Assembly (NCBI GenBank): GCA_030065935.1
Contig: JASJCP010000009.1
Coordinates: 62,001 to 126,000, forward strand
Source: Xenococcaceae cyanobacterium MO_167.B27
Lineage (GTDB): Bacteria; Cyanobacteriota; Cyanobacteriia; Cyanobacteriales; Xenococcaceae
Length of the DNA stretch: 64,000 nucleotides
Reading direction: 5' to 3'
Both the position numbers and the translations under genes were made by a program. Of this stretch, positions 1 through 64,000 are shown one piece after another (position 1 is the first letter of the stretch; each line of letters opens with the position of its first letter). Under the pieces are notes generated by a model. It saw only the letters and a program-made list of their open reading frames with translations, had not been told where the DNA came from and searched no databases.

Positions 1-148
1 TCATAATTTGACTTGGTGAATAATCAGTAAAGTCTTGATAAGCTTGTTTTTAACTTAGAGATTTTTTCTCTAAGTTGAAGGGTGTAACAAACTAGACTTC
101 TCAGACAAGCTCTAAGTTGACGGAAGACATAACGCATAATATTTAGTT

Positions 149-2080
149 ATGGAAGGCATAAATAAATCACAAGTAGTATCTTTTGGTTCGTGGAAATCTC
201 CTATCACCTCAGACCTTATAGTCTCTCAAACCGTCGGCTTAGGGAGTGTTATCAGTGAGCGCAATTTGATTTATTGGCTGGAGTCTAGACCTACAGAAAA
301 AGGAAGAACTGTTCTAGTAAAATTAGACATTGATGGTACGACCACTGATGTTACTCCTGAACTTTTTAGCGTTAAAACCCGCGTTCATGAATATGGTGGT
401 GGATCTTACTTAATTGCAGATGATATTGTCTATTTCAGTAATAAAAGTGATAATCGTGTTTATCGACAGGTAGTAGGAAAAAATCCTGAAGTCCTGACTT
501 CTGAATCTTCAAGACGTTATGCAGATTTTATTCTGGATGAAGCTAGAAAACGCTTAATTTGTGTTTGTGAAGACCATAGTATTCCCGAACAAGAACCAGT
601 TAATAGTATTATTGCCATAGCCCTAGAGACAGGAGAAATTACTACTCTAGTAGAAGGTAATGATTTTTATACTTCTCCCCGTTTGAGTCCTGATGGTCAA
701 CAGTTAGCTTTTATCAGTTGGGATCATCCTAGTATGCCTTGGGACAGTAGCTATTTATGGCTTATGAATCTTTCATCTGGAGCAAAAAAATTAGTAGCAG
801 GGGGTACAAGGGAATCAGTTTGTGAGCCAAAATGGTCGAGGGAAGGAAAGTTATATTTTTCTAGCGATTGCAATAATTGGTGGAATCTCTATCGTCGTAA
901 TGATAACGGAAACACTGAATGTTTGCATCAGATGTCAGCAGAGTTTGCTTATCCTCATTGGGTTTTTGGTTTATCCACTTATAGTTTTATCGGAGAAGAT
1001 AATATAGTATGTGCCTATTCTCAGAATGGTTGTTGGCATTTAGGAATAATTGAAACTGCTAGTAAAAAGTTTCGTCCTATAGAAACGCCTTATACTAATA
1101 TTGCTTCTGTGCAAACTACTTCGGAAGGAGAGGTTTTATTTATTGGGGGTTGTCCTAATCAACCTACAGGGGTAATTAAGTTAGATATTGAGACAGGAAA
1201 CTGGGTCATTCTTAAACAAGCAACAGATTTAAACATCGATCCTGATTATTTTTCCCTACCTGAAGCGATCGCCTTTCCCACAGAAAACGGTCTGACAGCT
1301 TATGGTTGGTATTATCCACCCCAAAATCCCGATTATTCCCCCCCTAAAGACGAATTACCACCTTTAATTGTTAAAAGTCATGGGGGACCTACTGCTGCTG
1401 CATCGGTTAACCTCAATCTTAAAATACAGTATTGGACAAGTCGCGGTTTCGGTTATGTGGATGTTAACTACGGCGGTAGTATTGGATATGGTCGTGAGTA
1501 CCGCCAGAGATTAGACAATAACTGGGGTATTGTAGATGTGGATGATTGTATTAATGCTGCTAAATATTTGGTACAACAAGGAAAAGCAGACCAAAACCGC
1601 TTAGTGATTTCTGGTAGTAGCGCAGGGGGTTATACTACCTTAGCTGCTCTAACTTTCCGCGATACCTTTAAAGCTGGAGCTAGTTACTATGGGATTAGTG
1701 ATTTAGAAACTATAGCTCAAGATACCCACAAATTCGAGTCTCGTTATTTTGAGCGTTTAGTAGGGAAATACCCCGAAGCTAGAGAAATTTATCAACAGCG
1801 ATCGCCAATAAACTTCACCGAAAAGTTATCTTGTCCTGTAATCTTTTTCCAAGGTTTAGAAGATAAAGTAGTCCCTCCTAACCAAGCGGAAAAGATGTTT
1901 GAAGCTATTAAAAATAAGGGATTACCAGTAGCTTATGTTGTATTTGAAGACGAAGGACATAGTTTTCGACAAGGAGCTAATATCAAAAAAGCGATAGAAA
2001 GCGAATATTATTTTTATGTCCAACTGTTTGGATTTAAACCAGCCGATAATTTAGAAACTATAGAAATTATGAATAATTAG
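149..2080 (+). CDS. S9 family prolyl-oligopeptidase-type serine peptidase
   Basis: This is a serine peptidase of the prolyl-oligopeptidase (S9) family, 643 residues, the usual size of bacterial dipeptidyl/acylaminoacyl peptidases. It should cleave short peptides in the cytoplasm; no signal peptide or membrane segment is visible. The N-terminal half (about 20-370) has repeated SPDGQQLAF/WSREGKLYF-like strands of a beta-propeller. The C-terminal half is an alpha/beta hydrolase with a readable triad: Ser491 in GSSAGG, Asp572 in LEDKVVP and His604 in DEGHSF. The ATG has no clear Shine-Dalgarno sequence, as is common in cyanobacteria. It stands alone; the gene debris downstream is on the opposite strand. 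The exact peptide specificity cannot be read from sequence. Confidence 0.93.
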   Translation: MEGINKSQVVSFGSWKSPITSDLIVSQTVGLGSVISERNLIYWLESRPTEKGRTVLVKLDIDGTTTDVTPELFSVKTRVHEYGGGSYLIADDIVYFSNKSDNRVYRQVVGKNPEVLTSESSRRYADFILDEARKRLICVCEDHSIPEQEPVNSIIAIALETGEITTLVEGNDFYTSPRLSPDGQQLAFISWDHPSMPWDSSYLWLMNLSSGAKKLVAGGTRESVCEPKWSREGKLYFSSDCNNWWNLYRRNDNGNTECLHQMSAEFAYPHWVFGLSTYSFIGEDNIVCAYSQNGCWHLGIIETASKKFRPIETPYTNIASVQTTSEGEVLFIGGCPNQPTGVIKLDIETGNWVILKQATDLNIDPDYFSLPEAIAFPTENGLTAYGWYYPPQNPDYSPPKDELPPLIVKSHGGPTAAASVNLNLKIQYWTSRGFGYVDVNYGGSIGYGREYRQRLDNNWGIVDVDDCINAAKYLVQQGKADQNRLVISGSSAGGYTTLAALTFRDTFKAGASYYGISDLETIAQDTHKFESRYFERLVGKYPEAREIYQQRSPINFTEKLSCPVIFFQGLEDKVVPPNQAEKMFEAIKNKGLPVAYVVFEDEGHSFRQGANIKKAIESEYYFYVQLFGFKPADNLETIEIMNN

Positions 2081-2184
2081 TTAATAATCTAGGGTTTTTA
2101 AAGCTATAAGGTACATTCTATTATTCCCTATTCCCTATTGCATAAATTTTATGTACCTGACCAGCATGAGAATTGCTATAAAAA

Positions 2185-2296
2185 CTAAGCTTTTTGCTGT
2201 TGTAATAAGCCAGACTCAATAATTGCCATTAACTCTTCATAATCCCAAGGTTTACGAACACAACGATACAAATTAGCTCTTTCTTTAACATCTGCT
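2185..2296 (-). pseudogene. Response-regulator receiver-domain 3' fragment
   Basis: The minus strand reads about 37 codons ending in a stop, containing RANLYR, then KPWDYEELM. This matches the C-terminal end of a receiver domain of the type in which ANLYRF..KPW precedes the last helix. There is no phospho-acceptor Asp part and no start codon, so it is a remnant. It lies next to a histidine-kinase fragment on the same strand, which suggests both came from one decayed two-component locus. Confidence 0.5.
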
Positions 2297-2375
2297 ATAC
2301 CCCTTGTTTAAATTGATTTTGATATAGATTTAAAACTGTTTATATACCTTTAATGATATCGGATTTTATTTTAAT

Positions 2376-2640
2376 TTATGCAGAGTCATAACGAGCATAA
2401 GTTTTGAGAGAAAAGACTATTTTTGCTGCTTTTTCTGTAGCTATGTTAATGGTTTTAGCACTTTGTCGCAAGGTAGAAAAGTGATAAAATTGTTCCATAA
2501 TTTTTAAACCTCTTTCACCTTGGAGAAAGCAAGTAATTTGCTCTAAGTCTGGTTCTATTCCCAAATCAACAATCATATCCCCAATACTGTAGGCATCCGC
2601 AATATTTTTGGCTTCTAAATGTTTTAAAATAAATGTACAG
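2376..2640 (-). pseudogene. Histidine-kinase internal fragment
   Basis: An open stretch of about 88 codons on the minus strand contains KNIADAYSIGDMIVDLGI and later TEKAAKIVFSLKTYARYD. It resembles the dimerisation-helix region just before the ATPase domain in large cyanobacterial sensor kinases (compare their AVERASKIVFALKSYAR motif). The ATPase domain and the N-terminus are missing. A 66-codon piece starts with ATG, but a functional protein is unlikely. Confidence 0.5.
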
Positions 2641-2687
2641 TTTAGAAATATAATCTTTATATAGCAATAGTTTCAGGCGTTATATAA

Positions 2688-2790
2688 TTATCTTGCTAGA
2701 CGAAAACCAAGTTCGGCATTAGTACCTCGAAAACTAAAGAAGCACGGGTTTTGCTCAGGAGTGCTTGAGCCGGTAAAATCTTTAAAACAC
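2688..2790 (-). pseudogene. Possible formylglycine-generating-enzyme-like 3' remnant
   Basis: Directly downstream of the CHAT gene the minus strand reads about 33 codons, from KDFTGSSTPEQN to NAELGFRLAR and a stop. The ending GFRLAR after an FRG segment looks like the C-terminus of FGE-sulfatase (SUMF1) family proteins. It is too short to be certain, and a stop codon precedes it. It is probably the tail of a deleted gene. Confidence 0.3.
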
Positions 2791-2802
2791 TACCAACCCT
2801 AG

Positions 2803-5658
2803 CTATAACCAATTTCCGACTAACACATAAGGAGCCCAGTAATAAGGGTGAGGTGGAAGATTTTGAGTAGCTTCAAATCGGGGATTATCATTAAGAAAAT
2901 CGATCAGTGAAAGTTGAGCGGATTGGAGTGCATTTACTTTTTTGTTATCGGGTTTTTTTAATTCTTGATAGAATTTATCCATTAAACTAGCCGTAAATTC
3001 ATCTCCCACTGGCCATAAACTAGCGATGGTACTGCGAGTTCCCGAACGTACTGCTACTCCAGCCAAACCTAAAATAGCTTGTTCATCACCTGTCGCCGTA
3101 TTACAAGCACTTAACACGAGAAGTTCAGGAATATTAGTTGGTTCAACAGCTAGTAATTCACTCAACTCATCAATATTGATAGTTTCTCCATCACCTGTAA
3201 TAATAAAGGTCTTGTTTGGATTAGAACTAAATAAACCATGAGTTGCTAAATGAACTACATCATATGATTGCTTTTTAAGTTCACTTTTAAGTCTTGTTAC
3301 CGTAAATTCTTCATTGAGAAGCTTTTGACAATTGGGACAATCTGCTTCAATTTGTTTTAATTCTTCTGGAACCTTATTTAGTGCGGGGAAAATTTCTCCT
3401 TCTACTTGAATTTGTTGACTCACTCCAGCAGCCAGAATACTTAAGGATTTTGTATCTAATTGTTGAGGATTTATCGATTCCAATTGGATACTGGGAACTA
3501 ACGCCACACTATAGTTTTCAATCAGATATTGCTGACCATTGTATAGTGCAGCCATAGGAACTCTTTGTAAGCGATCATTGAGAACAAAAACCAGAGTTTG
3601 GATTTGCTTGGAGTTTAATTCTGATTCCAAAGGTTGAATTAGCCAATCATATAATTGTGTCAAAATCGACAACAACTTTTGAGTATTATCTTTTACTTCC
3701 GTGGGGTTCAGAGGAATAGTTCTGAAAATGTTAATCGCTGAATCATTTAAGCTCTCATTATATAAATTGTCATAGAGTCGATCTAAAGTTAAATTAAATT
3801 CTGCTTCAGTTACAGGAATTGTGATTTGTTGTAGAGGCTGTTTGGGTAAAGACAGCAATAACTCTAATCTATCGGGAAAGATAATCGGATAAATTACGGC
3901 TGCTTGACTATCAAGATCTTCAATTTGTACTGTAACCTCTGTTTCTTCTAAACAAGAATCTTGGAAAAAATTATCTAATTCTGCTATTTGTAGAGATTCA
4001 ATAACCCTTCGCGCTAGCTCCAGACGGTTTTTTTGCAGTGGTGTTTTAGATTGGCGTTGAGTAGTTTGAGGATTTAAAACTACTAGAGATTCTAATTCTT
4101 GTTCCGAAAGATCAGTTTTTAACAGCAAATCCGCTAGAGATTTATAGACAGGTTTGATCTGTTGGCGAAAATCAAATTGTAAATCTTGGTTATTTTCGTT
4201 TAAATCAGTGCGAAGGGATTGCAAAGTATTGAAAGCAGCCATGTATGATGAGATCGCACCTTTCACATCCCCTTGTTCTTTGAGTAAGTTTCCTAATTGA
4301 GATTGCCACAAATAGCTAATTTCCAAAGCATCATTAGCTAAGAGCAGAGCTTGTTGAGTTGATTGGGTTGCTTCACTTAGTAAGGTGTTACCTCTAGAAT
4401 TTTGTTGCGCTACAGGTTCTAATTGTTGCCATTGTTGGTAATATAGTTGACCCAAGTAGCCGAGAGCATAAGATTCTGCTTTTCTATCCTGTAGTGTCTT
4501 TGCTTCTTGAACAGCAGTTTTTAAGATTGGTTCGACATTACTAAGTTGTAGTAGGGTAAGTAAATTGTGAGCATAGTTAATATTTGCTGATACTGTTGTG
4601 GGATTTTGAGGTAAATTGTTAATATTTGACTCTATTTTTGGATTTAGGCGAGAAATATCTGTATTTATTTCTGTATCTAGAAGCTCTAAAAACCCTTTTG
4701 CTCTTTGAGTCAGCCGAATATCATTAGCTCTTGACCAAGAAGCAATCCGTAGATTAGCTTGTTCTTCCCACCATTGTCTAATATCTAATAACAAGCTTAA
4801 GTGATTGAGTTGTGCTTGAACTTTAGTAATAGGTTGAGTATAGGATAAAGTTTCTACTAACTTATAAGATTCAATAGCAGAGATATCAGGTTCTAAAGCT
4901 TTTGATATAGATTGAGAGGCGATAATTTCAGTAATTTGCTCATAATTCCAGCGATTTCGGGTTTGGATACCTAAAGCTCGTTCTGTATTGCCCAAACTTA
5001 ATCTAGTAGAAGGTTCTTCTCGTGAATTCAATACTTTTGATAAGCTGATTGTCAAAGCTTTTTGAGACTCTTCTAATTTCCCCTGTCGCCTCAAAACATT
5101 TCCTAGACTGCGAAATCCTATAGCTTGATTAAGAGAGAGAGCATTAGGATTTTCTGAAAACTGACTTAGTACAAATTCAACCTGTTCGGAGTTACAATCT
5201 GGCTGGTCAACGGAAAAAGCTTGCAGTAAAGTATTACAAGCTCTAGGATAAGAACCTAAATTCTGCCAAGCTTGAGCCTGATTAATCAGACTTTTAAACA
5301 ATCCTTCTTGATTCCCTATATTTTCATAAGCTTCTGCTGTTTGTTGCCAAAGACTTATTGCATCCCCAAATTGTCCTGCATTGTAGCGTTTTTGACCTTC
5401 TTTTGCGATCGCTAAAATATCAGACTCATTTTCTATCTGAGTTTGAGCTAACAATATTTTACTCTGATGTTGTTCCAAGTTGGTTGCTGAAAGAAACAAC
5501 TCGTTATGGGACAAAGCCGGAACGCAAAATGTCACAGTAAATCCCAACAAACTACCAATAATTAATCTTAATAGGTTGCGATATGGAGAATTAGTAATTC
5601 CCTTTAAAAAGGATTGAATTTGTACTCCAGTTGAAAATATACGCCGTTTTCTTGCCAT
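2803..5658 (-). CDS. TPR-CHAT caspase-like protease, apparently exported
   Basis: A 951-residue protein with a C-terminal CHAT domain (about 640-951), a caspase-like cysteine peptidase fold. The expected dyad is visible: His807 in HLATHG and Cys852 in LSACNT. The middle (about 80-510) is helical with TPR-like repeats starting at KEGQKRYNAGQFGDAI. Residues 28-50 are a hydrophobic stretch after a basic N-terminus (LIIGSLLGFTVTFCVPALS), so export or membrane anchoring is likely. The gene begins 55 bp inside the end of the TpsB gene, in another frame, so the two are translationally linked. Its position after TpsA and TpsB suggests that it processes or regulates the secreted exoprotein; that role is inferred. 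The substrate is unknown. Confidence 0.9.
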   Translation of the reverse strand: MARKRRIFSTGVQIQSFLKGITNSPYRNLLRLIIGSLLGFTVTFCVPALSHNELFLSATNLEQHQSKILLAQTQIENESDILAIAKEGQKRYNAGQFGDAISLWQQTAEAYENIGNQEGLFKSLINQAQAWQNLGSYPRACNTLLQAFSVDQPDCNSEQVEFVLSQFSENPNALSLNQAIGFRSLGNVLRRQGKLEESQKALTISLSKVLNSREEPSTRLSLGNTERALGIQTRNRWNYEQITEIIASQSISKALEPDISAIESYKLVETLSYTQPITKVQAQLNHLSLLLDIRQWWEEQANLRIASWSRANDIRLTQRAKGFLELLDTEINTDISRLNPKIESNINNLPQNPTTVSANINYAHNLLTLLQLSNVEPILKTAVQEAKTLQDRKAESYALGYLGQLYYQQWQQLEPVAQQNSRGNTLLSEATQSTQQALLLANDALEISYLWQSQLGNLLKEQGDVKGAISSYMAAFNTLQSLRTDLNENNQDLQFDFRQQIKPVYKSLADLLLKTDLSEQELESLVVLNPQTTQRQSKTPLQKNRLELARRVIESLQIAELDNFFQDSCLEETEVTVQIEDLDSQAAVIYPIIFPDRLELLLSLPKQPLQQITIPVTEAEFNLTLDRLYDNLYNESLNDSAINIFRTIPLNPTEVKDNTQKLLSILTQLYDWLIQPLESELNSKQIQTLVFVLNDRLQRVPMAALYNGQQYLIENYSVALVPSIQLESINPQQLDTKSLSILAAGVSQQIQVEGEIFPALNKVPEELKQIEADCPNCQKLLNEEFTVTRLKSELKKQSYDVVHLATHGLFSSNPNKTFIITGDGETINIDELSELLAVEPTNIPELLVLSACNTATGDEQAILGLAGVAVRSGTRSTIASLWPVGDEFTASLMDKFYQELKKPDNKKVNALQSAQLSLIDFLNDNPRFEATQNLPPHPYYWAPYVLVGNWL

Positions 5659-7406
5659 GTGTTATCCCTAGAATCGATATCTGTTAAGGGAATCCCCCAG
5701 TCTAAGCGAGCTTGCAAATTATCGCCTTGCTGCCATAGTAAACCTAATCCTGTACCTACCAAGGTGTTAGTATCAGGATCTTCTCTATCTACATTCCATG
5801 CTGTTCCAAAATCAATAAAAGGTATTAGTTGCAAGCTTCCTCGTATGTTGCGTGCTTGCACAATTGGTATTCTTAATTCTGCTGAAGCAAAGATGCCACT
5901 ATCACTTAATAAAACATCCTGACGATAACCTCTAACACTTTCTTGACCCCCTAAGCCAAAATTTTCTAAAGAAACTAAAGAGTTAGTTGCTAACTGAAAA
6001 TCCGATTTGATTAATAAACTAGTCCCAACTGAGGAATTATTCTTTGGTGTTCCTAAAAGACGCAACCATATTAGTTGTCCCCGCCAAACAAAAAACTCTC
6101 CATCCGCTTCATCACCATCGTTGATCGTAGCATCAAAAGCATCTACCCCCAGACTAAATTGAGAGCGAGCAGCGAAAAATTCTTGACGACTGCGTTGTTG
6201 CCATTCTTGAGCAAAACGAATCACCGATAAACGAATTTCCCCTTCTTCATCAGCACCAAAAGGAATGGGAAAATCTGTCCCTAGTATCTGACCATCGCTT
6301 TCTCGTCGAGACGCAGTTAAGCTAAGAGCCAATTCTTGAGTACTTTCCGCAGAGGCTTTTTGAATAACTGGCTGTCTGTAAGTAAAACTAAAATCGCGGA
6401 AATCTATCTCGATATCTGCTTCGTCTAAAGGCTCTTCCACAACCTCACTGTCGATATTTCTGAAATAAAAATTTAAAGTACCATCGCGGGCATTAATCGG
6501 TAAGGTATATTCCACCTCAAATTCGTCAATACCATCAGTATTTAGATATGCCAAGCTCAACCCATCTCCTATACCGAAGAGATTATCCTCTGATATTTTA
6601 ATTCCTCGTTCAAAACTACCAACGCTAGGATTACGATTGTTATTTAAGATGCCTTGGATACCAAATGTTTTCGCCCCATTGACATTAATATCTAAGATAT
6701 TGGTTCCTCTTCTCGTTCCAGTAGCAAGTTCGGCATTTACGCTGTCAATTAAAGGATTAAGTTGTAGTAACTGTAATGCTTCTTGCAAACTATTGATATT
6801 TAAAGGTGTTGCAGTAGCTCTTAAAACGCGATCGCGTATATAATTGTTATTGAGTCTGCCTCTGGTAACATTGACATTAATCTGTTCCAAACTACTCTCA
6901 ACAATTTGGATTTTAACCACATCCGATTCTAGTGCTTGTTCAGGAATATACGCTCCAGAAGTAATATAGCCTTCTTGTACATAAAGCTCTGTTACTTTAT
7001 TAGCTGCTTGAAGCAATTGCGGAAAAGTAATAGGTTTCCCTACAAACTCAGCAGTTACCTCTTTTAATTTTTCCTCACTAAATACCGTTCCTCCTACAAA
7101 TTCAAAACTTTCAAAAGTAAATGTACCTGGAATCTTCGGAATTTCTTGAGCAGGTATAGGTTCATCAGTAGAGGGTATCTGAAGTGGCTCTTGCTGAGGA
7201 GTTAGCGGTTGGGGTTGAGGAAGTTCAGGAAATGGAGAAGGAATAGGACTAATAGATTGTGCCAATCCCTGAGATATCGTACAAGCAACAACCAAAATCG
7301 GAGGACATATCAGAACTATAATTCTCAGACGCAATAAAGCTAGACTACAATACCAATTAGTAATCAAATTTTTAACTCTCACACCTTTTTGATTATTCTC
7401 TATCAA
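5604..7406 (-). CDS. Two-partner secretion outer-membrane transporter (TpsB, ShlB/FhaC/HecB family)
   Basis: A 600-residue Omp85-superfamily transporter that would move the TpsA exoprotein across the outer membrane. A basic N-terminus with a hydrophobic segment (about 18-50) serves as signal peptide. A proline-rich linker (about 52-90) follows, then POTRA domains (about 92-245, beginning FTFESFEFVGG) and a 16-strand-type barrel ending in EYKFNPF, with the terminal Phe typical of barrel insertion signals. GQESVRGYRQD matches the conserved VRGY motif of loop L6. It lies between tpsA (197 bp upstream) and the overlapping CHAT gene, all on the minus strand. Confidence 0.93.
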   Translation of the reverse strand: MIENNQKGVRVKNLITNWYCSLALLRLRIIVLICPPILVVACTISQGLAQSISPIPSPFPELPQPQPLTPQQEPLQIPSTDEPIPAQEIPKIPGTFTFESFEFVGGTVFSEEKLKEVTAEFVGKPITFPQLLQAANKVTELYVQEGYITSGAYIPEQALESDVVKIQIVESSLEQINVNVTRGRLNNNYIRDRVLRATATPLNINSLQEALQLLQLNPLIDSVNAELATGTRRGTNILDINVNGAKTFGIQGILNNNRNPSVGSFERGIKISEDNLFGIGDGLSLAYLNTDGIDEFEVEYTLPINARDGTLNFYFRNIDSEVVEEPLDEADIEIDFRDFSFTYRQPVIQKASAESTQELALSLTASRRESDGQILGTDFPIPFGADEEGEIRLSVIRFAQEWQQRSRQEFFAARSQFSLGVDAFDATINDGDEADGEFFVWRGQLIWLRLLGTPKNNSSVGTSLLIKSDFQLATNSLVSLENFGLGGQESVRGYRQDVLLSDSGIFASAELRIPIVQARNIRGSLQLIPFIDFGTAWNVDREDPDTNTLVGTGLGLLWQQGDNLQARLDWGIPLTDIDSRDNTWQENGVYFQLEYKFNPF

Positions 7407-7603
7407 ACATAAAAGACTAACAAATAATTTTTGTGTTGTATAAATAAATATCTAATTCTACCTAGCTCCTTATACCACTTAATTAAACCTCTGTTTCTTC
7501 TAGCTTTGCGACTTTGCGCCTCTGCGTGAGAAATAAAAATCAGTAGTTAAAACTTAATTATCTGGGAAAAAGCTATCATCTAAAACTTGTTCAATCAACA
7601 AAT

Positions 7604-10600
7604 CTACTGATTATGAGAAATTGAATTACAATCAGGATTTATATCCCCCGAATTATTAGGATTGCCATTAGGTATATTAGCAGCAAGAATCAAATTTCCT
7701 TGAGCATTAACATACCAACCCTTAGCAGGAGAAGGATACTCTTTATGTTCCGAATCTTGGCTTAGATTATTTGTCTCTTCAGAATTCTGCTGAAGTTCAT
7801 TGTCAGCATCAAAACTAATCAAGGCTTCTGTGGTGAGAGGAGAAGTAGGACTAGGAGGTAAGCCACCCCTTCCTGTAATTGTAAATTGATTTGCTTGCTT
7901 ACCCTTGTCTGTATCACAAGCACTAACTACCACCTGTTCTGAAGTTATAACTTGCTGAGGAACATCGAGAAATTCTAAATTATTTTGTACGTTTGGAGTG
8001 TTTATTTCTACGATTCCCGAAATACCTCCCTCAGCTTGAATCAGACAATCACCACACTGAAAAATTCCATCAGCATCAATGGTAATTCTTCCACCTGTTC
8101 CTCCTACTTCAGCATTAGCAGTGATGTTGCTACCTTCTAATAATGCGATAAAGTCTGCGCTAGTTGAAGGATTTGGTGGTTCAGAGTCTTCAAATAATAT
8201 ATCCTCAAATAAATCAAAATCTATGATACTAGAATCAAATCCAGAAATATTAATGTTTCCTCCATCGCTTGTTTCTTCAGAATCGGTAGATATTGTACTA
8301 TTGTTACGTAATATAACTTGATTGGAACGAATATCAATATTACCTTGACTTCCTGTTTCGGGATCAGAACTAATAGAACTTTCTTTATCTAGACTAAGAG
8401 AATCTGTCGCAATAAAAATATTACCTGCTTGAGCTGAATTTGCAGCAGTGGAACTGTTAGAACTAATAGAACTATTGTTATCTAGCTCAAGAGAATTGGC
8501 AAATACTACAATATCGCCAGCATTACCTGAGCTTGTAGTAGTTGAAAGGATAGAACTTGAACTGTCTAACAAAAGGGAATTGGTAAATACTCCAATATTG
8601 CCAGCATCACCAGAGTTTGTAGTCCTGGCAGTAATAGAACTGTTTTGAATTTGGAGTAAATCGCCAATTGTTAGAACAATATTGCCTGCATCTCCAAAAG
8701 TCTCCGTTTGACTTGCTACTACTGCGTTTTGAATAAGATTAAATTGGTTTGCATCAATTTGAATTAAGCCAGCATTACCGAAACCTAGACCTTCAGCTTG
8801 GATAGTGCTAGCACTAATTACTGAACCATTGAGAATATCAAGAGTACTATTAGGACTGCCAATAGATATGTTTCCAGCAGGAGCATTAGCAGATTCAGGG
8901 TCGTTACCATGACTTTCTGCTATGGTTGTTCCTGTTGTTACAGATACCGTAGCATTATCAATTATCACCTGATTATTAGTAAAATTACGACCAATAGAAA
9001 TACTTCCCCCTTCAGCTTCTGGAGTTGTTCCTCCTGTTTCAGCTAGAACAGCTGCTTGGTTTTCAATTGCAATATTTTCTCCTTCAATGGTAATGTCACC
9101 ACCAATACCCGAGCCAAAAGAAGTAGCAGTAACACGGGTGTCTTCTCCTCGGATGTTAACTTGTTGACCCCTTATGGTAATTGAACCTGCTCTTCCAGCA
9201 TTAAAGTCAGTCCTATTTCCAAAAAATCCTTCAGGTGGCATTCCAGGGGTATGAGGATGGGATTCTGCGTTAATCTCACTGCCTCCTTCAAGAATCACCT
9301 GTTGACTATTAATATTTCCAATTTCAATATTGTTGGCAATACCTGGCGTTTGATTTTCTAGGTGAAATCCATGAGTATCAGTAATAATTTGAGTATTGCC
9401 ATCACCTAGAGGAATATTATCTCTACCACTAATAATAATGCGATTTCCACTTGTATTAGTACCAATAAAAATACCACCAATATTACGAGCTGGCTCACCT
9501 TGAATACTCTCAGGTTGATTCCATATTTCTGAGGAAATGCCAACGCTATCATCAATAATAATTTGTTCCCCATCAATAGTAATAGTGCCAGACAATTGAT
9601 TACTCAAGCTATCAGCATCAATAGTATCTACTGGGTTAAAAAACTCAAAATCATCTTCTCTTTGGGAACCTTCGGTTATTGTAATGTTTCGTCCTTGAAT
9701 AGTAATGTTACCAGCACCAAAATTGCCTCTAGTAAGAAGAGTAGGTAATAAAGCCTCAGTACCTTGAGAAATAATTATATTTTCTCCCTGGATAATAATA
9801 TCTCCACCAAATGGGCTATAGATAAAATCTGAAGGACCAAAAGGTTGTGGTACTTCAATTCTTTCTGTGGCTGCAAGTCTAGATTCTTCTGTAATACTTA
9901 TATCTCGCCCGATAATGCTAATATCTCCACTAACCTCATTTAGTCCTGGATTATTACTAGTAGCACCTTCAGTTTCCCAAATAGAACCAGTCAGAGAAAT
10001 ATCCTGCCCGATAATGTTAATTTCTCCACTTTTCAATGTCCCTAAAGAAAATTGAATATCCTGAAAGTTACTAACACCCTCAAACCCTAATTCCCAACCT
10101 TGAGGAATTGCCGTTAGACTAACCGACTCATTACTTCCGACACTGGCAATTTCAATATTTCCTGATGGTGTGGTGATACTCGTGCTATCTAAACTAACAT
10201 TACCGCCAATAAGAGCAAAGGTGTTTCCCGATTTTAAGCTTAAATTCGCTCCTTGACTTTGTATATCCCCTGGGTTGGGAGCAAATCCCACACCTATAGG
10301 TGCAGTTACTGTTAGCAACGGTGTTTGATTGGGGTTGGCACTAAATACAGTACCATCCTCAAAGCGAATACTATTGGCACTACTACCTAAAAAAGCACCA
10401 CCAATATCTAAACTAGCACCAGAACCAAAACTAATCCCAGCAGGATTAATCAGAATTAGATTAGCACTACCATTAGCCCTAATTAAACCATCAATACTAG
10501 AAATTGAGCCACCCGTAACACGACTGATAATATTTTCTATTGACAATCCGTTATTAAAAAACGCCTCAAAACCATTGGGAACAGAAAATTCGCCAAAACT

Positions 10601-10783
10601 GTGAAACAAATTGCTTCCTTCTGTCGCACCGCCAGTAATTTCAAAAACATTACCCAATAAATCAACATTAGTCGGTAATGTGCCATCAGGAGATATTTGT
10701 TGTCCTTTTGCAGCACCACTAAACAGTAGAGATATAAGATTAAGACTAACTACTAAACTAAATCGACGAATAAGTTGTTTCAT
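7604..10783 (-). CDS. Two-partner secretion exoprotein (TpsA, filamentous haemagglutinin N-terminal domain)
   Basis: A 1059-residue secreted beta-helix protein. The signal peptide is clear (LVVSLNLISLLFSGAAKGQ, about 9-28). The TPS domain follows (about 30-160) with NLFHSFGEFSVPNG and the NPAGISFG motif recognised by TpsB. The rest is a long series of short NIxIxG repeats, as in right-handed beta-helices. The C-terminal CDTDKGKQANQFTITGRGG segment is a signature of cyanobacterial members; Cys residues around 900-960 are few. It is the first gene of the tpsA-tpsB-CHAT set. Adhesion or surface-layer function is likely from family membership, but the ligand is unknown. Confidence 0.92.
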   Translation of the reverse strand: MKQLIRRFSLVVSLNLISLLFSGAAKGQQISPDGTLPTNVDLLGNVFEITGGATEGSNLFHSFGEFSVPNGFEAFFNNGLSIENIISRVTGGSISSIDGLIRANGSANLILINPAGISFGSGASLDIGGAFLGSSANSIRFEDGTVFSANPNQTPLLTVTAPIGVGFAPNPGDIQSQGANLSLKSGNTFALIGGNVSLDSTSITTPSGNIEIASVGSNESVSLTAIPQGWELGFEGVSNFQDIQFSLGTLKSGEINIIGQDISLTGSIWETEGATSNNPGLNEVSGDISIIGRDISITEESRLAATERIEVPQPFGPSDFIYSPFGGDIIIQGENIIISQGTEALLPTLLTRGNFGAGNITIQGRNITITEGSQREDDFEFFNPVDTIDADSLSNQLSGTITIDGEQIIIDDSVGISSEIWNQPESIQGEPARNIGGIFIGTNTSGNRIIISGRDNIPLGDGNTQIITDTHGFHLENQTPGIANNIEIGNINSQQVILEGGSEINAESHPHTPGMPPEGFFGNRTDFNAGRAGSITIRGQQVNIRGEDTRVTATSFGSGIGGDITIEGENIAIENQAAVLAETGGTTPEAEGGSISIGRNFTNNQVIIDNATVSVTTGTTIAESHGNDPESANAPAGNISIGSPNSTLDILNGSVISASTIQAEGLGFGNAGLIQIDANQFNLIQNAVVASQTETFGDAGNIVLTIGDLLQIQNSSITARTTNSGDAGNIGVFTNSLLLDSSSSILSTTTSSGNAGDIVVFANSLELDNNSSISSNSSTAANSAQAGNIFIATDSLSLDKESSISSDPETGSQGNIDIRSNQVILRNNSTISTDSEETSDGGNINISGFDSSIIDFDLFEDILFEDSEPPNPSTSADFIALLEGSNITANAEVGGTGGRITIDADGIFQCGDCLIQAEGGISGIVEINTPNVQNNLEFLDVPQQVITSEQVVVSACDTDKGKQANQFTITGRGGLPPSPTSPLTTEALISFDADNELQQNSEETNNLSQDSEHKEYPSPAKGWYVNAQGNLILAANIPNGNPNNSGDINPDCNSISHNQ

Positions 10784-11252
10784 GATTTTTTTAAATAGTT
10801 ATATTCAACAGCAATGATTGGGTTTTTAGAATTTCTAATAAGCCAGAATTCTTCTCAAATTTAAGTTTTTATTGATTCTTATTGGGATCTATGGTTAATA
10901 CTACTATTAAAAAAACTTTTTTAAAATTAAGAACACAAAAGTTTTCACTGTTAATAAGATGAATAAATATTAAAAATTAAGAATAAAATGCAATAAAATT
11001 AACAAAATTTAGCAAATTCAGAAATTGTCAAAATGTGTTTTATATGATACAGGAGTAATATTATATAAACCAACTAAAAATTAAAATCGAATCTCAAAAC
11101 ATAAAATCTTTTAATGAGCTGCATATTAAAAGCAGCCCAAACGTATTAAACGAATAAAACCTTCTTCTGTTGTAATGTAATGGGAATAACAGAATATTGC
11201 TAGAGTTTTTTGAAACCCTTAGACGTATATAAATTATACAAGGATGAATTAT
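10784..11252. other. Intergenic region between tpsA and the COP23 gene (divergent)
   Basis: This very A+T-rich spacer separates two divergently transcribed genes and so must hold both promoters. No RNA gene, mobile element or clear operator was recognised. A run of T and A tracts lies at 10900-10990. Confidence 0.5.
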
Positions 11253-11807
11253 ATGAATAACTGGCAAAATAAAACTCTCAAACTATTAAGTATTTCCGCA
11301 TTTCCTCTGCTAGCTACAACTGTATTGACTACACCTGCCAAAGCTAGTAGTATTGATGTTGCTTGCAAGGCAGAGGGAAGTACTCCAACAATTGTTGCTA
11401 GCGTAACAGAAGAAGGTACTGCTAAAGAGGCTACTATTCTTCAGTTTCTACCTGAATATTTTTCTCCTGACGATGCAACCAATCAATGTCAGACTACAGC
11501 TAGTAAATTACACGAACTTTATAACACCGATAGCGTTAGCTACTTAGCAAGTGATACCCTAAGTGATGGACAGTCTGTAGTTTGTGCTGTTACAAGAAGA
11601 GGAAGTGGTTGCGATAGTTATAGTTCCGAGGTTTTGTTCACTCTTGCTCAGGGAACAGATCCTAGCTTGGCTCTATATGATATGCTCGACAATAGCATTA
11701 AACAAACTCATCCTCGTCCAGATTCTAGAACAGTAAGTAGAATATATACTGATATTACTCCTTCTGTTTGGAATTTGACTGCTGGTCGTAAATGGTGGCC
11801 ATTCTAA
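11253..11807 (+). CDS. COP23-domain secreted protein
   Basis: A small exported protein of the COP23 (circadian oscillating protein 23) family found in cyanobacteria. The signal peptide is clear (LLSISAFPLLATTVLTTPAKA). The mature part has the family pattern of Cys and VVCAVTRRGSGC. The second ATG is chosen as start because AAGG at 11240-11243 lies 9 nt before it; an ATG at 11244 directly abuts that sequence and would add three residues (MNY). COP23 proteins are membrane-associated and rhythmically expressed in some species; their molecular function is unknown. Confidence 0.85.
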   Translation: MNNWQNKTLKLLSISAFPLLATTVLTTPAKASSIDVACKAEGSTPTIVASVTEEGTAKEATILQFLPEYFSPDDATNQCQTTASKLHELYNTDSVSYLASDTLSDGQSVVCAVTRRGSGCDSYSSEVLFTLAQGTDPSLALYDMLDNSIKQTHPRPDSRTVSRIYTDITPSVWNLTAGRKWWPF

Positions 11808-11894
11808 GCACTCAATTTGCATTTGAAGTTTGGCAGATAAATATAGTACAAGCAAAAAGTAGTAATCTTTGTTGGACAACACCATTGGTGAAAA

Positions 11895-14534
11895 CTAATT
11901 CTGACAAGTCCTTTTTGCTTGTTCTGCTGCTTTATAATCAGGTTTAAGTTCTAAAGCTTTGTCAAAAGCATCTAAAGCTAGTGGATAATTTTTCTGTTCG
12001 CACCAAGTTAAACCACTAAAGTAATAAATCTGAGACTTTTGCCCATCAGTAAATTGATTATTCTCAAGGATTTTATCAAAATGCTGCTGTGCTTTATCAT
12101 ATTCACCTAAATTCTTAAGAGTAATACCTAGATCCCTTAGAGCAGGAAAATATTGGGAATTATATCTTAATGCTTGAGTATAAATTATAATTGCCTCTTT
12201 ATACTTTCTTTGTTCTCTTAAAGCTCGACCTTTCAAGGAATAAGCTAAGGATAGAAAACTTTTTTCCATTTGTGGGTCTGAATTCTGCTGAATTATATTA
12301 ATTTGAATTATATTAATTGCTTGGTCAATAGCAATAACACTTTCTTCATATTGCTTGAGGGCTAAAAGGGTTTCCGCTTTGTTAAATCGATAATAAGGGT
12401 CTTTTGAATCTAGGGCAATTGCTCTATTAAAACTAACTAATGCTGCTTCATCTCTCTTAAGATTATGTAGTGCTTCCCCTCTGCAATTCCAAGCGTAACT
12501 ATCATTATTTTGAATTGTAATAGCTAATTGACAAGATGCAAGCATATCTGAATATTGCTTTAAGTAACCTTGTGCAATGCCTCTATTGATCAAAGCTTGA
12601 TAATAGTTGGCATTAATAGCTAAAACTTCGTCGAATTTAATGATGGCTTCTGTATATTTTTTTTCCTTGAATAATTTAACACCTTCTAGAAAAAGAGTTC
12701 TATCCTTGCTCAATAAATTTGAAATAACAAGAAATACAGCAATAACTGAAACTCCGACGAAGATAGAACCAAATATTTTCCAGGTTGATTTTTGGGAAAC
12801 TTTTGACCTACTTTTTGAGCTTAAAAGAAGATTAAACTTTAATCTTCTTTTAAATTTGCGGTTTAGAACCCATAAAATCTCATCAGCTGATTGGTAACGT
12901 TCTCCTTTTCCTAATCCTACTTGAACCATCTTGTCTAAAATGTCAGCTAACTCTTGACTAACTTGAGTTTCATGATGCCATATTAGATTACCTGTCTTTG
13001 GTTCTGTCTGAAATTCCTCTGGATGTTTTCCAGTTAGAAGGTGAATTGCTGTCATCCCCAAAGCGTATATATCACTGGCAAAAGTGGGTCTTTTAGCCCT
13101 TTGCTCTGGAGACATATATCCTTCCGTTCCCAATGCTTGAGTTGTCTGAGAATTTCGGCTCTTATTGGGGGAAATATTGATAATTTCTTTAACTGCTCCG
13201 AAATCTATCAACACAATTTTATTATCTGAAGAACGTCGAATTAGATTTGAGGGTTTAATGTCTCTGTGAATAATACTTTTACCGTGAACAAACTGTAAAG
13301 TCTCTAAAACATCAAATAAGATTCTAATAACATCTTCTTCATGGAAATATCCCTTGTTTTGAAGTTCTTGATTTAGATCGTTTCCTTCAATAAATTCTCT
13401 TACAAAATAAATTTCTCCGTTTTCGGCAAATTCATTTAAAAAACCTGGAATTAGAGGGTGACTGCCTAATTCTCTTAAAGCTGCCAGTTCTTTATTAAAT
13501 CTATTCTCAGCTTCTTCTGAAAGTTTACTATTCTGGAGTTTTAGTCTTTTAACTATACATTTAAACTCTGAATTCTGCCTCGGATAAAGGTCTTCTGCCA
13601 AATAAGTATATCCCCAGATACTTCCACCCAAATATTGACGAATATAATAGCGACCTGCTAATGTGTGTTCGATTTTCAGTAGAGGTTCTAAATCTTGCAA
13701 AACTTCAGCACTAGATTGATAACGAACCCGAGCACTATTGGCTATATAGATATTAGGATAGATCATTTTGTCTAAAATAGATGCCAATTCTTGGCTGACA
13801 TTAGTACCTGAGCGCCATTTGTGAAGCCCATAATTTTCAACATCGTTAAAATCAATATTGGGTTTTCTTCCAGTCAAAGCATAAATTGCTGTTATTCCTA
13901 AAGAATATATGTCACTGCTAAAGGTTGGAGTCCCTCTAAGTTGTTCGATCGACATATAGTCTGGTGTGCCGATGATTTTTGTAAAGTAATTCTGTGTTTT
14001 GGAATTAAAATACAAGGTGGGAATTTGTTTCATTGCACCGAAATCGATCAGAAAAATTTTGTTATCTTTCTTTTGTCGCATTAAGTTAGAAGGTTTAATA
14101 TCACGGTGAATAATTCCCTGCCGATGTACAAAATCTAATACTTCTAATGTAGATTGTAATAAATAAATAACTTCGATTTCAGATAGTTTACCTTTTTCTT
14201 CTATTTCTTGTTGAATATCTTTTCCATCAATCCATTCCTGAACAAAATAGAACTCTCCATCTAGTTCAAAATAGTCTAAAAGTTCTGGAATTACAGGATT
14301 TGCAGCTAAAAGCTCTAGGGTTTTTATTTCTTTGAAAAAACGATTTCTTGCTTCTTCTAAAATTTGCTTATCTTCAAATTTAGACTTAAGTTTTTTGAGA
14401 ACACATATAATATTTGAGTTCTGAATGTTCTCGATAAGATAAGTCTCCCCAAAAGCCCCTTCTCCTATTTTTTGCAAAATTTTATACTTATTCTTTAAAA
14501 TAATTTCAGGATTTAAGTTAACTTCATTATTCAT
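11895..14534 (-). CDS. Ser/Thr protein kinase with two kinase domains, a membrane segment and TPRs
   Basis: An 879-residue protein with two tandem eukaryotic-type kinase domains. The first (about 17-285) has the glycine loop GEGAFGETYL, HRDIKPSN at about 140 and DFGAMK. The second (about 290-560) has HRDIKPSN at about 420 and DFGAVK, but a weaker loop, GGSIWGYTY. Both look able to bind ATP and transfer phosphate. A hydrophobic segment at about 584-607 (FVGVSVIAVFLVISNLL) would anchor it, followed by TPR repeats to the end (NANYYQALINRG, PALRDLGITLKNLG, LALDAFDKALELKPDYKAA). One kinase domain followed by TPRs is the usual cyanobacterial layout; the doubled kinase is unusual. Substrates are unknown. 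Confidence 0.93.
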   Translation of the reverse strand: MNNEVNLNPEIILKNKYKILQKIGEGAFGETYLIENIQNSNIICVLKKLKSKFEDKQILEEARNRFFKEIKTLELLAANPVIPELLDYFELDGEFYFVQEWIDGKDIQQEIEEKGKLSEIEVIYLLQSTLEVLDFVHRQGIIHRDIKPSNLMRQKKDNKIFLIDFGAMKQIPTLYFNSKTQNYFTKIIGTPDYMSIEQLRGTPTFSSDIYSLGITAIYALTGRKPNIDFNDVENYGLHKWRSGTNVSQELASILDKMIYPNIYIANSARVRYQSSAEVLQDLEPLLKIEHTLAGRYYIRQYLGGSIWGYTYLAEDLYPRQNSEFKCIVKRLKLQNSKLSEEAENRFNKELAALRELGSHPLIPGFLNEFAENGEIYFVREFIEGNDLNQELQNKGYFHEEDVIRILFDVLETLQFVHGKSIIHRDIKPSNLIRRSSDNKIVLIDFGAVKEIINISPNKSRNSQTTQALGTEGYMSPEQRAKRPTFASDIYALGMTAIHLLTGKHPEEFQTEPKTGNLIWHHETQVSQELADILDKMVQVGLGKGERYQSADEILWVLNRKFKRRLKFNLLLSSKSRSKVSQKSTWKIFGSIFVGVSVIAVFLVISNLLSKDRTLFLEGVKLFKEKKYTEAIIKFDEVLAINANYYQALINRGIAQGYLKQYSDMLASCQLAITIQNNDSYAWNCRGEALHNLKRDEAALVSFNRAIALDSKDPYYRFNKAETLLALKQYEESVIAIDQAINIIQINIIQQNSDPQMEKSFLSLAYSLKGRALREQRKYKEAIIIYTQALRYNSQYFPALRDLGITLKNLGEYDKAQQHFDKILENNQFTDGQKSQIYYFSGLTWCEQKNYPLALDAFDKALELKPDYKAAEQAKRTCQN

Positions 14535-15181
14535 AAAAATTAATGTTTTGGTAATGTTCTAAACTAGGGAAAAAAGAGGATGATAACTTTATTCTTTTCT
14601 CGCTGATGGAAAGACTAAAAAAATATAAAGCTTTAGAATAGTAGTTACTTACCCCAACAAAACTTAACAAATCTTATCAAAATATTTAGGGCTAAAAGAA
14701 GTGTTAATGGTTTCTTTTATAACTAAATAATACGTAATTTACATCCAAATTCCCAGTATTAGTAGAGGGAAAAATTATTTTCTAACAACGATCACTCAAA
14801 AGAATTTGGTTGTACCAAGACATAATGCGATCGCATTATGTACTCTCTGATGTAGGGCTTTGGGTTGTGGGTAAGTGAGGTTATCGGGTTAGCCTGGAAC
14901 GATTTAATAGCTTATGGGGATGGTGTAAAATGCACTGTCTTTAGTAAAGGTAGAAAAACCAGAATTGTTATCCAATTGATATAAGGAATACAGGGTGGTA
15001 GGAGAGTCTAGGTAGGAGCTATTTATCCTTCATTAGTGAATCCTTCATCCTTCATACTTGGGAAGCGGGAATACTGTTCTACCCTGATCAAAAAGGTGTA
15101 AGTAATATGTCTTGCAAAAAAGTTGATGATTAAGGTTAATCTGAAATAGTTTCAAATTAAATATCACGTGAGTAAGTGTTG
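14535..15181. other. Intergenic region with HIP1 palindrome and short repeats
   Basis: No gene is supported in this 647-bp stretch. It holds a 20-bp perfect palindrome centred on HIP1 and the segment GAGAGTCTAGGTAGGAG (from 15003), which recurs at 16939. CATCCTTCAT-type heptamer runs near 15040 also recur at 17007. Confidence 0.5.
14821..14840. repeat. 20-bp perfect palindrome containing HIP1
   Basis: CATAATGCGATCGCATTATG reads the same on both strands. HIP1 (GCGATCGC) itself is a palindrome abundant in cyanobacteria; here the symmetry extends six more bases on each side. Confidence 0.8.
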
Positions 15182-16075
15182 ATGTCTGCTAATCCTTCTC
15201 CTCGCCAAATTCTAACTAACTTGTTACCTCACCTTCGGGTAGCTGCTGGTTATGCTAATCACATCCAAGAAAGAATTAACATCTTACCAGATAAAGATGC
15301 AGGAAATAACTTTTTTGCTACTGCATTAACCGATGCTGACTTATCTATTCAAACTTTAGTCGAAGTGGCATTATTAGGTACTTATCCTCAAATCCGGTTT
15401 CACGGAGAAGAATATGAACAATCTCGTAATACAAAATATTTTAGAGGGACAAATTTCGATGAGTCGGGAGAATATTTAATTACTCTCGATCCTATTGATG
15501 GTACAAGATATTACCTGGATGGACACAACAATTATCAAATTATTCTAGGTATTCTTAGTCCAGATGATTTTGAAGCTGTCATAGCTATTTCTCCTGCACA
15601 AAATTGTTACTATTATGCACTACGAGGAGAGGGAGCTTATAAAGGTAGTTTAGATAAAGATTTAGATGCTTGTACCCCATTACAAATTACCAATCCTAAA
15701 CCTGCAATTTTATTAGGTTGGGCAATGGGTCAATGTAAAACAGCACTAATTGATAAATATCATGTTTTTGATCTAGAAAACGATTATTCTCCTGAAATTA
15801 AAGTACCCAATTTTAATGGTTTATTTACTGAAGAAATGACAGGAGTAATTATTAGAAGAGGTAAGTTTATTGACGGAGGAGCCTTAGCTTTTTTGGCTAA
15901 AGAAGCTGGTTGTATTGTAACTACTTTTGATGGTTCGGCTTTACCAACCTTATCTCAGTGTCAAGATTATAGTTTACCTGGATTAGTTGTAGCTACTTCT
16001 GAAACAGTACATCAGGATTTATTAAGAGCTTGTCAAAAAATCGATGAGGAATCAATTATGAGGAATGAGGAGTAA
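15182..16075 (+). CDS. Inositol monophosphatase family phosphatase
   Basis: A metal-dependent sugar-phosphate phosphatase of the IMPase/FBPase-like superfamily, 297 residues from the ATG; a GTG six bases earlier is an alternative start. Motifs seen are the first metal site (HGEEYE), the core DPIDGTRYYLDG, and the C-terminal GGALAFLAKEAGC region, where the usual Trp-Asp is replaced by Asp-Gly-Gly. The substrate could be inositol phosphate, 3'-phosphoadenosine 5'-phosphate or another small phosphate. The last five codons and the stop lie inside a heptanucleotide repeat array that continues downstream, so the C-terminus MRNEE is repeat-derived. Confidence 0.85.
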   Translation: MSANPSPRQILTNLLPHLRVAAGYANHIQERINILPDKDAGNNFFATALTDADLSIQTLVEVALLGTYPQIRFHGEEYEQSRNTKYFRGTNFDESGEYLITLDPIDGTRYYLDGHNNYQIILGILSPDDFEAVIAISPAQNCYYYALRGEGAYKGSLDKDLDACTPLQITNPKPAILLGWAMGQCKTALIDKYHVFDLENDYSPEIKVPNFNGLFTEEMTGVIIRRGKFIDGGALAFLAKEAGCIVTTFDGSALPTLSQCQDYSLPGLVVATSETVHQDLLRACQKIDEESIMRNEE

Positions 16076-16113
16076 AGGATAAAGGATCAGGATTGAATTA
16101 TTAGGGATGAGGA
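16058..16113 (+). repeat. Degenerate heptanucleotide repeat array (ATGAGGA type)
   Basis: Eight units of seven bases in register: ATGAGGA, ATGAGGA, GTAAAGG, ATAAAGG, ATCAGGA and further degenerate copies. The array starts inside the preceding coding region and supplies its TAA stop. Confidence 0.7.
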
Positions 16114-16176
16114 TTGATCCAGTCTTTTTCCAGAAAAGGTAAAACTAAGGGATGCCTAACCCAACAATTACTTGTA

Positions 16177-16261
16177 TAGGTTGGGTAGAGGTACCTCTTA
16201 TACCCGAAAGTTGCTTCTTGGGGAAACCACCAAGACCGCACTACGAGCGCTACCCAACCTA
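16177..16261. repeat. MITE-like element with 12-bp perfect terminal inverted repeats
   Basis: TAGGTTGGGTAG at the left end and CTACCCAACCTA at the right end are perfect inverted repeats enclosing 61 bp. The interior has the palindrome GAGGTACCTC and a GGGGAAACCACC segment similar to other dispersed cyanobacterial repeats. There is no coding capacity. Confidence 0.6.
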
Positions 16262-16275
16262 CTAGAGAGATAAAT

Positions 16276-16857
16276 TTATTTTTTCAAAGATAAAGTATGT
16301 CCTGTAGCTAACCAGAGAATTGCTCTTGCACCATCTCTGATACACTTGCCTATGGGTTCAGATGGTGACTCCGAAGGTACAGGGAGGGGTTTAAGTACAA
16401 TCCCGTGACTACCAAATACAATCTCCCCAACTATACGGGCGCGAGTCATGTGATTAGTAGAAGTAATCAGATAAACACTATCTATACCCTGGGCTTTTAG
16501 TTCATCTACTAGGGTAGTAAAGTTAGTAACAGTGTCACTGGCTTGATAATCTAAGTGTAGGCGCTCGCCGTTTATGCCTCTGGCAGCAAAAATTCTTTTA
16601 GCATAGTGTTGGGGACTACCAGAAGACACCCAAATAGGTAAGTCGGGGTACTTTTGGGCTAATTCTGCTGCAAATTTCTCTCTCTTTTCGTGTCCCCCCA
16701 AAACAAATAAGGCTTCAGGTTTTACTATGTAGCTTTGGATTTCTCTGTAACCCATATAGCAAGTAATCGCCAGGGTGGATAGAATTATCCATTTCCAAGG
16801 ATTCATCAGTTTGCCAAAATGTTTGTCGGATTTTTGATAAGGAGAATCAAAGAACAT
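16276..16857 (-). CDS. YdcF family (DUF218) membrane-anchored protein
   Basis: A 193-residue protein of the YdcF/SanA/ElyC (DUF218) family. An N-terminal anchor (about 22-40) is followed by the typical start of the domain, EALFVLGGHEKREKFAAELA. SSGSPQHYAKRIFAARG, LHLDYQASDTVTNF and LITSTNHMTRARIV then match the conserved Asp/Thr-rich and STxxHMxRA motifs. Relatives are linked to envelope precursor metabolism, but the biochemical role is not settled. It has no operon partner here. Confidence 0.85.
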   Translation of the reverse strand: MFFDSPYQKSDKHFGKLMNPWKWIILSTLAITCYMGYREIQSYIVKPEALFVLGGHEKREKFAAELAQKYPDLPIWVSSGSPQHYAKRIFAARGINGERLHLDYQASDTVTNFTTLVDELKAQGIDSVYLITSTNHMTRARIVGEIVFGSHGIVLKPLPVPSESPSEPIGKCIRDGARAILWLATGHTLSLKK

Positions 16858-17377
16858 AAGTAACAGTGGAAAATAAGTTACAAGCGCGGGAATGGGGAAT
16901 GGGGAGATAAATTATGAGGGACTCCGAGTGAGGAGTGAGAGTCTAGGTAGGAGGTAAAAAGTAGCAAGTAACTGGCTACTTGCGTCTCATTGCGACTTAA
17001 TAAACTTCATCCTTCATCCTTCATCCTTGGGAATGGAGATTAGGCTAGCTACTTAGAAGTAAATCTATGATAACTAGCTGGTTGCTTAAATTAATATGAC
17101 AAACTAATTATAAAAATTTCGGGAAATCCGCCTACTATATTGAGTCAAAATAAATGTAACTGCAAAAAAACTTAATCTAAATTCTTAAATCTGTTGCTTA
17201 TTTGCTTATAGTTGAAAGGTACTGGTTACAAAGATGTTTGACTCTCACCTATGTTATAAGAGTTTCAACAGTGTGTAGTTTTTTCTTGCCTGATTTTAGA
17301 AGGATCAAAACCTTACTAAACAAAGCTTTGAAGAAATGCGATCGCTTTTGTTGTGAGAAATGCGGTTATACTCTTAG
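16858..17377. other. Intergenic region without recognised gene
   Basis: It contains short repeats (GAGAGTCTAGGTAGGAG copy at 16939; CATCCTT heptamers near 17007) and an A+T-rich stretch. A 65-codon reading frame starting in this gap has no family features and overlaps the gene fragment on the other strand. Confidence 0.4.
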
Positions 17378-18193
17378 CTATTTTCGGGGTAAGTCTTGAG
17401 GCTGAATTTTGAATACTAAGTAGCTATAGGCTACATGATCTACAGGTTTGAGATTATCTCTTATCCATTGATAAGTCTTTGGATCACCTGCTATACCTAC
17501 TAGGCGATTAGCACTAATTACAATTTTAGTGGGAAGTTTCGTTTCAGGAGGATTATTAAGCAGCCATGTCGAAGACCGAGCATATATTGTCTCAGGATTT
17601 TTAGTCAGATAATGTTCTAAATAATTTCTGTTTTGTCCCCAGTCTAAGTTAGAATCTGCAAGAATTGTATATCCCATTTTTCGGTCTATCAGTAATTCGT
17701 TAAAATATGACAGGTAATGAGGAAAATAAGAAAGATTAGAAATCAATAAATAAGTGACCAGAAAAGTTACAAAAATACGATGCTGAACTGTTAATACACT
17801 TGAACTTCTCAGCCCTCGGCTAGAAAAAACAAATAAAAATGGAAAAATCATGAGAATGTATCGAATACCAAGCTGAGTGGTAGAAAAACTAAAGAAGATG
17901 GTAAAGAGTAGAGAAGGGACGATTAAGAAAGCTTCATTTTGCCAAAAGTTAACGCGATATCTACATCGAATTAGACTGATAATTCCTATCAATAAAAGTA
18001 ATTGACTAGCAATAGGTACTTTGTAAATAAAAGCAACTATGTAATACTCTTTAAAACCTTTTAATCCGTTATCGTCTATCCCCAATCTACCCATTAGATA
18101 AGATTTTTCTCTGATTATCGTTTTCCAATCAACTATTGACTTTGCTTTTTCCAGAGTAGCTTCAGAACATTCTAAGGATATGAATGAAGGTAG
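17378..18193 (-). pseudogene. C-terminal part of a membrane glycosyltransferase (GT39/PMT-like), 5'-truncated
   Basis: An ATG at 18094 gives 238 residues and the frame stays open to 18193. The piece matches the second half of phospholipid-carrier-dependent glycosyltransferases: the segment before the membrane helices (KEYYIVAFIYKVPI), helices at about 25-45, 55-75 and 100-125, and the family motif ILADSNLDWGQNRNYL. The N-terminal catalytic part with its acidic residues and first helices is missing, and the DNA upstream has no matching frame. It is probably a decayed gene, although a short product could be made. Confidence 0.6.
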
Positions 18194-18641
18194 TTAGCAG
18201 AAGTAGTATAAATCATTCCGCTATAGCATAGATATAGGGTTCGCCCGATATCATGCAGTCAGTACAAAATAAAATTTGTCAACTATTGGGATTGCCAAAT
18301 TTGCCACGGCGATCGTTAAAGCTTTCTCTATGGGTACGCCATGTGACTTTATATTACAAACTTAAGTATTAATGTAAGACGCTATTTGGTACATTTGATA
18401 TAGTAAATTAGGCTATCACTCGAAGCCAGTTTTTTAACATCCAACATAGATCTATTGGTAGTAAAACCCATTATGATGCTCAATAAAAAACTTGATATAA
18501 AGTTTTTATATAAATCTGTATTTTGATTGACATAATAAAAGCGCAGGTTTCCTGGTGCTGATATTTGGTGATTACTCTTGAGGCATTATTTGTTAATGTA
18601 AAGAACGCCGTGCTTAAAACACCTATTTGTCTATTGGGAAT
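18194..18641. other. Intergenic region upstream of aspS
   Basis: No coding region or RNA gene was recognised. It should contain the aspS promoter. The stretch 18540-18640 is less A+T-rich than the rest and could be a transcribed leader, but no known leader structure was identified. Confidence 0.4.
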
Positions 18642-20441
18642 ATGAGAACTCATTATTGCGGAGAATTGCGAGGAGCAGATCTAGGAAAAACTGCTGTTTT
18701 ATATGGTTGGGTCGATCGTCGTCGCGATCATGGAGGAGTAATTTTTATTGATTTACGCGATCGCACTGGGACAGTACAGATTGTTAGCGATCCTCAACGT
18801 ACTCCAGATTCTTATGATAATGCTGGTTCTCTTCGCAGTGAGTATGTAGTTAAAATTGTCGGTCAAGTTTCTCTGCGCCCTGAAGAGTCTCTTAACCCCA
18901 AATTACCCACTGGAGAAGTAGAAATTTACGTGGATTCTATTGAGTTACTCAATGGGGTTAATAAGCAGCTACCTTTTCAAGTGTGTACTTCTGAATATGA
19001 GTCTGTTAGAGAAGATTTGCGTCTTAAATATCGTTATCTGGACTTAAGAAGCGATCGCATGGCGAAAAATCTACAACTACGCCATCAAGTAGTCAAAGCA
19101 ATGCGCCGTTTTCTGGAAGATCAGGAAAACTTTATGGAGATCGAGACTCCTATCTTAACCCGTTCTACTCCTGAAGGGGCAAGGGATTATTTAGTACCTT
19201 CTCGGGTGAATCTGGGTCAATGGTATGCTTTACCTCAATCACCACAGCTATTTAAACAGTTATTGATGGTATCTGGATGCGATCGCTATTATCAGATCGC
19301 CCGTTGTTTCCGTGATGAAGACTTACGGGCTGACAGACAACCAGAGTTTACCCAACTGGATATGGAAATGAGTTTCATGTCAGTGGATGAAATTATTGAA
19401 CTCAATGAAGCTTTGATTTGTCATATTTTTAAGGTCGTTAAAGGGATTGATTTACCTCGTCCTTTTCCTCGTCTGACTTATAGTGACGCGATGGCTAAAT
19501 ATGGCAGCGATCGCCCTGACACCCGTTTCGGCTTAGAATTGGTAGATGTGTCCGAAATTGTCAAAGATAGTGGGTTTAAAGTCTTTTCTGGTGCAGTATC
19601 TAGCGGTGGAGTCGTGAAAGTTTTACCTATTCCCAACGGAAATGATGCTGTTTCTAATGTCAGAATTAGACCCAAGGGAAATATCTCCAACGAAGCTGTA
19701 GCAGCAGGAGCAAAAGGTATTGCCTATATTAGAGTTAGAGAAAATAACGAAGTTGACACCATCGGAGCTATTAAAGATAACCTCTCAGAAGCTCAAAAAC
19801 AAGAATTACTAGAGAAAACAGGTGCCAAACCTGGTCATTTACTGCTATTTTGTGCAGGAGACACTGATACAGTTAATAAAGCTCTAGATCGGCTACGCTT
19901 GTATATTGGTAAAGAACTAGGCTTAATTGATAGTGAAAAAATTAATCTGCTTTGGGTAACAGAATTTCCCATGTTTGAATGGAATGCAGACGAAAAACGT
20001 TTAGAAGCACTCCATCACCCCTTTACCGCACCTTACCCAGAAGATATCAACGATCTCAAAACTGCTAGAGCGCAAGCTTACGACATAGTGTTTAACGGTA
20101 TTGAAATCGGTGGGGGAAGTCTCCGTATCTATCAAAAAGAAATTCAAGAAAAAGTTTTCGCTACCATTGGTTTATCTCCCGAAGAAGCGAATGGAAAATT
20201 TGGTTTCCTCCTTGAAGCTTTTGAATATGGTACACCTCCCCACGGCGGTATTGCTTACGGTTTAGATCGCCTAGTGATGCTACTCGCACAAGAAGAATCT
20301 ATCCGCGATGTGATTGCTTTCCCCAAAACTCAACAAGCAAGCTGTCTCTTAACCGAAGCACCAGCAACAGTAGATGACAAGCAGCTAAGAGAGTTACAAG
20401 TTAAATCAACCTACAAACCAAAAAGAAAGGATGAAGGATAA
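18642..20441 (+). CDS. aspS: Aspartyl-tRNA synthetase
   Basis: Class IIb synthetase that charges tRNA with aspartate, 599 residues from ATG; the family N-terminus [10 protein letters not shown] favours this start over a TTG 15 bases upstream. The OB-fold anticodon-binding domain (about 1-110) has [21 protein letters not shown]. The catalytic core follows with motif 2 [20 protein letters not shown] and motif 3 [11 protein letters not shown], and the bacterial GAD insertion lies between (about 280-420). Whether it is discriminating or also charges tRNA-Asn is not clear from sequence. The last two codons and the stop fall in a GGATAAG heptamer array. Confidence 0.97.
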
Positions 20442-20484
20442 GGGATAAGGGATAAGGGATAAGGAATAAGTAATAAGTAATAAG
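20436..20484 (+). repeat. Heptanucleotide tandem repeat (GGATAAG)7
   Basis: Four GGATAAG units, one GAATAAG and two TAATAAG in perfect register, starting inside the aspS coding region and containing its TAA stop. This is a cyanobacterial short tandemly repeated repetitive (STRR) sequence. Confidence 0.9.
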
Positions 20485-20655
20485 TATTACTTCCCCCCAT
20501 TCCCCAGTCCCCACTCCCCCCAGTATCTTCAACCTAGTTTTGTACCATAGGTAACAAGTTTAATGTATGCTTTAAAGTTGCAGCTTGATTCGTTGACAAG
20601 TGGCGACCAATAAATGTTCACTGATATAAAGACCATTGTTTATAAATAACTGTTT

Positions 20656-21237
20656 ATGTCATCCGACTTCAATCGAGACACAGAATCCTACGACGAGGAG
20701 ACAATAAGTCTCGTAGATGCTAACGGGCGATCGCTTATCTGCTACATTGAACATTCTCTGGAAACTGATGGCACAGTCTATTTACTACTAATGCCTATGG
20801 ATATACCTATTGTCATCATTAGTTGGGATGATGATGATGATGATGTAGAAGAGACAGAAGCAGTAATGCTAGAAGATGATGCAGAAATTACAGCTATTTT
20901 TGCCAATGCTAAAGCAGTTTTAGCAGAACAGAATATCTATCTCAAACATACTGCCTATACTTTAACGGCAACAGGAGAATTACCTCCTATTGAAGAAGAC
21001 CAACTATTAACTTTAAATTTAGATGAGGAAGATAGTGAACTAGAGCCTGAAGAGTTACAATTTCTGGCTAGCTTCTATAATTCTGCTCAGAAATACTCTA
21101 TTTATACTCCTTTAACTCCCCTACTATTTTTCGCTCGTTACAATGCAAATGGTGAAATAGAATTAGTTTCCCCAGAAGAAGAGCGATTTCAACCGATTTT
21201 AGAAGAATTGTTATTTGAAGAATTAGATGATCGCTAA
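20656..21237 (+). CDS. DUF3727 domain protein
   Basis: A 193-residue acidic soluble protein of the DUF3727 family, conserved in cyanobacteria and found upstream of mltG here as in other genomes. It begins with a DUF1292-like unit (ISLVDANGRSLICYIEHSL), then an acidic run (SWDDDDDDVEETEA) and a second half ending FARYNANGEIELVSPEEE. No catalytic motif is visible. The gene sits 61 bp before mltG on the same strand, so co-transcription is likely. Function is unknown. Confidence 0.85.
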   Translation: MSSDFNRDTESYDEETISLVDANGRSLICYIEHSLETDGTVYLLLMPMDIPIVIISWDDDDDDVEETEAVMLEDDAEITAIFANAKAVLAEQNIYLKHTAYTLTATGELPPIEEDQLLTLNLDEEDSELEPEELQFLASFYNSAQKYSIYTPLTPLLFFARYNANGEIELVSPEEERFQPILEELLFEELDDR

Positions 21238-21298
21238 TTATTAACCTTTAGTTAATAATGAGTTGTTAACTGATAACTAAATAAGATGATAAGTGAGT

Positions 21299-22357
21299 AT
21301 GACTTATACTAAAAAAAAATCTAAATTTCCCTTTGTACTAAGTTTCTTAATTTTGGTTGTGGGGGGAGGAATTGGCGGAGGATGGTTCTGGTGGAAAAAT
21401 GCGATCGCACCAGCAGCAACGGAAGCCAGCCAACCGATTCAATTTACTGTAGAGTCGGGGATGCACGGGGCGGAAATTGGGAATAAATTAGCCCAACAGG
21501 GTTTGATAGAGTCTCCTACCGCCTGGAAAGTCTGGACAAAATGGCAAGCGAAACAAGACGCTACAGGAGGCTTTAAAGCAGGAACTTATTTACTCTCTCC
21601 TCAAGATTCCTTACCTGAAATTGCCGAGAAAATCTGGCGCGGAGAAATTATGCAGACTACCTTTACTATTCCTGAAGGTTGGTCGATTCAACAAATGGGC
21701 AATTATTTTGCTTCTTTGGGCTATTTTAGTGCGGAAGACTTTATCAGTGCAGCTAGCACGATTCCCTACGATAAGTATCCCTGGTTGCCGAAAAATATTC
21801 CCCATCTGGAAGGATTTTTATATCCTGATACCTATAAAATTAGTAGCGATCTCACTAATAACCCCCAAGCAATTATCGAAGTGATGTTGGATAGTTTTGC
21901 TAACATTGCTCTTCCTGTATATCAAGAAGCTAATACCGATTACACTCTTTTAGAATGGGTCACTCTGGCTAGTATTGTAGAAAAAGAATCTGTAGTACAA
22001 AAAGAACGTCCTTTAATTGCAGGAGTTTTTACCGCTAGATTGCAAAAAGGAATGCGGTTAGAATCTGACCCCACAGTAGAGTATGGTTTAGGAATTAGGC
22101 AAACTGCGGATCGACCTTTAACCTATGCCCAGGTAAGGACACCCTCACCTTATAACACCTATAGGAATTTTGGCTTACCCCCTACAGCGATCGCTGCTCC
22201 TGGGCTTGCTAGCCTCAAAGCAACTCTCAACCCTGAAAGTACCGATTATTTGTTTTTTGTTGCTCGTTATGATGGTACTCATGTATTTAGTAAAACTTTA
22301 CGAGAACATGAAGCAGCAGCCAGACAGATTCGTCGTGAGAGGAATTCGCAGAGATAA
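21299..22357 (+). CDS. mltG: Endolytic murein transglycosylase MltG
   Basis: Membrane-anchored YceG-family enzyme that cuts nascent peptidoglycan strands and sets glycan length; 352 residues from the ATG (a GTG six bases upstream is possible). An N-terminal transmembrane helix (about 12-33) is followed by the LysM-like subdomain (QFTVESGMHGAEIGNKLAQQG) and the YceG core. The core carries ASIVEKESVVQKERPLIAGVF, with the catalytic Glu in the VEKES motif, plus RLESDPTVEYGLG and SPYNTYRNFGLPP. All key motifs are intact. Confidence 0.95.
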   Translation: MTYTKKKSKFPFVLSFLILVVGGGIGGGWFWWKNAIAPAATEASQPIQFTVESGMHGAEIGNKLAQQGLIESPTAWKVWTKWQAKQDATGGFKAGTYLLSPQDSLPEIAEKIWRGEIMQTTFTIPEGWSIQQMGNYFASLGYFSAEDFISAASTIPYDKYPWLPKNIPHLEGFLYPDTYKISSDLTNNPQAIIEVMLDSFANIALPVYQEANTDYTLLEWVTLASIVEKESVVQKERPLIAGVFTARLQKGMRLESDPTVEYGLGIRQTADRPLTYAQVRTPSPYNTYRNFGLPPTAIAAPGLASLKATLNPESTDYLFFVARYDGTHVFSKTLREHEAAARQIRRERNSQR

Positions 22358-22595
22358 ATAATTTGGGGCAAAGATTACAATAAGTAATAACCTGGGAGTT
22401 ATAAGGCAAAAAGGAGTAGGGAAAATGAAGTTTTCCTGATTGCTCTGTTCTTGGTGCGTGTTCCCAACAGCTTGGTTGGATAAGCACAGAGTACTCTAGC
22501 ATTCCCCAGGCTAATGGCGAGAAAACCTGGTGGGAATCGTACCGCTTCCTGATTCTTGATGCCTCATTCCTTGTTACTCGTTCCTTTGTTTGGCA

Positions 22596-25016
22596 ATGAA
22601 GTTATCTCGGCTATCCCTTACTACAAGAATTTCTAGTTACTTTTTGCTGTTAGCTTTGATAACAGTGGGCATAGTAGGGGGAGTAGCTTATTTTCGAGCT
22701 AGAAAAGCCCTTGAGCAAGCTGCATTTAATCGCCTGAATGTAGCAGCAACTCTTAAAGAAGAGGAGATTACTCGTTGGTTTGAAGACCAAAAACGGGATT
22801 TTTTGCTAGCGACTCAGATGCCCGATGTGAGAAAAAATTTACAATTACTACTTAGTGCCTCTAATACTTCTGAAAGAGAACAAGGGTATGAAATTTTGAG
22901 TTGGTATTTCCAAGAAGTGACTCAGATTAAACCCAGTCTCAGAGAAATCTTTGTTCTTGACCGCAGTAATAAGATTATTCTTTCTACCAATCCAGAACGT
23001 GAGGGAGACTACGAAATATTAGCCAATATTACTTATATAGAACAAGCCCAGTCAGCAGATAACTTTGCACCGATTTTCTATGTTTCTCCTATTACCAAAA
23101 AACCAGCTATTACCCTAGCTAAACCCATGAGCGATCGCAGAGGGATGATTCTAGTTGACCTTGATCTGTCTCGTATTGACCAAATTGTCCGAGAAAAAAC
23201 TGGTTTGGGAACAAGTGGTGAAACTTATTTAGTGGGTTCTCTCATCAGTAGAAATGCTTTTATTGCAGGAAACTCCAATAGTGATCAAACCTTTCCCGAT
23301 GGAATTAATAGTGCGGGAATTAATGCAGCGATGAGTGGGATTAGTGGTTATGGACTCTATCGCAACTATGCTAATTCTCCAGTATTAGGAGTCTATCGCT
23401 GGCTCAATGAACAAGATATTGCTTTACTAGTAGAAATAGACCAACAAGAAGCGTTTTTACCCGCTCGTCAACTTGCTAGCACCACCATTCTAGTAGGATT
23501 AGTATCGGTTTTGGGGCTAGCAGTGGGAGTAAATTGGTTATCACGACAACTATCCCTCTCTCGCAAACAACTAGAAGATTACAGCCATCAATTACAAGTT
23601 AAAGCTCAAGAAGCAGAAACGGCAAACCGTGCTAAAAGTTTATTTCTAGCTAATATGAGTCATGAATTACGGACTCCTCTCAATGCTATCTTAGGGTTTT
23701 CCCATTTGATGGCAAGAAATGATGATGTTACCTATAAACAAAGGGAATATCTGGGTATTATCAATCGCAGTGGAGAGCATCTACTCAATTTGATTAACGA
23801 TGTGCTGGAGATGTCCAAGATTGAAGCAGGAAAAACAGTTCTTAATCCTGAAACTTTCGATCTACATCAACTGTTGCAAACTATTCAAGAGATGTTTGAG
23901 ATTAGAGCTAAAGGGAAGAAGCTCTGGTTTGACTTTATCTTTGCACCAGGTTTACCACAATATGTAGTTACTGATGCTCGAAAATTGCGTCAATTGTTAA
24001 TCAATCTTTTGAGTAATGCTGTGAAATTTACCGACCGTGGTGGAGTAACTCTCAAAGCTTGGATTTGTCAGGAGGATAATCAATTAGAAAATAATCAGGC
24101 TCAACTTTGTTTTGAAGTCTCAGATACAGGAAAAGGTATTGCACCAGAAGAATTAGACAAATTATTTGACCCCTTTGTTCAAACTGCTTGCGGAATTCAA
24201 TCTGAAGGCGGTACGGGGTTAGGATTAGCCATCAGTAAACAGTTTGTGGAGTTGATGGGGGGTGATATCCAGGTAAAGAGTATTTTAGGTAAGGGTTCTA
24301 CTTTTACTTTTGATATTCAGGTAGTATTGGCTGAGTCTTCCCAAATTGAATTCCACTCCCAACAGCGACAAGTCAAAAAAATTGCCCCAGGACAAGGGAA
24401 CTACCGTATTGCAATAGTGGATGACCATGAAATGAATCGTCAGCTACTGGTAGAGTTATTAGAATCTGTCGGTTTTGAGATTCGCACCGCTAATAATGGT
24501 CAAGAAGCCATTGCACTATGGCAAGAATGGCAACCTCACTTAATTTGGATGGATATGCGAATGCCCATTATGAATGGCTATGAAGCAACTGGGTACATTA
24601 AAAGTCAGTTTCAAGGGAACAAAACTATTATCATTGCTCTAACTGCTTCTGCTTTCTCTGAACAAAAAGATCAAATTTTAAGTGCTGGTTGTGATGACTT
24701 TGTGCGTAAACCTTTTTCAGAACAAGTTATTTTCGACAAAATGACCCAATATTTGGGAGTTCAGTACATCTATGCACCGCAATCCGACTCTGTTGCTACT
24801 CAATTACCCCAAACTGTCCCTCATACTCTAGATTTAAGCTCTTTACCCAAAGAATTGGTTACGAGACTCCACGAAGCTGCGATCGCAGTAGATGCAGAAC
24901 AAATCGAACAATTACTAGTTAGTATTCCTTCCCATTGTCAGCATATTGCTCAAGCTATCACGGAGATGATTCGTAATTATGACTTTGATGGAATTATTGA
25001 CTTAACAGAATTATAA
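22596..25016 (+). CDS. Hybrid sensor histidine kinase/response regulator
   Basis: An 806-residue membrane sensor. A helix at about 12-32 and another at about 300-320 enclose an extracytoplasmic Cache-like sensor domain (about 35-295). The HisKA box has phospho-acceptor His356 in NMSHELRTPLNA, followed by the HATPase boxes LINLLSNAVKF, DTGKGI and GGTGLGLAISK. A receiver domain (about 605-725) has DDHE and phospho-acceptor Asp653 in IWMDMRMPIMNG. The last about 70 residues are helical. No partner regulator is adjacent. The ATG is preceded by an in-frame TTG. The signal is unknown. Confidence 0.95.
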   Translation: MKLSRLSLTTRISSYFLLLALITVGIVGGVAYFRARKALEQAAFNRLNVAATLKEEEITRWFEDQKRDFLLATQMPDVRKNLQLLLSASNTSEREQGYEILSWYFQEVTQIKPSLREIFVLDRSNKIILSTNPEREGDYEILANITYIEQAQSADNFAPIFYVSPITKKPAITLAKPMSDRRGMILVDLDLSRIDQIVREKTGLGTSGETYLVGSLISRNAFIAGNSNSDQTFPDGINSAGINAAMSGISGYGLYRNYANSPVLGVYRWLNEQDIALLVEIDQQEAFLPARQLASTTILVGLVSVLGLAVGVNWLSRQLSLSRKQLEDYSHQLQVKAQEAETANRAKSLFLANMSHELRTPLNAILGFSHLMARNDDVTYKQREYLGIINRSGEHLLNLINDVLEMSKIEAGKTVLNPETFDLHQLLQTIQEMFEIRAKGKKLWFDFIFAPGLPQYVVTDARKLRQLLINLLSNAVKFTDRGGVTLKAWICQEDNQLENNQAQLCFEVSDTGKGIAPEELDKLFDPFVQTACGIQSEGGTGLGLAISKQFVELMGGDIQVKSILGKGSTFTFDIQVVLAESSQIEFHSQQRQVKKIAPGQGNYRIAIVDDHEMNRQLLVELLESVGFEIRTANNGQEAIALWQEWQPHLIWMDMRMPIMNGYEATGYIKSQFQGNKTIIIALTASAFSEQKDQILSAGCDDFVRKPFSEQVIFDKMTQYLGVQYIYAPQSDSVATQLPQTVPHTLDLSSLPKELVTRLHEAAIAVDAEQIEQLLVSIPSHCQHIAQAITEMIRNYDFDGIIDLTEL

Positions 25017-25138
25017 GGGCAATCTCAATTTAGTATTTCCTATTACCAACCAGATTGGTTAATTGCGTTATCTTAAAAAAAAACAGCAAAGAAAAGATAA
25101 GAAAGAGAGCTTGAGTCTAGTAAAAAAGGAAAGTATCA

Positions 25139-25333
25139 ATGACAAATTCAACTATAGCTTCAAACAGTGAATCTAGCCCAGACCACGCCATTTGGTTAAG
25201 TCTGCAAACAGTAATTTCTGAAAGTTCTGGTTTTAAAAGATGGCAAAAAGAACAAACAACTGCTAAGGAAGAAAGTCTAGATGTTTTGGTACGTCGCTAT
25301 CTAGAAGAAACCTTAAAAACTCTAGCTTATTAG
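25139..25333 (+). CDS. Small hypothetical protein (64 aa)
   Basis: A good ribosome-binding site (AAAGGAAAG, 25126-25134) precedes the ATG. The product is Ser/Thr-rich at the start, then has HAIWLSLQTVISESSGFKRW and ESLDVLVRRYLEETLKTLA, predicted mostly helical. No domain was recognised. It lies 122 bp downstream of the histidine kinase on the same strand and could be co-transcribed. Confidence 0.6.
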   Translation: MTNSTIASNSESSPDHAIWLSLQTVISESSGFKRWQKEQTTAKEESLDVLVRRYLEETLKTLAY

Positions 25334-26558
25334 GAAATAATACCTCGCGACCAAGATGGTCGCACTACAATAATTCTTACAACTAACTTCGATTCAATGG
25401 ATGCCCAACCACGTTCTGCCCGAAGCTCGTCTAGCCATTGAATTGAGCTTTTTAGCCCAAGGAAACTCTGGATGTAGTGCGAGTTTCTTGCACAGCTTAT
25501 AAGCATCATTACGACTTTTGACCAGTAATTCAAGTCTCCGTCAAAAGGTGAAGAATCTCCTATCAATAAAATTAGTAGGGTGGGCAAAATTGTTTTGAGG
25601 GTACGTTATTGAGTTGAAACTTAGGTTTGCCCACCTTACAAGGTATAAGCTGGTTAAACAAGAGAATAATCTGGGGGTTATTATAGGTAAGTCCAAAAAC
25701 TTCAAACTCGCGCTTTTCTTGGGCGAGTTTTACTCGCTCCTGTCGCTCGTCAATTGGAGAAGTGACTTCTCTCATCCCATAGAACGAGATGAGCTTCATC
25801 CCTCGCGAGATAAATCTTACTGCCCTTCGCCACTTATCTAGAACTATGACAGCTATCACAATTCCCCGACAGTAAGACTTGACAGTCACGACGAGCGCGT
25901 TCCCAAGCCAGTCCGTTGGGCGGGTTTCCCGACTTGAAGGAACTGGCGTTTGCGCCTTACGTCGGCGCGGGGGGAGAAGTCCGCTTTATAGGCTTTATCG
26001 TCTATATATAAAGTTGAATTGCTATGTTCTGAAGCGGACTTCCCGCGCTCGTCAATTTCTTTCCCCGAAAGTCCTTCGGTACTACGTATCAAAAATACTT
26101 TGTTTTCCTTTGTACGTTTGGAATTTTACCGACACAACTTCTATGTCGAACCCCATACTCCAAGTTGTCAAGGTTCTGCTTTGCACCAAGTTACAGCAAT
26201 CTATAGCTAGATTTCTGGTGCTTGAAAAAATTATACATCGTCTGAAGCCATTGGTATATAAAGATTTTGTATCAAACCTGTAAAGCCACGACCAATAAGT
26301 TATCGCGCGAGAGCGAACATCCCCTCTCACTCATTTAGAAGGGAATTCCCGCTCACATTTTTAACAGAAAGTATCTACTTGCTTTGGGAAGCTAGCGAAG
26401 CTCAAGAGTAGATTAATGTCGTTGATTGGATTCGCTTTTAAATGTATTGGAAAATTGTTGGCTCTTCTTTCTTGTTCGACCCAACCTATAAGATCGGCGA
26501 TCGCGATAGCTAAGAGTGCGATATAAGCGATCGCGAATCTATCTCTAAGTTGATGCCT
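25334..26558. other. Long gene-poor region with dispersed repeats
   Basis: Several short frames on both strands overlap one another, but none has domain features, so no gene is called. The region carries GC-rich repeat fragments (around 25918-25975), an inverted pair GAAGTCCGCTT/AAGCGGACTTC (25976-25986, 26032-26042), TTCAATGG/CCATTGAA arms near 25393-25440, and HIP1 sites near 26500. It looks like decayed DNA at the edge of the toxin-antitoxin island. Confidence 0.5.
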
Positions 26559-26912
26559 CTACCTTAAAGGAAGAAACCTTACTTGCCCCTCCCATTCTGC
26601 CTCAATACTGCACTCGGCAATCAGTATAATTTCCTCGATTGCCGATCCTATTGAAACTCGACGGCTCACTTCAAATAATCCAGGCATAGATAATCCTGCT
26701 TCAATCCGTTTGTAAGCAAAGGTTATCATAGTGGCGACATCATGAGTGAGGATAACACGCCCTTGCTGTGCAGCCCATTCTAAAACAGTCGGATCGTCAG
26801 CCCCCGACAAGCCTACATCTTGAACACGGACAATATCAACATTGCAATTCTGTCGAAGAACACCGCGAACAATCTGATTATTTAAATTCTCATCAGCCAG
26901 GAATCGAATCAT
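26559..26912 (-). CDS. DUF5615 PIN-like toxin
   Basis: A 117-residue protein of the DUF5615 PIN-like family. It has the acidic residues of a PIN-type nuclease: FLADENL near the start, DVGLSGADDPTVLEWAAQQG, and RVILTHDVATM. It probably acts as an RNase toxin. Its start is 6 bp after the stop of the DUF433 gene on the same strand, the typical antitoxin-then-toxin order. Confidence 0.88.
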   Translation of the reverse strand: MIRFLADENLNNQIVRGVLRQNCNVDIVRVQDVGLSGADDPTVLEWAAQQGRVILTHDVATMITFAYKRIEAGLSMPGLFEVSRRVSIGSAIEEIILIAECSIEAEWEGQVRFLPLR

Positions 26913-26918
26913 TTGGGA

Positions 26919-27251
26919 TTATTTGTGCTGTTCTCTTCTCGCCAGTAACCGAGCGCGTATTCCCATCGGCTTAAAACGCTGCTCAGTTTCTTGCCTAATT
27001 GCTGCTGCTTGACGCTGACGCTCTAAAAGATAGGCATCAACTTCAGATTTATGTCTCAAATAGTAACCAATGACAAAATAAATATCTGCGAGCCGAAGGG
27101 ATGTATATTGCTCTCCTATTTCTTCTGCTGTAGCACCTTCGAGAAAAGCCGTCACCACAGTGTCTAGGGTAATGCGAGTCTTGCCAACTCTTACAACGCC
27201 ATTAGAATCGATCTCTAAAGGTGCAGGTTCAACTGCAATTGCTAATGTCAT
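26919..27251 (-). CDS. DUF433 antitoxin
   Basis: A 110-residue DUF433 protein, the usual partner of DUF5615 toxins. The helix-turn-helix-like core is RITLDTVVTAFLEGATAEEIGEQY, with LRLADIYFVIGYYLRH following. The C-terminus is basic and could contact the toxin or DNA. The ATG giving MTLAIAVEP is preferred because homologues begin there; an upstream in-frame ATG at 27284 would add 11 residues. It probably represses its own operon. Confidence 0.85.
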   Translation of the reverse strand: MTLAIAVEPAPLEIDSNGVVRVGKTRITLDTVVTAFLEGATAEEIGEQYTSLRLADIYFVIGYYLRHKSEVDAYLLERQRQAAAIRQETEQRFKPMGIRARLLARREQHK

Positions 27252-27284
27252 AGACCATACAAGTTTTTGCATCGATCTTAGCAA

Positions 27285-27401
27285 TTATCTGCTAATTTCA
27301 TGATTGATAATCGTATCCATAGCGATCGCATTTTTTGCTTTAGCGCGATCGCTCCTGAAAATTTCTGCTGCATCTTCTAGCTTCTCCATTCCCACTATTC
27401 C
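27285..27401 (-). pseudogene. Decayed duplicate of the arcC 3' end
   Basis: The minus strand reads GIVGMEKLEDAAEIFR, then a HIP1-rich stretch, then DTIINHEISR and a stop. It aligns without gaps over 35 residues with the C-terminus of the intact arcC 500 bp away (GMAGIGKLEDAAAILR to GTIIRAE). The stretch has no start and follows a truncated hicA. This indicates a partial duplication or a second carbamate kinase gene that has been deleted. Confidence 0.6.
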
Positions 27402-27455
27402 TCTGCAATAGCAATCGGTCATATACTTGAGATGATAGCGATCGCGCGTTAGGGA

Positions 27456-27500
27456 TTAGTTCTGAGAACGTAGATAGCGAATGAACTCTTTCCGTTTCAT
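27456..27500 (-). pseudogene. hicA: Truncated hicA toxin gene (14 codons)
   Basis: Its ATG overlaps the hicB stop as ATGA. The reading MKRKEFIRYLRSQN matches the N-terminus of HicA mRNA interferases, then a TAA ends it; the catalytic His region is absent. Deletion has fused the locus to the arcC-like remnant. HicA toxin activity should therefore be lost. Confidence 0.65.
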
Positions 27501-27709
27501 ATCGCTATCTTTTCTTCTCTGTAGTTTTCGCTAGCAGCAGCAATGGCATCTTGCCGATTAAACTCTAGAGCCTCTTGAAGAGTAATTCTTAGGCCCTCAA
27601 GCAATTCTTCATAAGATGCTTCCTGACAATTAACTCCTGGAATCTCTTCTATCCAACCGATCCACCAACCATCACTTTCCTGTATAAGAGCAGTATATTC
27701 ATTAGCCAT
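27497..27709 (-). CDS. hicB: HicB-like antitoxin, orphaned
   Basis: A 70-residue HicB-family protein of the partial RNase-H fold (EYTALIQESDGWWIGWIEEIPGVNCQ, EELLEGLRITLQEALEFN). Short members of this kind normally precede hicA, and here the hicA start overlaps the stop. The toxin is truncated, so hicB is probably a leftover or a DNA-binding regulator without its partner. An ATG 15 bases upstream is an alternative start. Confidence 0.8.
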   Translation of the reverse strand: MANEYTALIQESDGWWIGWIEEIPGVNCQEASYEELLEGLRITLQEALEFNRQDAIAAASENYREEKIAI

Positions 27710-27899
27710 AGGATTTTTTCCCAATTAAGTCTAACTACATATTCAACCGTATTCTGTTTAAATTATTTGATTGTGAGCTTAATATATGCCCTATTAATCT
27801 TATCCTTAAGGGTAGCTCAAAAACTTTCTATGTATTGCTTCAGCCCTAAAAACAAGAACTGCGATCGCCCTGATCTGAAGTTAAAAACAAAAGCGATCG

Positions 27900-28832
27900 C
27901 TATTCGGCTCTGATGATTGTTCCACGCTCACGGACTGCCTCGGCTTTGCCGAGACCGCCCCTCAAAATCGCTGCTGCATCTTCTAACTTCCCGATTCCTG
28001 CCATCCCAAACGTAGTCTCAACAAAACGACAAGCTGCTTCTACTTTTGGTTGCATTGAACCAGGAGCAAAGCTATAGTTACTTAACTGCTGTGGAGTTGT
28101 CCCCTGTATTGGTCGTGCTTCTGGAGTACCCCAGTTGGCGTAAACCGCATCTACATCAGTTAATAGTAGTAAAGCATCCGCTTGTAAGTCTCTTGCCAGT
28201 AGTGCTGTAGCTAAATCTTTATCGATAACTGCTTCAACTCCACAGATACTTCCTGCTGGGGTAACGACAACAGGTATGCCACCACCGCCAGCACAGACGA
28301 CTAATGCTCCCACTTTTACTAATAACCGAATTGTGGGCAATTCTAAGATTCGCTTGGGTTCAGGAGAAGGAACAACACGACGATAGACATTGCCATCAGG
28401 GGCAACTGCCCAACCTCTTTCTTTAGCTAACTGTTTAGCCTCTATCTCTGAATAAACCGAGCCAATAGGTTTAGTGGGACAAGCAAAAGCAGGATCGCGG
28501 GGTTCTACTTCGATCTGAGTTAGGAGAGTTACTATTTGCTGGTCTGGTAATTGATTACGAAGTTCTTGTTCGATTAAATAACCGATCGCCCCTTCTGTCT
28601 CTGCATCTAAAACATCGAGGGGATAGGGTTTGACTCCTTTGTAGGCTTCGGCTTGCATTGCCAGAAGTCCTACTTGGGGTCCATTGCCGTGGGTGACTAC
28701 TACCTGATGTTCTCTAGCAATTTCAGCGATCGCTTTAGCTGCCAGCTTAATATTTTGTCGCTGGATTTCTACTTCTGGAGGTTGACCGCGCCTAATTAGG
28801 GCATTACCTCCCAAAGCAATAACTACTAGCAT
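27900..28832 (-). CDS. arcC: Carbamate kinase
   Basis: Amino-acid kinase family enzyme that interconverts carbamoyl phosphate plus ADP with ATP plus carbamate; 310 residues. Motifs are intact: ALGGNALIRRGQPPE, VTHGNGPQVGLL, APDGNVYRRVVPSPEP, CAGGGGIPVV, DVDAVYANWGTPEA and GSMQPKVEAACRFVE. Near the C-terminus, GGLGKAEAVRERG is encoded by DNA containing the hairpin CTCGGCTTTGCCGAG and looks like a repeat insertion. No arginine deiminase or ornithine carbamoyltransferase is nearby. It starts 6 bp after the cDPGS-like gene, so the two form an operon. Confidence 0.95.
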   Translation of the reverse strand: MLVVIALGGNALIRRGQPPEVEIQRQNIKLAAKAIAEIAREHQVVVTHGNGPQVGLLAMQAEAYKGVKPYPLDVLDAETEGAIGYLIEQELRNQLPDQQIVTLLTQIEVEPRDPAFACPTKPIGSVYSEIEAKQLAKERGWAVAPDGNVYRRVVPSPEPKRILELPTIRLLVKVGALVVCAGGGGIPVVVTPAGSICGVEAVIDKDLATALLARDLQADALLLLTDVDAVYANWGTPEARPIQGTTPQQLSNYSFAPGSMQPKVEAACRFVETTFGMAGIGKLEDAAAILRGGLGKAEAVRERGTIIRAE

Positions 28833-28838
28833 AGTTGT

Positions 28839-30215
28839 CTATCCTCCCAAATTCTTCTGAGCAAGAAATTGCTCGATTTGATCCGATAGACTGGGTTTGC
28901 CCATCTCAGCAAATTCATAGCGGGCGCGTATTACTGGCTTATTAAGTTTCATCAGAGAACTAAGATTGCTAGGAGTGGCTGCTACAACTACATCAGCTTC
29001 AGCATTGTTAATCGTTGCTTCCAGTGCTTTCAGTTGGGCGGGGAAATAACCCATCGCTGGCAATACCGAGCCAATGTGAGGATAGCGGGCATAAACTTCG
29101 GCGATTTCTGGGACGGCATAAGCTCTGGGATCGACAATTGCTGCTGCCTGGGCGCGGGTAGCTGCTACATAGCCTGCACCATAAGACATTCCTCCATGAG
29201 TGGTAGTAGGACCATCCTCTACTACTAACACCCTGCGATCGCGCACTGCTTCAGGATTGTCTAATTGAATTGGGGAAGCACCACGAACAATAACTGCTGT
29301 GGGATTAACCCTCTTGACTGTATCGCTAACTCTCTGTACGTCAGCATCAGCAGCCGAATCGACTTTCGCAATGATCGCAATGTCTGCCATCCGCAATACT
29401 ACTTCTCCTGGGTGGTGAGTTGTTTCATCTCCAGGACGCAAGGGATCGACTAACACAAGATGTAGATCGGGTTTAATGAAGGGAAAGTCATTGTTACCAC
29501 CGTCCCAGAGGATAATATCTGCTTCTTGTTCTGCTTTCTGGACGATCAATTCATAATCAACTCCAGCATAGACTATGTTGCCTACCTCTAAATGGGGTTC
29601 GTATTCTTCTCGTTCTTCAATCGTACATTCAGCTACATCTAAATCTGCTTTAGTGGCAAACCGTTGCACAATTTGCTTTTCTAAATCTCCGTAAGGCATG
29701 GGATGACGGATAACTGCTACCCTCAAACCTTTTTGTCGCAGTAGCTTAGAAAGCCAACGGGTCGTTTGGGACTTACCACAACCAGTCCTTACCGCAGAAA
29801 CAGCAATTACTGGTACTTGGGCTGGCAACATGGTTCGTTCTGGACCCAAAAGTAAGAAATCTGCACCCGCTACCATTGCCCGCGATGCCAAATGCATGAC
29901 TTCAGCGTGAGTCAGATCGCTATAGGCAAACACTACACGGTCTATTTGCTCTCGGCGACAAAGAGATTCTAATTCTGTTTCGTCAACAATAGGAATACCG
30001 TCGGGATAAAGAGAACCTGCAAGACTGGGTGGATAGCGACGATTAGCAATGCCCGAAATTTGCGCTGCGGTAAATGCGGATACTTCCACTTCTGGGTCAT
30101 GGCGATATACCTGATTAAAATTATGAAAATCTCGACCTGCTGCCCCCATAATGACAATTCTATTAGGGGTTCTCCTCTTCGCTGAGGCACTGCGAGATCG
30201 CTTTTGACTCTCCAT
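28839..30215 (-). CDS. Cyclic 2,3-diphosphoglycerate synthetase-like P-loop protein
   Basis: A 458-residue cytoplasmic protein. It has an N-terminal Rossmann-like part (RIVIMGAAGRDFHNFN, about 19-140) and a P-loop NTPase part with VIAVSAVRTGCGKSQTTRWL (about 148-167) and DGGNNDFPF. Databases usually name this family after archaeal cyclic 2,3-diphosphoglycerate synthetase, but a role for that compound in cyanobacteria is not established. The tight pairing with carbamate kinase points to carbamoyl-phosphate or nitrogen metabolism; that is an inference. The substrate is unknown. Confidence 0.8.
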   Translation of the reverse strand: MESQKRSRSASAKRRTPNRIVIMGAAGRDFHNFNQVYRHDPEVEVSAFTAAQISGIANRRYPPSLAGSLYPDGIPIVDETELESLCRREQIDRVVFAYSDLTHAEVMHLASRAMVAGADFLLLGPERTMLPAQVPVIAVSAVRTGCGKSQTTRWLSKLLRQKGLRVAVIRHPMPYGDLEKQIVQRFATKADLDVAECTIEEREEYEPHLEVGNIVYAGVDYELIVQKAEQEADIILWDGGNNDFPFIKPDLHLVLVDPLRPGDETTHHPGEVVLRMADIAIIAKVDSAADADVQRVSDTVKRVNPTAVIVRGASPIQLDNPEAVRDRRVLVVEDGPTTTHGGMSYGAGYVAATRAQAAAIVDPRAYAVPEIAEVYARYPHIGSVLPAMGYFPAQLKALEATINNAEADVVVAATPSNLSSLMKLNKPVIRARYEFAEMGKPSLSDQIEQFLAQKNLGG

Positions 30216-30621
30216 AAAATTACTCCTTTATTTAATAATTAGATAAGATAAGGATCAAGAATAAATGAGGCTATCTAACCATGATTATTATAAAAAAGTA
30301 GTTTGAAGAACTTGTGAGGAAAACAGCAAATTACCACTTTTATCTCTCAAAATACTCTTTTCCATAAAAGTTAGATAATCAAAAAAAAGGAGTTCTCTGC
30401 TATCCCTCACAACTTTCTCAAGGTTGTTGCCTAAGCTAAATGTGGAATTGCCTAATCAAGTTGCACAGGAAGTCTCAGCCATAATACTAGCTTCCCTCGT
30501 AATTTAGGTAGAGCAAATATCAGAGTGACTCAGGCTTAGTCCAAATAAAAAGAGTAAAGTAATTGCCTTTGTCTATTCTTTGTCGCTCAACATTTCCAGT
30601 AGATTTCAGTAGGTAAGTAAG
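30216..30621. other. Divergent intergenic region
   Basis: About 400 bp between the cDPGS-like gene (minus) and the DJ-1-like gene (plus). It should carry both promoters. No RNA gene or repeat family was recognised. Confidence 0.4.
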
Positions 30622-31704
30622 ATGGCATCTACAAATCAAGCCAGTTCCAAACGAGTTGGGATTTTGATAGAAAATCAGTTTGAAGATTTTTTGTTTCAAG
30701 TTCCCTATCAAGCACTGAACCAAGCAGGAGCGAAAGCTACGATAATTGGTTCTCGGATGAATGAAGAATATCATGGCAAGCGGGGTAAAGTTTCCTGTAA
30801 ACCAGACGACACCGCTACTGAAGTTCGAGCTTCCGACTTTGATGGATTTGTAATTCCTGTGGGCAATATTCGAGCTAATCCTTTTGCCGTTAGTCTGATC
30901 AAAGAAGCAATTGCTGAAGAAAAAGCGATCGCTGTAATTGGTTATGGAATCCAAGTTCTTATCGAAACAGATGCATTACAAGGTAAGAAAGTTACTGGTT
31001 TACAGTCTCTTCGTAAAGACATTGAGAATGCAGGAGCTAGCTATATCGGAGGACCTGTAGTGGTAGATGGCAATCTGATGACAGCAAGAAGTTCTGGGGA
31101 TGTAGCCATTTTAACCAATAGCTTTCTTAAATATCTCAAGCTAGAGATTAAAGAAGAAACCCCTGGGGATAATAGCCATAGTACCTTCGACTGGTGGAAA
31201 TTAGGGGAAACTTGGGGTGGTTCTAGTGGGAGAGATATTGTTAATGCCCTGAATACTGCGATTGTTGGTGAACGTTACACTTTAGAAGCTTTCAAACAGT
31301 ATAGCTATCGAGCTAGAGATAAAGAACTACGGCAGATACTACAAGAAATTAGCACTACTAAACAAAATCACGTTCAATCATTAGAAACTCGTCTTTATGA
31401 TGCTTTTAATGAACAAGTTACCTGGCAAGCAGTAGGTAGTGAAACTTATGCTGCTTTACATAGCTGGTTACAGTCGAGTGATGAAATGTCAATTATGCGT
31501 CGTGCTTTGGGAGATATTCAAACAGGGGTCATTGATACTTACCATCTGTGCCATCAACTTACCGATCCAATAACAGTGGCAATTTTTGCCGAAATAAAAC
31601 ACGATTTATCCCAATACGAGCAAAAATTAGCAGAATTGTATAGATCTCATTTCGGCGAAAAAATTAAACCTCCTATGCCTACTACCATTGCTGCTGTCAG
31701 TTAA
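30622..31704 (+). CDS. DJ-1/PfpI-like domain fused to a ferritin-like helical domain, nucleophile missing
   Basis: A 360-residue protein. Residues 10-180 are a DJ-1/PfpI (class I glutamine amidotransferase-like) domain: RVGILIENQFEDFLFQVP, FDGFVIPVGN, GGPVVVDGNLMTARSSGD. At the nucleophile elbow the usual ICHG is IGYG (Gly107-Tyr108), so the Cys and its neighbouring His are both absent and peptidase or glyoxalase activity is unlikely. Residues about 208-345 form a helical bundle resembling ferritin-like domains (NTAIVGERYTLEAFKQYS, SETYAALHSWLQ, YHLCHQLTDP). A stress role is likely from the family, but not shown. A small gene follows 27 bp downstream. Confidence 0.8.
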   Translation: MASTNQASSKRVGILIENQFEDFLFQVPYQALNQAGAKATIIGSRMNEEYHGKRGKVSCKPDDTATEVRASDFDGFVIPVGNIRANPFAVSLIKEAIAEEKAIAVIGYGIQVLIETDALQGKKVTGLQSLRKDIENAGASYIGGPVVVDGNLMTARSSGDVAILTNSFLKYLKLEIKEETPGDNSHSTFDWWKLGETWGGSSGRDIVNALNTAIVGERYTLEAFKQYSYRARDKELRQILQEISTTKQNHVQSLETRLYDAFNEQVTWQAVGSETYAALHSWLQSSDEMSIMRRALGDIQTGVIDTYHLCHQLTDPITVAIFAEIKHDLSQYEQKLAELYRSHFGEKIKPPMPTTIAAVS

Positions 31705-31731
31705 TTACCCAATATCTTCTAGATACAGATT

Positions 31732-31980
31732 ATGACATCACCTACACCTCTCCACGGAATTGAGCTACTGGACTGCGCTCAAGCCAATGCCAAATTAGGT
31801 TTACCTATTGCTACAAAACAATGTGGCTATGGAAACGATATCAGAGCTTTTACAAATGAGTTGCAAAAGGCTGGCAGTGATATCGGTCTGCACATTAGCA
31901 GCTTAAACGATCTTCTTTTAGAAGGGAAAACAATGGAGCGCGAAAGAGATTTTTCTCCTGAGAGTCCTGGTCGAATTTAA
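31732..31980 (+). CDS. Small hypothetical protein (82 aa)
   Basis: It begins shortly after the DJ-1-like gene on the same strand, so co-transcription is likely. The product contains LHGIELLDCAQANAKLGLPIA and CGYGNDIRAFTNELQKAGSDIG, mostly helical with two Cys. No family was recognised. The length and position support a real gene, but the ribosome-binding site is weak. Confidence 0.55.
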   Translation: MTSPTPLHGIELLDCAQANAKLGLPIATKQCGYGNDIRAFTNELQKAGSDIGLHISSLNDLLLEGKTMERERDFSPESPGRI

Positions 31981-32075
31981 GATCATAACGGCGAACTCAC
32001 TGTTTGGTTATGAAGCAGGCTTCCACCCACGGCACAACGTTTCGCCACTAATCACGAATGGGTGAGGTAGCAAAC

Positions 32076-32123
32076 GAGTCGAAGGTACTCCTCGAAGCCT
32101 GCTTCGACTTCGTCAATTTTGTC
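32076..32123 (-). repeat. Dispersed hairpin repeat, copy C (intergenic)
   Basis: On the minus strand it reads TTGACGAAGTCGAAGCAGG, then GGAGTACCTTCGACTC. Arms GTCGAAG and CTTCGAC pair. It matches copies at 38384 and 54628 that lie inside genes. The preceding 31981-32075 also contains a related AAGCAGGCTTCC stretch; nothing else is seen in this 314-bp gene-free gap. Confidence 0.75.
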
Positions 32124-32294
32124 TTAACCTTCAAACATAATGGGATATTGGGCAAGAAGTCTAATATTTGATTCTTCACAAATTCTTCAAATTTTTGTTC
32201 TAAATTAAAGATCAAGCTAACAAAGATACTAAGTTAGCAGAATTTAATAGTGCCTATAATCTTCTTACCCTTTAATAGGGTGGAGGTATTCGTT

Positions 32295-32726
32295 ATGAGA
32301 TTACGTTACTTTGCATTGGTCGTTGGCATTCTTTTTCTGCTTCTAGGGATCCTGGGGTTGATCCCTGGTTTACTTTCACTACCAGCCAGCGCGCCTGTTC
32401 TAAAAGTTAGTATGGGATATGGTTATCTGTTTGGCATATTCCCAGTTAACCTGGTACACAACCTGATTCATCTGGCAATTGGTGTCTGGGGAATTATTGT
32501 CTATCGCAGCGAGTTGAATGCGCGTTTATTTGCCCGTAGTATGGCAATCTGCTTAGGATTACTGGCTGTTTTGGGTTTGATTCCAGTTACAAAAATGCTC
32601 TTTGGTTTAGTACCTCTGTTTAGTCACAATATCTGGTTTCATGCTTTAACAGCAGCGATCGCAGCCTACTTTGGCTGGTTTAGGAAACGCAAAGCAGAAG
32701 ATATTGGTATGGGTGCAGCAGCTTAA
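32295..32726 (+). CDS. DUF4383 membrane protein
   Basis: A 143-residue integral membrane protein with four hydrophobic segments (about 5-27, 42-72, 77-100, 106-130). The middle contains NLVHNLIHLAIGVWGI, typical of DUF4383. The ATG at 32295 is preferred since GGAGG lies 9 nt before it; the frame is open 45 bases further upstream. It is monocistronic as far as can be seen. Function unknown. Confidence 0.85.
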   Translation: MRLRYFALVVGILFLLLGILGLIPGLLSLPASAPVLKVSMGYGYLFGIFPVNLVHNLIHLAIGVWGIIVYRSELNARLFARSMAICLGLLAVLGLIPVTKMLFGLVPLFSHNIWFHALTAAIAAYFGWFRKRKAEDIGMGAAA

Positions 32727-32887
32727 AGGCTAGCTAGATTGATTTTCAACCTTTGACTAGAAAAAAATATACTTTCTAACCTTGTCTGCTGGGTAATATC
32801 GCAGACAAGGTTTTTCTAATTTGTCTTGGTTAAAAATTTCTGGATTGCCATTTAAGAGATATTTTATTCGTTTTCTAGGTTGCAATT

Positions 32888-33346
32888 ATGAAACTTACCA
32901 GCAAGGCTTTCGATACTAACGGTATTATTCCACCTCAGTTTACCTGCGATGGGAAAGATATTTCACCTCCTCTAAGTTGGTCAGAACCACCAGCAAATAC
33001 TAAAAGCTTCGCTTTAATTTGTGATGATCCTGATGCACCAAGAAAGACTTGGGTTCACTGGGTTGTCTATAATTTACCGCCCTCAACTCGTTTCTTACCT
33101 GAAGCCGTTTCTGGGGGTATTACTATTGCACAGGGAGGTTTACAGGGGATTAATGACTTTAGAAAGCTCTCTTATGGAGGACCTTGTCCACCAGGAGGAA
33201 CTCACCATTACTTTTTTAAACTTTACGCTTTAGATCGAATGTTAGCTTTAGAATCGGGAGCTACAAAAGCGGAGGTGGAAGCAGCGATGAAAGGTCATAT
33301 TCTTGCAGAGGCACAATTAATAGGACGCTATTGTAGAGAACACTAA
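32888..33346 (+). CDS. YbhB/YbcL family phosphatidylethanolamine-binding-like protein
   Basis: A 152-residue cytoplasmic protein of the PEBP/Raf-kinase-inhibitor-like family. The ligand-pocket motifs are intact: FTCDGKDISPPLSW, ICDDPDAPRKTWVHWVVYNLPP and YGGPCPPGGTHHYFFKLYALD. The bacterial ligand is unknown. The start ATG directly follows a weak ribosome-binding site. Confidence 0.93.
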   Translation: MKLTSKAFDTNGIIPPQFTCDGKDISPPLSWSEPPANTKSFALICDDPDAPRKTWVHWVVYNLPPSTRFLPEAVSGGITIAQGGLQGINDFRKLSYGGPCPPGGTHHYFFKLYALDRMLALESGATKAEVEAAMKGHILAEAQLIGRYCREH

Positions 33347-33462
33347 TTTATCAGCGAGTTACTCAAATTGAAGTCATCTGCGATCGCCAGGCGACTGTGG
33401 CGATCGATGGTAATCTGCAAGATCTAAGTTATTCCTCATTCCTTGATTGACTATTGAACAGA

Positions 33463-33511
33463 GTAAATGATAAATGATGAATAATGATGAATGATAAATG
33501 ATAAATGATAG
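33463..33511 (+). repeat. Heptanucleotide tandem repeat (ATGATAA type) containing a start codon
   Basis: Seven units in register: GTAAATG, ATAAATG, ATGAATA, ATGATGA, ATGATAA, ATGATAA, ATGATAG. The ATG of the last unit is the start codon of the alpha/beta-hydrolase gene. Confidence 0.85.
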
Positions 33512-34344
33512 AAGAATGTCAGATTGAAGTGGGAAAATTACAGTGGTTTTATCGTCAAACTGCTACAGAAAGTGAAAAACCCCCTGTCTTATTGTTACAT
33601 GGTTTGCCTACTCACGGTTATACTTGGCGCGGAGTCATGACTAGCTTGGAAGCATCAGGATATAGTGCGATCGCTCCTGACTGGATTGGTTCGGGTTTTT
33701 CTGCTAAACCAGATAAGCGAGAGTTTGCTTATACTCCCCAAGCTTTTATTGCTGCTTTAGAAAATCTTATTACCACTTTGGAACTAGAAAAATTTTATCT
33801 GGTAGTGCAAGGGTTTTTAGGTTCAGTCGGGATACAATACGCTTTAGCTCATCCCCAACAAGTAGAGAGATTAATCATTCTTAATACTCCCTTAACTCCA
33901 GAGATGAAATTACCTTGGAAAATGAAACAATGGGGTATTCCTTTTGTGGGGGATATGTTAACCCAAGACCCCTTACAGGTAGATCGCACTCTAGAAGGGG
34001 GAAGCGGTTTTGTCATTGAAGACCAAGACTTAAATATTCATCGTAAACCCTTTTTAACCAGTTCTTCCGTAGGAAGGGCTTTAGTTGCAACTATTAAAAG
34101 TTTAGACCTCAATAAAACTACTACAGAAATTAGTGAGGGACTTAAAACCTGGGAGCAACCGACTCTAATTATTTGGGGAGTGGAAGACCCTTGGCTGGCG
34201 ATCGCAGATGCCGAAATTGTAGCTAAATCTAACTCGAAAATTGAGCTAGTAAAATTACCAGAAGCTAAACATTATCCCCAAGAACACTGGTCTGAGGAAA
34301 TTGGCAAAGAAATTACTCAGTTTTTTCGCCGTTCTGTTTTTTAA
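33505..34344 (+). CDS. Alpha/beta-hydrolase fold protein without a visible nucleophile
   Basis: A 279-residue protein of the haloalkane-dehalogenase/epoxide-hydrolase-like branch: VLLLHGLPTHGYTWR (oxyanion region), APDWIGSGFSAKP, IIWGVEDPWL (acid residue) and EAKHYPQEH (His). At the nucleophile elbow, where relatives read VVQDWGG or GxSxG, this protein reads VVQGFLGS, with no Ser, Asp or Cys. It may be a binding protein or use another mechanism. Its start codon belongs to a heptamer repeat and has no Shine-Dalgarno sequence. A fusion to later in-frame starts is not excluded. Confidence 0.87.
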   Translation: MIEECQIEVGKLQWFYRQTATESEKPPVLLLHGLPTHGYTWRGVMTSLEASGYSAIAPDWIGSGFSAKPDKREFAYTPQAFIAALENLITTLELEKFYLVVQGFLGSVGIQYALAHPQQVERLIILNTPLTPEMKLPWKMKQWGIPFVGDMLTQDPLQVDRTLEGGSGFVIEDQDLNIHRKPFLTSSSVGRALVATIKSLDLNKTTTEISEGLKTWEQPTLIIWGVEDPWLAIADAEIVAKSNSKIELVKLPEAKHYPQEHWSEEIGKEITQFFRRSVF

Positions 34345-34403
34345 ATGGCGAAACTTTGAGAAGATTAAGATAAATTAATAAAAAATTGCATTTTTTAGGA
34401 GAT

Positions 34404-34847
34404 ATGAAAATCTTTCGTTCTGTTTTGTCCTTGATGTTGGTATTGGTAGCGACAGTTTTAGTGAGTTGCGGTAGTCCTCAAGTTTCTGCGCCCCCCACCT
34501 ACACCCCTGAAAAATTACAAGTTATCAAAACTTATCGCATTCCTGTGGATGTAGCACGGGATAAAATGAACACTCTAGGCGAGTTCATTCGGAATGAAGA
34601 TTGGGTAAATGTTAAAAGTTTCATTCACGGTCCCTTGGGATTTCTTAGAAGAGATTTTAGATATTTATCTGATGCTCTTCTTCCCGATGATAAAGCTGAA
34701 GCAACCGAACTAGCTAAAGATATCTTTACTCGCTTAGAAAATATTGATGTTGCTGCTGAAGAAAAAGACTATAAAGTAGCTAAAGCTCAATTCAATCAAG
34801 CCCTTGATGATTTTGAAGCTTATATCGAGTTAATTCCTGAAGCTTAA
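34404..34847 (+). CDS. psbQ: Photosystem II lipoprotein PsbQ (CyanoQ)
   Basis: A 147-residue lumenal lipoprotein of the cyanobacterial PsbQ family, which stabilises the oxygen-evolving side of photosystem II. The signal peptide ends in a lipobox LVSC with Cys22. The mature part is a four-helix bundle (KTYRIPVDVARDKMNTLGEF, NEDWVNVKSFIHGPLGFLRR, AKAQFNQALDDFEAYIELIP). The ATG is fixed by TAGGAG 5 nt upstream; a TTG further upstream is unlikely. It stands between the hydrolase gene and a convergent thrB. Confidence 0.93.
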   Translation: MKIFRSVLSLMLVLVATVLVSCGSPQVSAPPTYTPEKLQVIKTYRIPVDVARDKMNTLGEFIRNEDWVNVKSFIHGPLGFLRRDFRYLSDALLPDDKAEATELAKDIFTRLENIDVAAEEKDYKVAKAQFNQALDDFEAYIELIPEA

Positions 34848-34874
34848 TTTATCAACAGTAAAGAGCGAAATATT

Positions 34875-34909
34875 CTGATAACTGTTTACTGATAACTGTT
34901 TACTGATTT
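34875..34909 (+). repeat. Heptanucleotide repeat (CTGATAA/CTGTTTA)5 overlapping the thrB stop
   Basis: Five units in register: CTGATAA, CTGTTTA, CTGATAA, CTGTTTA, CTGATTT. The thrB stop codon (minus strand) and its last two codons lie within units 4 and 5. Confidence 0.85.
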
Positions 34910-35811
34910 ACTTTCGCCCCTTGAGTATCAAGAGTTAGAGCAGTAACTATTGCTTTGACTCCTTTTTTTTGCCAAGCTTGTTCCATTGCAGTTACAACAT
35001 TAGCTTGATTTTCTGATTCCGTTAGAGCCAATAGAGTCGCACCAGCACCACTAATCACCATTCCCCAAGCTCCAGCAGAGATCGCAGCAGCTTTAACTTC
35101 TTCATATCCTGTAATTAGTTCCTTACGATAAGGTTGATGTAATCTATCTTCTAAAGCTGTAGCTAACCACTCTCCATTATTAGTTGCTAAACCCCGCAGC
35201 AATAAACCCATGCGGGAGATATTAAAAATTGCATCACTACGACTAACAGTAGTCGGTAAAACCTTTCGTGCTTCAGAGGTGGATAATTCAAAATCGGGAA
35301 TAGCTACTACAGGAATTACCCCAGAATGCCAAGGAATCTCGCAAATTTGCCATTTTCCAGCCTCTTCAATAGATAAGCGACACTTTCCTAAGTAAGCAGG
35401 TACAACATTATCGGGATGTCCCTCTATGGCGATCGCTAAATCGCGAATTTCTACTTCTGTTAAGGGTTTTCCTGCTAATTCATTTGCACCTATTAACCCT
35501 CCCACAATAGCTGTAGCAGAGCTTCCTAAACCCCTAGCAAAAGGAACACCAAGCTTAATATCTATTTTTACCCCAGGAGGCGTGCGATTAATTTTTTCAT
35601 ATACCTTTAAGAAAGACTGATACACTAAATTACTGCGGTCGCAACTAACTTTATCTGCTTCCTCTCCTGTTACTGCGATCTTTAAATATGTTTCTCTGTC
35701 TATCACTGTAAAGTGAAACTCATTATACATACTCAAAGCTGCACCCAAACAGTCAAAACCCACACCAAGGTTAGCAGTAGTAGCAGGAACAATTACAGTA
35801 ACTTCACTCAT
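34900..35811 (-). CDS. thrB: Homoserine kinase
   Basis: GHMP-family kinase that phosphorylates homoserine in threonine biosynthesis, 303 residues. The N-terminal strand VTVIVPATTANLGVGFDCLG, the ATP-binding loop PFARGLGSSATAIVGG and the C-terminal ISGAGATLLAL motif are intact. The second Met is used as start because homologues begin MSEVTV. The gene is the last of three minus-strand genes. Its terminal Asn-Gln and stop come from a heptamer array. Confidence 0.95.
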   Translation of the reverse strand: MSEVTVIVPATTANLGVGFDCLGAALSMYNEFHFTVIDRETYLKIAVTGEEADKVSCDRSNLVYQSFLKVYEKINRTPPGVKIDIKLGVPFARGLGSSATAIVGGLIGANELAGKPLTEVEIRDLAIAIEGHPDNVVPAYLGKCRLSIEEAGKWQICEIPWHSGVIPVVAIPDFELSTSEARKVLPTTVSRSDAIFNISRMGLLLRGLATNNGEWLATALEDRLHQPYRKELITGYEEVKAAAISAGAWGMVISGAGATLLALTESENQANVVTAMEQAWQKKGVKAIVTALTLDTQGAKVNQ

Positions 35812-35872
35812 AAACACATTAGCTCATCATGTTAACTCCCTAGCTTATCAGTTATCCATTAGCAATTAGCAA

Positions 35873-36520
35873 TCACTTCCCTTTAAATTGACGACGACGA
35901 CGATACCAAGTTGCACCACCTACAAGCATTCCTGTTAAAGTAAAAGCCAACAGCAACGGTAAGATATTACCCTCAGATAGGGCAGTAAAACCAGAACCCA
36001 TCATCACAAAAGGTAAAACCCCTGGTATTGTTCCTAATACTGTCCCGATAGTATAGTCTCGCCAGCGAATGGAAGTTAAACCAGCAGCAAAATTAACTAG
36101 TCCGTAAGGGATAATGGGTAGTAAGCGAATCGAAAACATATAAAACAAACCACCAAGGCGGATTTCTGCATCTATTGCTTCCCAACGTCCCGCAAACTTC
36201 TGAGCAATAATATCCTTTCCTACAGTGCGAGTAAACCCAAAAGCTACTATGGCTGCTATGATTGCTGCAACAGTAGTCCAGAATGTACCCCACCAAATAC
36301 CAAAAATTGCGCCTCCTGTAAGATTTAGGGGTGTAGAAGGGAGTATTAATAATGTTCCGATAGTATAGAGTACAACATATATAATCGGGGCTAAAATCCC
36401 CATTTCTTCTAACCACTGTTCTAATTGTTGGCGGTCTATTCCACCAATCAAAAACATCCCAATTCCCGTGGCGATGATACAAATAATAGTTAATAATAGA
36501 ATGCTACTTTTTAATTTCAA
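35873..36520 (-). CDS. TVP38/TMEM64 family membrane protein
   Basis: A 215-residue integral membrane protein of the VTT (DedA-related) superfamily. It has an N-terminal helix (about 7-27) and the core with LILPSTPLNLTGGAIFGIWWGTFW, a re-entrant-loop motif, followed by FYMFSIRLLPIIPYGLVNFAAGLT. Relatives are lipid scramblases or transporters; the substrate here is unknown. It lies 61 bp upstream of thrB on the same strand and 74 bp after the glycosyltransferase. Confidence 0.92.
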   Translation of the reverse strand: MKLKSSILLLTIICIIATGIGMFLIGGIDRQQLEQWLEEMGILAPIIYVVLYTIGTLLILPSTPLNLTGGAIFGIWWGTFWTTVAAIIAAIVAFGFTRTVGKDIIAQKFAGRWEAIDAEIRLGGLFYMFSIRLLPIIPYGLVNFAAGLTSIRWRDYTIGTVLGTIPGVLPFVMMGSGFTALSEGNILPLLLAFTLTGMLVGGATWYRRRRQFKGK

Positions 36521-36594
36521 AATCTTAATAACTCCAAAATCAAATTAACCACTAACTACGCTCACGGTTGCAAGCCTTACACGGATACTAACCA

Positions 36595-37557
36595 CTAACT
36601 ATTAGATTTATTCTCAAAACCATAACTCTCTCTTACAAAATACAAGGGTCTTCCTTTTACTTCTTCATAAACTCTTCCGAGATATTCTCCAATAACCCCT
36701 AAAGTTATTAACTGTACTCCTCCGAAAAATAGCACCGCTACCATCAAAGAAGCATAACCAGGAACATCAATCCCGAAAATTAGAGTCCTAATTACTAAAA
36801 AAGAAGCGTATAAAAGAGATAAGAAAGAAATAAATAAGCCTACATAACTCCAGATTTTGAGAGGAACAAAACTAAAAGAAGTAATCCCATCGATCGCAAA
36901 ATTCCAGAGTTTCCAATAGTTCCAAGTTGTAGTCCCAGCAGCACGAGGTTCACGGTCAAACATCACGGAAGTTTGTTTATATCCTACCCAAGCAAACAAG
37001 CCTTTCATAAAACGAGTTCTCTCTGGTATCTTTTTTATTGCTTCTACCACTTTGCGATCCAATAAACGGAAGTCTCCTGTATTAGGTGGAATAGTAATAC
37101 TAGTCATTTTCCCGATAGTTTTATAAAAAGCATCTGCTGTCAAACGTTTGAGCCAAGTTTCTCCCTGACGCGATCGCCTGGTAGCATAAACTACATCATA
37201 ACCTTCTCGCCATTTGGCTACTAATTCTTCAATTAATTCAGGGGGGTCTTGTAAGTCTGCATCTATCGGTACAATAGCTGCTCCATTAGCATAATCAATT
37301 CCTGCTGTGAGGGCAATTTCTTTCCCAAAGTTGCGAGAGAGATTAATTACTTTAATAACTGGATTTTCCTGATGATGTTCGATAAGTTGTTTTAAAGTAT
37401 TGTCTTTACTACCATCATTAACACAAACAATTTCATAACTAGTTTTGAGTTTATCTAGTACTGATAGTAGTCTGGTAAATAAGTATTCTATATTCTCTTC
37501 TTCGTTGTAAAGGGGTACAACTACAGATATTTCAATAGAGCGATCGCTATCCACCAT
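36595..37557 (-). CDS. Polyprenyl-phosphate glycosyltransferase (GT2, GtrB/DPM1-like)
   Basis: A 320-residue family-2 glycosyltransferase that probably loads a sugar from a nucleotide donor onto undecaprenyl phosphate. The GT-A domain shows VVPLYNEEENIEYLF, VNDGSKDNT and the DxD-type DADLQDPPELI. Two transmembrane helices (about 232-257 and 268-293) sit near the C-terminus, as in GtrB. The promoter region is shared with the divergent GT39-like gene, which suggests a common lipid-sugar pathway. Confidence 0.92.
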   Translation of the reverse strand: MVDSDRSIEISVVVPLYNEEENIEYLFTRLLSVLDKLKTSYEIVCVNDGSKDNTLKQLIEHHQENPVIKVINLSRNFGKEIALTAGIDYANGAAIVPIDADLQDPPELIEELVAKWREGYDVVYATRRSRQGETWLKRLTADAFYKTIGKMTSITIPPNTGDFRLLDRKVVEAIKKIPERTRFMKGLFAWVGYKQTSVMFDREPRAAGTTTWNYWKLWNFAIDGITSFSFVPLKIWSYVGLFISFLSLLYASFLVIRTLIFGIDVPGYASLMVAVLFFGGVQLITLGVIGEYLGRVYEEVKGRPLYFVRESYGFENKSNS

Positions 37558-37828
37558 AATTTTTTTTTCTGGGAACTAAATATATAATATTGTTTTTTTC
37601 CGTTTAGGATAATAGTTAATTGGTTTTAAAAGAAATCAACAAATATAATTTATTATTTAACAATACCCAGAAGGAATAATTTGGTATTTTTTCATAAAAT
37701 TTTGCTGTTTTGAGTAACTACAAATATAATTTAGCTAACAACAAAGCCCAGAGGATTTTATGGCAAAATGATCTATTGATTAGACAAGTACAATTATAAT
37801 CGTAACTTTAGTGTTTGAAATTAGTTTA

Positions 37829-39550
37829 ATGTCAAAGCTAGTTAAAAATTTTAATTTCCAGCTATTTTTAATAGCAGCGATCGCAAATGGGGTAATTTTA
37901 CGCATTATTAATCTGGGTAGTCGAGAGTTTTGGTATGATGAAATTCTATCTGTACTCCTTTCTACTGGTCAGAGAAGATCCTATTCTAACCCTGGTATTG
38001 AACCAGTACCCTTAAGTCAATATTCCACAGTTTTTCAGTTACCACCAGAGTCTTATCCTGGGGAAATAGTAGGGACGGTCGCTAATTTACTCCGTGGTTT
38101 AGCTCGTGATGTTCATCCTCCCTTCTCTTATTTGGGAAATCATTTTTGGATGCGTGGGTTTGGTAACAGTGAAGTTAGCTTGCGTGGTTTGATCGTTATC
38201 TTGAGTCTGATAGGGATTTACTGTATTTATGGTTTAGGCAAAAGTTTATTAGGCGCTCGCGGTGGTCTAATACTAGCAGCTTTATTAGCATTAAATCCTT
38301 TTTATTTATCCCATTCCCTGAATTTAAGAATGTATTGTCCTCTCGTATTGTGGGCAATCTTAAGTGCTTGGGCTGCGGTAAAATTGACGAAGTCCAAGCA
38401 GGATAAGCCTATCATAGGCGGAGTACCTTGGACAGGAAGACAACCAGACAAGGGAGAGAGTTTTGTTGCTTCTTTTTTAAACACTCGTTCTCTAATCTGG
38501 AGTGCAATACTTATCTTGTCTGTAGGCTTAGGATTTCTGACTCAGTATCTTTTTGCTTATTGGGTAATGACTTTGAGTATTTTTGTAGTAGTTTTTGACC
38601 CCAAACGCTGGTGGCTAAATGGTTTACGTTTAGGGATGGGTGTAGCTATATTTCTTCCTTGGTTTTTTTGGGGGACAATGCAACAGAGAAATAATCGTCC
38701 CGATGTTTTTCGACAAATTTCTCAAGCTGGTGGTGTCTCTTGGTTAGAACACTTACAGGATGTTACAAAAACTCTAGGAACTCATTTAATATTAGGAGAA
38801 TGGGCAACTAGCTTACCTGTGATTGTTCCCACTATTTTAGGGGCTATTGCCATAGCTTTATTATTATTTTTTACTATTACTCTCTGGCAAAAACAAGAAT
38901 TTTATCTTCTCGCTACCGCTTTAGTGTTGGGAATAGTACCCTTGATATTAGCTTTAATTGTAGATGTGTTGGGTAATAAACTTACTGTGGGTTTTGGCTG
39001 GGGGCGATCACTGATATTTATTTTACCTGGTTGTCTATTGCTAATTACCATCTGGTTAATTAAAGTAGCAGGAAAATGGCAACAACCCATAGTCGTAAGT
39101 CTGTTAGTAATTTATTTATGTTTAAATATCAGTGATTATAGTTTGCGCTCGCGTCAAATGTTTCATCAAGTAGCAGACACAATCAAGCAACAGCCTGAAA
39201 TGTCAACCCTGGTAGCCTTAAACAGTAAAGCCTGGGGTCATGTCCTAAGAGTAGCTTACTATTTACCTACAGACAATGTTAGTTTATTCGCAGATACTCC
39301 CTCTCGCTTAGGGAAATCTCTAGCACCGGTATTACGCGATCGCAATTACTCCCGCCTAATTTGGTTGCAAAGTGACGATCCCGTCTGGTCTAGACCCAAA
39401 ACCGAAACTGATAAATTAGAGTATAAAGAAAACATTAAAGCTGCAATTCCCCCTGAATATCAATTGATTCAGACTCAGGAACTATCAGGAACTATGGCTA
39501 TAGACAAGTTTACTGCCCGTACTTACATCCTTCGTCCTTCATCATCATGA
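37829..39550 (+). CDS. Multi-pass membrane glycosyltransferase (GT39/ArnT-like)
   Basis: A 573-residue membrane protein with about ten hydrophobic segments. The N-terminal SREFWYDEILSVLLS motif contains the acidic residue typical of GT-C enzymes that take sugars from polyprenyl-phosphate carriers. HPPFSYLGNHFWMRGFG and NSEVSLRG follow. Between helices, at about residues 186-206, the peptide TKSKQDKPIIGGVPWTGRQ is encoded by an inserted hairpin repeat. The last four bases (ATGA) overlap the start of the next glycosyltransferase, so the two are translationally coupled. An in-frame GTG 18 bases upstream is an alternative start. Confidence 0.87.
   Translation: MSKLVKNFNFQLFLIAAIANGVILRIINLGSREFWYDEILSVLLSTGQRRSYSNPGIEPVPLSQYSTVFQLPPESYPGEIVGTVANLLRGLARDVHPPFSYLGNHFWMRGFGNSEVSLRGLIVILSLIGIYCIYGLGKSLLGARGGLILAALLALNPFYLSHSLNLRMYCPLVLWAILSAWAAVKLTKSKQDKPIIGGVPWTGRQPDKGESFVASFLNTRSLIWSAILILSVGLGFLTQYLFAYWVMTLSIFVVVFDPKRWWLNGLRLGMGVAIFLPWFFWGTMQQRNNRPDVFRQISQAGGVSWLEHLQDVTKTLGTHLILGEWATSLPVIVPTILGAIAIALLLFFTITLWQKQEFYLLATALVLGIVPLILALIVDVLGNKLTVGFGWGRSLIFILPGCLLLITIWLIKVAGKWQQPIVVSLLVIYLCLNISDYSLRSRQMFHQVADTIKQQPEMSTLVALNSKAWGHVLRVAYYLPTDNVSLFADTPSRLGKSLAPVLRDRNYSRLIWLQSDDPVWSRPKTETDKLEYKENIKAAIPPEYQLIQTQELSGTMAIDKFTARTYILRPSSS
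38384..38433 (+). repeat. Dispersed hairpin repeat, copy A (in frame inside a gene)
   Basis: Reads TTGACGAAGTCCAAGCAGG, an inner hairpin GCCTA-TCA-TAGGC, and GGAGTACCTTGGAC. Outer arms GTCCAAG (38392-38398) and CTTGGAC (38427-38433) pair perfectly. Compared with copy C both arms carry matched substitutions. The gene stays open through it. Confidence 0.8.
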
Positions 39551-40746
39551 GAGATTTTTCCCTAATTCCCGTTCCCTCTGGCTCTTTAACTATTCCTCAG
39601 ATAGCAGAAGATGATCCGATTAAGTTTTCTCTGATTATCCCTACTTACAATGAAGGGGAAAATGTATCGGCGATCGTTAATATTTTGAGTCAATTACTTG
39701 ATAGTGCAATTCCAGGGGAATATGAACTAATTGTAGTTGATGATAACAGTCCTGATGGTACATGGAAAATTGCTCAAGATTTAACCCCAGAATATCCCCA
39801 ATTAAGAGTGATGCGGAGAGAAGCAGAAAAAGGACTCTCCACCGCAGTAATTCGCGGTTGGCAAGGTGCAAGGGGTAAAGTATTAGGAGTGATAGATGCA
39901 GACTTACAACATCCCCCTGAAATATTATTGCAACTGTGGCAAGAAATGGAACAAGGAGCAGATTTAGCTGTAGCAAGTCGTCATGTAGAAGGAGGAGGAG
40001 TCAGTGAATGGAGTGTAATTCGGCGATTTCTCTCCCGTGGCGCACAAATGCTAGGGTTAATTATTCTTCCTGAAGTGATAGGTCGTCTTTCTGACCCCAT
40101 GAGTGGCTACTTTATGGTGCGTCGCGATGCTATTGTAGGTAAGTATCTTAGTCCTGTAGGTTATAAGATTCTCATCGAGGTTACTGGTCGTGGTGCAATT
40201 CGTTGGATCGGTGAGGTTGGTTATGTGTTTCGGGAAAGACAAGCAGGAGCGAGTAAAGTTACCTGGAAACAGTATATTGAGTATATCCAACATTTATTAA
40301 GATTACGTTTTGCTCTTTGGCCAGTTAAAAGATTTCTCCGCTTTGGGGTAGTTGGTTTTAGCGGTGTTTTTGTAGATATGATTGTGCTTTATCTTTTGAG
40401 CGATCCTAGTACATTAGGCTGGGGTTTGACTCGTAGTAAAATTTTGGCTTCAGAAGTGGCAATTATCAATAATTTTTTATGGAATGATGCTTGGACTTTT
40501 GCTGATTTTTCTAGGCAGCAAAAAGGCTGGAGTAAAAGATTTAAACGCTTTTTAAAATTTAATGTAGTTTGTTTGGCAGGGCTGATTCTAAATGTTTTAT
40601 TGCTCAATTTCTTCTTTAATCTCGTCTTCAAGGATGTACCCTATGGAAGATATATCGCTAATTTTATAGCGATCGCACTTGTCACCCTCTGGAATTTCTG
40701 GTTTAATCTCAAACTAAGTTGGCGCGTCACAGACTCAGGAAAATAA
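39547..40746 (+). CDS. GT2 glycosyltransferase fused to a GtrA-like membrane domain
   Basis: A 399-residue fusion. The N-terminal DPM1-like transferase (about 28-265) has LIIPTYNEGENVSAI, VVDDNSPDGT, IDADLQHPPEIL and DPMSGYFMVRR. The C-terminal GtrA/DPMS-like domain (about 270-395) has four helices starting RFLRFGVVGFSGVFVDMIVLYLL. Such proteins make and flip a polyprenyl-phosphate sugar. Its ATG overlaps the TGA of the upstream membrane glycosyltransferase, which could use the sugar. Confidence 0.93.
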   Translation: MRDFSLIPVPSGSLTIPQIAEDDPIKFSLIIPTYNEGENVSAIVNILSQLLDSAIPGEYELIVVDDNSPDGTWKIAQDLTPEYPQLRVMRREAEKGLSTAVIRGWQGARGKVLGVIDADLQHPPEILLQLWQEMEQGADLAVASRHVEGGGVSEWSVIRRFLSRGAQMLGLIILPEVIGRLSDPMSGYFMVRRDAIVGKYLSPVGYKILIEVTGRGAIRWIGEVGYVFRERQAGASKVTWKQYIEYIQHLLRLRFALWPVKRFLRFGVVGFSGVFVDMIVLYLLSDPSTLGWGLTRSKILASEVAIINNFLWNDAWTFADFSRQQKGWSKRFKRFLKFNVVCLAGLILNVLLLNFFFNLVFKDVPYGRYIANFIAIALVTLWNFWFNLKLSWRVTDSGK

Positions 40747-40800
40747 CCACCCTTCCACTAACCACTAATAGTCTTAACCAATTAGTTTGGATTACCTCCC

Positions 40801-42603
40801 TCAAGGATTTAGCTCTATTAATATTTTATCAGCAGCTATATTTTGAGCCGTTCTTTTTTTCGTAGCTTTGCCAACTTTTGATACAGTCTGTTCTTCTAAT
40901 TCTACTGTAGCAGTACAAATAAAAATTCCATCTTTTTGTTCATATTGAAAGCTAGGTTTTTTGCATTTTTTTTGTTGACATAAGTTATTTAAAGTACTCA
41001 AAGGTAATTCATGCTTAAATTCTACAACTTCTGGTTCTTCTGGTTCTACCTTGAGCATTGTATCTTCTGATAGAGATAATTCTGCTACAGGGACTAACTG
41101 TTGATTAATATAAGCTTGTAACCAGGCTTTATAAGCTTGGGTTTTCGCGTCTTTGCGATTCTTACCTTGAATAGTATCAGATGTTGTCAAATCCTCATTA
41201 TTGAGATTTACAATTAATCTGCCAATAAAAATCAATTGCGTGGGATTATAAATAATTTCTTCGTATTCTAAGTTAGTAATTTGTTCTAAAATTTTAGGAC
41301 AATTATTAAGCAAATTTACAATACTTTTCTCATCAATTTGATTAAATACAAGTTGTTGCAGTTTCCGATCTTGAGTATTAAATAAAATCCCAGATAAATC
41401 AGTATTACTCAATTGTCTTGCTTCTAATCTAATTCCAAGCTCATGTCTAATTTCAGACAAAGAATCATTACGAAGACTCAATTCAATTAAACGGGAAAAA
41501 TCTTTAGAATCCAAATTAGAGTAATTAGTTACTTTCAATAAATTTTTATCTCTTTTTTCTTTTAGATAATTAACTTGCTTTTGCTTTTGTTCAAGGTGAA
41601 ACTGATTAATTGCTTCAGCGAACTCAGCCATTTGTTCTGTAGTATAAGGGCTAGGTTGACCAGCCAATTCAGCCTTGACAATGCGATGCACTATAAAATC
41701 AGCCAATCTCCTCAAAGGAGAAGTGAAATGGAGATAATAAGGAGTAGCCAAAGCGAAATGACCTTGACAAACTGGACTGTAAATTGCTTTAGCTAAACAA
41801 TGACTATATTGAGAACGAAAATCTTTATTATCTTCCGATTCTAAATATTGCCAAATCAAACCTCGATCCATATCTCCTTGAGGTAAATGATTCCGATATA
41901 AAGCAGTTAATGATTTTTCCGTTAACCATTGAGCAACTACTGTATTAGCTAAAATCATATATTCAGCAATTAAAACTTCACTATTACAAGAAATCTGATT
42001 AATATTACCATCTTCATTAATATAAAAATTACCTTTAATAATTCCAGCAAAAGCACCATCTTTTACTCGTTTTTGATTAAGAATTTTTGCCCAAATCTGA
42101 GCAGATTGTAAAGGTAAAAACAACTCATGTTGAGGATTATTACTAATCTGTTCTGCTTCTTGATAAGATAATTTCTTTAAATTAATAAAGTAGCTTTTAA
42201 ATATACGATAATTGGTAATTTCTCCTGTAGTTTTAAGCTCGATTTCTATGGTGATAGTAAGTTTAGCTCCTTCTTCTAACAGCGATAGCTTTTGTTCTGA
42301 AAGAGCGGTAGGTAACATGGGGATTATTCTCTGAGATAAATATAAAGTTGAGATGCGTTTTCTTACCCCTCGATCCAAAGGAGAATCAATCTCAATTACT
42401 TCTGTCGGGTCAGCAATATGAATCTGAATTTTCCCGATATCACCATGAGTCTCGACCCAAATAGCATCATCTAAATCTAGGGATTTTACACTGTCTATAG
42501 TAAAACCTTTAACTAAAGGTCTTGTACCAGAGTTAGATAATTGGAGAATGCTATTAGTTTGTGCTAGTTCAGATTCAGTAAACTGTCGATTAGTTTTCGT
42601 CAT
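40801..42603 (-). CDS. RNase II/R-type (RNB) exoribonuclease with C-terminal dsRNA-binding-like domains
   Basis: A 600-residue protein. The RNB catalytic domain (about 28-330) has the metal-binding signature TIDSVKSLDLDDAIWVE, HIADPTEVIEIDSPLD and YLHFTSPLRRLADFIVHR. Cold-shock and S1 domains of classic RNase R are absent. Instead the C-terminus ends in a probable dsRNA-binding fold (about 530-600: NNLCQQKKCKKPSFQYEQ, ATKKRTAQNIAADKILIEL), and a weaker one may lie at about 440-505 (QGKNRKDAKTQAYKAWLQ). It probably degrades RNA 3' to 5' in the cytoplasm; the extra domains suggest structured substrates. The start overlaps a group II intron remnant upstream. Confidence 0.88.
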   Translation of the reverse strand: MTKTNRQFTESELAQTNSILQLSNSGTRPLVKGFTIDSVKSLDLDDAIWVETHGDIGKIQIHIADPTEVIEIDSPLDRGVRKRISTLYLSQRIIPMLPTALSEQKLSLLEEGAKLTITIEIELKTTGEITNYRIFKSYFINLKKLSYQEAEQISNNPQHELFLPLQSAQIWAKILNQKRVKDGAFAGIIKGNFYINEDGNINQISCNSEVLIAEYMILANTVVAQWLTEKSLTALYRNHLPQGDMDRGLIWQYLESEDNKDFRSQYSHCLAKAIYSPVCQGHFALATPYYLHFTSPLRRLADFIVHRIVKAELAGQPSPYTTEQMAEFAEAINQFHLEQKQKQVNYLKEKRDKNLLKVTNYSNLDSKDFSRLIELSLRNDSLSEIRHELGIRLEARQLSNTDLSGILFNTQDRKLQQLVFNQIDEKSIVNLLNNCPKILEQITNLEYEEIIYNPTQLIFIGRLIVNLNNEDLTTSDTIQGKNRKDAKTQAYKAWLQAYINQQLVPVAELSLSEDTMLKVEPEEPEVVEFKHELPLSTLNNLCQQKKCKKPSFQYEQKDGIFICTATVELEEQTVSKVGKATKKRTAQNIAADKILIELNP

Positions 42604-42958
42604 GAAACTTTGATTCCAATTGTTTGCTCACTAAATATGTCCCAATAATACCTAAACACAATAAGCTTAAATTAGTAGCCAGTTCAGTAACATTAGTTGC
42701 TACAGTTACTAAGCTAAGTTTATCTCTTGTTTTAGAGGTAAAGTCCGTGTGTTGTATTAAAGTGATTGGATTGAATTCTTGTCTGGTAGCAAAAACCCAG
42801 TTTTTGTCACCTATAGTTTGGAAGTACTTTGATTTGACCCATTTCTTTCCTTTGTTGACGTGACGGTGAATATCCCATCTGTATAATTTCCAGAATGTTA
42901 AGTAGTCTAAACAACTGAACGCTTTGTTGTTCACCACTGAGAAGTAGTAATTACAATA
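42590..42958 (-). pseudogene. Group II intron maturase 3' fragment
   Basis: The minus strand reads NYYFSVVNNKAFSCLDYLTF, then WDIHRHVNKGKKWVKSKYF and GDKNWVFATR. These match the maturase and C-terminal region of group II intron reverse transcriptases (compare NYY...VSKE.F..LD.LLW and RRHPNKGKKWI). After about residue 65 the frame runs into unrelated hydrophobic sequence and overlaps the RNB gene start. The reverse transcriptase domain and intron RNA are absent. An ATG at 42937 could give 115 residues, but this is a remnant. Confidence 0.65.
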
Positions 42959-43126
42959 TCAGGTGTTTGATAAGGGCAGCTTGAGGGTGCGTCTTATATT
43001 GATTAATTACTTCTGCTATATCATCGTAGTGTCGTTTTAGACTTTCTTTTGAGGGGGAATAGGGAATAGGGAGACCCAACTCGTCGCTTCGCGATTGGGG
43101 ATTGGGGATTACTGGTCAGTAGTTAA

Positions 43127-43189
43127 TGAATACTGATTACTAATTACTGAATACTGATTACTGAATACTGATTACTGAATACTGATTAC
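43127..43189 (+). repeat. 14-bp (double heptamer) tandem repeat upstream of the phosphoglucomutase gene
   Basis: Four copies of TGAATACTGATTAC, the last three contiguous and the first separated by TAATTAC. The array ends 9 bp before the start codon. Confidence 0.9.
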
Positions 43190-43198
43190 TGATTCAAG

Positions 43199-44722
43199 AT
43201 GCAAAGTATCAACTGGAAGAAATTACAAAATGGCTCGGATATTCGTGGTGTAGCTCTCCCTGGAGTTCCCGATGAAAAAGTTAATCTAACACCTGAAGTT
43301 GCTAAAACTTTAGGACAAAGCTTTGTCATTTGGTTGAGCAAAAAAGTTGCTAAACCAGCTACAGAATTAACAGTTTCAGTAGGGCGTGATAGTCGTTTAT
43401 CTGGGTTGAGTTTAATGCAATCTTTAATGGAGGGCATGACCTCATTAGGTTGCAAAGTTTATGATTTTGCTATAGCTTCTACTCCAGCTATGTTTATGAG
43501 TACAGTTACTCCTGAATTTAATTGTGATGGAGCAATTATGCTCACCGCTAGTCATTTACCCTTTAATCGTAACGGATTGAAATTTTTTACTAGTCAAGGT
43601 GGTTTAGATAAAAAAGATATTACCGATATTTTAGAGTTGGCTGAAGCCAATAATTTTACAACTATTGCACAACAAAAAGACATTGAAAAATCTGATTTTA
43701 TTTCCGTTTATAGTGATGGATTAGTTAACAAGATTCGCCAAGCAGTAAATCATCCTACAAATTTTGAGCAACCACTTAAAGGTTTAAAAATAGTTGTTGA
43801 TGCTGGTAATGGTGCTGGAGGTTTTTATGTTGATAAAGTACTTAACCCCTTGGGTGCTGATACCACAGGTAGTCAATTTTTAAATCCTGATGGAAACTTT
43901 CCTAATCATATTCCCAATCCAGAAAACAAATCCGCTATGGCTTCAATTTGCCAAGCGGTAATCAAGAATCAAGCTGACTTTGGGATTATATTTGACACAG
44001 ATGTGGATCGAGTAGCAGCAGTAGATCATTTAGGCAAAGAAATCAATAGAAATCGTTTAATTGCTTTAATTTCTGCCATAGTATTACGAGAACATCCAGG
44101 GTCAACAATTGTTACAGATTCGATTACTTCTGATGGATTAACCCAATTTATTGAGCAAGATTTAAAAGGAATACATCATCGTTTTAAGCGTGGTTATAAA
44201 AATGTAATCAATGAGTCAATTCGCCTCAATACAGAAAATAAAGAATCTTGGTTAGCTATTGAAACATCTGGACATGGGGCGATGAAAGAAAACTATTTTC
44301 TAGATGATGGAGCTTATTTAGCAACTAAACTCTTAATTGAATTAGCTAAAGCTAATCTTGAAGGTAAATTATTGACTGATTTAATTGCTAATCTCAGAGA
44401 ACCAATTGAAAGTGAAGAATTCCGCTTTAAAATTGAAATTGATGATTTTAAATCCTACGGAAATCAAGTTATTGAACAACTAAAAGAATTTGCTACAAAG
44501 CAAGCAGATTGGGCAGTAGTTCCTAATAATTACGAAGGAGTAAGAGTATCTTGTCAATCCCCATCAGAAGATGGTTGGTTTTTATTACGCTTATCTCTGC
44601 ATGACCCAGTAATTCCCCTAAATATTGAGTCTAATGTTGCAGGTGGTGTAAATATAATAGCTAGTAGACTTAAAGAATTTTTAACCGCTTTTGAATCACT
44701 AGATTTATCACCTTTTTCTTAA
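43199..44722 (+). CDS. Phosphoglucomutase/phosphomannomutase
   Basis: Alpha-D-phosphohexomutase superfamily enzyme, 507 residues, interconverting hexose 1- and 6-phosphates. The N-terminus INWKKLQNGSDIRG is typical of a subgroup shared by cyanobacteria and plants. Active-site Ser118 lies in TASHLPFNRNGLKF, the metal loop is DTDVDRVAAVD, the sugar-binding loop is ETSGHGA, and the phosphate-binding loop is near NYEGVRVS. No Shine-Dalgarno sequence lies before the ATG, since the leader is a heptamer array. Confidence 0.93.
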   Translation: MQSINWKKLQNGSDIRGVALPGVPDEKVNLTPEVAKTLGQSFVIWLSKKVAKPATELTVSVGRDSRLSGLSLMQSLMEGMTSLGCKVYDFAIASTPAMFMSTVTPEFNCDGAIMLTASHLPFNRNGLKFFTSQGGLDKKDITDILELAEANNFTTIAQQKDIEKSDFISVYSDGLVNKIRQAVNHPTNFEQPLKGLKIVVDAGNGAGGFYVDKVLNPLGADTTGSQFLNPDGNFPNHIPNPENKSAMASICQAVIKNQADFGIIFDTDVDRVAAVDHLGKEINRNRLIALISAIVLREHPGSTIVTDSITSDGLTQFIEQDLKGIHHRFKRGYKNVINESIRLNTENKESWLAIETSGHGAMKENYFLDDGAYLATKLLIELAKANLEGKLLTDLIANLREPIESEEFRFKIEIDDFKSYGNQVIEQLKEFATKQADWAVVPNNYEGVRVSCQSPSEDGWFLLRLSLHDPVIPLNIESNVAGGVNIIASRLKEFLTAFESLDLSPFS

Positions 44723-44821
44723 TACATTTATAGCGATCGCAAAGTTTACTTCTGAAACGCTTACAGCAAAGGGTTTTCAGCCAAGGGTGTAAGTTTCTGT
44801 ATGGTTGCTTAAAAGACCCCT

Positions 44822-44926
44822 TATACCAATTGGAAGAAAAAATGCAACAGATAAATGTAGGGCAATGCCCACCCTACATTTGGATTGAATTTATCTGTAA
44901 CTTAATTTTTTTTGCCAATTTATATT
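44822..44926. repeat. MITE-like palindromic element
   Basis: Nested inverted repeats occupy the gap after the phosphoglucomutase gene. The outer arms are imperfect (TATACCAATTGG with GCCAATTTATA), the middle arms ACAGATAAAT/ATTTATCTGT (44847-44856, 44889-44898) are perfect, and a central ATGTAGGG/CCCTACAT hairpin completes it. The central sequence resembles the GGGCAATGCCCACCC repeats dispersed in many cyanobacterial genomes. No coding capacity. Confidence 0.65.
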
Positions 44927-44986
44927 ACTATATAGTTATATAACTAATAAATTTAATTAGGCGATCGCGCTGAATTTATAGAATTT

Positions 44987-45544
44987 ATGAATCCTACTTT
45001 TTCATCTCAACCAAACCTAGAAAATAGACTAAAAACCATCGATTCAGCTTGTCTCAAAGACTTACAAGAAAAACAACAAGTTGTTTTAGTAGATGTGAGA
45101 GAGGCTGATGAATACAAACGGGAGAAAATTCCAGGTAGTATTAGAGTTTCCCTGTCTAATTTCGATCCAAACCAAATACCAACTGTCGAAGACAAACAAT
45201 TAGTCCTCCACTGTCAAACGGGAAACCGCTCTACTCAAGCAGCCCAAAAGCTTTTTACCGCAGGATATTCAGAAGTAACCCATCTACAGGGTGGTCTTAA
45301 TGCTTGGAAAGCGTGCGGATACCAAACTCAAATCAATCATAATGCACCAATTAGCATCATGCGCCAAGTACAGATTGTAGCTGGTTCTCTAGTGCTATCA
45401 GGAGTATTATTAGGAACTTTTGTTGCTCCTGGTTTTTATATTCTTAGTGGTTTCGTTGGTGCGGGTTTAATGTTTGCAGGTATTACTAATACTTGTGCGA
45501 TGGCGACGCTGCTAGCCAAATTACCTTACAACCAGAAAAGTTAA
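44987..45544 (+). CDS. Rhodanese domain protein with two-helix membrane tail (DUF2892)
   Basis: A 185-residue protein. The rhodanese domain (about 18-112) has VDVREADEYKREKIPGS and the active-site Cys76 in LHCQTGNRS, so sulfur transfer is possible. The tail has two hydrophobic segments (about 128-148, 150-170; VAGSLVLSGVLLG, YILSGFVGAGLMFAGI) of the DUF2892 type. The layout is like E. coli YgaP, which would place the rhodanese domain on the cytoplasmic side. Confidence 0.93.
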   Translation: MNPTFSSQPNLENRLKTIDSACLKDLQEKQQVVLVDVREADEYKREKIPGSIRVSLSNFDPNQIPTVEDKQLVLHCQTGNRSTQAAQKLFTAGYSEVTHLQGGLNAWKACGYQTQINHNAPISIMRQVQIVAGSLVLSGVLLGTFVAPGFYILSGFVGAGLMFAGITNTCAMATLLAKLPYNQKS

Positions 45545-46126
45545 TCTTATTGGTCCATTGAAATAATAGACCTCTTGCACCCACTCTCATAAATCCTGGT
45601 GAAAACAAGGCAATAGGCACTCTTGCAATAGGCAATAGATATAAGTTTTGATTCTATATTTATTTTTGCAAGAAGTCTAATCTCTTTGCGCCTTTGCGCC
45701 TTTGGGCGGGATTCTTCAAACTATTAAAAATACAAACATACCCTAAAAGAATCAATTTCATCTATGACCACAATAGTATTCTGTCTAAAATAATTTCGAG
45801 CTTATAGCGATCGCCTTATTGACTTTAGGCGATCGCTTCCATAAAAATATCCAGCTTAATATTCATAATTAGTCACTTTTGTCAATAAATTAAATGATGA
45901 ATTTTTATAAAGAAAATTTTGAGTAAATACTCAGAAAATGAGTAAAAATTTGTAACAAAATGTGTCAGTATTTTTATAAAATTGTGTCAAATAGAGAGAA
46001 ATGCGGTTTTAACGCAACATTTTTTGATACAAACAATTAACAGTAACCCGTTGTCTAAGTAGGATTAAACACCTGCTAGAACCGCAGACCGCCAGTCGCC
46101 CGAAGAAAACAAGGAGAATCAAGTCT
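45545..46126. other. Intergenic region and chlH leader
   Basis: No gene is seen. It has dispersed GCAATAGGCA-type repeats (about 45610-45650), a TTTGCGCCTTTGCGCC repeat (about 45687), HIP1 sites and an A+T-rich tract. The chlH ribosome-binding site AAGGAG (46111-46116) is near the end. A GC-richer segment at 46065-46105 may be transcribed leader; no known riboswitch fold was recognised. Confidence 0.5.
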
Positions 46127-49100
46127 ATGTTCACTCACGTCAAGTCCACCATACGTCGCGTAAAGCCAGAAAACCTAAATGGGCGCGATTTATTAAAGGT
46201 GGTCTATGTCGTGCTAGAGCCTCAGTACCAAAGCACCCTGACTGAAGCTGCGAGAAATATCAATAAACACAACCCTCACTTAGCTATTGAATTGAGTGGT
46301 TACTTAATTGAGGAATTAAGAAATGAAGAGAATTATACTAACTTCCAACAGGATATAGCCCAAGCAAATATTTTTATTGCATCTCTAATATTTATTGAAG
46401 ACTTAGCACAGAAAGTGGTTGCAGCAGTAACACCTCATAGAGAACGTTTAGATGCTGCTATTGTATTTCCCTCGATGCCAGAAGTAATGCGCCTAAACAA
46501 GATGGGTAGCTTCTCTATGGCGCAGTTGGGACAGTCTAAGAGTGCTATTGCTCAATTTATGCGGAAGCGGAAAGAAAACTCTGGAAGCTCTTTCCAAGAT
46601 GCAATGCTGAAGCTGTTACGCACCTTACCTAAAGTACTAAAATATTTGCCTGTAGAGAAAGCCCAGGATGCTCGCAACTTTATGTTGAGTTTCCAATATT
46701 GGCTAGGAGGTAACTCTGATAACCTAGAAAACTTCTTGCTGATGTTGGCAGATAAATATGTCTATAAAGATAAGAATATTGCTGAGGGTATTAGTTACGA
46801 AGAACCCATAGTATATCCGGATATGGGTGTATGGCATCCTTTAGCACCAGAAATGTTTGAAGATGTTAAAGAGTATCTCAACTGGTATAACAGTCGTAAA
46901 GATATTTCTGATGACCTCAAAGACCCCTTAGCCCCTTGTGTGGGGTTAGTATTGCAACGCACCCACCTTGTCACCAAAGATGATGCTCACTATGTAGCAA
47001 TGGTGCAAGAGCTAGAAGCTATGGGATCTAGAGTACTTCCAGTGTTTGCTGGTGGGTTAGACTTCTCTAAACCTGTAGATGAATATTTTTGGGAATTAAC
47101 AAGCGGTAAAGAAAAAAATTCTTTAGTAGATGTAGTAGTTTCCCTCACTGGTTTTGCTTTAGTAGGGGGACCTGCTAGACAGGATCACCCTAAAGCCATA
47201 GAATCTTTAAAACGTCTCAACCGTCCCTATATGGTAGCCTTACCCCTAGTCTTTCAAACTACTGAAGAATGGGAAGAAAGCGAACTTGGGTTACACCCTG
47301 TACAAGTAGCTTTACAAATTGCTATCCCCGAACTAGATGGGGCAATTGAGCCGATTATTTTATCAGGTAGAGATGGTAATACTGGACGGGCTATCGCTCT
47401 ACAAGATAGAATAGAGGCGATCGCACAAAGAGCCTTAAAATGGGGTAATCTCCGCAAAAAACCCAAACTAAATAAAAAAGTTGCCATCACAGTATTTAGT
47501 TTCCCTCCCGATAAAGGTAATGTGGGAACTGCTGCTTACTTAGATGTGTTTGGGTCTATCTATGAAGTATTAAAAGGACTCAAGGGTAATGGTTACGATA
47601 TCCAAGAATTACCCGACTCTCCTAAAGAGTTGATGGAAGCAGTAATACATGATGCACAAGCCCAATATGCTTCTCCAGAATTAAACATTGCTTACAGAAT
47701 GTCTGTAGAAGAGTATGAAAAACTCACACCCTACTCTACTAAATTAGAAGAAAACTGGGGACAACCACCAGGACATTTAAACAGTGATGGACAAAACCTT
47801 TTAATTTACGGTAAGCATTTCGGTAACGTCTTTATCGGGGTACAACCTACTTTCGGTTACGAAGGGGACCCCATGTTACTGTTATTCTCAAAATCTGCAT
47901 CTCCCCACCACGGTTTTGCAGCTTACTACACTTACCTAGAACAAGTATGGGAAGCTGACGCAGTATTGCACTTTGGTACTCATGGTTCGTTAGAATTTAT
48001 GCCAGGTAAACAGATGGGGATGTCTGGTGAATGTTATCCTGACAGTTTAATTGGTTCTATTCCCAATATCTACTACTACGCTGCTAACAATCCTTCTGAA
48101 GCAACTATTGCTAAACGTCGCGGTTATGCTTCCACCATTTCCTACTTAACCCCCCCTGCGGAAAACGCTGGACTATACAAAGGGTTGAAAGAATTAGGGG
48201 AATTAATTGGTTCTTATCAAACCCTAAAAGATGGTGCAAGAGGTATTCAAATTGTTGATACCATCATGGATAAATGTCGCATTGTCAACTTAGACAAAGA
48301 CATTGCGCTACCAGAAACCGATGCTAAACAAATGTCTCAAGAAGCAAGAGATACTATCGTCGGTTTAGTGTATAAAAAACTGATGGAAATCGAATCTCGC
48401 TTGTTACCCTGTGGTTTGCACATCATTGGTAAACCTCCCACCGCAGAAGAAGCTATTGCCACACTAGTAAATATTGCATCTCTAGATAGGGAAGAAGAAG
48501 AAATAGTTTCTTTACCTCGCATCATCGCCCAAAGTATGGATAGAGATATCGATGAAATCTATGCTAACAATGACCGTGGTGTATTAGCAGATGTGCAACT
48601 CTTCCAAGACATCACCCAAGCTACTCGCGCTGCGGTATCAGCACTAGTGAAAGCCCAAATTGATGCAGAAGGACGAGTGTCTATGGTTTCCAAACTCAAC
48701 TTCTTCAACCTTGGGAAAAAAGAACCTTGGGTACAAGCATTACACGACTTGGGATACACCAATATCGATAAAGAATTACTCAAACCTCTGTTTGAATATC
48801 TCGAATTCTGTTTAGAACAAGTTTGCGCGGACCAAGAATTAGGCGGACTCCTCAAAGCTTTAGAAGGAGAATATGTTTTACCTGGTCCTGGTGGCGACCC
48901 CATCCGTAACCCCAATGTGTTACCCACAGGGAAAAACATTCACGCCCTCGACCCCCAGTCTATTCCTACCTTAGCAGCAGTAAAATGCGCCAAAGTAGTA
49001 GTAGATAGATTAATCGAAAGACAAAAGCTAGATAACGACGGAAAATACCCTGAAACTATTGCTTGTGTCCTCTGGGGAACAGATAACATCAAAACCTACG

Positions 49101-50116
49101 GTGAATCTTTAGCGCAAATTATGTGGATGGTGGGAGTGCGTCCCGTACCCGACGCGCTAGGAAGAGTTAACAAACTAGAACTCATCCCCCTAGAAGAATT
49201 AGGTCGTCCTCGTATTGATGTAGTAGTAAACTGTTCTGGTGTCTTCCGCGACCTGTTCATCAATCAAATGAACTTGCTAGACCAAGCAGTTAAGATGGCA
49301 GCAGAAGCAGACGAACCCATAGAAATGAACTTCGTCCGCAAACACGCTTTAGAACAAGCAGAAGAAATGGGAATTAATCTGCGTCAAGCAGCTACTCGTA
49401 TCTTCTCTAACTCCTCTGGTTCATACTCTTCTAACATCAACCTTGCGGTAGAAAACAGCAGTTGGGAAGAAGAAAAAGAGTTACAGGATATGTACCTCAA
49501 CCGCAAATCTTTTGCGTTCAACTCCGACAACCCTGGAGTTATGAGTGAAAGCCGTCAAATATTTGAGAAATCTCTCAAAACTGCGGAAGTTACTTTCCAA
49601 AACTTAGATTCTTCTGAAATCAGTCTCACTGATGTATCCCACTACTTCGACTCCGACCCCACCAAAGTTGTAGCAAGTCTCCGTGATGACGGCAAAAAAC
49701 CCACTGCTTTCATTGCAGATACTACTACTGCAAACGCCCAAATTCGTAGCCTTTCCGAAACCGTCCGCTTAGACGCACGTACTAAATTACTCAATCCCAA
49801 ATGGTATGAAGGTATGCTGAGTCACGGTTACGAAGGTGTCCGGGAACTCTCCAAGCGTTTAGTTAATACTATGGGATGGAGTGCAACCGCCGATGCTGTA
49901 GATAACTGGGTGTATGAAGATGTTAACACTACTTTCATTGATGACCCCGAAATGTGCAAGCGTCTGATGGATATGAACCCTAATTCCTTCCGTAAGATTG
50001 TTGGTACATTACTAGAAGTTAATGGTCGTGGTTACTGGGAAACTAGTGAGGAAAATCTCGACAGATTACGGGAATTGTATCAAGAAGTCGAAGACAAGAT
50101 TGAAGGAATTGAATAA
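46127..50116 (+). CDS. chlH: Magnesium chelatase subunit H
   Basis: The large porphyrin-binding subunit of Mg-chelatase, which inserts Mg into protoporphyrin IX with ChlI and ChlD as the first committed step of chlorophyll synthesis. It has 1329 residues, full length for cyanobacterial ChlH. CobN/BchH motifs include [51 protein letters not shown] and [21 protein letters not shown] lies 10 nt before the ATG. chlI and chlD are not in the window. Codon use is more G+C-rich than the neighbours, consistent with strong expression. Confidence 0.98.
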
Positions 50117-50452
50117 CTAGTTTTCAATCAACACAAAATAATAACCTAATCAGGTAGGGACGTGATTTATCGCGTCTCTACTGCTATATTTGGCTATTAG
50201 TGAAATATAGTGTATTACATACTACAAAACGCGATCGCGATCCAGCATTTAAACTACAATGGGTATCAAATGAGAAAATTGTTGGAAAAGTTTACCTGTG
50301 CATCTCTAATAAAGATGTTAGTATCAAGTTTGAGAATCAAGATCAAAGATAGAATTCAAATCAGTATTCAGAGGTTTTCCCTCAGTATTGAGTAGCTTCA
50401 CTCCCAAATCTTATCTCTATGTACACTCTCTGACTGAGGAGACAGATTTTTT
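50117..50452. other. Intergenic region between chlH and the RRM gene
   Basis: It holds a hairpin repeat just after chlH, a HIP1 site near 50232, and the leader of the RNA-binding protein gene. A 61-codon frame in it has no recognisable features and is not called. Confidence 0.4.
50154..50181. terminator. Hairpin after chlH (dispersed palindromic repeat, possible terminator)
   Basis: GTAGGGACG and CGCGTCTCTAC pair around a TGATTTAT loop, 38 nt after the chlH stop. There is no strong T tract after it. It resembles the GTAGAGACGCGATAAATC palindromes dispersed in cyanobacterial genomes. Confidence 0.4.
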
Positions 50453-50743
50453 ATGTCTATATATGTAGGTAATTTATCTTATGAAATTACCCAAGATGAT
50501 ATTCGTGAAGTTTTTGCCGAGTATGGAACTGTTAAACGAGTACACATTCCTACTGATCGCGAGACAGGTCGCGTAAGAGGTTTTGCTTTTGTGGAAATGG
50601 AAACTGAAGCAGAAGAAGATAAAGCCATTGAAACCCTCAACGGTGCAATGTGGATGGATCGCGAATTAAAAGTTAATAAAGCTAGACCCAGAGAAGATAA
50701 CAGAAAATCTTTCGGTGGTGGTCGTCGTAACAATCGTTTCTAA
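50453..50743 (+). CDS. RRM RNA-binding protein (Rbp family)
   Basis: A 96-residue single-RRM protein of the cyanobacterial Rbp family, often cold-responsive. RNP2 is SIYVGNLSY and RNP1 is RGFAFVEM; a short Arg/Gly tail (FGGGRRNNRF) follows. The Shine-Dalgarno sequence GAGGAG is 12 nt before the ATG. A long hairpin and a small basic-protein gene follow. Confidence 0.95.
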   Translation: MSIYVGNLSYEITQDDIREVFAEYGTVKRVHIPTDRETGRVRGFAFVEMETEAEEDKAIETLNGAMWMDRELKVNKARPREDNRKSFGGGRRNNRF

Positions 50744-50763
50744 CGAGCAAAACTAAATTTAAT

Positions 50764-50815
50764 AACGCTTCTGGAAGTTTATCGGTTAGTCCACTAGTAG
50801 CACTCCAGAAGCGTT
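50764..50815 (+). terminator. 12-bp perfect stem between the RRM gene and the basic-protein gene
   Basis: AACGCTTCTGGA (50764-50775) and TCCAGAAGCGTT (50804-50815) pair around a 28-nt loop, followed by TTGTTGTT. It begins 21 nt after the RRM stop. It could terminate or attenuate transcription, or protect the 3' end of the RRM mRNA. Confidence 0.55.
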
Positions 50816-50839
50816 TTGTTGTTAAAGGAGGGAAAAATA

Positions 50840-51034
50840 ATGGCGAAACGTCGCAATGCCAAAAAAGAAAAAGCCAAGCGTAATAAAATTAATGCTCGTA
50901 AATTTCGTAAACCATCTTCTCGTTACTCCAATCGTAATCGAAGATACTCTGGTAACAAAGAGAACAAATCAGACGAGAGTAAAACTGAAAAGTCAGATGA
51001 CAGTCAATCTTCCGCTAAAACTTCGGAACAATAA
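50840..51034 (+). CDS. Small basic Lys/Arg-rich protein (64 aa)
   Basis: AAAGGAGGG lies about 7 nt before the ATG, a strong ribosome-binding site. The product starts MAKRRNAKKEKAKRNKINA, very rich in Lys and Arg, and ends in an acidic Ser-rich tail (SDESKTEKSDDSQSS). It is probably an RNA- or ribosome-binding peptide given its charge and its position after the RRM gene; this is inferred. No family was recognised. The GTG/TTG starts further upstream lie in the hairpin and are unlikely. Confidence 0.7.
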   Translation: MAKRRNAKKEKAKRNKINARKFRKPSSRYSNRNRRYSGNKENKSDESKTEKSDDSQSSAKTSEQ

Positions 51035-51191
51035 AGCACTCGCTTTTTGAGAATGATGTCTGGTGGCTTACAAAATAAATAAGGAAGGAGGAATGAGGAG
51101 CAAGGAAATCTCCTTAGCTCTATCAATCTCTTTCCCTCTTCAAAAACAAGGAAGGACACTCCACATTAACCATCGGATGATGCAATAGTTT

Positions 51192-52511
51192 TTAGCTTTC
51201 CATCGCTGCGACGGATTTTGGGACATCAGCAGTCATAATATCATGACCATCTTCCGTAACTAAAACATCATCTTCGATACGAATACCGATTCCTTTCCAG
51301 CAGTCAGGGATTTCGGGTTGTCCTTCTGCTGGCTTAATATAGGGAGAAATATAAATTCCTGGTTCTACTGTTAGGATATGTCCTGGTTGGAGGGTTTGCC
51401 AAGTTTCGGAATTGTGCTTGTACGCACCAGCATCATGAACATCTAAACCTAGCCAATGTCCTGTACGGTGCATATAGAAGGGTTTATATTTTTCTTCTTT
51501 GATGATTTCTTCTATATCTCCTTGCAATAAACCCAACTCCACTAATCCTTCTACCAAGACTTTTACCGCAGCATCGTGAAACTCATTGTAGGGTTTTCCT
51601 GTTTGCACCTTGTCAATGGCTGCTAGTTGGGCTGCAAGTACTAATTCATAAAGGGTTTTTTGTTCTGGGGTAAACTTTCCCCCGACAGGAAAAGTGCGAG
51701 TAATATCCCCATTGTAGTAACCATAGGAACAGCCAGCATCAACTAGTAATAGTTCATTATCCTGCATCTGGCGATCATTTTCTATGTAGTGCAGCACACA
51801 AGCATTAGCTCCAGAAGCGACAATAGAAGGGTATGCAGCCCCCATTGCGCCTTCTAAACGGAAAGTATGTGCAATTTCTGCTTCTACTTGATACTCATAT
51901 ACTCCTGGGCGAGCAAATTCCCTGGCGCGATTGTGAGCTTTGGCTGATATAGCTGTTGCTTTTCGCATCATTGCTATTTCCGAAGGACTCTTAACTAGGC
52001 GCATCGGGTGGGTAATGGGCATAGTATCTGCGATCGCCATAGGTACTTGACCTGTTTTTTGATACCCTGCTAGTAGTCTTTGCCACAAAGCAAGAATCTT
52101 ATGATTAAAGTCCCGATCTTGTCCCAAATGATAATAGATGCGATCGGCATTAACTAAATACTGGGGTAATTTTTCATCTAATTCTGTGATGGGATAAGCT
52201 TCATCTGCACCATAGATGGTTGTGGCATTTTCCACACCACAAAGATATCCTGTCCAAGTTTCTTTTTCTGGGTCTTTCGGTTGCACAAACAAAATAAAGC
52301 GATGTTCTTCGTGATGGGGTGCAAATACTGCTACAGCTTCTGGTTCATTAAATCCTGTTAGGTAATAGAAATCACTGTGCTGACGATATACATACTCAAC
52401 ATCTTTGTGCATGGTAGCCATAGGCGCACTACGAAATATAGCCGTACCATTGCCAATTTTTGCCATGAGTTGTTCTTGGCGTTGCTGGTATTCGCTGCGG
52501 TCAATTCCCAT
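51192..52511 (-). CDS. pepP: Xaa-Pro aminopeptidase (aminopeptidase P, M24B)
   Basis: Cytoplasmic metalloaminopeptidase that removes an N-terminal residue preceding proline, 439 residues. The N-terminal domain has YRQHSDFYYLTGFNEPEAV. The pita-bread catalytic domain has all metal ligands: DAGCSYGYYNGDITRTFP (two Asp), HRTGHWLGLDVHD (His), LTVEPGIYI (Glu) and GIRIEDDVLV (Glu). The gene is monocistronic on the minus strand. Confidence 0.96.
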   Translation of the reverse strand: MGIDRSEYQQRQEQLMAKIGNGTAIFRSAPMATMHKDVEYVYRQHSDFYYLTGFNEPEAVAVFAPHHEEHRFILFVQPKDPEKETWTGYLCGVENATTIYGADEAYPITELDEKLPQYLVNADRIYYHLGQDRDFNHKILALWQRLLAGYQKTGQVPMAIADTMPITHPMRLVKSPSEIAMMRKATAISAKAHNRAREFARPGVYEYQVEAEIAHTFRLEGAMGAAYPSIVASGANACVLHYIENDRQMQDNELLLVDAGCSYGYYNGDITRTFPVGGKFTPEQKTLYELVLAAQLAAIDKVQTGKPYNEFHDAAVKVLVEGLVELGLLQGDIEEIIKEEKYKPFYMHRTGHWLGLDVHDAGAYKHNSETWQTLQPGHILTVEPGIYISPYIKPAEGQPEIPDCWKGIGIRIEDDVLVTEDGHDIMTADVPKSVAAMES

Positions 52512-52729
52512 TACTTTTTATCTTCCTTCTGTTGCAAACTACTATGTCTTTATTATGCAGGAAGTAAAACCGATACTTAATTCGGAAGAAAAACCCTGAT
52601 ATCAAGTGTGTGACGAAAAAACTTTTTTGTTCTTTTGGCGATCGCTAGTGAAAATGTGATTGGGATAGAGCGATCGCGTATATAATAAGTGATTAGGCTT
52701 TGTGTGGCAAAAGGGAAACTGAAGAAAAA

Positions 52730-53185
52730 ATGGAAATAAGGGTGGATGATCTTTCTGGCGCAGAAATTGCGGATTTCCTGGAAGAGCATATTAGGGATAT
52801 GAAGACCGTTTCGCCACCGGAAAGTAAGCATGCGCTGGATTTAGACGGATTGAGAAAACCGGAAGTTACATTCTGGACAGTTTGGGATGGTAGTAGCCTA
52901 ATTGGCTGCGGTGCAATTAAAGAATTGAGCGCAGACCATGCTGAAGTGAAGTCGATGCGTACCAGTGTTTCCCATAGAGGTAAGGGCATCGCATCGATGC
53001 TGCTTCAGCATATTTTGAACGAAGCGAAGCTGCGAGGTTATCGCCGTATAAGTCTAGAAACTGGGTCAATGCCATTTTTTGAGCCTGCACGGAATTTGTA
53101 TACAAAATATGGCTTTGAGAATTGCGCGCCTTTTTCCACATACAAGGAAGATCCAAACAGTGTTTTCATGACCAAAGAACTGTAG
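52730..53185 (+). CDS. GNAT family N-acetyltransferase (YsnE-like)
   Basis: A 151-residue acetyl-CoA-dependent acetyltransferase. The acetyl-CoA loop is HRGKGIASMLLQHIL (Q/RxxGxG/A type), and LSGAEIADFLEEHI, SMRTSVSH, RISLETGSMPFFEPARNLY and EDPNSVFMTKEL match the YsnE group. The ATG giving MEIRVDDL is used since homologues begin there. Base composition is more G+C-rich than the surroundings and HIP1 is absent, which suggests transfer from another phylum. It is followed immediately by a fragment of an FG-GAP protein gene. Confidence 0.88.
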   Translation: MEIRVDDLSGAEIADFLEEHIRDMKTVSPPESKHALDLDGLRKPEVTFWTVWDGSSLIGCGAIKELSADHAEVKSMRTSVSHRGKGIASMLLQHILNEAKLRGYRRISLETGSMPFFEPARNLYTKYGFENCAPFSTYKEDPNSVFMTKEL

Positions 53186-53338
53186 TCGTCACGTCTCCTG
53201 ATAGCTAATACCTGGGGTGGCTTTACCAGAATAGGTGACTTTAATGGAGATGGGAAACATGATATCTTTGCTCCTGCAAATAACAGTATGTTTGTCCACA
53301 CTCCCGATAGAACCCAGTTTAGAACTAAAGCCTGGTAG
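53186..53338 (+). pseudogene. FG-GAP/VCBS repeat protein 3' fragment
   Basis: The plus strand reads about 50 codons containing ANTWGGFTRIGDFNGDGKH, then DIFAPANNS, to a TAG. DFNGDGKHDI is a calcium-binding loop of FG-GAP/VCBS beta-propeller repeats. The start is missing; the stop of the acetyltransferase gene directly precedes it. It is the tail of a deleted gene, probably cut when the acetyltransferase gene arrived. Confidence 0.6.
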
Positions 53339-53469
53339 ATATTAGGACTTAATTTTATATGTCAAGAGCCGTATAATATACAACAAGTTGTTTTCACAAA
53401 AAATCTAAGAGATGCTCTCGGTAAAACTCAACCATTATTTACTTATCTAATTATTTAATTTGTTGTTTT

Positions 53470-55476
53470 ATGAATCTTCCGTTAGGAAACAGATTAACTA
53501 CTGTAGAGCTTTATCTTAACAAGGCTCAATTACTAGAAAAAGACAATAAAATCAAAGAGGCGATCGCTATTTATCAAAAAGCAATAGAAGTTTATCCTCA
53601 TCATTTTCGCTTTTATTATGAATTAGGGGAATTGTCAACAAAATCCCAAGCTTTTACAGAAGCAATCAAATATTATAAACAAGCAATATCTTTAAATCCT
53701 CAATGGTTTAAATCTTATTACGCTTTGGGTCAAATTGCAGTAAAACAAAATAATCTAGAATCAGCAATAGATAATTACCAAAAAGCCATAAATTTAAAGC
53801 CTGATTTTTCTTGGTCATATTTTAATTTAGGTAAAATATATTATAAATTGAATAAATTAGAACTGGCAGCAAGTTTTTATCAGCAAGCTATTGAATATCA
53901 TTCTTTTGCTAAAAGTTATCACCTTTATTTAGCATTAGGAAATGTTTATCTCGACCAAGATAAAATAGATTTAGCTATTGATTGCTATCAACAAAGCCTC
54001 AAGATTAATGCTCAAGCTATAGAAGCAAAAATTAAGCTAGGTATGGCTTATTGTCGAAAATCTGATTGGCATCAAGCAATTCAAAGTTATAACCAAGTAA
54101 TTAAAATAAATCCTAATTGTCATCTTGCATGGTTTGGCTTGGGAGAAATCTTTAGAAAACAAAAATTATTAGATATAGCGATCGCGAACTATCGCCAAGC
54201 ATTAAAAATTAAGACTAACGATGTTAAAACGTTTCATAAATTACAAACTTGTTTAGCTAAAAAATCTCCCGAAAAATACCCAGATTATCAAGCTTATAAA
54301 AAAGCCATATCTGAGCAAGTAAAAGATGAGCAACTTTATTATAGATTGGGGCAAAAACTCAGCAAACAAGGATTAATTGAAGATGCCATTGAATGTTATC
54401 TGAAAGTTGTAGAACTAAATCCCAAATGTATGGATGTATATGAAACAATCTATAACAGTTCTTTGTATTTAGATAACTGCGATCGCATTATTAATGTTTA
54501 TCAAAAAATTCTGCTCAAAAATCCTAATCTTTTAATTGTTGTTAGAAATTTAGGGAAGATTTTTAGTCGCCAAGGAAAAATAGAATTAGCTATTAAATAT
54601 AATCGTCAAGTAGCCGAAACTCAAATCAAGTCGAAGGTACTCCGCCGTGAGACTGCAAAGTCTGCTTCAACTTTGTCAACATCAGCCTATTTAACCAATC
54701 ACAAAAATTTTCCTGACCCCTGTTTCTTGATTATTGGTTCAGAAAAATGTGGTACTAGTTCTTTGTATCAATATATAATTAAACATCCTAATGTTTTAGG
54801 TGCAATAGAAAAAGAAATTCACTTCTTTACGTATAATTTTGAGAAAGGATTAGACTGGTATGGCTCCCATTTTCCTCCTTTTGCGAAAGATAGTAACTAT
54901 ATCACAGGAGAAGCTAGTACTTCTTATATAGCTTGTCATAACAATGCACCTCAAAGAGTTTTTAAATTATTGCCCCAGGTTAAATTATTAGCAGTTATTA
55001 GAGAACCTGTAGAAAGAGCAATTTCTCATTATCATCAGCTAGTAAGACTTGGTAAAGAACATCGTTCTTTAGAAGAAGCAGTACAAAAAGAATTACAAAT
55101 CCTGAAAAATGTAGATGATATTTGGTCAATTAAACAAAAATATTGGTCTGAAAGTAAAGGTATTTTATGGCATAGCCTTTATGTTTATTTTTTACAGCAA
55201 TGGCTAAATGTATTTCCTTCGGAACAATTGTTAATTATCAAAAGTCAAGATTTATTTACAAATCCCCAGAATACTATGGAACAAGTCTTTGATTTTCTAG
55301 AATTAAGTAAATTTAAACAACAAAATTACAAGACTTATAATTCTGGCGGTCAATATAATCAATCACAAGAAAAAATTGTTAAGCAAATGAAAAATTTTTT
55401 TGAACCACACAATAGAAAACTAGAAGATTTAATCGATTTGAACCTCCCTCGCGGGACACGAGGGATTCCCTTTTAG
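53470..55476 (+). CDS. TPR protein with C-terminal sulfotransferase domain
   Basis: A 668-residue protein. About ten TPR repeats fill residues 10-390 (IYQKAIEVYPHHFRFYYELG, YKQAISLNPQWFKSYYALG). The sulfotransferase domain (about 415-668) has the PAPS 5'-phosphosulfate loop IIGSEKCGTSSLYQYI and the 3'-phosphate motif VIREPVERAISHY. The linker at about 387-404 (KSKVLRRETAKSASTLSTS) is encoded by a dispersed hairpin repeat. The C-terminal NLPRGTRGIPF comes from the end of the adjacent TnpB element, so the native last few residues are probably lost. Such proteins may sulfate glycans; the substrate is unknown. Confidence 0.9.
   Translation: MNLPLGNRLTTVELYLNKAQLLEKDNKIKEAIAIYQKAIEVYPHHFRFYYELGELSTKSQAFTEAIKYYKQAISLNPQWFKSYYALGQIAVKQNNLESAIDNYQKAINLKPDFSWSYFNLGKIYYKLNKLELAASFYQQAIEYHSFAKSYHLYLALGNVYLDQDKIDLAIDCYQQSLKINAQAIEAKIKLGMAYCRKSDWHQAIQSYNQVIKINPNCHLAWFGLGEIFRKQKLLDIAIANYRQALKIKTNDVKTFHKLQTCLAKKSPEKYPDYQAYKKAISEQVKDEQLYYRLGQKLSKQGLIEDAIECYLKVVELNPKCMDVYETIYNSSLYLDNCDRIINVYQKILLKNPNLLIVVRNLGKIFSRQGKIELAIKYNRQVAETQIKSKVLRRETAKSASTLSTSAYLTNHKNFPDPCFLIIGSEKCGTSSLYQYIIKHPNVLGAIEKEIHFFTYNFEKGLDWYGSHFPPFAKDSNYITGEASTSYIACHNNAPQRVFKLLPQVKLLAVIREPVERAISHYHQLVRLGKEHRSLEEAVQKELQILKNVDDIWSIKQKYWSESKGILWHSLYVYFLQQWLNVFPSEQLLIIKSQDLFTNPQNTMEQVFDFLELSKFKQQNYKTYNSGGQYNQSQEKIVKQMKNFFEPHNRKLEDLIDLNLPRGTRGIPF
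54628..54680 (-). repeat. Dispersed hairpin repeat, copy B (in frame inside a gene)
   Basis: The minus strand reads GTTGACAAAGTTGAAGCAG, inner hairpin AGACT-TTGC-AGTCT, then CGGAGTACCTTCGACTTG. The outer arms GTTGAAG and CTTCGAC pair with one G-U. It is inserted between the TPR and sulfotransferase domains without breaking the frame. Confidence 0.8.
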
Positions 55477-55484
55477 ACTCTTAT

Positions 55485-56669
55485 CTAGGCAATAGCCCCC
55501 GACAGACCGCCATTACAGGGCTGTTTCACCACGGACGCACCGACCGCAGTTAAACCTCTATTAAGTACAACTTCGGCAGCAGCTATATCTCTGTCCTGTT
55601 CGTATCCGCACTCAGAACAAGAGTGTATTCTTTCACTTAACTCTTTTTTGCCTGTATGTGTTCCACAGTTAGGACATATTTGTGAAGTGAAATCTTTATT
55701 TACCTTTGCGAAATATGTATCCGTTCTTGAGCATACATATTCTAATATCTCAAAGAATTGACCTAATCCCATATCAAGAGATTGTTTGCAGAACATACCT
55801 TTACTCCAAGAAACAAAGTTAATGTCTTCTACAAATATCATTCCTACTCCGCCACTCAATTGATAGGCAAGCTTGAAATGATAGTCCTTTCTTCTATTAG
55901 CTACTGCTTCATGTAATAGGGCTATTCTTCTCTGTAATTTGTTCCATTTTTCTGAACCAATGCGTTTCTTTTTAAGCTTTCTTTGTAGTAATTCAATCTT
56001 ACGCAGTGCCTTGTCTAAGAACCTTGGTCTTTGGATTACCAAACTATCAGAAGTAGATAACATACTAGAAATACCTACATCAATTCCCACTGCATGACCG
56101 TGAGGTAATGGTGAAGGTATATCAACATCAAGCTCAATCATTACATTAGCATAGTAACCAGATGCTTTCTTAATGATTTGAACTTGTTTTATCAAGAAAC
56201 CATCGGGAATATCTCTAGATTTTCTTAACTTAACATTTTTAAGTAGAGGCATCTTGAGATAATTACCATTAATCTCAAACTTATTACTTAGAAGATTAAA
56301 AGATTTCATCTTCTTTTTGTAGCGTGGGAATCCCATTCCTTTACGAGCCATATCATTAAATGCTCTATCCAACTTTCGTAATGTTTGTTGCATAGCTTGA
56401 GCATTACCAGATTTCAAGTAAGGGTTAGTTTTCTTAGCCTGGGTAAGTTCAGCAGATTGAATATGATAATTAGGGTATTCAAATGGTTCGACAACATATT
56501 CAGAGATTAGAGAACACTTATTAATATCACACTTACGGCTGTTATACCAAAGTTTTCTTTGGTATAGAGCATGATTCCACACAGACTTACAAACGACAAG
56601 ATTATGGTCAATTATTTCTATCTGCTTCTTGCTTGGTTGTAGTTTGTAGCTGTAAGTGAGATTAAGCAT
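55485..56669 (-). CDS. tnpB: RNA-guided endonuclease TnpB (OrfB family)
   Basis: A 394-residue RuvC-type nuclease. Catalytic residues are all present: Asp197 in GIDVGISS, Glu281 in VEDINFVSW and Asp361 in DRDIAAAEV. The zinc ribbon is CPNCG...CSECG. The N-terminus YSYKLQPSKKQIEIID is typical of OrfB. The ATG at MLNLTYSYKL is used as start; an in-frame ATG 27 bases upstream is less likely. It should cut DNA next to its transposon-adjacent motif guided by an RNA from the element's right end. It looks intact. Confidence 0.93.
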   Translation of the reverse strand: MLNLTYSYKLQPSKKQIEIIDHNLVVCKSVWNHALYQRKLWYNSRKCDINKCSLISEYVVEPFEYPNYHIQSAELTQAKKTNPYLKSGNAQAMQQTLRKLDRAFNDMARKGMGFPRYKKKMKSFNLLSNKFEINGNYLKMPLLKNVKLRKSRDIPDGFLIKQVQIIKKASGYYANVMIELDVDIPSPLPHGHAVGIDVGISSMLSTSDSLVIQRPRFLDKALRKIELLQRKLKKKRIGSEKWNKLQRRIALLHEAVANRRKDYHFKLAYQLSGGVGMIFVEDINFVSWSKGMFCKQSLDMGLGQFFEILEYVCSRTDTYFAKVNKDFTSQICPNCGTHTGKKELSERIHSCSECGYEQDRDIAAAEVVLNRGLTAVGASVVKQPCNGGLSGAIA

Positions 56670-56801
56670 TACGACCCCTAATTCCTCTCTTATCACTTAT
56701 TCTACTACATATTTTACAAAAAAATATGTTAATTGTAAAAAAAAATTGACATCCCTCACGCTCCAAAAATAATCTTTGCCCGCGATTCATGAGGGGCAGC
56801 T

Positions 56802-56822
56802 CACTTGGGGAAACCCCAAGTG
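56802..56822. repeat. Perfect 9-bp-stem hairpin with 3-nt loop
   Basis: CACTTGGGG and CCCCAAGTG around AAA. It lies inside the presumed left end of the TnpB element. A related GGGGAAACCACC stretch is in the repeat at 16177, so it may be a dispersed repeat. Confidence 0.7.
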
Positions 56823-57037
56823 TTTATACGCGGGAGTCTCGTCGCGGGACGCGAGGGTCTTCTCCCAGAAGAATGATACAATTATAAATTTAATAAATAA
56901 GCAGTTAATTTTTTGTAGGATAGGTAAAGCGATATTGGAACTCATGTGAACCTAGTATTTGCTATTGTTGCAGACATTCATTATCTAAATAAATAAATAT
57001 AAATGTAATTCCCCAACTTCAAAAATATGCGCTACAA

Positions 57038-57065
57038 CTGGTAACTGATAACTGGTAAAGGGTAA
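57038..57065 (+). repeat. Heptanucleotide repeat (CTGGTAA)4 in the glmS leader
   Basis: CTGGTAA, CTGATAA, CTGGTAA, AGGGTAA in register, followed by CTAAGTT and the glmS ATG. Confidence 0.85.
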
Positions 57066-57072
57066 CTAAGTT

Positions 57073-58959
57073 ATGTGTGGAATAGTGGGGTACATAGGTA
57101 CGCAAGCAGCAACCGAAATTTTAATCTCTGGTTTAGAAAGATTGGAATATCGGGGTTACGACTCAGCAGGAGTCGCGACAGTATTAGAAGGAAAGCTAGA
57201 GTGCGTTAAAGCCAAAGGAAAACTATACAACCTTAGAGAAAAACTCGAACATAAGATTAATAATGCCCAAATAGGTATTGGACACACTCGCTGGGCGACT
57301 CATGGTAAACCAGAAGAACATAACGCTCATCCTCACCTAGATTCTGATAGTAAAGTTGCAGTAGTGCAGAATGGCATTATTGAAAACTATCGGGAATTAA
57401 GAGAAGAATTAAAAAGTAAAGGCATTGAATTTAGTACCGAAACCGACACAGAAGTAATACCCCATTTAATATCCCAATATTTAACTGATTCTAATCTCTC
57501 CCTACTAGACGCAGTACAAAAAACTATTTCTCGTTTAGAAGGAGGATTTGCAATCGCAGTTATAAGTGCAGATCATCCCTATGAACTAATAGTAGCTCGT
57601 CAACAAGCCCCCATTACCCTGGGTTTTGGACAAGGAGAATTTTTCTGTGCTTCCGATGTTACCGCCCTCTTGCCCCATACCCATGCTGTTTTAACCCTAG
57701 AAAATAGTGAAATAGCAAGGCTTACTCCTTTAGGAGTCGAAATATATACTTTTGCTGGAGAAAGAGTAAGTAGATTTCCTCGTACTCTGGATTGGAATCC
57801 TGGTCAAGTAGAAAAACAGGGTTTCCGTCACTATATGCTAAAAGAAATTTATGAACAACCAGGAGTAGTAAGGACAAGTCTCGAAACCTATCTTAATCCT
57901 AATTGGCACGCAGACGAAAATCCCGACTTTAGTCCTGTGAATCTCGGTTTATCTCCCCAACTATATGAAAACATAGACTATATCCAGATATTAGCTTGCG
58001 GTACAAGTTGGCACGCTGGTTTAATCGGGAAATATCTTTTAGAACAACTGGCTAATATTCCCACCACAATAGACTATGCTTCCGAATACCGCTACACCCC
58101 CAAACCCCTTATTCCCAATACCCTAACTATTGGTGTTACCCAGTCAGGAGAAACCGCCGATACTATCGCTGCGTTGGAGATGGAAAAAGGACGAAGGGAA
58201 AAGTTAGATTCCAAATTCCAAGTCAAACTCTTAGCTATTACTAACCGTGCTGAAAGTACTATAGCGCAACTATGTGGACATATTATTAATACCCAAGCAG
58301 GAATAGAAATTGGTGTTGCTGCGACAAAAACCTTTATCGCCCAAGTTATGGGCTTTTACTATCTGGCATTAGACTTAGCTTATCGCCGTAAAACCCTATC
58401 TAATGAACGCATTGCTGAAATTATTGAAGGATTGCGCCATATACCAGAGCAAATCGAGAAAACTCTGGAAACTCAAGAAAAGGCGATCGAAGAATTAGGC
58501 CACGAATTCACCCAAGAAACCGAAGACTTCATCTTTATTGGTAGAGGTATCAACTTCCCCATCGCCCTCGAAGGTGCATTAAAACTCAAAGAAATCTCTT
58601 ACATCCATGCAGAAGCCTATCCCGCAGGAGAAATGAAACATGGTCCTATTGCACTTTTAGATCATAAAGTACCAGTAGTAGCTGTGGCAATGCCTGGAAG
58701 CGTTTATGAAAAGGTAATTTCCAACGCTCAAGAAGCCAAAGCTAGGGATGCTAGGTTAATTGGGGTCACATCTGCAATGAATGCTCAAGAAGCAGGAACT
58801 ACTTTTGACGATGTGTTAACTGTACCTGAAGTAGAAGAGTTATTATCCCCTATTTTAGCGGTGATTCCTTTGCAACTATTGTCTTATCACATTGCAGCGA
58901 TTAAAGGGTTAGATGTAGATCAACCTCGTAACCTCGCAAAATCAGTAACGGTTGAATAA
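57073..58959 (+). CDS. glmS: Glutamine--fructose-6-phosphate aminotransferase
   Basis: Makes glucosamine-6-phosphate from fructose-6-phosphate and glutamine for peptidoglycan precursors; 628 residues. The N-terminal glutaminase begins with the nucleophile Cys2 (MCGIVGYIG) and has GYDSAG and GHTRWATHG. Two SIS domains follow (ACGTSWHAGL, VTQSGETADT, IFIGRG, EAYPAGEMKHGPIAL) and it ends DQPRNLAKSVTVE, the conserved C-terminus whose DNA is the TnsD recognition site in Tn7. The gene is intact; the transposon lies just downstream. A heptamer array takes the place of a Shine-Dalgarno sequence. Confidence 0.98.
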   Translation: MCGIVGYIGTQAATEILISGLERLEYRGYDSAGVATVLEGKLECVKAKGKLYNLREKLEHKINNAQIGIGHTRWATHGKPEEHNAHPHLDSDSKVAVVQNGIIENYRELREELKSKGIEFSTETDTEVIPHLISQYLTDSNLSLLDAVQKTISRLEGGFAIAVISADHPYELIVARQQAPITLGFGQGEFFCASDVTALLPHTHAVLTLENSEIARLTPLGVEIYTFAGERVSRFPRTLDWNPGQVEKQGFRHYMLKEIYEQPGVVRTSLETYLNPNWHADENPDFSPVNLGLSPQLYENIDYIQILACGTSWHAGLIGKYLLEQLANIPTTIDYASEYRYTPKPLIPNTLTIGVTQSGETADTIAALEMEKGRREKLDSKFQVKLLAITNRAESTIAQLCGHIINTQAGIEIGVAATKTFIAQVMGFYYLALDLAYRRKTLSNERIAEIIEGLRHIPEQIEKTLETQEKAIEELGHEFTQETEDFIFIGRGINFPIALEGALKLKEISYIHAEAYPAGEMKHGPIALLDHKVPVVAVAMPGSVYEKVISNAQEAKARDARLIGVTSAMNAQEAGTTFDDVLTVPEVEELLSPILAVIPLQLLSYHIAAIKGLDVDQPRNLAKSVTVE

Positions 58960-58978
58960 GTACAAATGAAACTAAATT

Positions 58979-58983
58979 ACTTT
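58979..58983. repeat. Presumed 5-bp target-site duplication (ACTTT) at attTn7
   Basis: Tn7-family insertion duplicates 5 bp. The five bases before the TGT terminus are ACTTT. The other copy, beyond the far end, is outside the window and cannot be checked. Confidence 0.5.
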
Positions 58984-58993
58984 TGTAGAATGA

Positions 58994-59062
58994 CAATAAA
59001 GTTGGTAACTTTGCAATAAAGTTGGTAACTTTAGTAAAAATAACAATAAAGTTGGTAACTTT
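58994..59062 (+). repeat. Three TnsB-binding sites of the transposon end
   Basis: CAATAAAGTTGGTAACTTT occurs three times without mismatch, at 58994-59012, 59014-59032 and 59044-59062 (start-to-start spacings 20 and 30 bp). The spacing and the CAATAAAGT core match TnsB sites of Tn7 ends. Confidence 0.92.
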
Positions 59063-59107
59063 TGTCGTATTATTGATAGAAGTAATACTGTATTGTTAAG
59101 TTTGCTA

Positions 59108-59326
59108 ATGGCTAGAAGTAAATATGATTGGACTCAAGTTAAGTTTGAGCGATACATCAAAGAAGGTCGAGGAAAAGGAAGTGGGAAGAATTATAAACCT
59201 TGGATAACAATTCAAGATTTTCCCTCAAAAGGTAGAGTATCGAGATCGCCTGGCTGGAAAAGCGACCAGCTTCGCTGTTGCGCTCCGCGCACCGCATTCA
59301 CCATTTTATGTCAGACTGGGAATTAA
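59108..59326 (+). pseudogene. tnsA: tnsA 5' fragment (frameshifted)
   Basis: Starts MARSKYDWTQVKFERYIKEG and continues YKPWITIQDFPSKGRVSRSPGWK, as in Tn7-like TnsA N-termini. After Trp-Lys (59260) it enters a GC-rich segment (AGCGACCAGCTTCGCTGTTG...) and runs to a stop in the wrong frame. The correct continuation (HRIHHFMSDWE) resumes at 59290 in the -1 frame. About 26 of the 29 intervening bases look inserted. The two frames overlap openly from 59236 to 59326. Confidence 0.75.
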
Positions 59327-59949
59327 GATTTTTCTATTTATTAGAATGGTCGGATGCAGTTAAAGACATCAGAGAACAATACCCATTGCTAGATTTAGAT
59401 TTAGCAATGGGTATTGCTGATGAAACGGGTATTGAGTATCCCAAAGATAAAAAAAGTGGAACTCCTTATGTATTAACGACTGATTTTATGTTGACAGTCA
59501 AACAAGGTAAGAAATTAGTTCAAATTGCTCGTACAGTCAAATTAGCTAAAGATTTAGACAAGAAAAGAGTTTTAGAAAAATTACAATTAGAGAAACACTA
59601 CTGGAATAGACAAAATATTGACTGGGCAATAGTTACAGAACAAGAAATCTCCAAAATTTTGGCAGACAACATCAAATGGGTTCATCCTGCTTATAAGTGG
59701 GAATTAACAGATGAAACTAACAATGGAAATTGTTACTATTTAAGCAATCTTTTAAAAAATAGATTAATCAATAAAAAAAACAAGATTTCTACAATAACAC
59801 AAGCATTAGATCGAGAGATGGGGATTAGCTCTGGGACATCTCTATCATTGTTTAAACATTTAGTTGCCAGAAAAGAAATTATCGTCGATATGCTTGGAGA
59901 AAAATTATCGAGTAGCTCTTCATCAAACATTATAAAAAAAGTTATTTAA
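59278..59949 (+). CDS. tnsA: TnsA endonuclease, main part (catalytic core and C-terminal domain)
   Basis: TnsA cuts the 5' ends of the transposon, giving cut-and-paste movement with TnsB. This frame (TTG at 59278, or ATG at 59308) holds the PD-(D/E)xK-type residues: Glu in MSDWELRFF, Asp in VLTTDFMLTV and Lys in QIARTVKLAKDL. The C-terminal winged-helix domain (about 110-223) includes KKNKISTITQALDREMG. It lacks the first about 50 residues, now in another frame. If restarted translation or frameshifting occurs, it may still work. It ends 20 nt before tnsB. Confidence 0.75.
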   Translation: MRSAHRIHHFMSDWELRFFYLLEWSDAVKDIREQYPLLDLDLAMGIADETGIEYPKDKKSGTPYVLTTDFMLTVKQGKKLVQIARTVKLAKDLDKKRVLEKLQLEKHYWNRQNIDWAIVTEQEISKILADNIKWVHPAYKWELTDETNNGNCYYLSNLLKNRLINKKNKISTITQALDREMGISSGTSLSLFKHLVARKEIIVDMLGEKLSSSSSSNIIKKVI

Positions 59950-59969
59950 TTGATGGTAAAAAAAAGATA

Positions 59970-62195
59970 ATGGCTAATCAACTATATATTAATGATCTAA
60001 TAGAGTGGGTGGAAGAATCTGGAGAAAGCACTGTCGAAAGAATTGTCTGGATAGATGAAAATTACATTCTTGCTTTTACATTTGATATAAACAAAAATCA
60101 AGGTGTGCCATATCCCAAAAAAATTAGCGAAATTGAAGAAGCTATTGATGAAGGATATGCTTTAAAACTAAAATCAGATCCTTGGTTAATAATAGTTACA
60201 GAAGAGCATCTGTCTGAAAAGGAAATAGAAATTAGAGACAGGACTTGGAACATAATTAGCAATCTAGTTCAACAAGAACCTGAAATATATGATCGCAAAC
60301 TACGAGGCTCTCTTGTAAATGATGCAATTGCTCGCTCTCAAGGCAAGGTTGCTAAAAAAACTATCTATGGTTATTTAAGAAAATATTGGCAGAGAGGAAA
60401 AACTAAAAATTCTTTGCTTCCTGATTATTCAAATTCAGGTGGAAAAGGCAAAACAAGAAAATACAGTAACAATATTAAACGAGGGCGACCTAGAAAATAT
60501 AAAAAAATTGCAGAAATAGGTAAAGGAGTCAATATAACTGAAGAAGATCGTAGGATTTTCAGGATTGCTATTTCTAAATTTTATAACAATAGAAAAGGGA
60601 ACTTTTTGACTACTGCTTATAAATTAATGCTCAAAGAATACTATACAGAAGAAATTATCTTCGATGATAAAGGAGTGAAAAAATCAACTTTAATACCTCC
60701 AGATAAGCAACCAACAATTAGACAGTTTCGATATTGGTATGACAAAGAGCATAGAGACATCAAAAAAACAGTTTCTTCAAGAAGAGGTAGTAGAGCTTTT
60801 GCATTAGAGCATAGAGCTATTTTAGGTAATTCTCAACAAGAAACGATTGGTCCTGGTTCTCGCTATCAAATTGATGCCACTATTGCTGATGTCTATTTAG
60901 TGTCCAAATATAATCGTAATTGGATTATTGGCAGACCCGTAGTGTATGTAGTGATAGATGTTTTCAGTCGCATGATCACAGGAGTTTATGTTGGTTTAGA
61001 AGGACCTTCTTGGTTGGGAATGATGATGGCTTTAGTTAATGCAGCTACTGATAAAGTCAAGTTTTGTGCTGAGTATGGAATTGAGATTACGGAAGAAGAA
61101 TGGTTAGCCCATCATATTCCTGATGCTATTTTAGGAGATCGCGGAGAATTAGCAGGAAAAAATGTGGAAACTTCTATTAATAATCTTGGTATTCGCATTG
61201 AAAATGCAGCACCTTATCGAGCAGACTGGAAAGGTTTAGTAGAACGACATTTTCGCATTATCCATGACAAAGTTAAACCTTTTCTTCCTGGTTATGTAGA
61301 TGTGGATTTTACTCAAAGAGGAGGGAAAGACTATCGTTTAGATAGCAAATTAGATTTAGATGAATTTACTAAAATTATTATCCATTTAATTCTTCAGCAT
61401 AATAATCATCATTATTTGCCAAACTATGACCGCGAAGAGATGATGATAACTGATGATGTTCAACCCATACCAAGAGAATTATGGCAGTGGGGAATTGCTA
61501 ATCGTTCGGGAAGGTTAAAAACTTTTCCTGAAGATATCGTTAAGCTTAATTTAATGCCAACAGATAGAGCAACTATTACAGCTAAAGGAATTAAATTCAA
61601 AAAACTTTACTACACCTCTGAAAAAGCCAGAAAAGAACAATGGTTTGAAAGAGCTAGAAGCAGATCTCTTTCTAAAGACGAAAAATATATCAATATATCT
61701 TACGACCCCAGAAAACCAGATATTATATACTTTCGTTCTTCAGATGGAAGAGATTTTGAAAAATGCTTTCTGATTGATTATGAAAATAAATATATGGGCA
61801 AAAATCTTTGCGATATTGAATATTTATTTGAGTATGAAAAACAACAGCAGCAAGTAAATAAGGGGCAACAAATACAAAAAGAAGTGGATTTGATGTCAGA
61901 GATTGAAGCCATAGTTACAGAAGCAGAAATCAAAACTAATGCGGTTCAAGATAAAACTCTTAGTAACAATCAAAGAGTTAAAGGCATTAGAGATAATCGA
62001 GGTTTTGAAAAAGAAAAGCGCAGAGAAGAAGAAGCTTTTGAACTAAGTCAAGATGAAACACTAGAGGGAGTAGAAGAAGTTAAATCACAAACTGCATCTA
62101 GCAAAACTAAGTCTAAAAAAACTAAATCTCTTAAGCGTAAAAATTTAGAACTACTTAAGAAAATGCGTCTAGAAAGATCAATTAAAGAGGAATAG
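59970..62195 (+). CDS. tnsB: Transposase TnsB
   Basis: DDE transposase that binds the end repeats and joins 3' ends to target DNA, 741 residues (Tn7 TnsB is about 700). The catalytic triad reads Asp302 in YQIDATIADV, Asp390 in ILGDRGELAG and Glu425 in KGLVERHF, with exact D-35-E spacing. The N-terminal part (about 60-290) holds helix-turn-helix DNA-binding regions. A Lys-rich charged tail (about 640-741) probably contacts TnsC. The gene begins shortly after tnsA and ends 5 nt before tnsC, so it is in an operon. Confidence 0.95.
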   Translation: MANQLYINDLIEWVEESGESTVERIVWIDENYILAFTFDINKNQGVPYPKKISEIEEAIDEGYALKLKSDPWLIIVTEEHLSEKEIEIRDRTWNIISNLVQQEPEIYDRKLRGSLVNDAIARSQGKVAKKTIYGYLRKYWQRGKTKNSLLPDYSNSGGKGKTRKYSNNIKRGRPRKYKKIAEIGKGVNITEEDRRIFRIAISKFYNNRKGNFLTTAYKLMLKEYYTEEIIFDDKGVKKSTLIPPDKQPTIRQFRYWYDKEHRDIKKTVSSRRGSRAFALEHRAILGNSQQETIGPGSRYQIDATIADVYLVSKYNRNWIIGRPVVYVVIDVFSRMITGVYVGLEGPSWLGMMMALVNAATDKVKFCAEYGIEITEEEWLAHHIPDAILGDRGELAGKNVETSINNLGIRIENAAPYRADWKGLVERHFRIIHDKVKPFLPGYVDVDFTQRGGKDYRLDSKLDLDEFTKIIIHLILQHNNHHYLPNYDREEMMITDDVQPIPRELWQWGIANRSGRLKTFPEDIVKLNLMPTDRATITAKGIKFKKLYYTSEKARKEQWFERARSRSLSKDEKYINISYDPRKPDIIYFRSSDGRDFEKCFLIDYENKYMGKNLCDIEYLFEYEKQQQQVNKGQQIQKEVDLMSEIEAIVTEAEIKTNAVQDKTLSNNQRVKGIRDNRGFEKEKRREEEAFELSQDETLEGVEEVKSQTASSKTKSKKTKSLKRKNLELLKKMRLERSIKEE

Positions 62196-62200
62196 CTGAT

Positions 62201-63889
62201 ATGAATAAAGTCCCAATTCCTAATGGTGTCGAAGCTACTATTGCCATATATCGCGACCAAAAACTACGTGAATATAATGCTAATCCCATGATTCAAGCAT
62301 TACCTCTGATTATGTCAGATCAAGAGTTCCTACAATCTGCAACAATAATGCCTGATTTTTCTCCAGAAGAACGGATGTTTGAGCCTCATTTGAGATTTCA
62401 CTGTGTAGAAAGATTATCTAGATATTTCGACCCTATAGACAAAACTTTAGAGTTACAAAGAATTGTTAGTGTTTTACTGAGGCAGGGGTACATAGCCCGT
62501 AATATATTGCAACCTCAATATGCTCGTCGTGCCAATCAAATCTATGAAGCAATCAAAACTGGAAGTGGCAAAACTATCGAAAATTATGTTGATGTTCCCA
62601 CCTCGGCTTCTGGCTTTACTTTAATTGGTCCTTCTGGAATGGGAAAAACTACCAATCTCAAAAACATTCTCAGTCTTTATCCTCAAGTAATCGCTCATCC
62701 CCAACACAATGCTTATCAGTTAGTTTGGATTAAAGTTGATTGTCCTCATGCGGGTTCTTTGAAAGGTTTGTGTATTGATATTTTTAAAGAAGTAGATCGC
62801 TTGCTTGGTACGAACTACTTTAAAAAATTCGGCTCAACTCGCAATTCAGAAGACTATATGCTGGCTCAGGTAGCTCAACTCGCCCATACTCATCATTTGG
62901 GAATGTTAGTCATAGATGAGATGCAAAATTTAGTCAATGCCAGAAGAACTAAAGACGATCTGCTCAATTTTTTGGTCAAAATGGACAATATCATTGGAGT
63001 ACCTGTAATTAGAGTCGGGACAAATGAAGCTTACCCCATTCTCCAAGGCAATTTTAGGAATGCCAGAAGGGGAACAGGAGAAGGAGGAGTTCTCTGGGAT
63101 CGCATGAAGCAAGAAGATGAAGATGAATGGAGTGAGTGGCAATTTTTTGTAGAAGGAATGTGGAAGTATCAATGGACAACAGAATATACTGTTTTGACGG
63201 ATGAGATATATGAAGCTCTTTACTTTGAAACTCAAGGTATTATTGATCTAGTAGTCAAACTATTTAAAATGGTTCAGTGGCGTGCGATCGCTCAAGGAGG
63301 AGACGAAATTGTCACCGTCGAACTCATACATGAGGTGGCGAAAGAAGGATTATATCTAGTCAAACCAATGCTCGATGCGATTAGGTCGGGTGATACTGAA
63401 TGGATGAATAAATACAAAGATATTGCTCCTTTAAGTACAGTTGAATATCAAACTAAATACGCCTCAAAATTAGAATCAAAAGATTTGAAAGAGATTCCGC
63501 GTTTAGCTCGTAAACAGCAAGAGCAAAAGTCACCAATCTTAAGCACTGTGATTCTTCAACTAATACAAGAATTAGATGTTGAACCACTTTTTGCTAAACA
63601 ATGTGCAGAGAAAGTGTTTAATCCCAAGGATAAAAACCATAATATTTCTTCTTTAGTTAAACAAGCTTATGCTCTAGTATTACAAGGTGGAGGAGCTACC
63701 ACTACGACTAATATTAAAGAAACTCAATCTAAAAAGACCAATAAAGTTAAATTAGAACCTCAATATCAAGAAAACGACATGAGGCTAATTGTTGCTGAAG
63801 CTCAAAAAAAAGGGATTTCGGCTCATGATGCTTTAAAACAAGCAGGATTTATTAGAAACCCGATTGATGATTTCATTAACGTAGGCTAA
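62201..63889 (+). CDS. tnsC: AAA+ ATPase TnsC
   Basis: The regulator that links target selection to the transposase, 562 residues, similar in length to Tn7 TnsC and twice that of the small TnsC of type V-K elements. Walker A is GPSGMGKTT (143-151), Walker B is LVIDEMQN (Asp239, Glu240). RVGTNEAYPILQGNFRNARR is the sensor region. The C-terminal part (about 400-562) probably contacts TnsA/TnsB. The stop is followed by the tniQ start after 3 nt. Confidence 0.95.
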   Translation: MNKVPIPNGVEATIAIYRDQKLREYNANPMIQALPLIMSDQEFLQSATIMPDFSPEERMFEPHLRFHCVERLSRYFDPIDKTLELQRIVSVLLRQGYIARNILQPQYARRANQIYEAIKTGSGKTIENYVDVPTSASGFTLIGPSGMGKTTNLKNILSLYPQVIAHPQHNAYQLVWIKVDCPHAGSLKGLCIDIFKEVDRLLGTNYFKKFGSTRNSEDYMLAQVAQLAHTHHLGMLVIDEMQNLVNARRTKDDLLNFLVKMDNIIGVPVIRVGTNEAYPILQGNFRNARRGTGEGGVLWDRMKQEDEDEWSEWQFFVEGMWKYQWTTEYTVLTDEIYEALYFETQGIIDLVVKLFKMVQWRAIAQGGDEIVTVELIHEVAKEGLYLVKPMLDAIRSGDTEWMNKYKDIAPLSTVEYQTKYASKLESKDLKEIPRLARKQQEQKSPILSTVILQLIQELDVEPLFAKQCAEKVFNPKDKNHNISSLVKQAYALVLQGGGATTTTNIKETQSKKTNKVKLEPQYQENDMRLIVAEAQKKGISAHDALKQAGFIRNPIDDFINVG

Positions 63890-63892
63890 CTA

Positions 63893-64000
63893 ATGCTTGG
63901 TTATTTTCCTACTCCCTATCCTGACGAGCTACTTTATAGCGTAGTTGCCAGATATCATATCCGCAGTGGTAATAAAAGCTTTCTGCAAACTCATCAAGAA
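63893..64000 (+). CDS. TniQ/TnsD family target-selection protein (5' end only)
   Basis: 36 codons to the window edge: LGYFPTPYPDELLYSVVARY, then HIRSGNKSFLQTH. FPxPYPDELLYS.xARYH is the TniQ N-terminal motif. Given the insertion at attTn7, this is probably TnsD, which binds the end of glmS. A Cascade-linked TniQ would have the same N-terminus. The remainder is not visible. Confidence 0.85.
   Translation, partial: MLGYFPTPYPDELLYSVVARYHIRSGNKSFLQTHQE

Follow-up and report, generated by a model that had tools for sequence, protein, structure and literature searches.

A hairpin repeat of about 45 nucleotides inserted 3′ of TTNAC words in Xenococcaceae/Pleurocapsales-type cyanobacteria, best read as a small non-autonomous mobile element

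We found that a dispersed hairpin repeat in a 64,000-nucleotide stretch of DNA from the Xenococcaceae cyanobacterium MO_167.B27 (the whole stretch analysed, hereafter the window) enters DNA directly 3′ of a TTNAC word, in half of the cases TTGAC, without target duplication. We read it as a non-autonomous mobile unit of about 45 nt, built as one two-part hairpin, and lean, if not by much, towards its being moved in trans by Y1-type single-strand transposition. With an exact rule for its target, empty sites for comparison and covariation specific to one strand, it offers a clean case for the spread of hairpins of about 45 nt.

Three copies lie in the window, as a first-pass annotation of this DNA had reported. 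That annotation delimited copy 1 as 50 bases on the plus strand (38384-38433), an extent that is wrong by five because the initial TTGAC (38384-38388) is already present at empty sites; it is the target word left of the insert, a TTNAC word of the kind kept at other copies’ empty sites. The unit itself, GAAGTCCAAGCAGGATAAGCCTATCATAGGCGGAGTACCTTGGAC, occupies 38389-38433 (45 nt, covariance model 65.1 bits, E=3.4e-12). Its outer stem pairs GTCCAAG (38392-38398) with CTTGGAC (38427-38433), the latter forming the right end of the unit, and its inner hairpin spans unit positions 15-35 (38403-38423), where the GCCTATCATAGGC part pairs in both the predicted fold (−16.2 kcal/mol, z −2.6) and the covariance model. 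Copy 2, on the minus strand, comprises a 45-nt unit, AAAGTTGAAGCAGACTTTGCAG...CTTCGAC (54630-54674, 64.6 bits, E=4.2e-12), and the target word TTGAC (54675-54679); one of its outer-stem pairs is G.U, and its inner stem is weak. Copy 3, also on the minus strand and intergenic according to the list of open reading frames (ORFs), is a shortened unit of 34 nt (32078-32111, 56.3 bits, E=2.8e-10) from which the inner hairpin is deleted, with TTGAC at 32112-32116. The 18-base left motif TTGACNAAGTNNAAGCAG has exactly three perfect matches in the window, which are these three copies, and when at most two mismatches were allowed it matched four times compared to 0.18 expected from dinucleotide shuffles; GGAGTACCTTNGAC gave a like result, and the covariance model run over the window returned the three copies alone (E=3e-12 to 3e-10).

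Many more copies are present beyond the window. Across the 7.0 Mb genome, the core AAGCAG-N4,24-GGAGTACCTT occurs exactly 15 times, compared to 0 for the reversed control, and a covariance model built from 14 of these 15 copies produced 68 matches at E≤0.01, leaving about 63 non-overlapping copies after removal of both-strand duplicates. The repeat is present in 24 of the 25 genomes searched within the family (Xenococcaceae/Pleurocapsales-type cyanobacteria), the single exception being G014, with up to 51 covariance-model matches in one relative; carriers include Hyella patelloides LEGE 07179, Pleurocapsa sp. CCALA 161, Pleurocapsales LEGE 06147 and 10410, Myxosarcina and Xenococcaceae MAGs. 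It is rare outside this family. Among other families of the order, one of 15 genomes had a match, a single weak one, and when the sample was widened to 293 genomes of the order (E 1e-5), matches were nearly restricted to the family; of the roughly 266 genomes outside it, 5 carried a copy or two each.

To delimit the unit, the joined flanks of copies in the MO_167.B27 genome were searched in relatives and in the genome itself, and occupied sites were aligned to empty ones. Empty sites were recovered at more than a dozen places, and at three of these near-identical or multi-copy empty versions exist in the same genome: the site on C69 is empty on C214, C96 and C25 (empty ACCATTATTGACCCAGG on C214 versus occupied ACCATTATTGAC-(44 nt)-CCAGG on C69), the host repeat on C37 is empty at seven other places (CATTACCCCAG), and the site occupied on C255 is empty on C91. 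Several further copies have empty sites in relatives. These alignments define a unit of 44-46 nt, usually 45 (111 of 148 units), consisting of GAA, a 7-bp outer stem with a CAGG/TAC internal loop, an inner hairpin of about 9 bp and a terminal ..SGAC; among the 148 copies, 127 start with GAAG, and the right end is ..GAC in 129 and ..CAC in 7. The target word is TTGAC in 74 copies, TTAAC in 14 and TTTAC in 10, followed by CTGAC, GTGAC, ATTAC and others, with T at −5 in 120 copies, T at −4 in 139, A at −2 in 145 and C at −1 in 133. A pyrimidine occupies +1 in 134 of 148 copies, compared to a background of 66% for the base that follows TTNAC words in the window (p=3e-12), with the caveat that four columns of 3′ flank are part of the model. 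An excess of A was also seen at −8, a position outside the model (57% versus 30%, p=6e-12). At TTNAT sites the units still end in GAC, indicating that the target word remains to the left of the unit and that no duplication arises; a 2-bp duplication of AC was rejected on the same sites, which retain AC at the right end. In one tandem pair (L047, G000:C158:6204-6297), the second unit directly abuts the TTGGAC that closes the first on the right, which looks to have been used as its target.

The first-pass annotation had also proposed that substitutions in the stems are matched to keep pairing, and that selection acts on a folded strand. Evidence for compensatory change is thin from the three window copies alone, but it is upheld, together with selection on the fold, in a gapless stack of 103 distinct 45-mers (consensus GAAGTCGAAGCAGG..TACCTTCGAC). 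With the caveat that members were gathered by a structure-aware model and that related copies are not independent, 92.5% of stem cells in this stack are paired compared to 84.4% in shuffles (maximum 85.7%), and both sides have changed in 126 cells compared to a shuffle mean of 44 (maximum 58). Corrected mutual information was dominated by stem pairs, the top ten including 22-28, 7-42, 23-27, 6-43, 8-41 and 9-40, and the compensated outer arms comprise GTCGAAG/CTTCGAC, GTCCAAG/CTTGGAC and GTCAGAG/CTCTGAC as well as GTGCAAG/CTTGCAC, GTCACCG/CGGTGAC and GTCATCG/CGATGAC. The covariation is thus strong. It is also strand-asymmetric, with 117 G.T cells versus 35 A.C cells, indicating that the written strand is the folded strand. 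A stable hairpin with strong covariation might also be expected of a vertically inherited structural or regulatory RNA that does not move, such as a terminator or a riboswitch-like element. We consider this extremely improbable: the precise empty sites in the genome itself and in relatives refute vertical inheritance, identical 45-mers occur at three unrelated loci, and many copies lie in coding sequence in either orientation. An Rfam scan of the window matched no family, giving no indication of a known RNA.

Insertion into genes without breaking them, which had been suggested from two of the window copies, extends to nearly all genic copies. When copies were strictly counted as genic only in a joined ORF of 150 codons or more, with no fewer than 25 codons on either side, we obtained 37 genic copies, 36 of which are a multiple of three in length and read open; the lone frame-shifting copy is a 46-nt unit. 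By comparison, 83 of 109 copies elsewhere have lengths divisible by three (Fisher p=0.003). The genic copies, 23 sense and 14 antisense to the gene, are read in several frames on both strands, indicating that the peptide is not the conserved thing. Copy 1 lies in frame in a plus-strand ORF (37811-39550) encoding a PMT_2-type (dolichyl-phosphate mannosyltransferase-like) glycosyltransferase of 579 aa (Pfam PF13231, E=4e-11), in which it contributes KSKQDKPIIGGVPWT after ..AAVKLT; the two same-genus orthologues do not contain the unit, and a variable linker occupies this position in them. Copy 2 lies in a plus-strand ORF (53470-55476) whose 668-aa product is a TPR and sulfotransferase protein by Pfam, and tblastn alignment to the orthologue in a family relative shows a single gap of exactly 15 residues at the insert. 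Outside the window, an RNase HII, for which an empty orthologue was found, and a CobW-like GTPase also carry copies, both proteins being named from sequence motifs. Orthologues thus lack the insert rather than sharing its peptide, and the four proteins constitute a natural experiment in which 15 residues have been inserted into working proteins. In three genomes, units with different arms apparently sit at the same place in related proteins (L089, L232 and L249, ..STFDSLEMDRYSDLH), either as an old inherited insertion or at a hot spot.

The conserved folded strand, with its many G.U/G.T pairs and compensatory changes, would also suit a repeat that spreads as RNA, a 45-nt structured transcript being turned back into DNA at TTNAC sites, a route proposed for the small dispersed repeats (SDRs) of Nostoc, which the present repeat resembles. 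However, single-stranded DNA also tolerates G.T pairs, and both gene orientations are used. In addition, a sharp junction 3′ of TTNAC with no duplication, no tail and a pyrimidine at +1 is the signature of a Y1 transposase (PMC5934647), and we therefore view an RNA route as quite unlikely. IS608 inserts precisely 3′ of TTAC and leaves this word on its left, has a preference for C at +1, and carries the guide AAAG 5′ of its hairpin (PMC5934647). In the single-strand transposition that we favor, the written strand, when single-stranded, would form the hairpin, which together with its conserved CAGG/TAC internal loop would be recognised by a trans-acting Y1 enzyme (HUH, IS200/IS605-like). One cut by this enzyme would follow the left-hand TTNAC and the other the ..SGAC at the right end, and the unit would be joined into a new site between TTNAC and Y. 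The GAAG at the foot of the hairpin may act as a guide, the part that AAAG plays toward TTAC in IS608; GAAG does adjoin the hairpin, and guide-target covariation is weak. Genic copies would be retained if their length is divisible by three and their frame open, and most others would persist intergenically.

We found no clear helper for such movement. Searches with the covariance model within about 1.5 kb of 30 Y1 loci in the MO_167.B27 genome and beside 50 Y1/RAYT loci of relatives returned nothing convincing. Mutual comparison of the Y1 loci showed at least three resident copies of one IS605-type group with TTGAC at the left boundary, and across genomes the count of this group’s left-end motif shows only a modest correlation with the number of elements (rho=0.45, p=0.024). 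The TTGACATCCTCNCC motif is absent from genomes with 15-35 copies of the repeat (G007, G010, G020 and G021), and that IS group is therefore not clearly the helper. Matches to the left end only or the right end only, inspected for larger elements, revealed no IS: those that could be classed were degenerate or long-loop copies or chance-like, and one that adjoins a Y1 gene is a truncated copy between two ISs. Replication-arm strand bias showed no obvious pattern in complete genomes, including G004, in an analysis for which the origin was not located. Because no helper was found and the repeat has a single hairpin, we hold an IS200/IS605-like mode of working with only moderate confidence and do not claim membership of the IS200/IS605 family.

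The outcome of the flank searches would also be expected if the repeat were moved by an unrelated enzyme (a serine or tyrosine recombinase, or a nuclease with repair) or by a Y1 enzyme belonging to an element that no longer has these ends, and CGTC-tagged REPs have likewise been reported without a dedicated transposase (PMC3733652). We judge this unlikely, since the junction signature is that of a Y1 single-strand transposase and not of a double-strand cut followed by repair. An integron-like cassette was rejected as well, since there the cut would fall inside one arm, whereas here both hairpin arms are inside the unit. We tentatively raise a further possibility, that the single 45-nt hairpin is self-contained, with the two sites of cleavage, the guide and the structure bound by the enzyme all within it, and is moved in trans by a dedicated, as yet unrecognised host-family enzyme, its length and open frames having been shaped by genic survival. 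If this were true, the single-hairpin unit would be among the smallest complete mobile DNA units.

Comparison with known systems leaves a small non-autonomous mobile hairpin as the best name for the repeat. The SDRs of Nostoc, reportedly described by Elhai in 2008, are very small mobile repeats whose structure is backed by compensatory changes; their units are 21-27 nt. The present repeat shares with them a very small size, mobility, a cyanobacterial host and compensatory changes in its structure, and is set apart by units of 45 nt, another lineage and a defined TTNAC rule. To our knowledge, no enzyme is known for either SDRs or CGTC-type REPs, so that their spread is still a question. IS200/IS605-derived elements (IS608 and ISDra2 ends, and palindrome-associated non-autonomous derivatives) share insertion 3′ of a short word that is kept on the left without duplication, a pyrimidine or C at +1, and a hairpin whose foot carries a short word resembling a guide. 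They differ in having separate left- and right-end hairpins, whereas nearly all copies of our repeat have one two-part hairpin of about 45 nt, and no autonomous copy with the repeat’s ends was found beside the Y1/RAYT loci searched.

REP/REPIN sequences with their RAYTs (GTAG- and CGTC-tagged) resemble the repeat in their short imperfect hairpins, compensatory stem changes, high copy number and sometimes genic location. In contrast to these, the repeat has no GTAG tag, starting instead with GAAG, occurs mostly as single units and does not flank the RAYT loci searched; the RAYTs at L288, L314 and L297 carry other repeats, and those examined closely have other, GTAG-tagged repeats. GTAG REPs were accordingly rejected by sequence, as were CGTC-tagged REPs, which are defined by a CGTC tag, a stem starting AT and a CCA tail (PMC3733652), none of which is in the consensus. 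At two Y1/RAYT-like genes (L314:1570-2160 and L297:1441-2025), GTAGAGACGTTCC..GGAACGTCTCTAC repeats lie beside or inside the coding sequence, and the synteny of L314 is conserved in several family members. The likeness to Rickettsia palindromic elements drawn in the first-pass annotation holds for behavior, both being palindromic units found in frame in functional genes, but not for size (about 45 nt versus about 150 bp; PMC10969869), sequence, phylum or the TTNAC insertion rule.

Several related hairpins were observed in other genomes of the group. In relative G003, 69-nt copies (L204:461-538, L205:436-513 and L206:529-606) contain an extra hairpin of about 24 nt (GATATSCG..TATCC) in the apical loop, which would seem to be a second tiny element lying within the first. 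In relative G005 (L207:438-539 and L208:437-535), enlarged loops have brought the units to 93 and 90 nt, lengths that are still divisible by three. At L094, L095, L098, L216, L212, L217 and L218 of relatives, the core GCAGGCTCCG/CGGAGTA follows differing 5′ prefixes (TTGACCAACGGTCAGAG.., CGCGGAAGGCGGTGAACG..), and these sister repeats suggest a wider superfamily. Finally, relative G015 has a degenerate GCAGG..GGGAATA hairpin with an AT-rich outer stem (L288:30-81, 20 bits, E=0.03) upstream of a cbiX-like gene.

Follow-up and report, generated by a model that had tools for sequence, protein, structure and literature searches.

A type I-B1 CAST, very probably resident and partly disabled, at the glmS site of a Xenococcaceae cyanobacterium

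A Tn7-type end and tns genes lie beside glmS

The window, a stretch of 64,000 nt, covers positions 62001-126000 of contig C64 in a draft genome of 7.02 Mb; the contig ends 4.7 kb past it. Toward its right side lies the host gene glmS, the 3'-end of which is presumed to be the attachment site of TnsD, followed by one end of a transposon, by tnsA, tnsB and tnsC, and by the beginning of tniQ (Table 1).

Table 1. Features at the right side of the window (positions of the window; C64, contig position)
Feature	Position	Strand	Basis
glmS, host gene	57073..58959	+	ORF of 628 aa, GATase and SIS domains
ACTTT, five bases just outside the end	58979..58983	.	sequence
tnsA-proximal end (Tn7R type) with TGTAGAATGAC and three TnsB-type sites packed closely (58995, 59015, 59045)	58984..59062	.	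sequence, genome-wide pattern search
tnsA 5'-part, in frame to the repeat insert, out of frame thereafter to the stop	59108..59326	+	ORFs, alignment with relatives
GC-rich dispersed repeat in tnsA at a HIP1 octamer (net +26 bp), frame shifted	59262..59295	.	alignment with relatives
tnsA 3'-part, TnsA_N and TnsA_C, in-frame ATG at 59308	59278..59949	+	Pfam PF08722, PF08721
tnsB, DDE transposase, 741 aa, uninterrupted	59970..62195	+	phmmer against Tn7 TnsB 7pik, E 5e-124
tnsC, AAA ATPase, 562 aa, uninterrupted	62201..63889	+	phmmer against Tn7 TnsC 8glu, E 1.5e-84; Pfam AAA_22, TniB
tniQ, first 108 nt in the window; 310 aa in all, to C64:126825 including the stop	63893..64000	+	ORF, profiles

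The end opens with TGT at 58984, 24 nt past the glmS stop at 58959. Just inside it, CAATAAAGTTGGTAACTTT is present three times, identical over 19 bp; these copies are predicted TnsB-type sites, and the 18-mer AATAAAGTTGGTAACTTT starts at 58995, 59015 and 59045. A genome-wide search placed the exact 18-mer at four positions: the three sites next to glmS and position 62666 of a second contig, C262. When two mismatches were allowed, 10 places were found, as against 2 for a reversed-pattern control. The tns genes are all oriented away from glmS. An earlier note, made from the sequence of the window, had described the position of the TGT, the threefold 19-bp identity, the orientation of the genes and the integrity of tnsB and tnsC, and our analysis agrees with it on each of these points. 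The division of tnsA between two frames is an addition to that note.

Homologues of TnsA, TnsB and TnsC follow one another in the Tn7 order, with tnsA and tnsB as separate genes. Residues 24-690 of the 741 of TnsB, and residues 14-409 of the 562 of TnsC, align with the Tn7 proteins of solved structure, and the aligned parts cover the catalytic D, D and E stretches as well as the P-loop. TnsA of the relative G013 matches Tn7 TnsA. The 3'-part of tnsA in our genome keeps E, D and K at the positions that are catalytic in Tn7 TnsA. The residue aligned with Q130 of Tn7 TnsA is T in the element, as it is in 24 of the 25 cyanobacterial loci that have a residue there.

A CRISPR-Cas module follows and continues on a second contig

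Past the window, tniQ is followed on C64 by cas6, cas8, cas7 and cas5. TniQ (310 aa) has a TniQ and a partial TnsD domain (PF15978), and shares 38% identity with residues 20-327 of TnsD. The profiles matched by Cas6, Cas8, Cas7 and Cas5 are of the type I-B kind, with the NCBI label MYXAN, and Cas8 matches the Cas8 of solved type I-B entries (8fcj and others; E 1.4e-81). On C64, cas5 is broken off at a TA, where the end of an insertion sequence begins. The last 176 bases of C262 are an insertion-sequence end of the same kind and, with C262 read backwards, the leftover codons of cas5 stand directly after the TA, in frame. A comparison by eye with the complete cas5 of the locus L097 (Xenococcaceae cyanobacterium MO_188.B29, JASJDI010000027.1) shows no residue lost at the break. 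From this fit of the sequences we infer that C64 and the reversed C262 carry one element.

After cas5, C262 has a CRISPR array (about C262:92542-92649) with one 36-nt spacer between two repeats, each about 36 nt long; the second repeat departs at its 3'-end. At the corresponding place L097 has a five-repeat array with a similar repeat. No target of the spacer was found in plasmids or, with every sixth base left free, in viral contigs. Five partial matches to phage records all had E-values of 0.1 or worse, and in the genome itself the spacer matched only itself at up to three mismatches. Neither cas1 nor cas2 was found in the parts scanned for them, namely the genes from tniQ to cas5 and 18 of the cargo ORFs (Pfam).

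Behind the array is the gene for a TnsD of 646 aa (PF15978, E 1.8e-128; Tn7 TnsD 8glu_X, E 4e-38). It is the sole TnsD in the genome, the only other match at E 1e-5 being the TniQ of C64; by homology it appears to be of the glmS kind, and the split cas5 would link it to the C64 half. About 27 kb of cargo follows, in which 18 ORFs examined with Pfam include GTPase-like, vWA, HEPN-vWA, FHA, PP2C, Ser/Thr kinase and beta-lactamase-fold proteins. PADLOC matched three of 10 cargo proteins, with kinase and phosphatase models only, and we therefore claim no defence system.

The far end, TGTAGAATAACAATAAAG, is at C262:62533, with widely spaced sites at 62544, 62611 and 62666. The ends are of the TGT...ACA form and have several predicted TnsB-type sites, which are packed closely on one side and spread out on the other. 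This is the pattern of Tn7R and Tn7L, in which the close sites are on the tnsA side and three spaced sites on the far side. The element is about 40 kb long, with about 9.6 kb on C64 and 30.5 kb on C262, the insertion sequence excluded.

Because tniQ-cas6-cas8-cas7-cas5, the array and TnsD lie between its ends, we classify the element as a type I-B1 CRISPR-associated transposon (CAST). According to PMC11406308, the I-B1 CASTs are closely related to Tn7 and occur in cyanobacteria; their TnsD is a glmS one, and their TniQ seems to stem from a truncated TnsD. For the I-B2 and I-D CASTs it gives a TnsA-TnsB fusion and sites at tRNA genes. In an excerpt of PMC10293859, the TnsDs of Tn7 and of CAST I-B home to glmS. 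Our element has separate tnsA and tnsB genes of the Tn7 branch, a TnsD-like TniQ beside type I-B cas genes, a TnsD and an array, and its site is glmS. The earlier note had read the locus as a Tn7-like transposon at attTn7. That the element is Tn7-like and stands at this site is borne out by the far end, by the TnsD that it encodes and by relatives in which glmS is without such an end; the CRISPR-Cas module beyond position 64000 makes it a CAST.

tnsA and cas5 are broken

In this copy of the element, tnsA and cas5 are now broken. Alignment with G013, G012 and G018 gives a net insert of 26 bp in tnsA, at a site where G013 and G012 have an octamer reading GCGATCGC (HIP1). With up to two mismatches allowed, a genome search for the insert's core gave 43 matches, and a reversed control gave 0. 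Repeat insertion at HIP1 is a known type of event, since the small repeat SDR5 inserts within HIP1, according to an excerpt of PMC4390886. The congener G001 has another insert, of 50 bp, at the same place in tnsA, where the frame is likewise shifted; the 26-bp and 50-bp inserts leave identical phase, for which programmed frameshifting of tnsA was considered as a conceivable reading. The G001 element is more decayed: residue 442 of tnsB runs into residue 310 of tnsC, and the cas genes are absent past tniQ. A TnsA match at E 1e-20 was obtained in 25 of 291 genomes of the order, and among these 25 only our genome and G001 have two tnsA pieces that meet at the HIP1 site. A stop interrupts the TnsA match in G247 and G045, and the match is only partial in G247, G255, G270 and G136.

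The insertion sequence that splits cas5, at a TA, is a multi-copy one, and all 24 of the other ends examined have the T of a TA target in front. The gene also holds, in frame, a repeat of the same GC-rich family as the tnsA insert; with it, cas5 is 8 residues longer than that of L097. By eye the insertion sequence had been called IS630. Its 35-aa transposase tail matched no Pfam family and gave E 0.14 at best with the IS630 model, and the locus L039, which holds a related end, has an ORF of the ISL3 type. We have therefore left it without a family call.

The two flanks do not match

The earlier note had proposed a search for the other end, with the same sites and an ACTTT duplication. A matching end with the same sites was found, but the duplication is not there: the far flank reads GTAGA, against ACTTT on the glmS side. 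The far end is exact to its terminal TGT and lies inside an antitoxin gene, the G008 homologue of which has 29 extra residues in front. A search of the assembly for the lost front of this gene gave four weak matches only, the best of them (E 0.002) to a paralogue. The toxin frame that follows the truncated antitoxin gene contains a stop when compared with G008. About 0.44 kb outside the far end there is a cas5 remnant, which scores 50.8 bits with the cas5 of L097, 46.6 with that of the element itself and 36.6 with that of contig C31; by this remnant, an older CAST may formerly have stood at the far flank. Farther outside are host genes, with an exosortase recognized by Pfam and adhE, ftsZ and recA named by eye. 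Synteny of this flank with glmS was considered and rejected, as exosortase genes lie 1.1 Mb (G004) and 2.2 Mb (G015) from glmS in two complete relatives.

The other three glmS elements for which both ends could be read likewise lack an exact duplication, with flanks TTAAT/TTATT in G019, ACCTT/AAAGT in G037, and AACAC against CACCA or CCATT in G110, where the last base of the end is ambiguous; tnsA is open in G037 and G110. For G037, a far-end candidate at 18568 (ACA+ACCTT) would match the glmS-side ACCTT. We did not count it as a duplication because no site cluster adjoins it and the cluster ends about 1.4 kb beyond, with AAAGT. Age may blur the duplications at glmS elements. Since duplications are lost with age or rearrangement, we read the missing one as history and not as exclusion from the Tn7-like elements. 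That the antitoxin gene is cut and its front missing also suggests, beyond age, a deletion or recombination at the far side.

Related elements occupy glmS in the same family

Forty genomes, our own and 39 relatives, were searched for glmS; 38 matched and 30 were kept as loci, eight glmS-matching genomes being left out of the look at occupancy. G034 was dropped for want of a 3'-end, so that 29 loci remained. Of the 29, 8 had two or more TnsB-type sites in the first 200 nt after glmS, namely our genome and 7 of 22 relatives of the same family, as against none of six others; these counts depend on the search pattern chosen, and no reversed window had sites. Because similar ends occur in 7 of 22 same-family relatives and are lacking from others, we regard the glmS site as reused. 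In some of the relatives no such end follows glmS; it was with an empty site of this kind that the earlier note had proposed a comparison. A single site match was seen in G004 and at the first glmS copy of G007, where it is probably due to chance; the second glmS copy of G007 carries an element. G006 has a different type of site after glmS, and the element of G019 is reduced to 446 bp.

The gene order at glmS in the cyanobacteria G170 and G094 is that of our element. It is the same in G110, with cas8 and cas7 interrupted, whereas the first 40 kb of the glmS elements in G087 and G184 gave no cas match. A search of 69-120 kb for the far ends in G087, G170, G184 and G094, as three-site clusters with up to three mismatches, found none. 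A Cas8 scan of named genomes returned one relative.

Selection and age

Pairwise dN/dS, computed with our own script, was 0.16 and 0.13 for the 3'-part of tnsA, 0.09 for tnsB, 0.07 for tnsC (432 codons), 0.13 for tniQ, 0.16 for tnsD and 0.09-0.11 for cas6, cas7 and cas8. These ratios, averaged over both lineages, point to past purifying selection on the genes of the element, and say nothing on their present use. Between our genome and G013, the nearest relative found, dS was 1.02 for tnsB (516 codons), 0.65 for tnsA and 1.19 for glmS, the silent-site divergence of tnsB being about that of glmS. The earlier note had held that the element is or was recently mobile, and had seen in the identical sites a hint of a recent or constrained end. 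The divergence of tnsB, the missing ACTTT duplication and the broken tnsA and cas5 tell against recent mobility, and three identical sites alone are no proof of recent movement.

Discussion

In all likelihood, a type I-B1 CAST stands at glmS by its tnsA-side (Tn7R-type) end, most likely as a resident that has been partly disabled and whose far side was rearranged after insertion. By homology, TnsD would bind the 3'-end of glmS and recruit TnsC and TnsB, with insertion about 24 nt downstream; elsewhere, TniQ with a Cas6-8-7-5 complex and the short CRISPR array would direct RNA-guided insertion.

The Tn7-type end at 24 nt past glmS and the uninterrupted tnsB and tnsC could also belong to a plain Tn7-like transposon, recently active and homing by TnsD only, and glmS elements in which 40 kb of sequence gave no cas match do occur, in G087 and G184. 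What comes next, however, is tniQ and cas6-cas8-cas7-cas5, and then an array, while recent activity is at odds with the broken tnsA and cas5 and the absent target duplication; we find this reading barely credible. The rivals that concern the far junction are compatible with the I-B1 assignment, and our estimates for the several readings therefore do not sum to one. Two CAST copies, one at glmS (the C64 half) and one at the antitoxin gene (the C262 half), may have recombined, or may only seem joined, at the insertion sequence. The unmatched flanks, the far end within an antitoxin gene, the front of which the assembly search did not recover, the position of the ends of the cas5 insertion sequence near many contig ends, and the cas5 remnant outside the far end all suit such a history. 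Yet the genome has one tnsB-tnsC stretch, one (split) tnsA and one TnsD, site clusters are found at two places, and the parts of cas5 fit in frame without loss, so that we hold two copies to be unlikely, if still worth serious thought.

The frameshift in tnsA allows another course, in which a replicative intrachromosomal move with an adjacent deletion followed the break of tnsA: one end would have stayed at glmS, the other would have taken a new target, and the DNA between them would have been lost. It would fit a far end that is exact to TGT and yet joined to an antitoxin gene lacking its front in the assembly. G019, G037 and G110 are also without an exact duplication, though, and with tnsA open in two of them age alone may explain the missing duplications; nor is a second copy present. 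We regard this course as improbable. To the wider proposal that TnsA loss, by HIP1-site repeats in two congeneric genomes, made a cut-and-paste CAST replicative, with the unmatched flanks as an adjacent-deletion scar, we give very little credence.

Several observations also count against a resident, later rearranged CAST. There is no 5-bp duplication, and host genes of the far flank lie more than 1 Mb from glmS in the two complete relatives. The join of the contigs, moreover, is one that we infer across a multi-copy insertion sequence, and no target was found for the single spacer.

The element is a further I-B1 CAST for which the position of both ends is known; it belongs to a known kind and shows no new mechanism. 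Within a single cyanobacterial family, such elements have repeatedly taken the glmS site and left their remnants in it, so that these loci lend themselves to the study of CAST decay and of the consequences of losing TnsA. What stands out most is that the flanks are unmatched and that, in the congener G001, a different repeat has broken tnsA at this HIP1 site as well.

Comparison with known systems

With Tn7 of Escherichia coli the element shares homologues of TnsA, TnsB, TnsC and TnsD, insertion downstream of glmS, tns genes that point away from it and the asymmetry of the ends. It differs in carrying a CRISPR module and in the T at the position aligned with Q130 of Tn7 TnsA. Cas8, Cas7 and TnsD are about 73% identical to those of L097, which has the same order, with the array between cas5 and tnsD; L097 differs in its five repeats and uninterrupted cas5, and its contig is without tns genes before cas6. 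The match of Cas8 to 8fcj, a type I-B Cas8, is a likeness to the type I-B2 CAST PmcCAST, to which that entry belongs. I-B2 CASTs, in the excerpt of PMC11406308, have a TnsA-TnsB fusion and a TnsD for tRNA genes, in contrast to the separate genes and the glmS site here. From I-B1 CASTs of the AvCAST kind our copy differs in the frameshifted tnsA, the insertion sequence in cas5, the one-spacer array and the unmatched flanks. It resembles them, going by their description, in the Tn7-branch tnsA with separate tnsB and tnsC, the TniQ that is like a shortened TnsD, the I-B cas6-8-7-5 genes, the TnsD, the cyanobacterial host and the glmS site.

Repeats, remnants and an apparent merger at glmS

In both MO_167.B27 and the congener G001, whose TnsB proteins are about 78% identical, a GC-rich repeat lies at the HIP1 octamer of tnsA. 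The two repeats differ, and the inserts, of 26 bp in MO_167.B27 and 50 bp in G001, shift the tnsA frame to the same phase.

Elements at glmS in other cyanobacteria take several forms. That of G019 consists of a near end, the start of tnsA and a far end within 446 bp, and is a MITE-like remnant. In G006, the end near glmS+25 has TnsB-type sites of another kind (AATTCGGT..AACAATT) and is accompanied by the start of tnsA; a far end with AAAGTT..AACT-type sites follows. Two elements have apparently merged here. The glmS elements of G037 (L169-L170) and G110 (L171-L172) have both ends within 20 kb, and across the 40 kb read nothing matched TnsD except the short TniQ. At the G110 locus and in G001 (L091), the last 9-11 bases of the transposon end recur immediately outside it (TGTGATAACAC twice; TGTAGAATC and then TGTAGAATA), which looks like the residue of a previous end.

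Other genes and gene remnants

A cas5 remnant outside the far end of the type I-B1 CRISPR-associated transposon (CAST) of MO_167.B27, and a cas8 remnant about 3 kb 3' of glmS in G003, may be traces of older CASTs. The MO_167.B27 genome has another MYXAN-type cas5 elsewhere, this one uninterrupted, and the frames beside it are, judged by eye, cas7- and cas8-like; this locus might supply the CAST with spacers. A TnpB-like gene adjoins glmS on its upstream side.

Coordinates of the features described (L, loci read from this or other genomes; C, contigs of MO_167.B27)
Feature	Genome	Position	Strand	Remarks
Repeat in tnsA	MO_167.B27	window 59262-59295		
Repeat in tnsA	G001	L091 about 4028-4080		
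Remnant element	G019	L080:1299-1744		
Merged element (apparent)	G006	L083:1213-1790		
cas5 remnant	MO_167.B27	L014:9909-10091 = C262:61908-62090	-	
cas8 remnant	G003	L094:7236-7352		
Second cas5	MO_167.B27	L047 (C31:1889-2434)		
IS605-type OrfB/TnpB-like gene	MO_167.B27	window 55485-56696	-	403 aa, Cas12f1-like TNB domain
Low-complexity cargo ORFs		L015:5330-5737 and 10952-11377		short tandem repeats (QDSGFRI.., EYRTQNS..)
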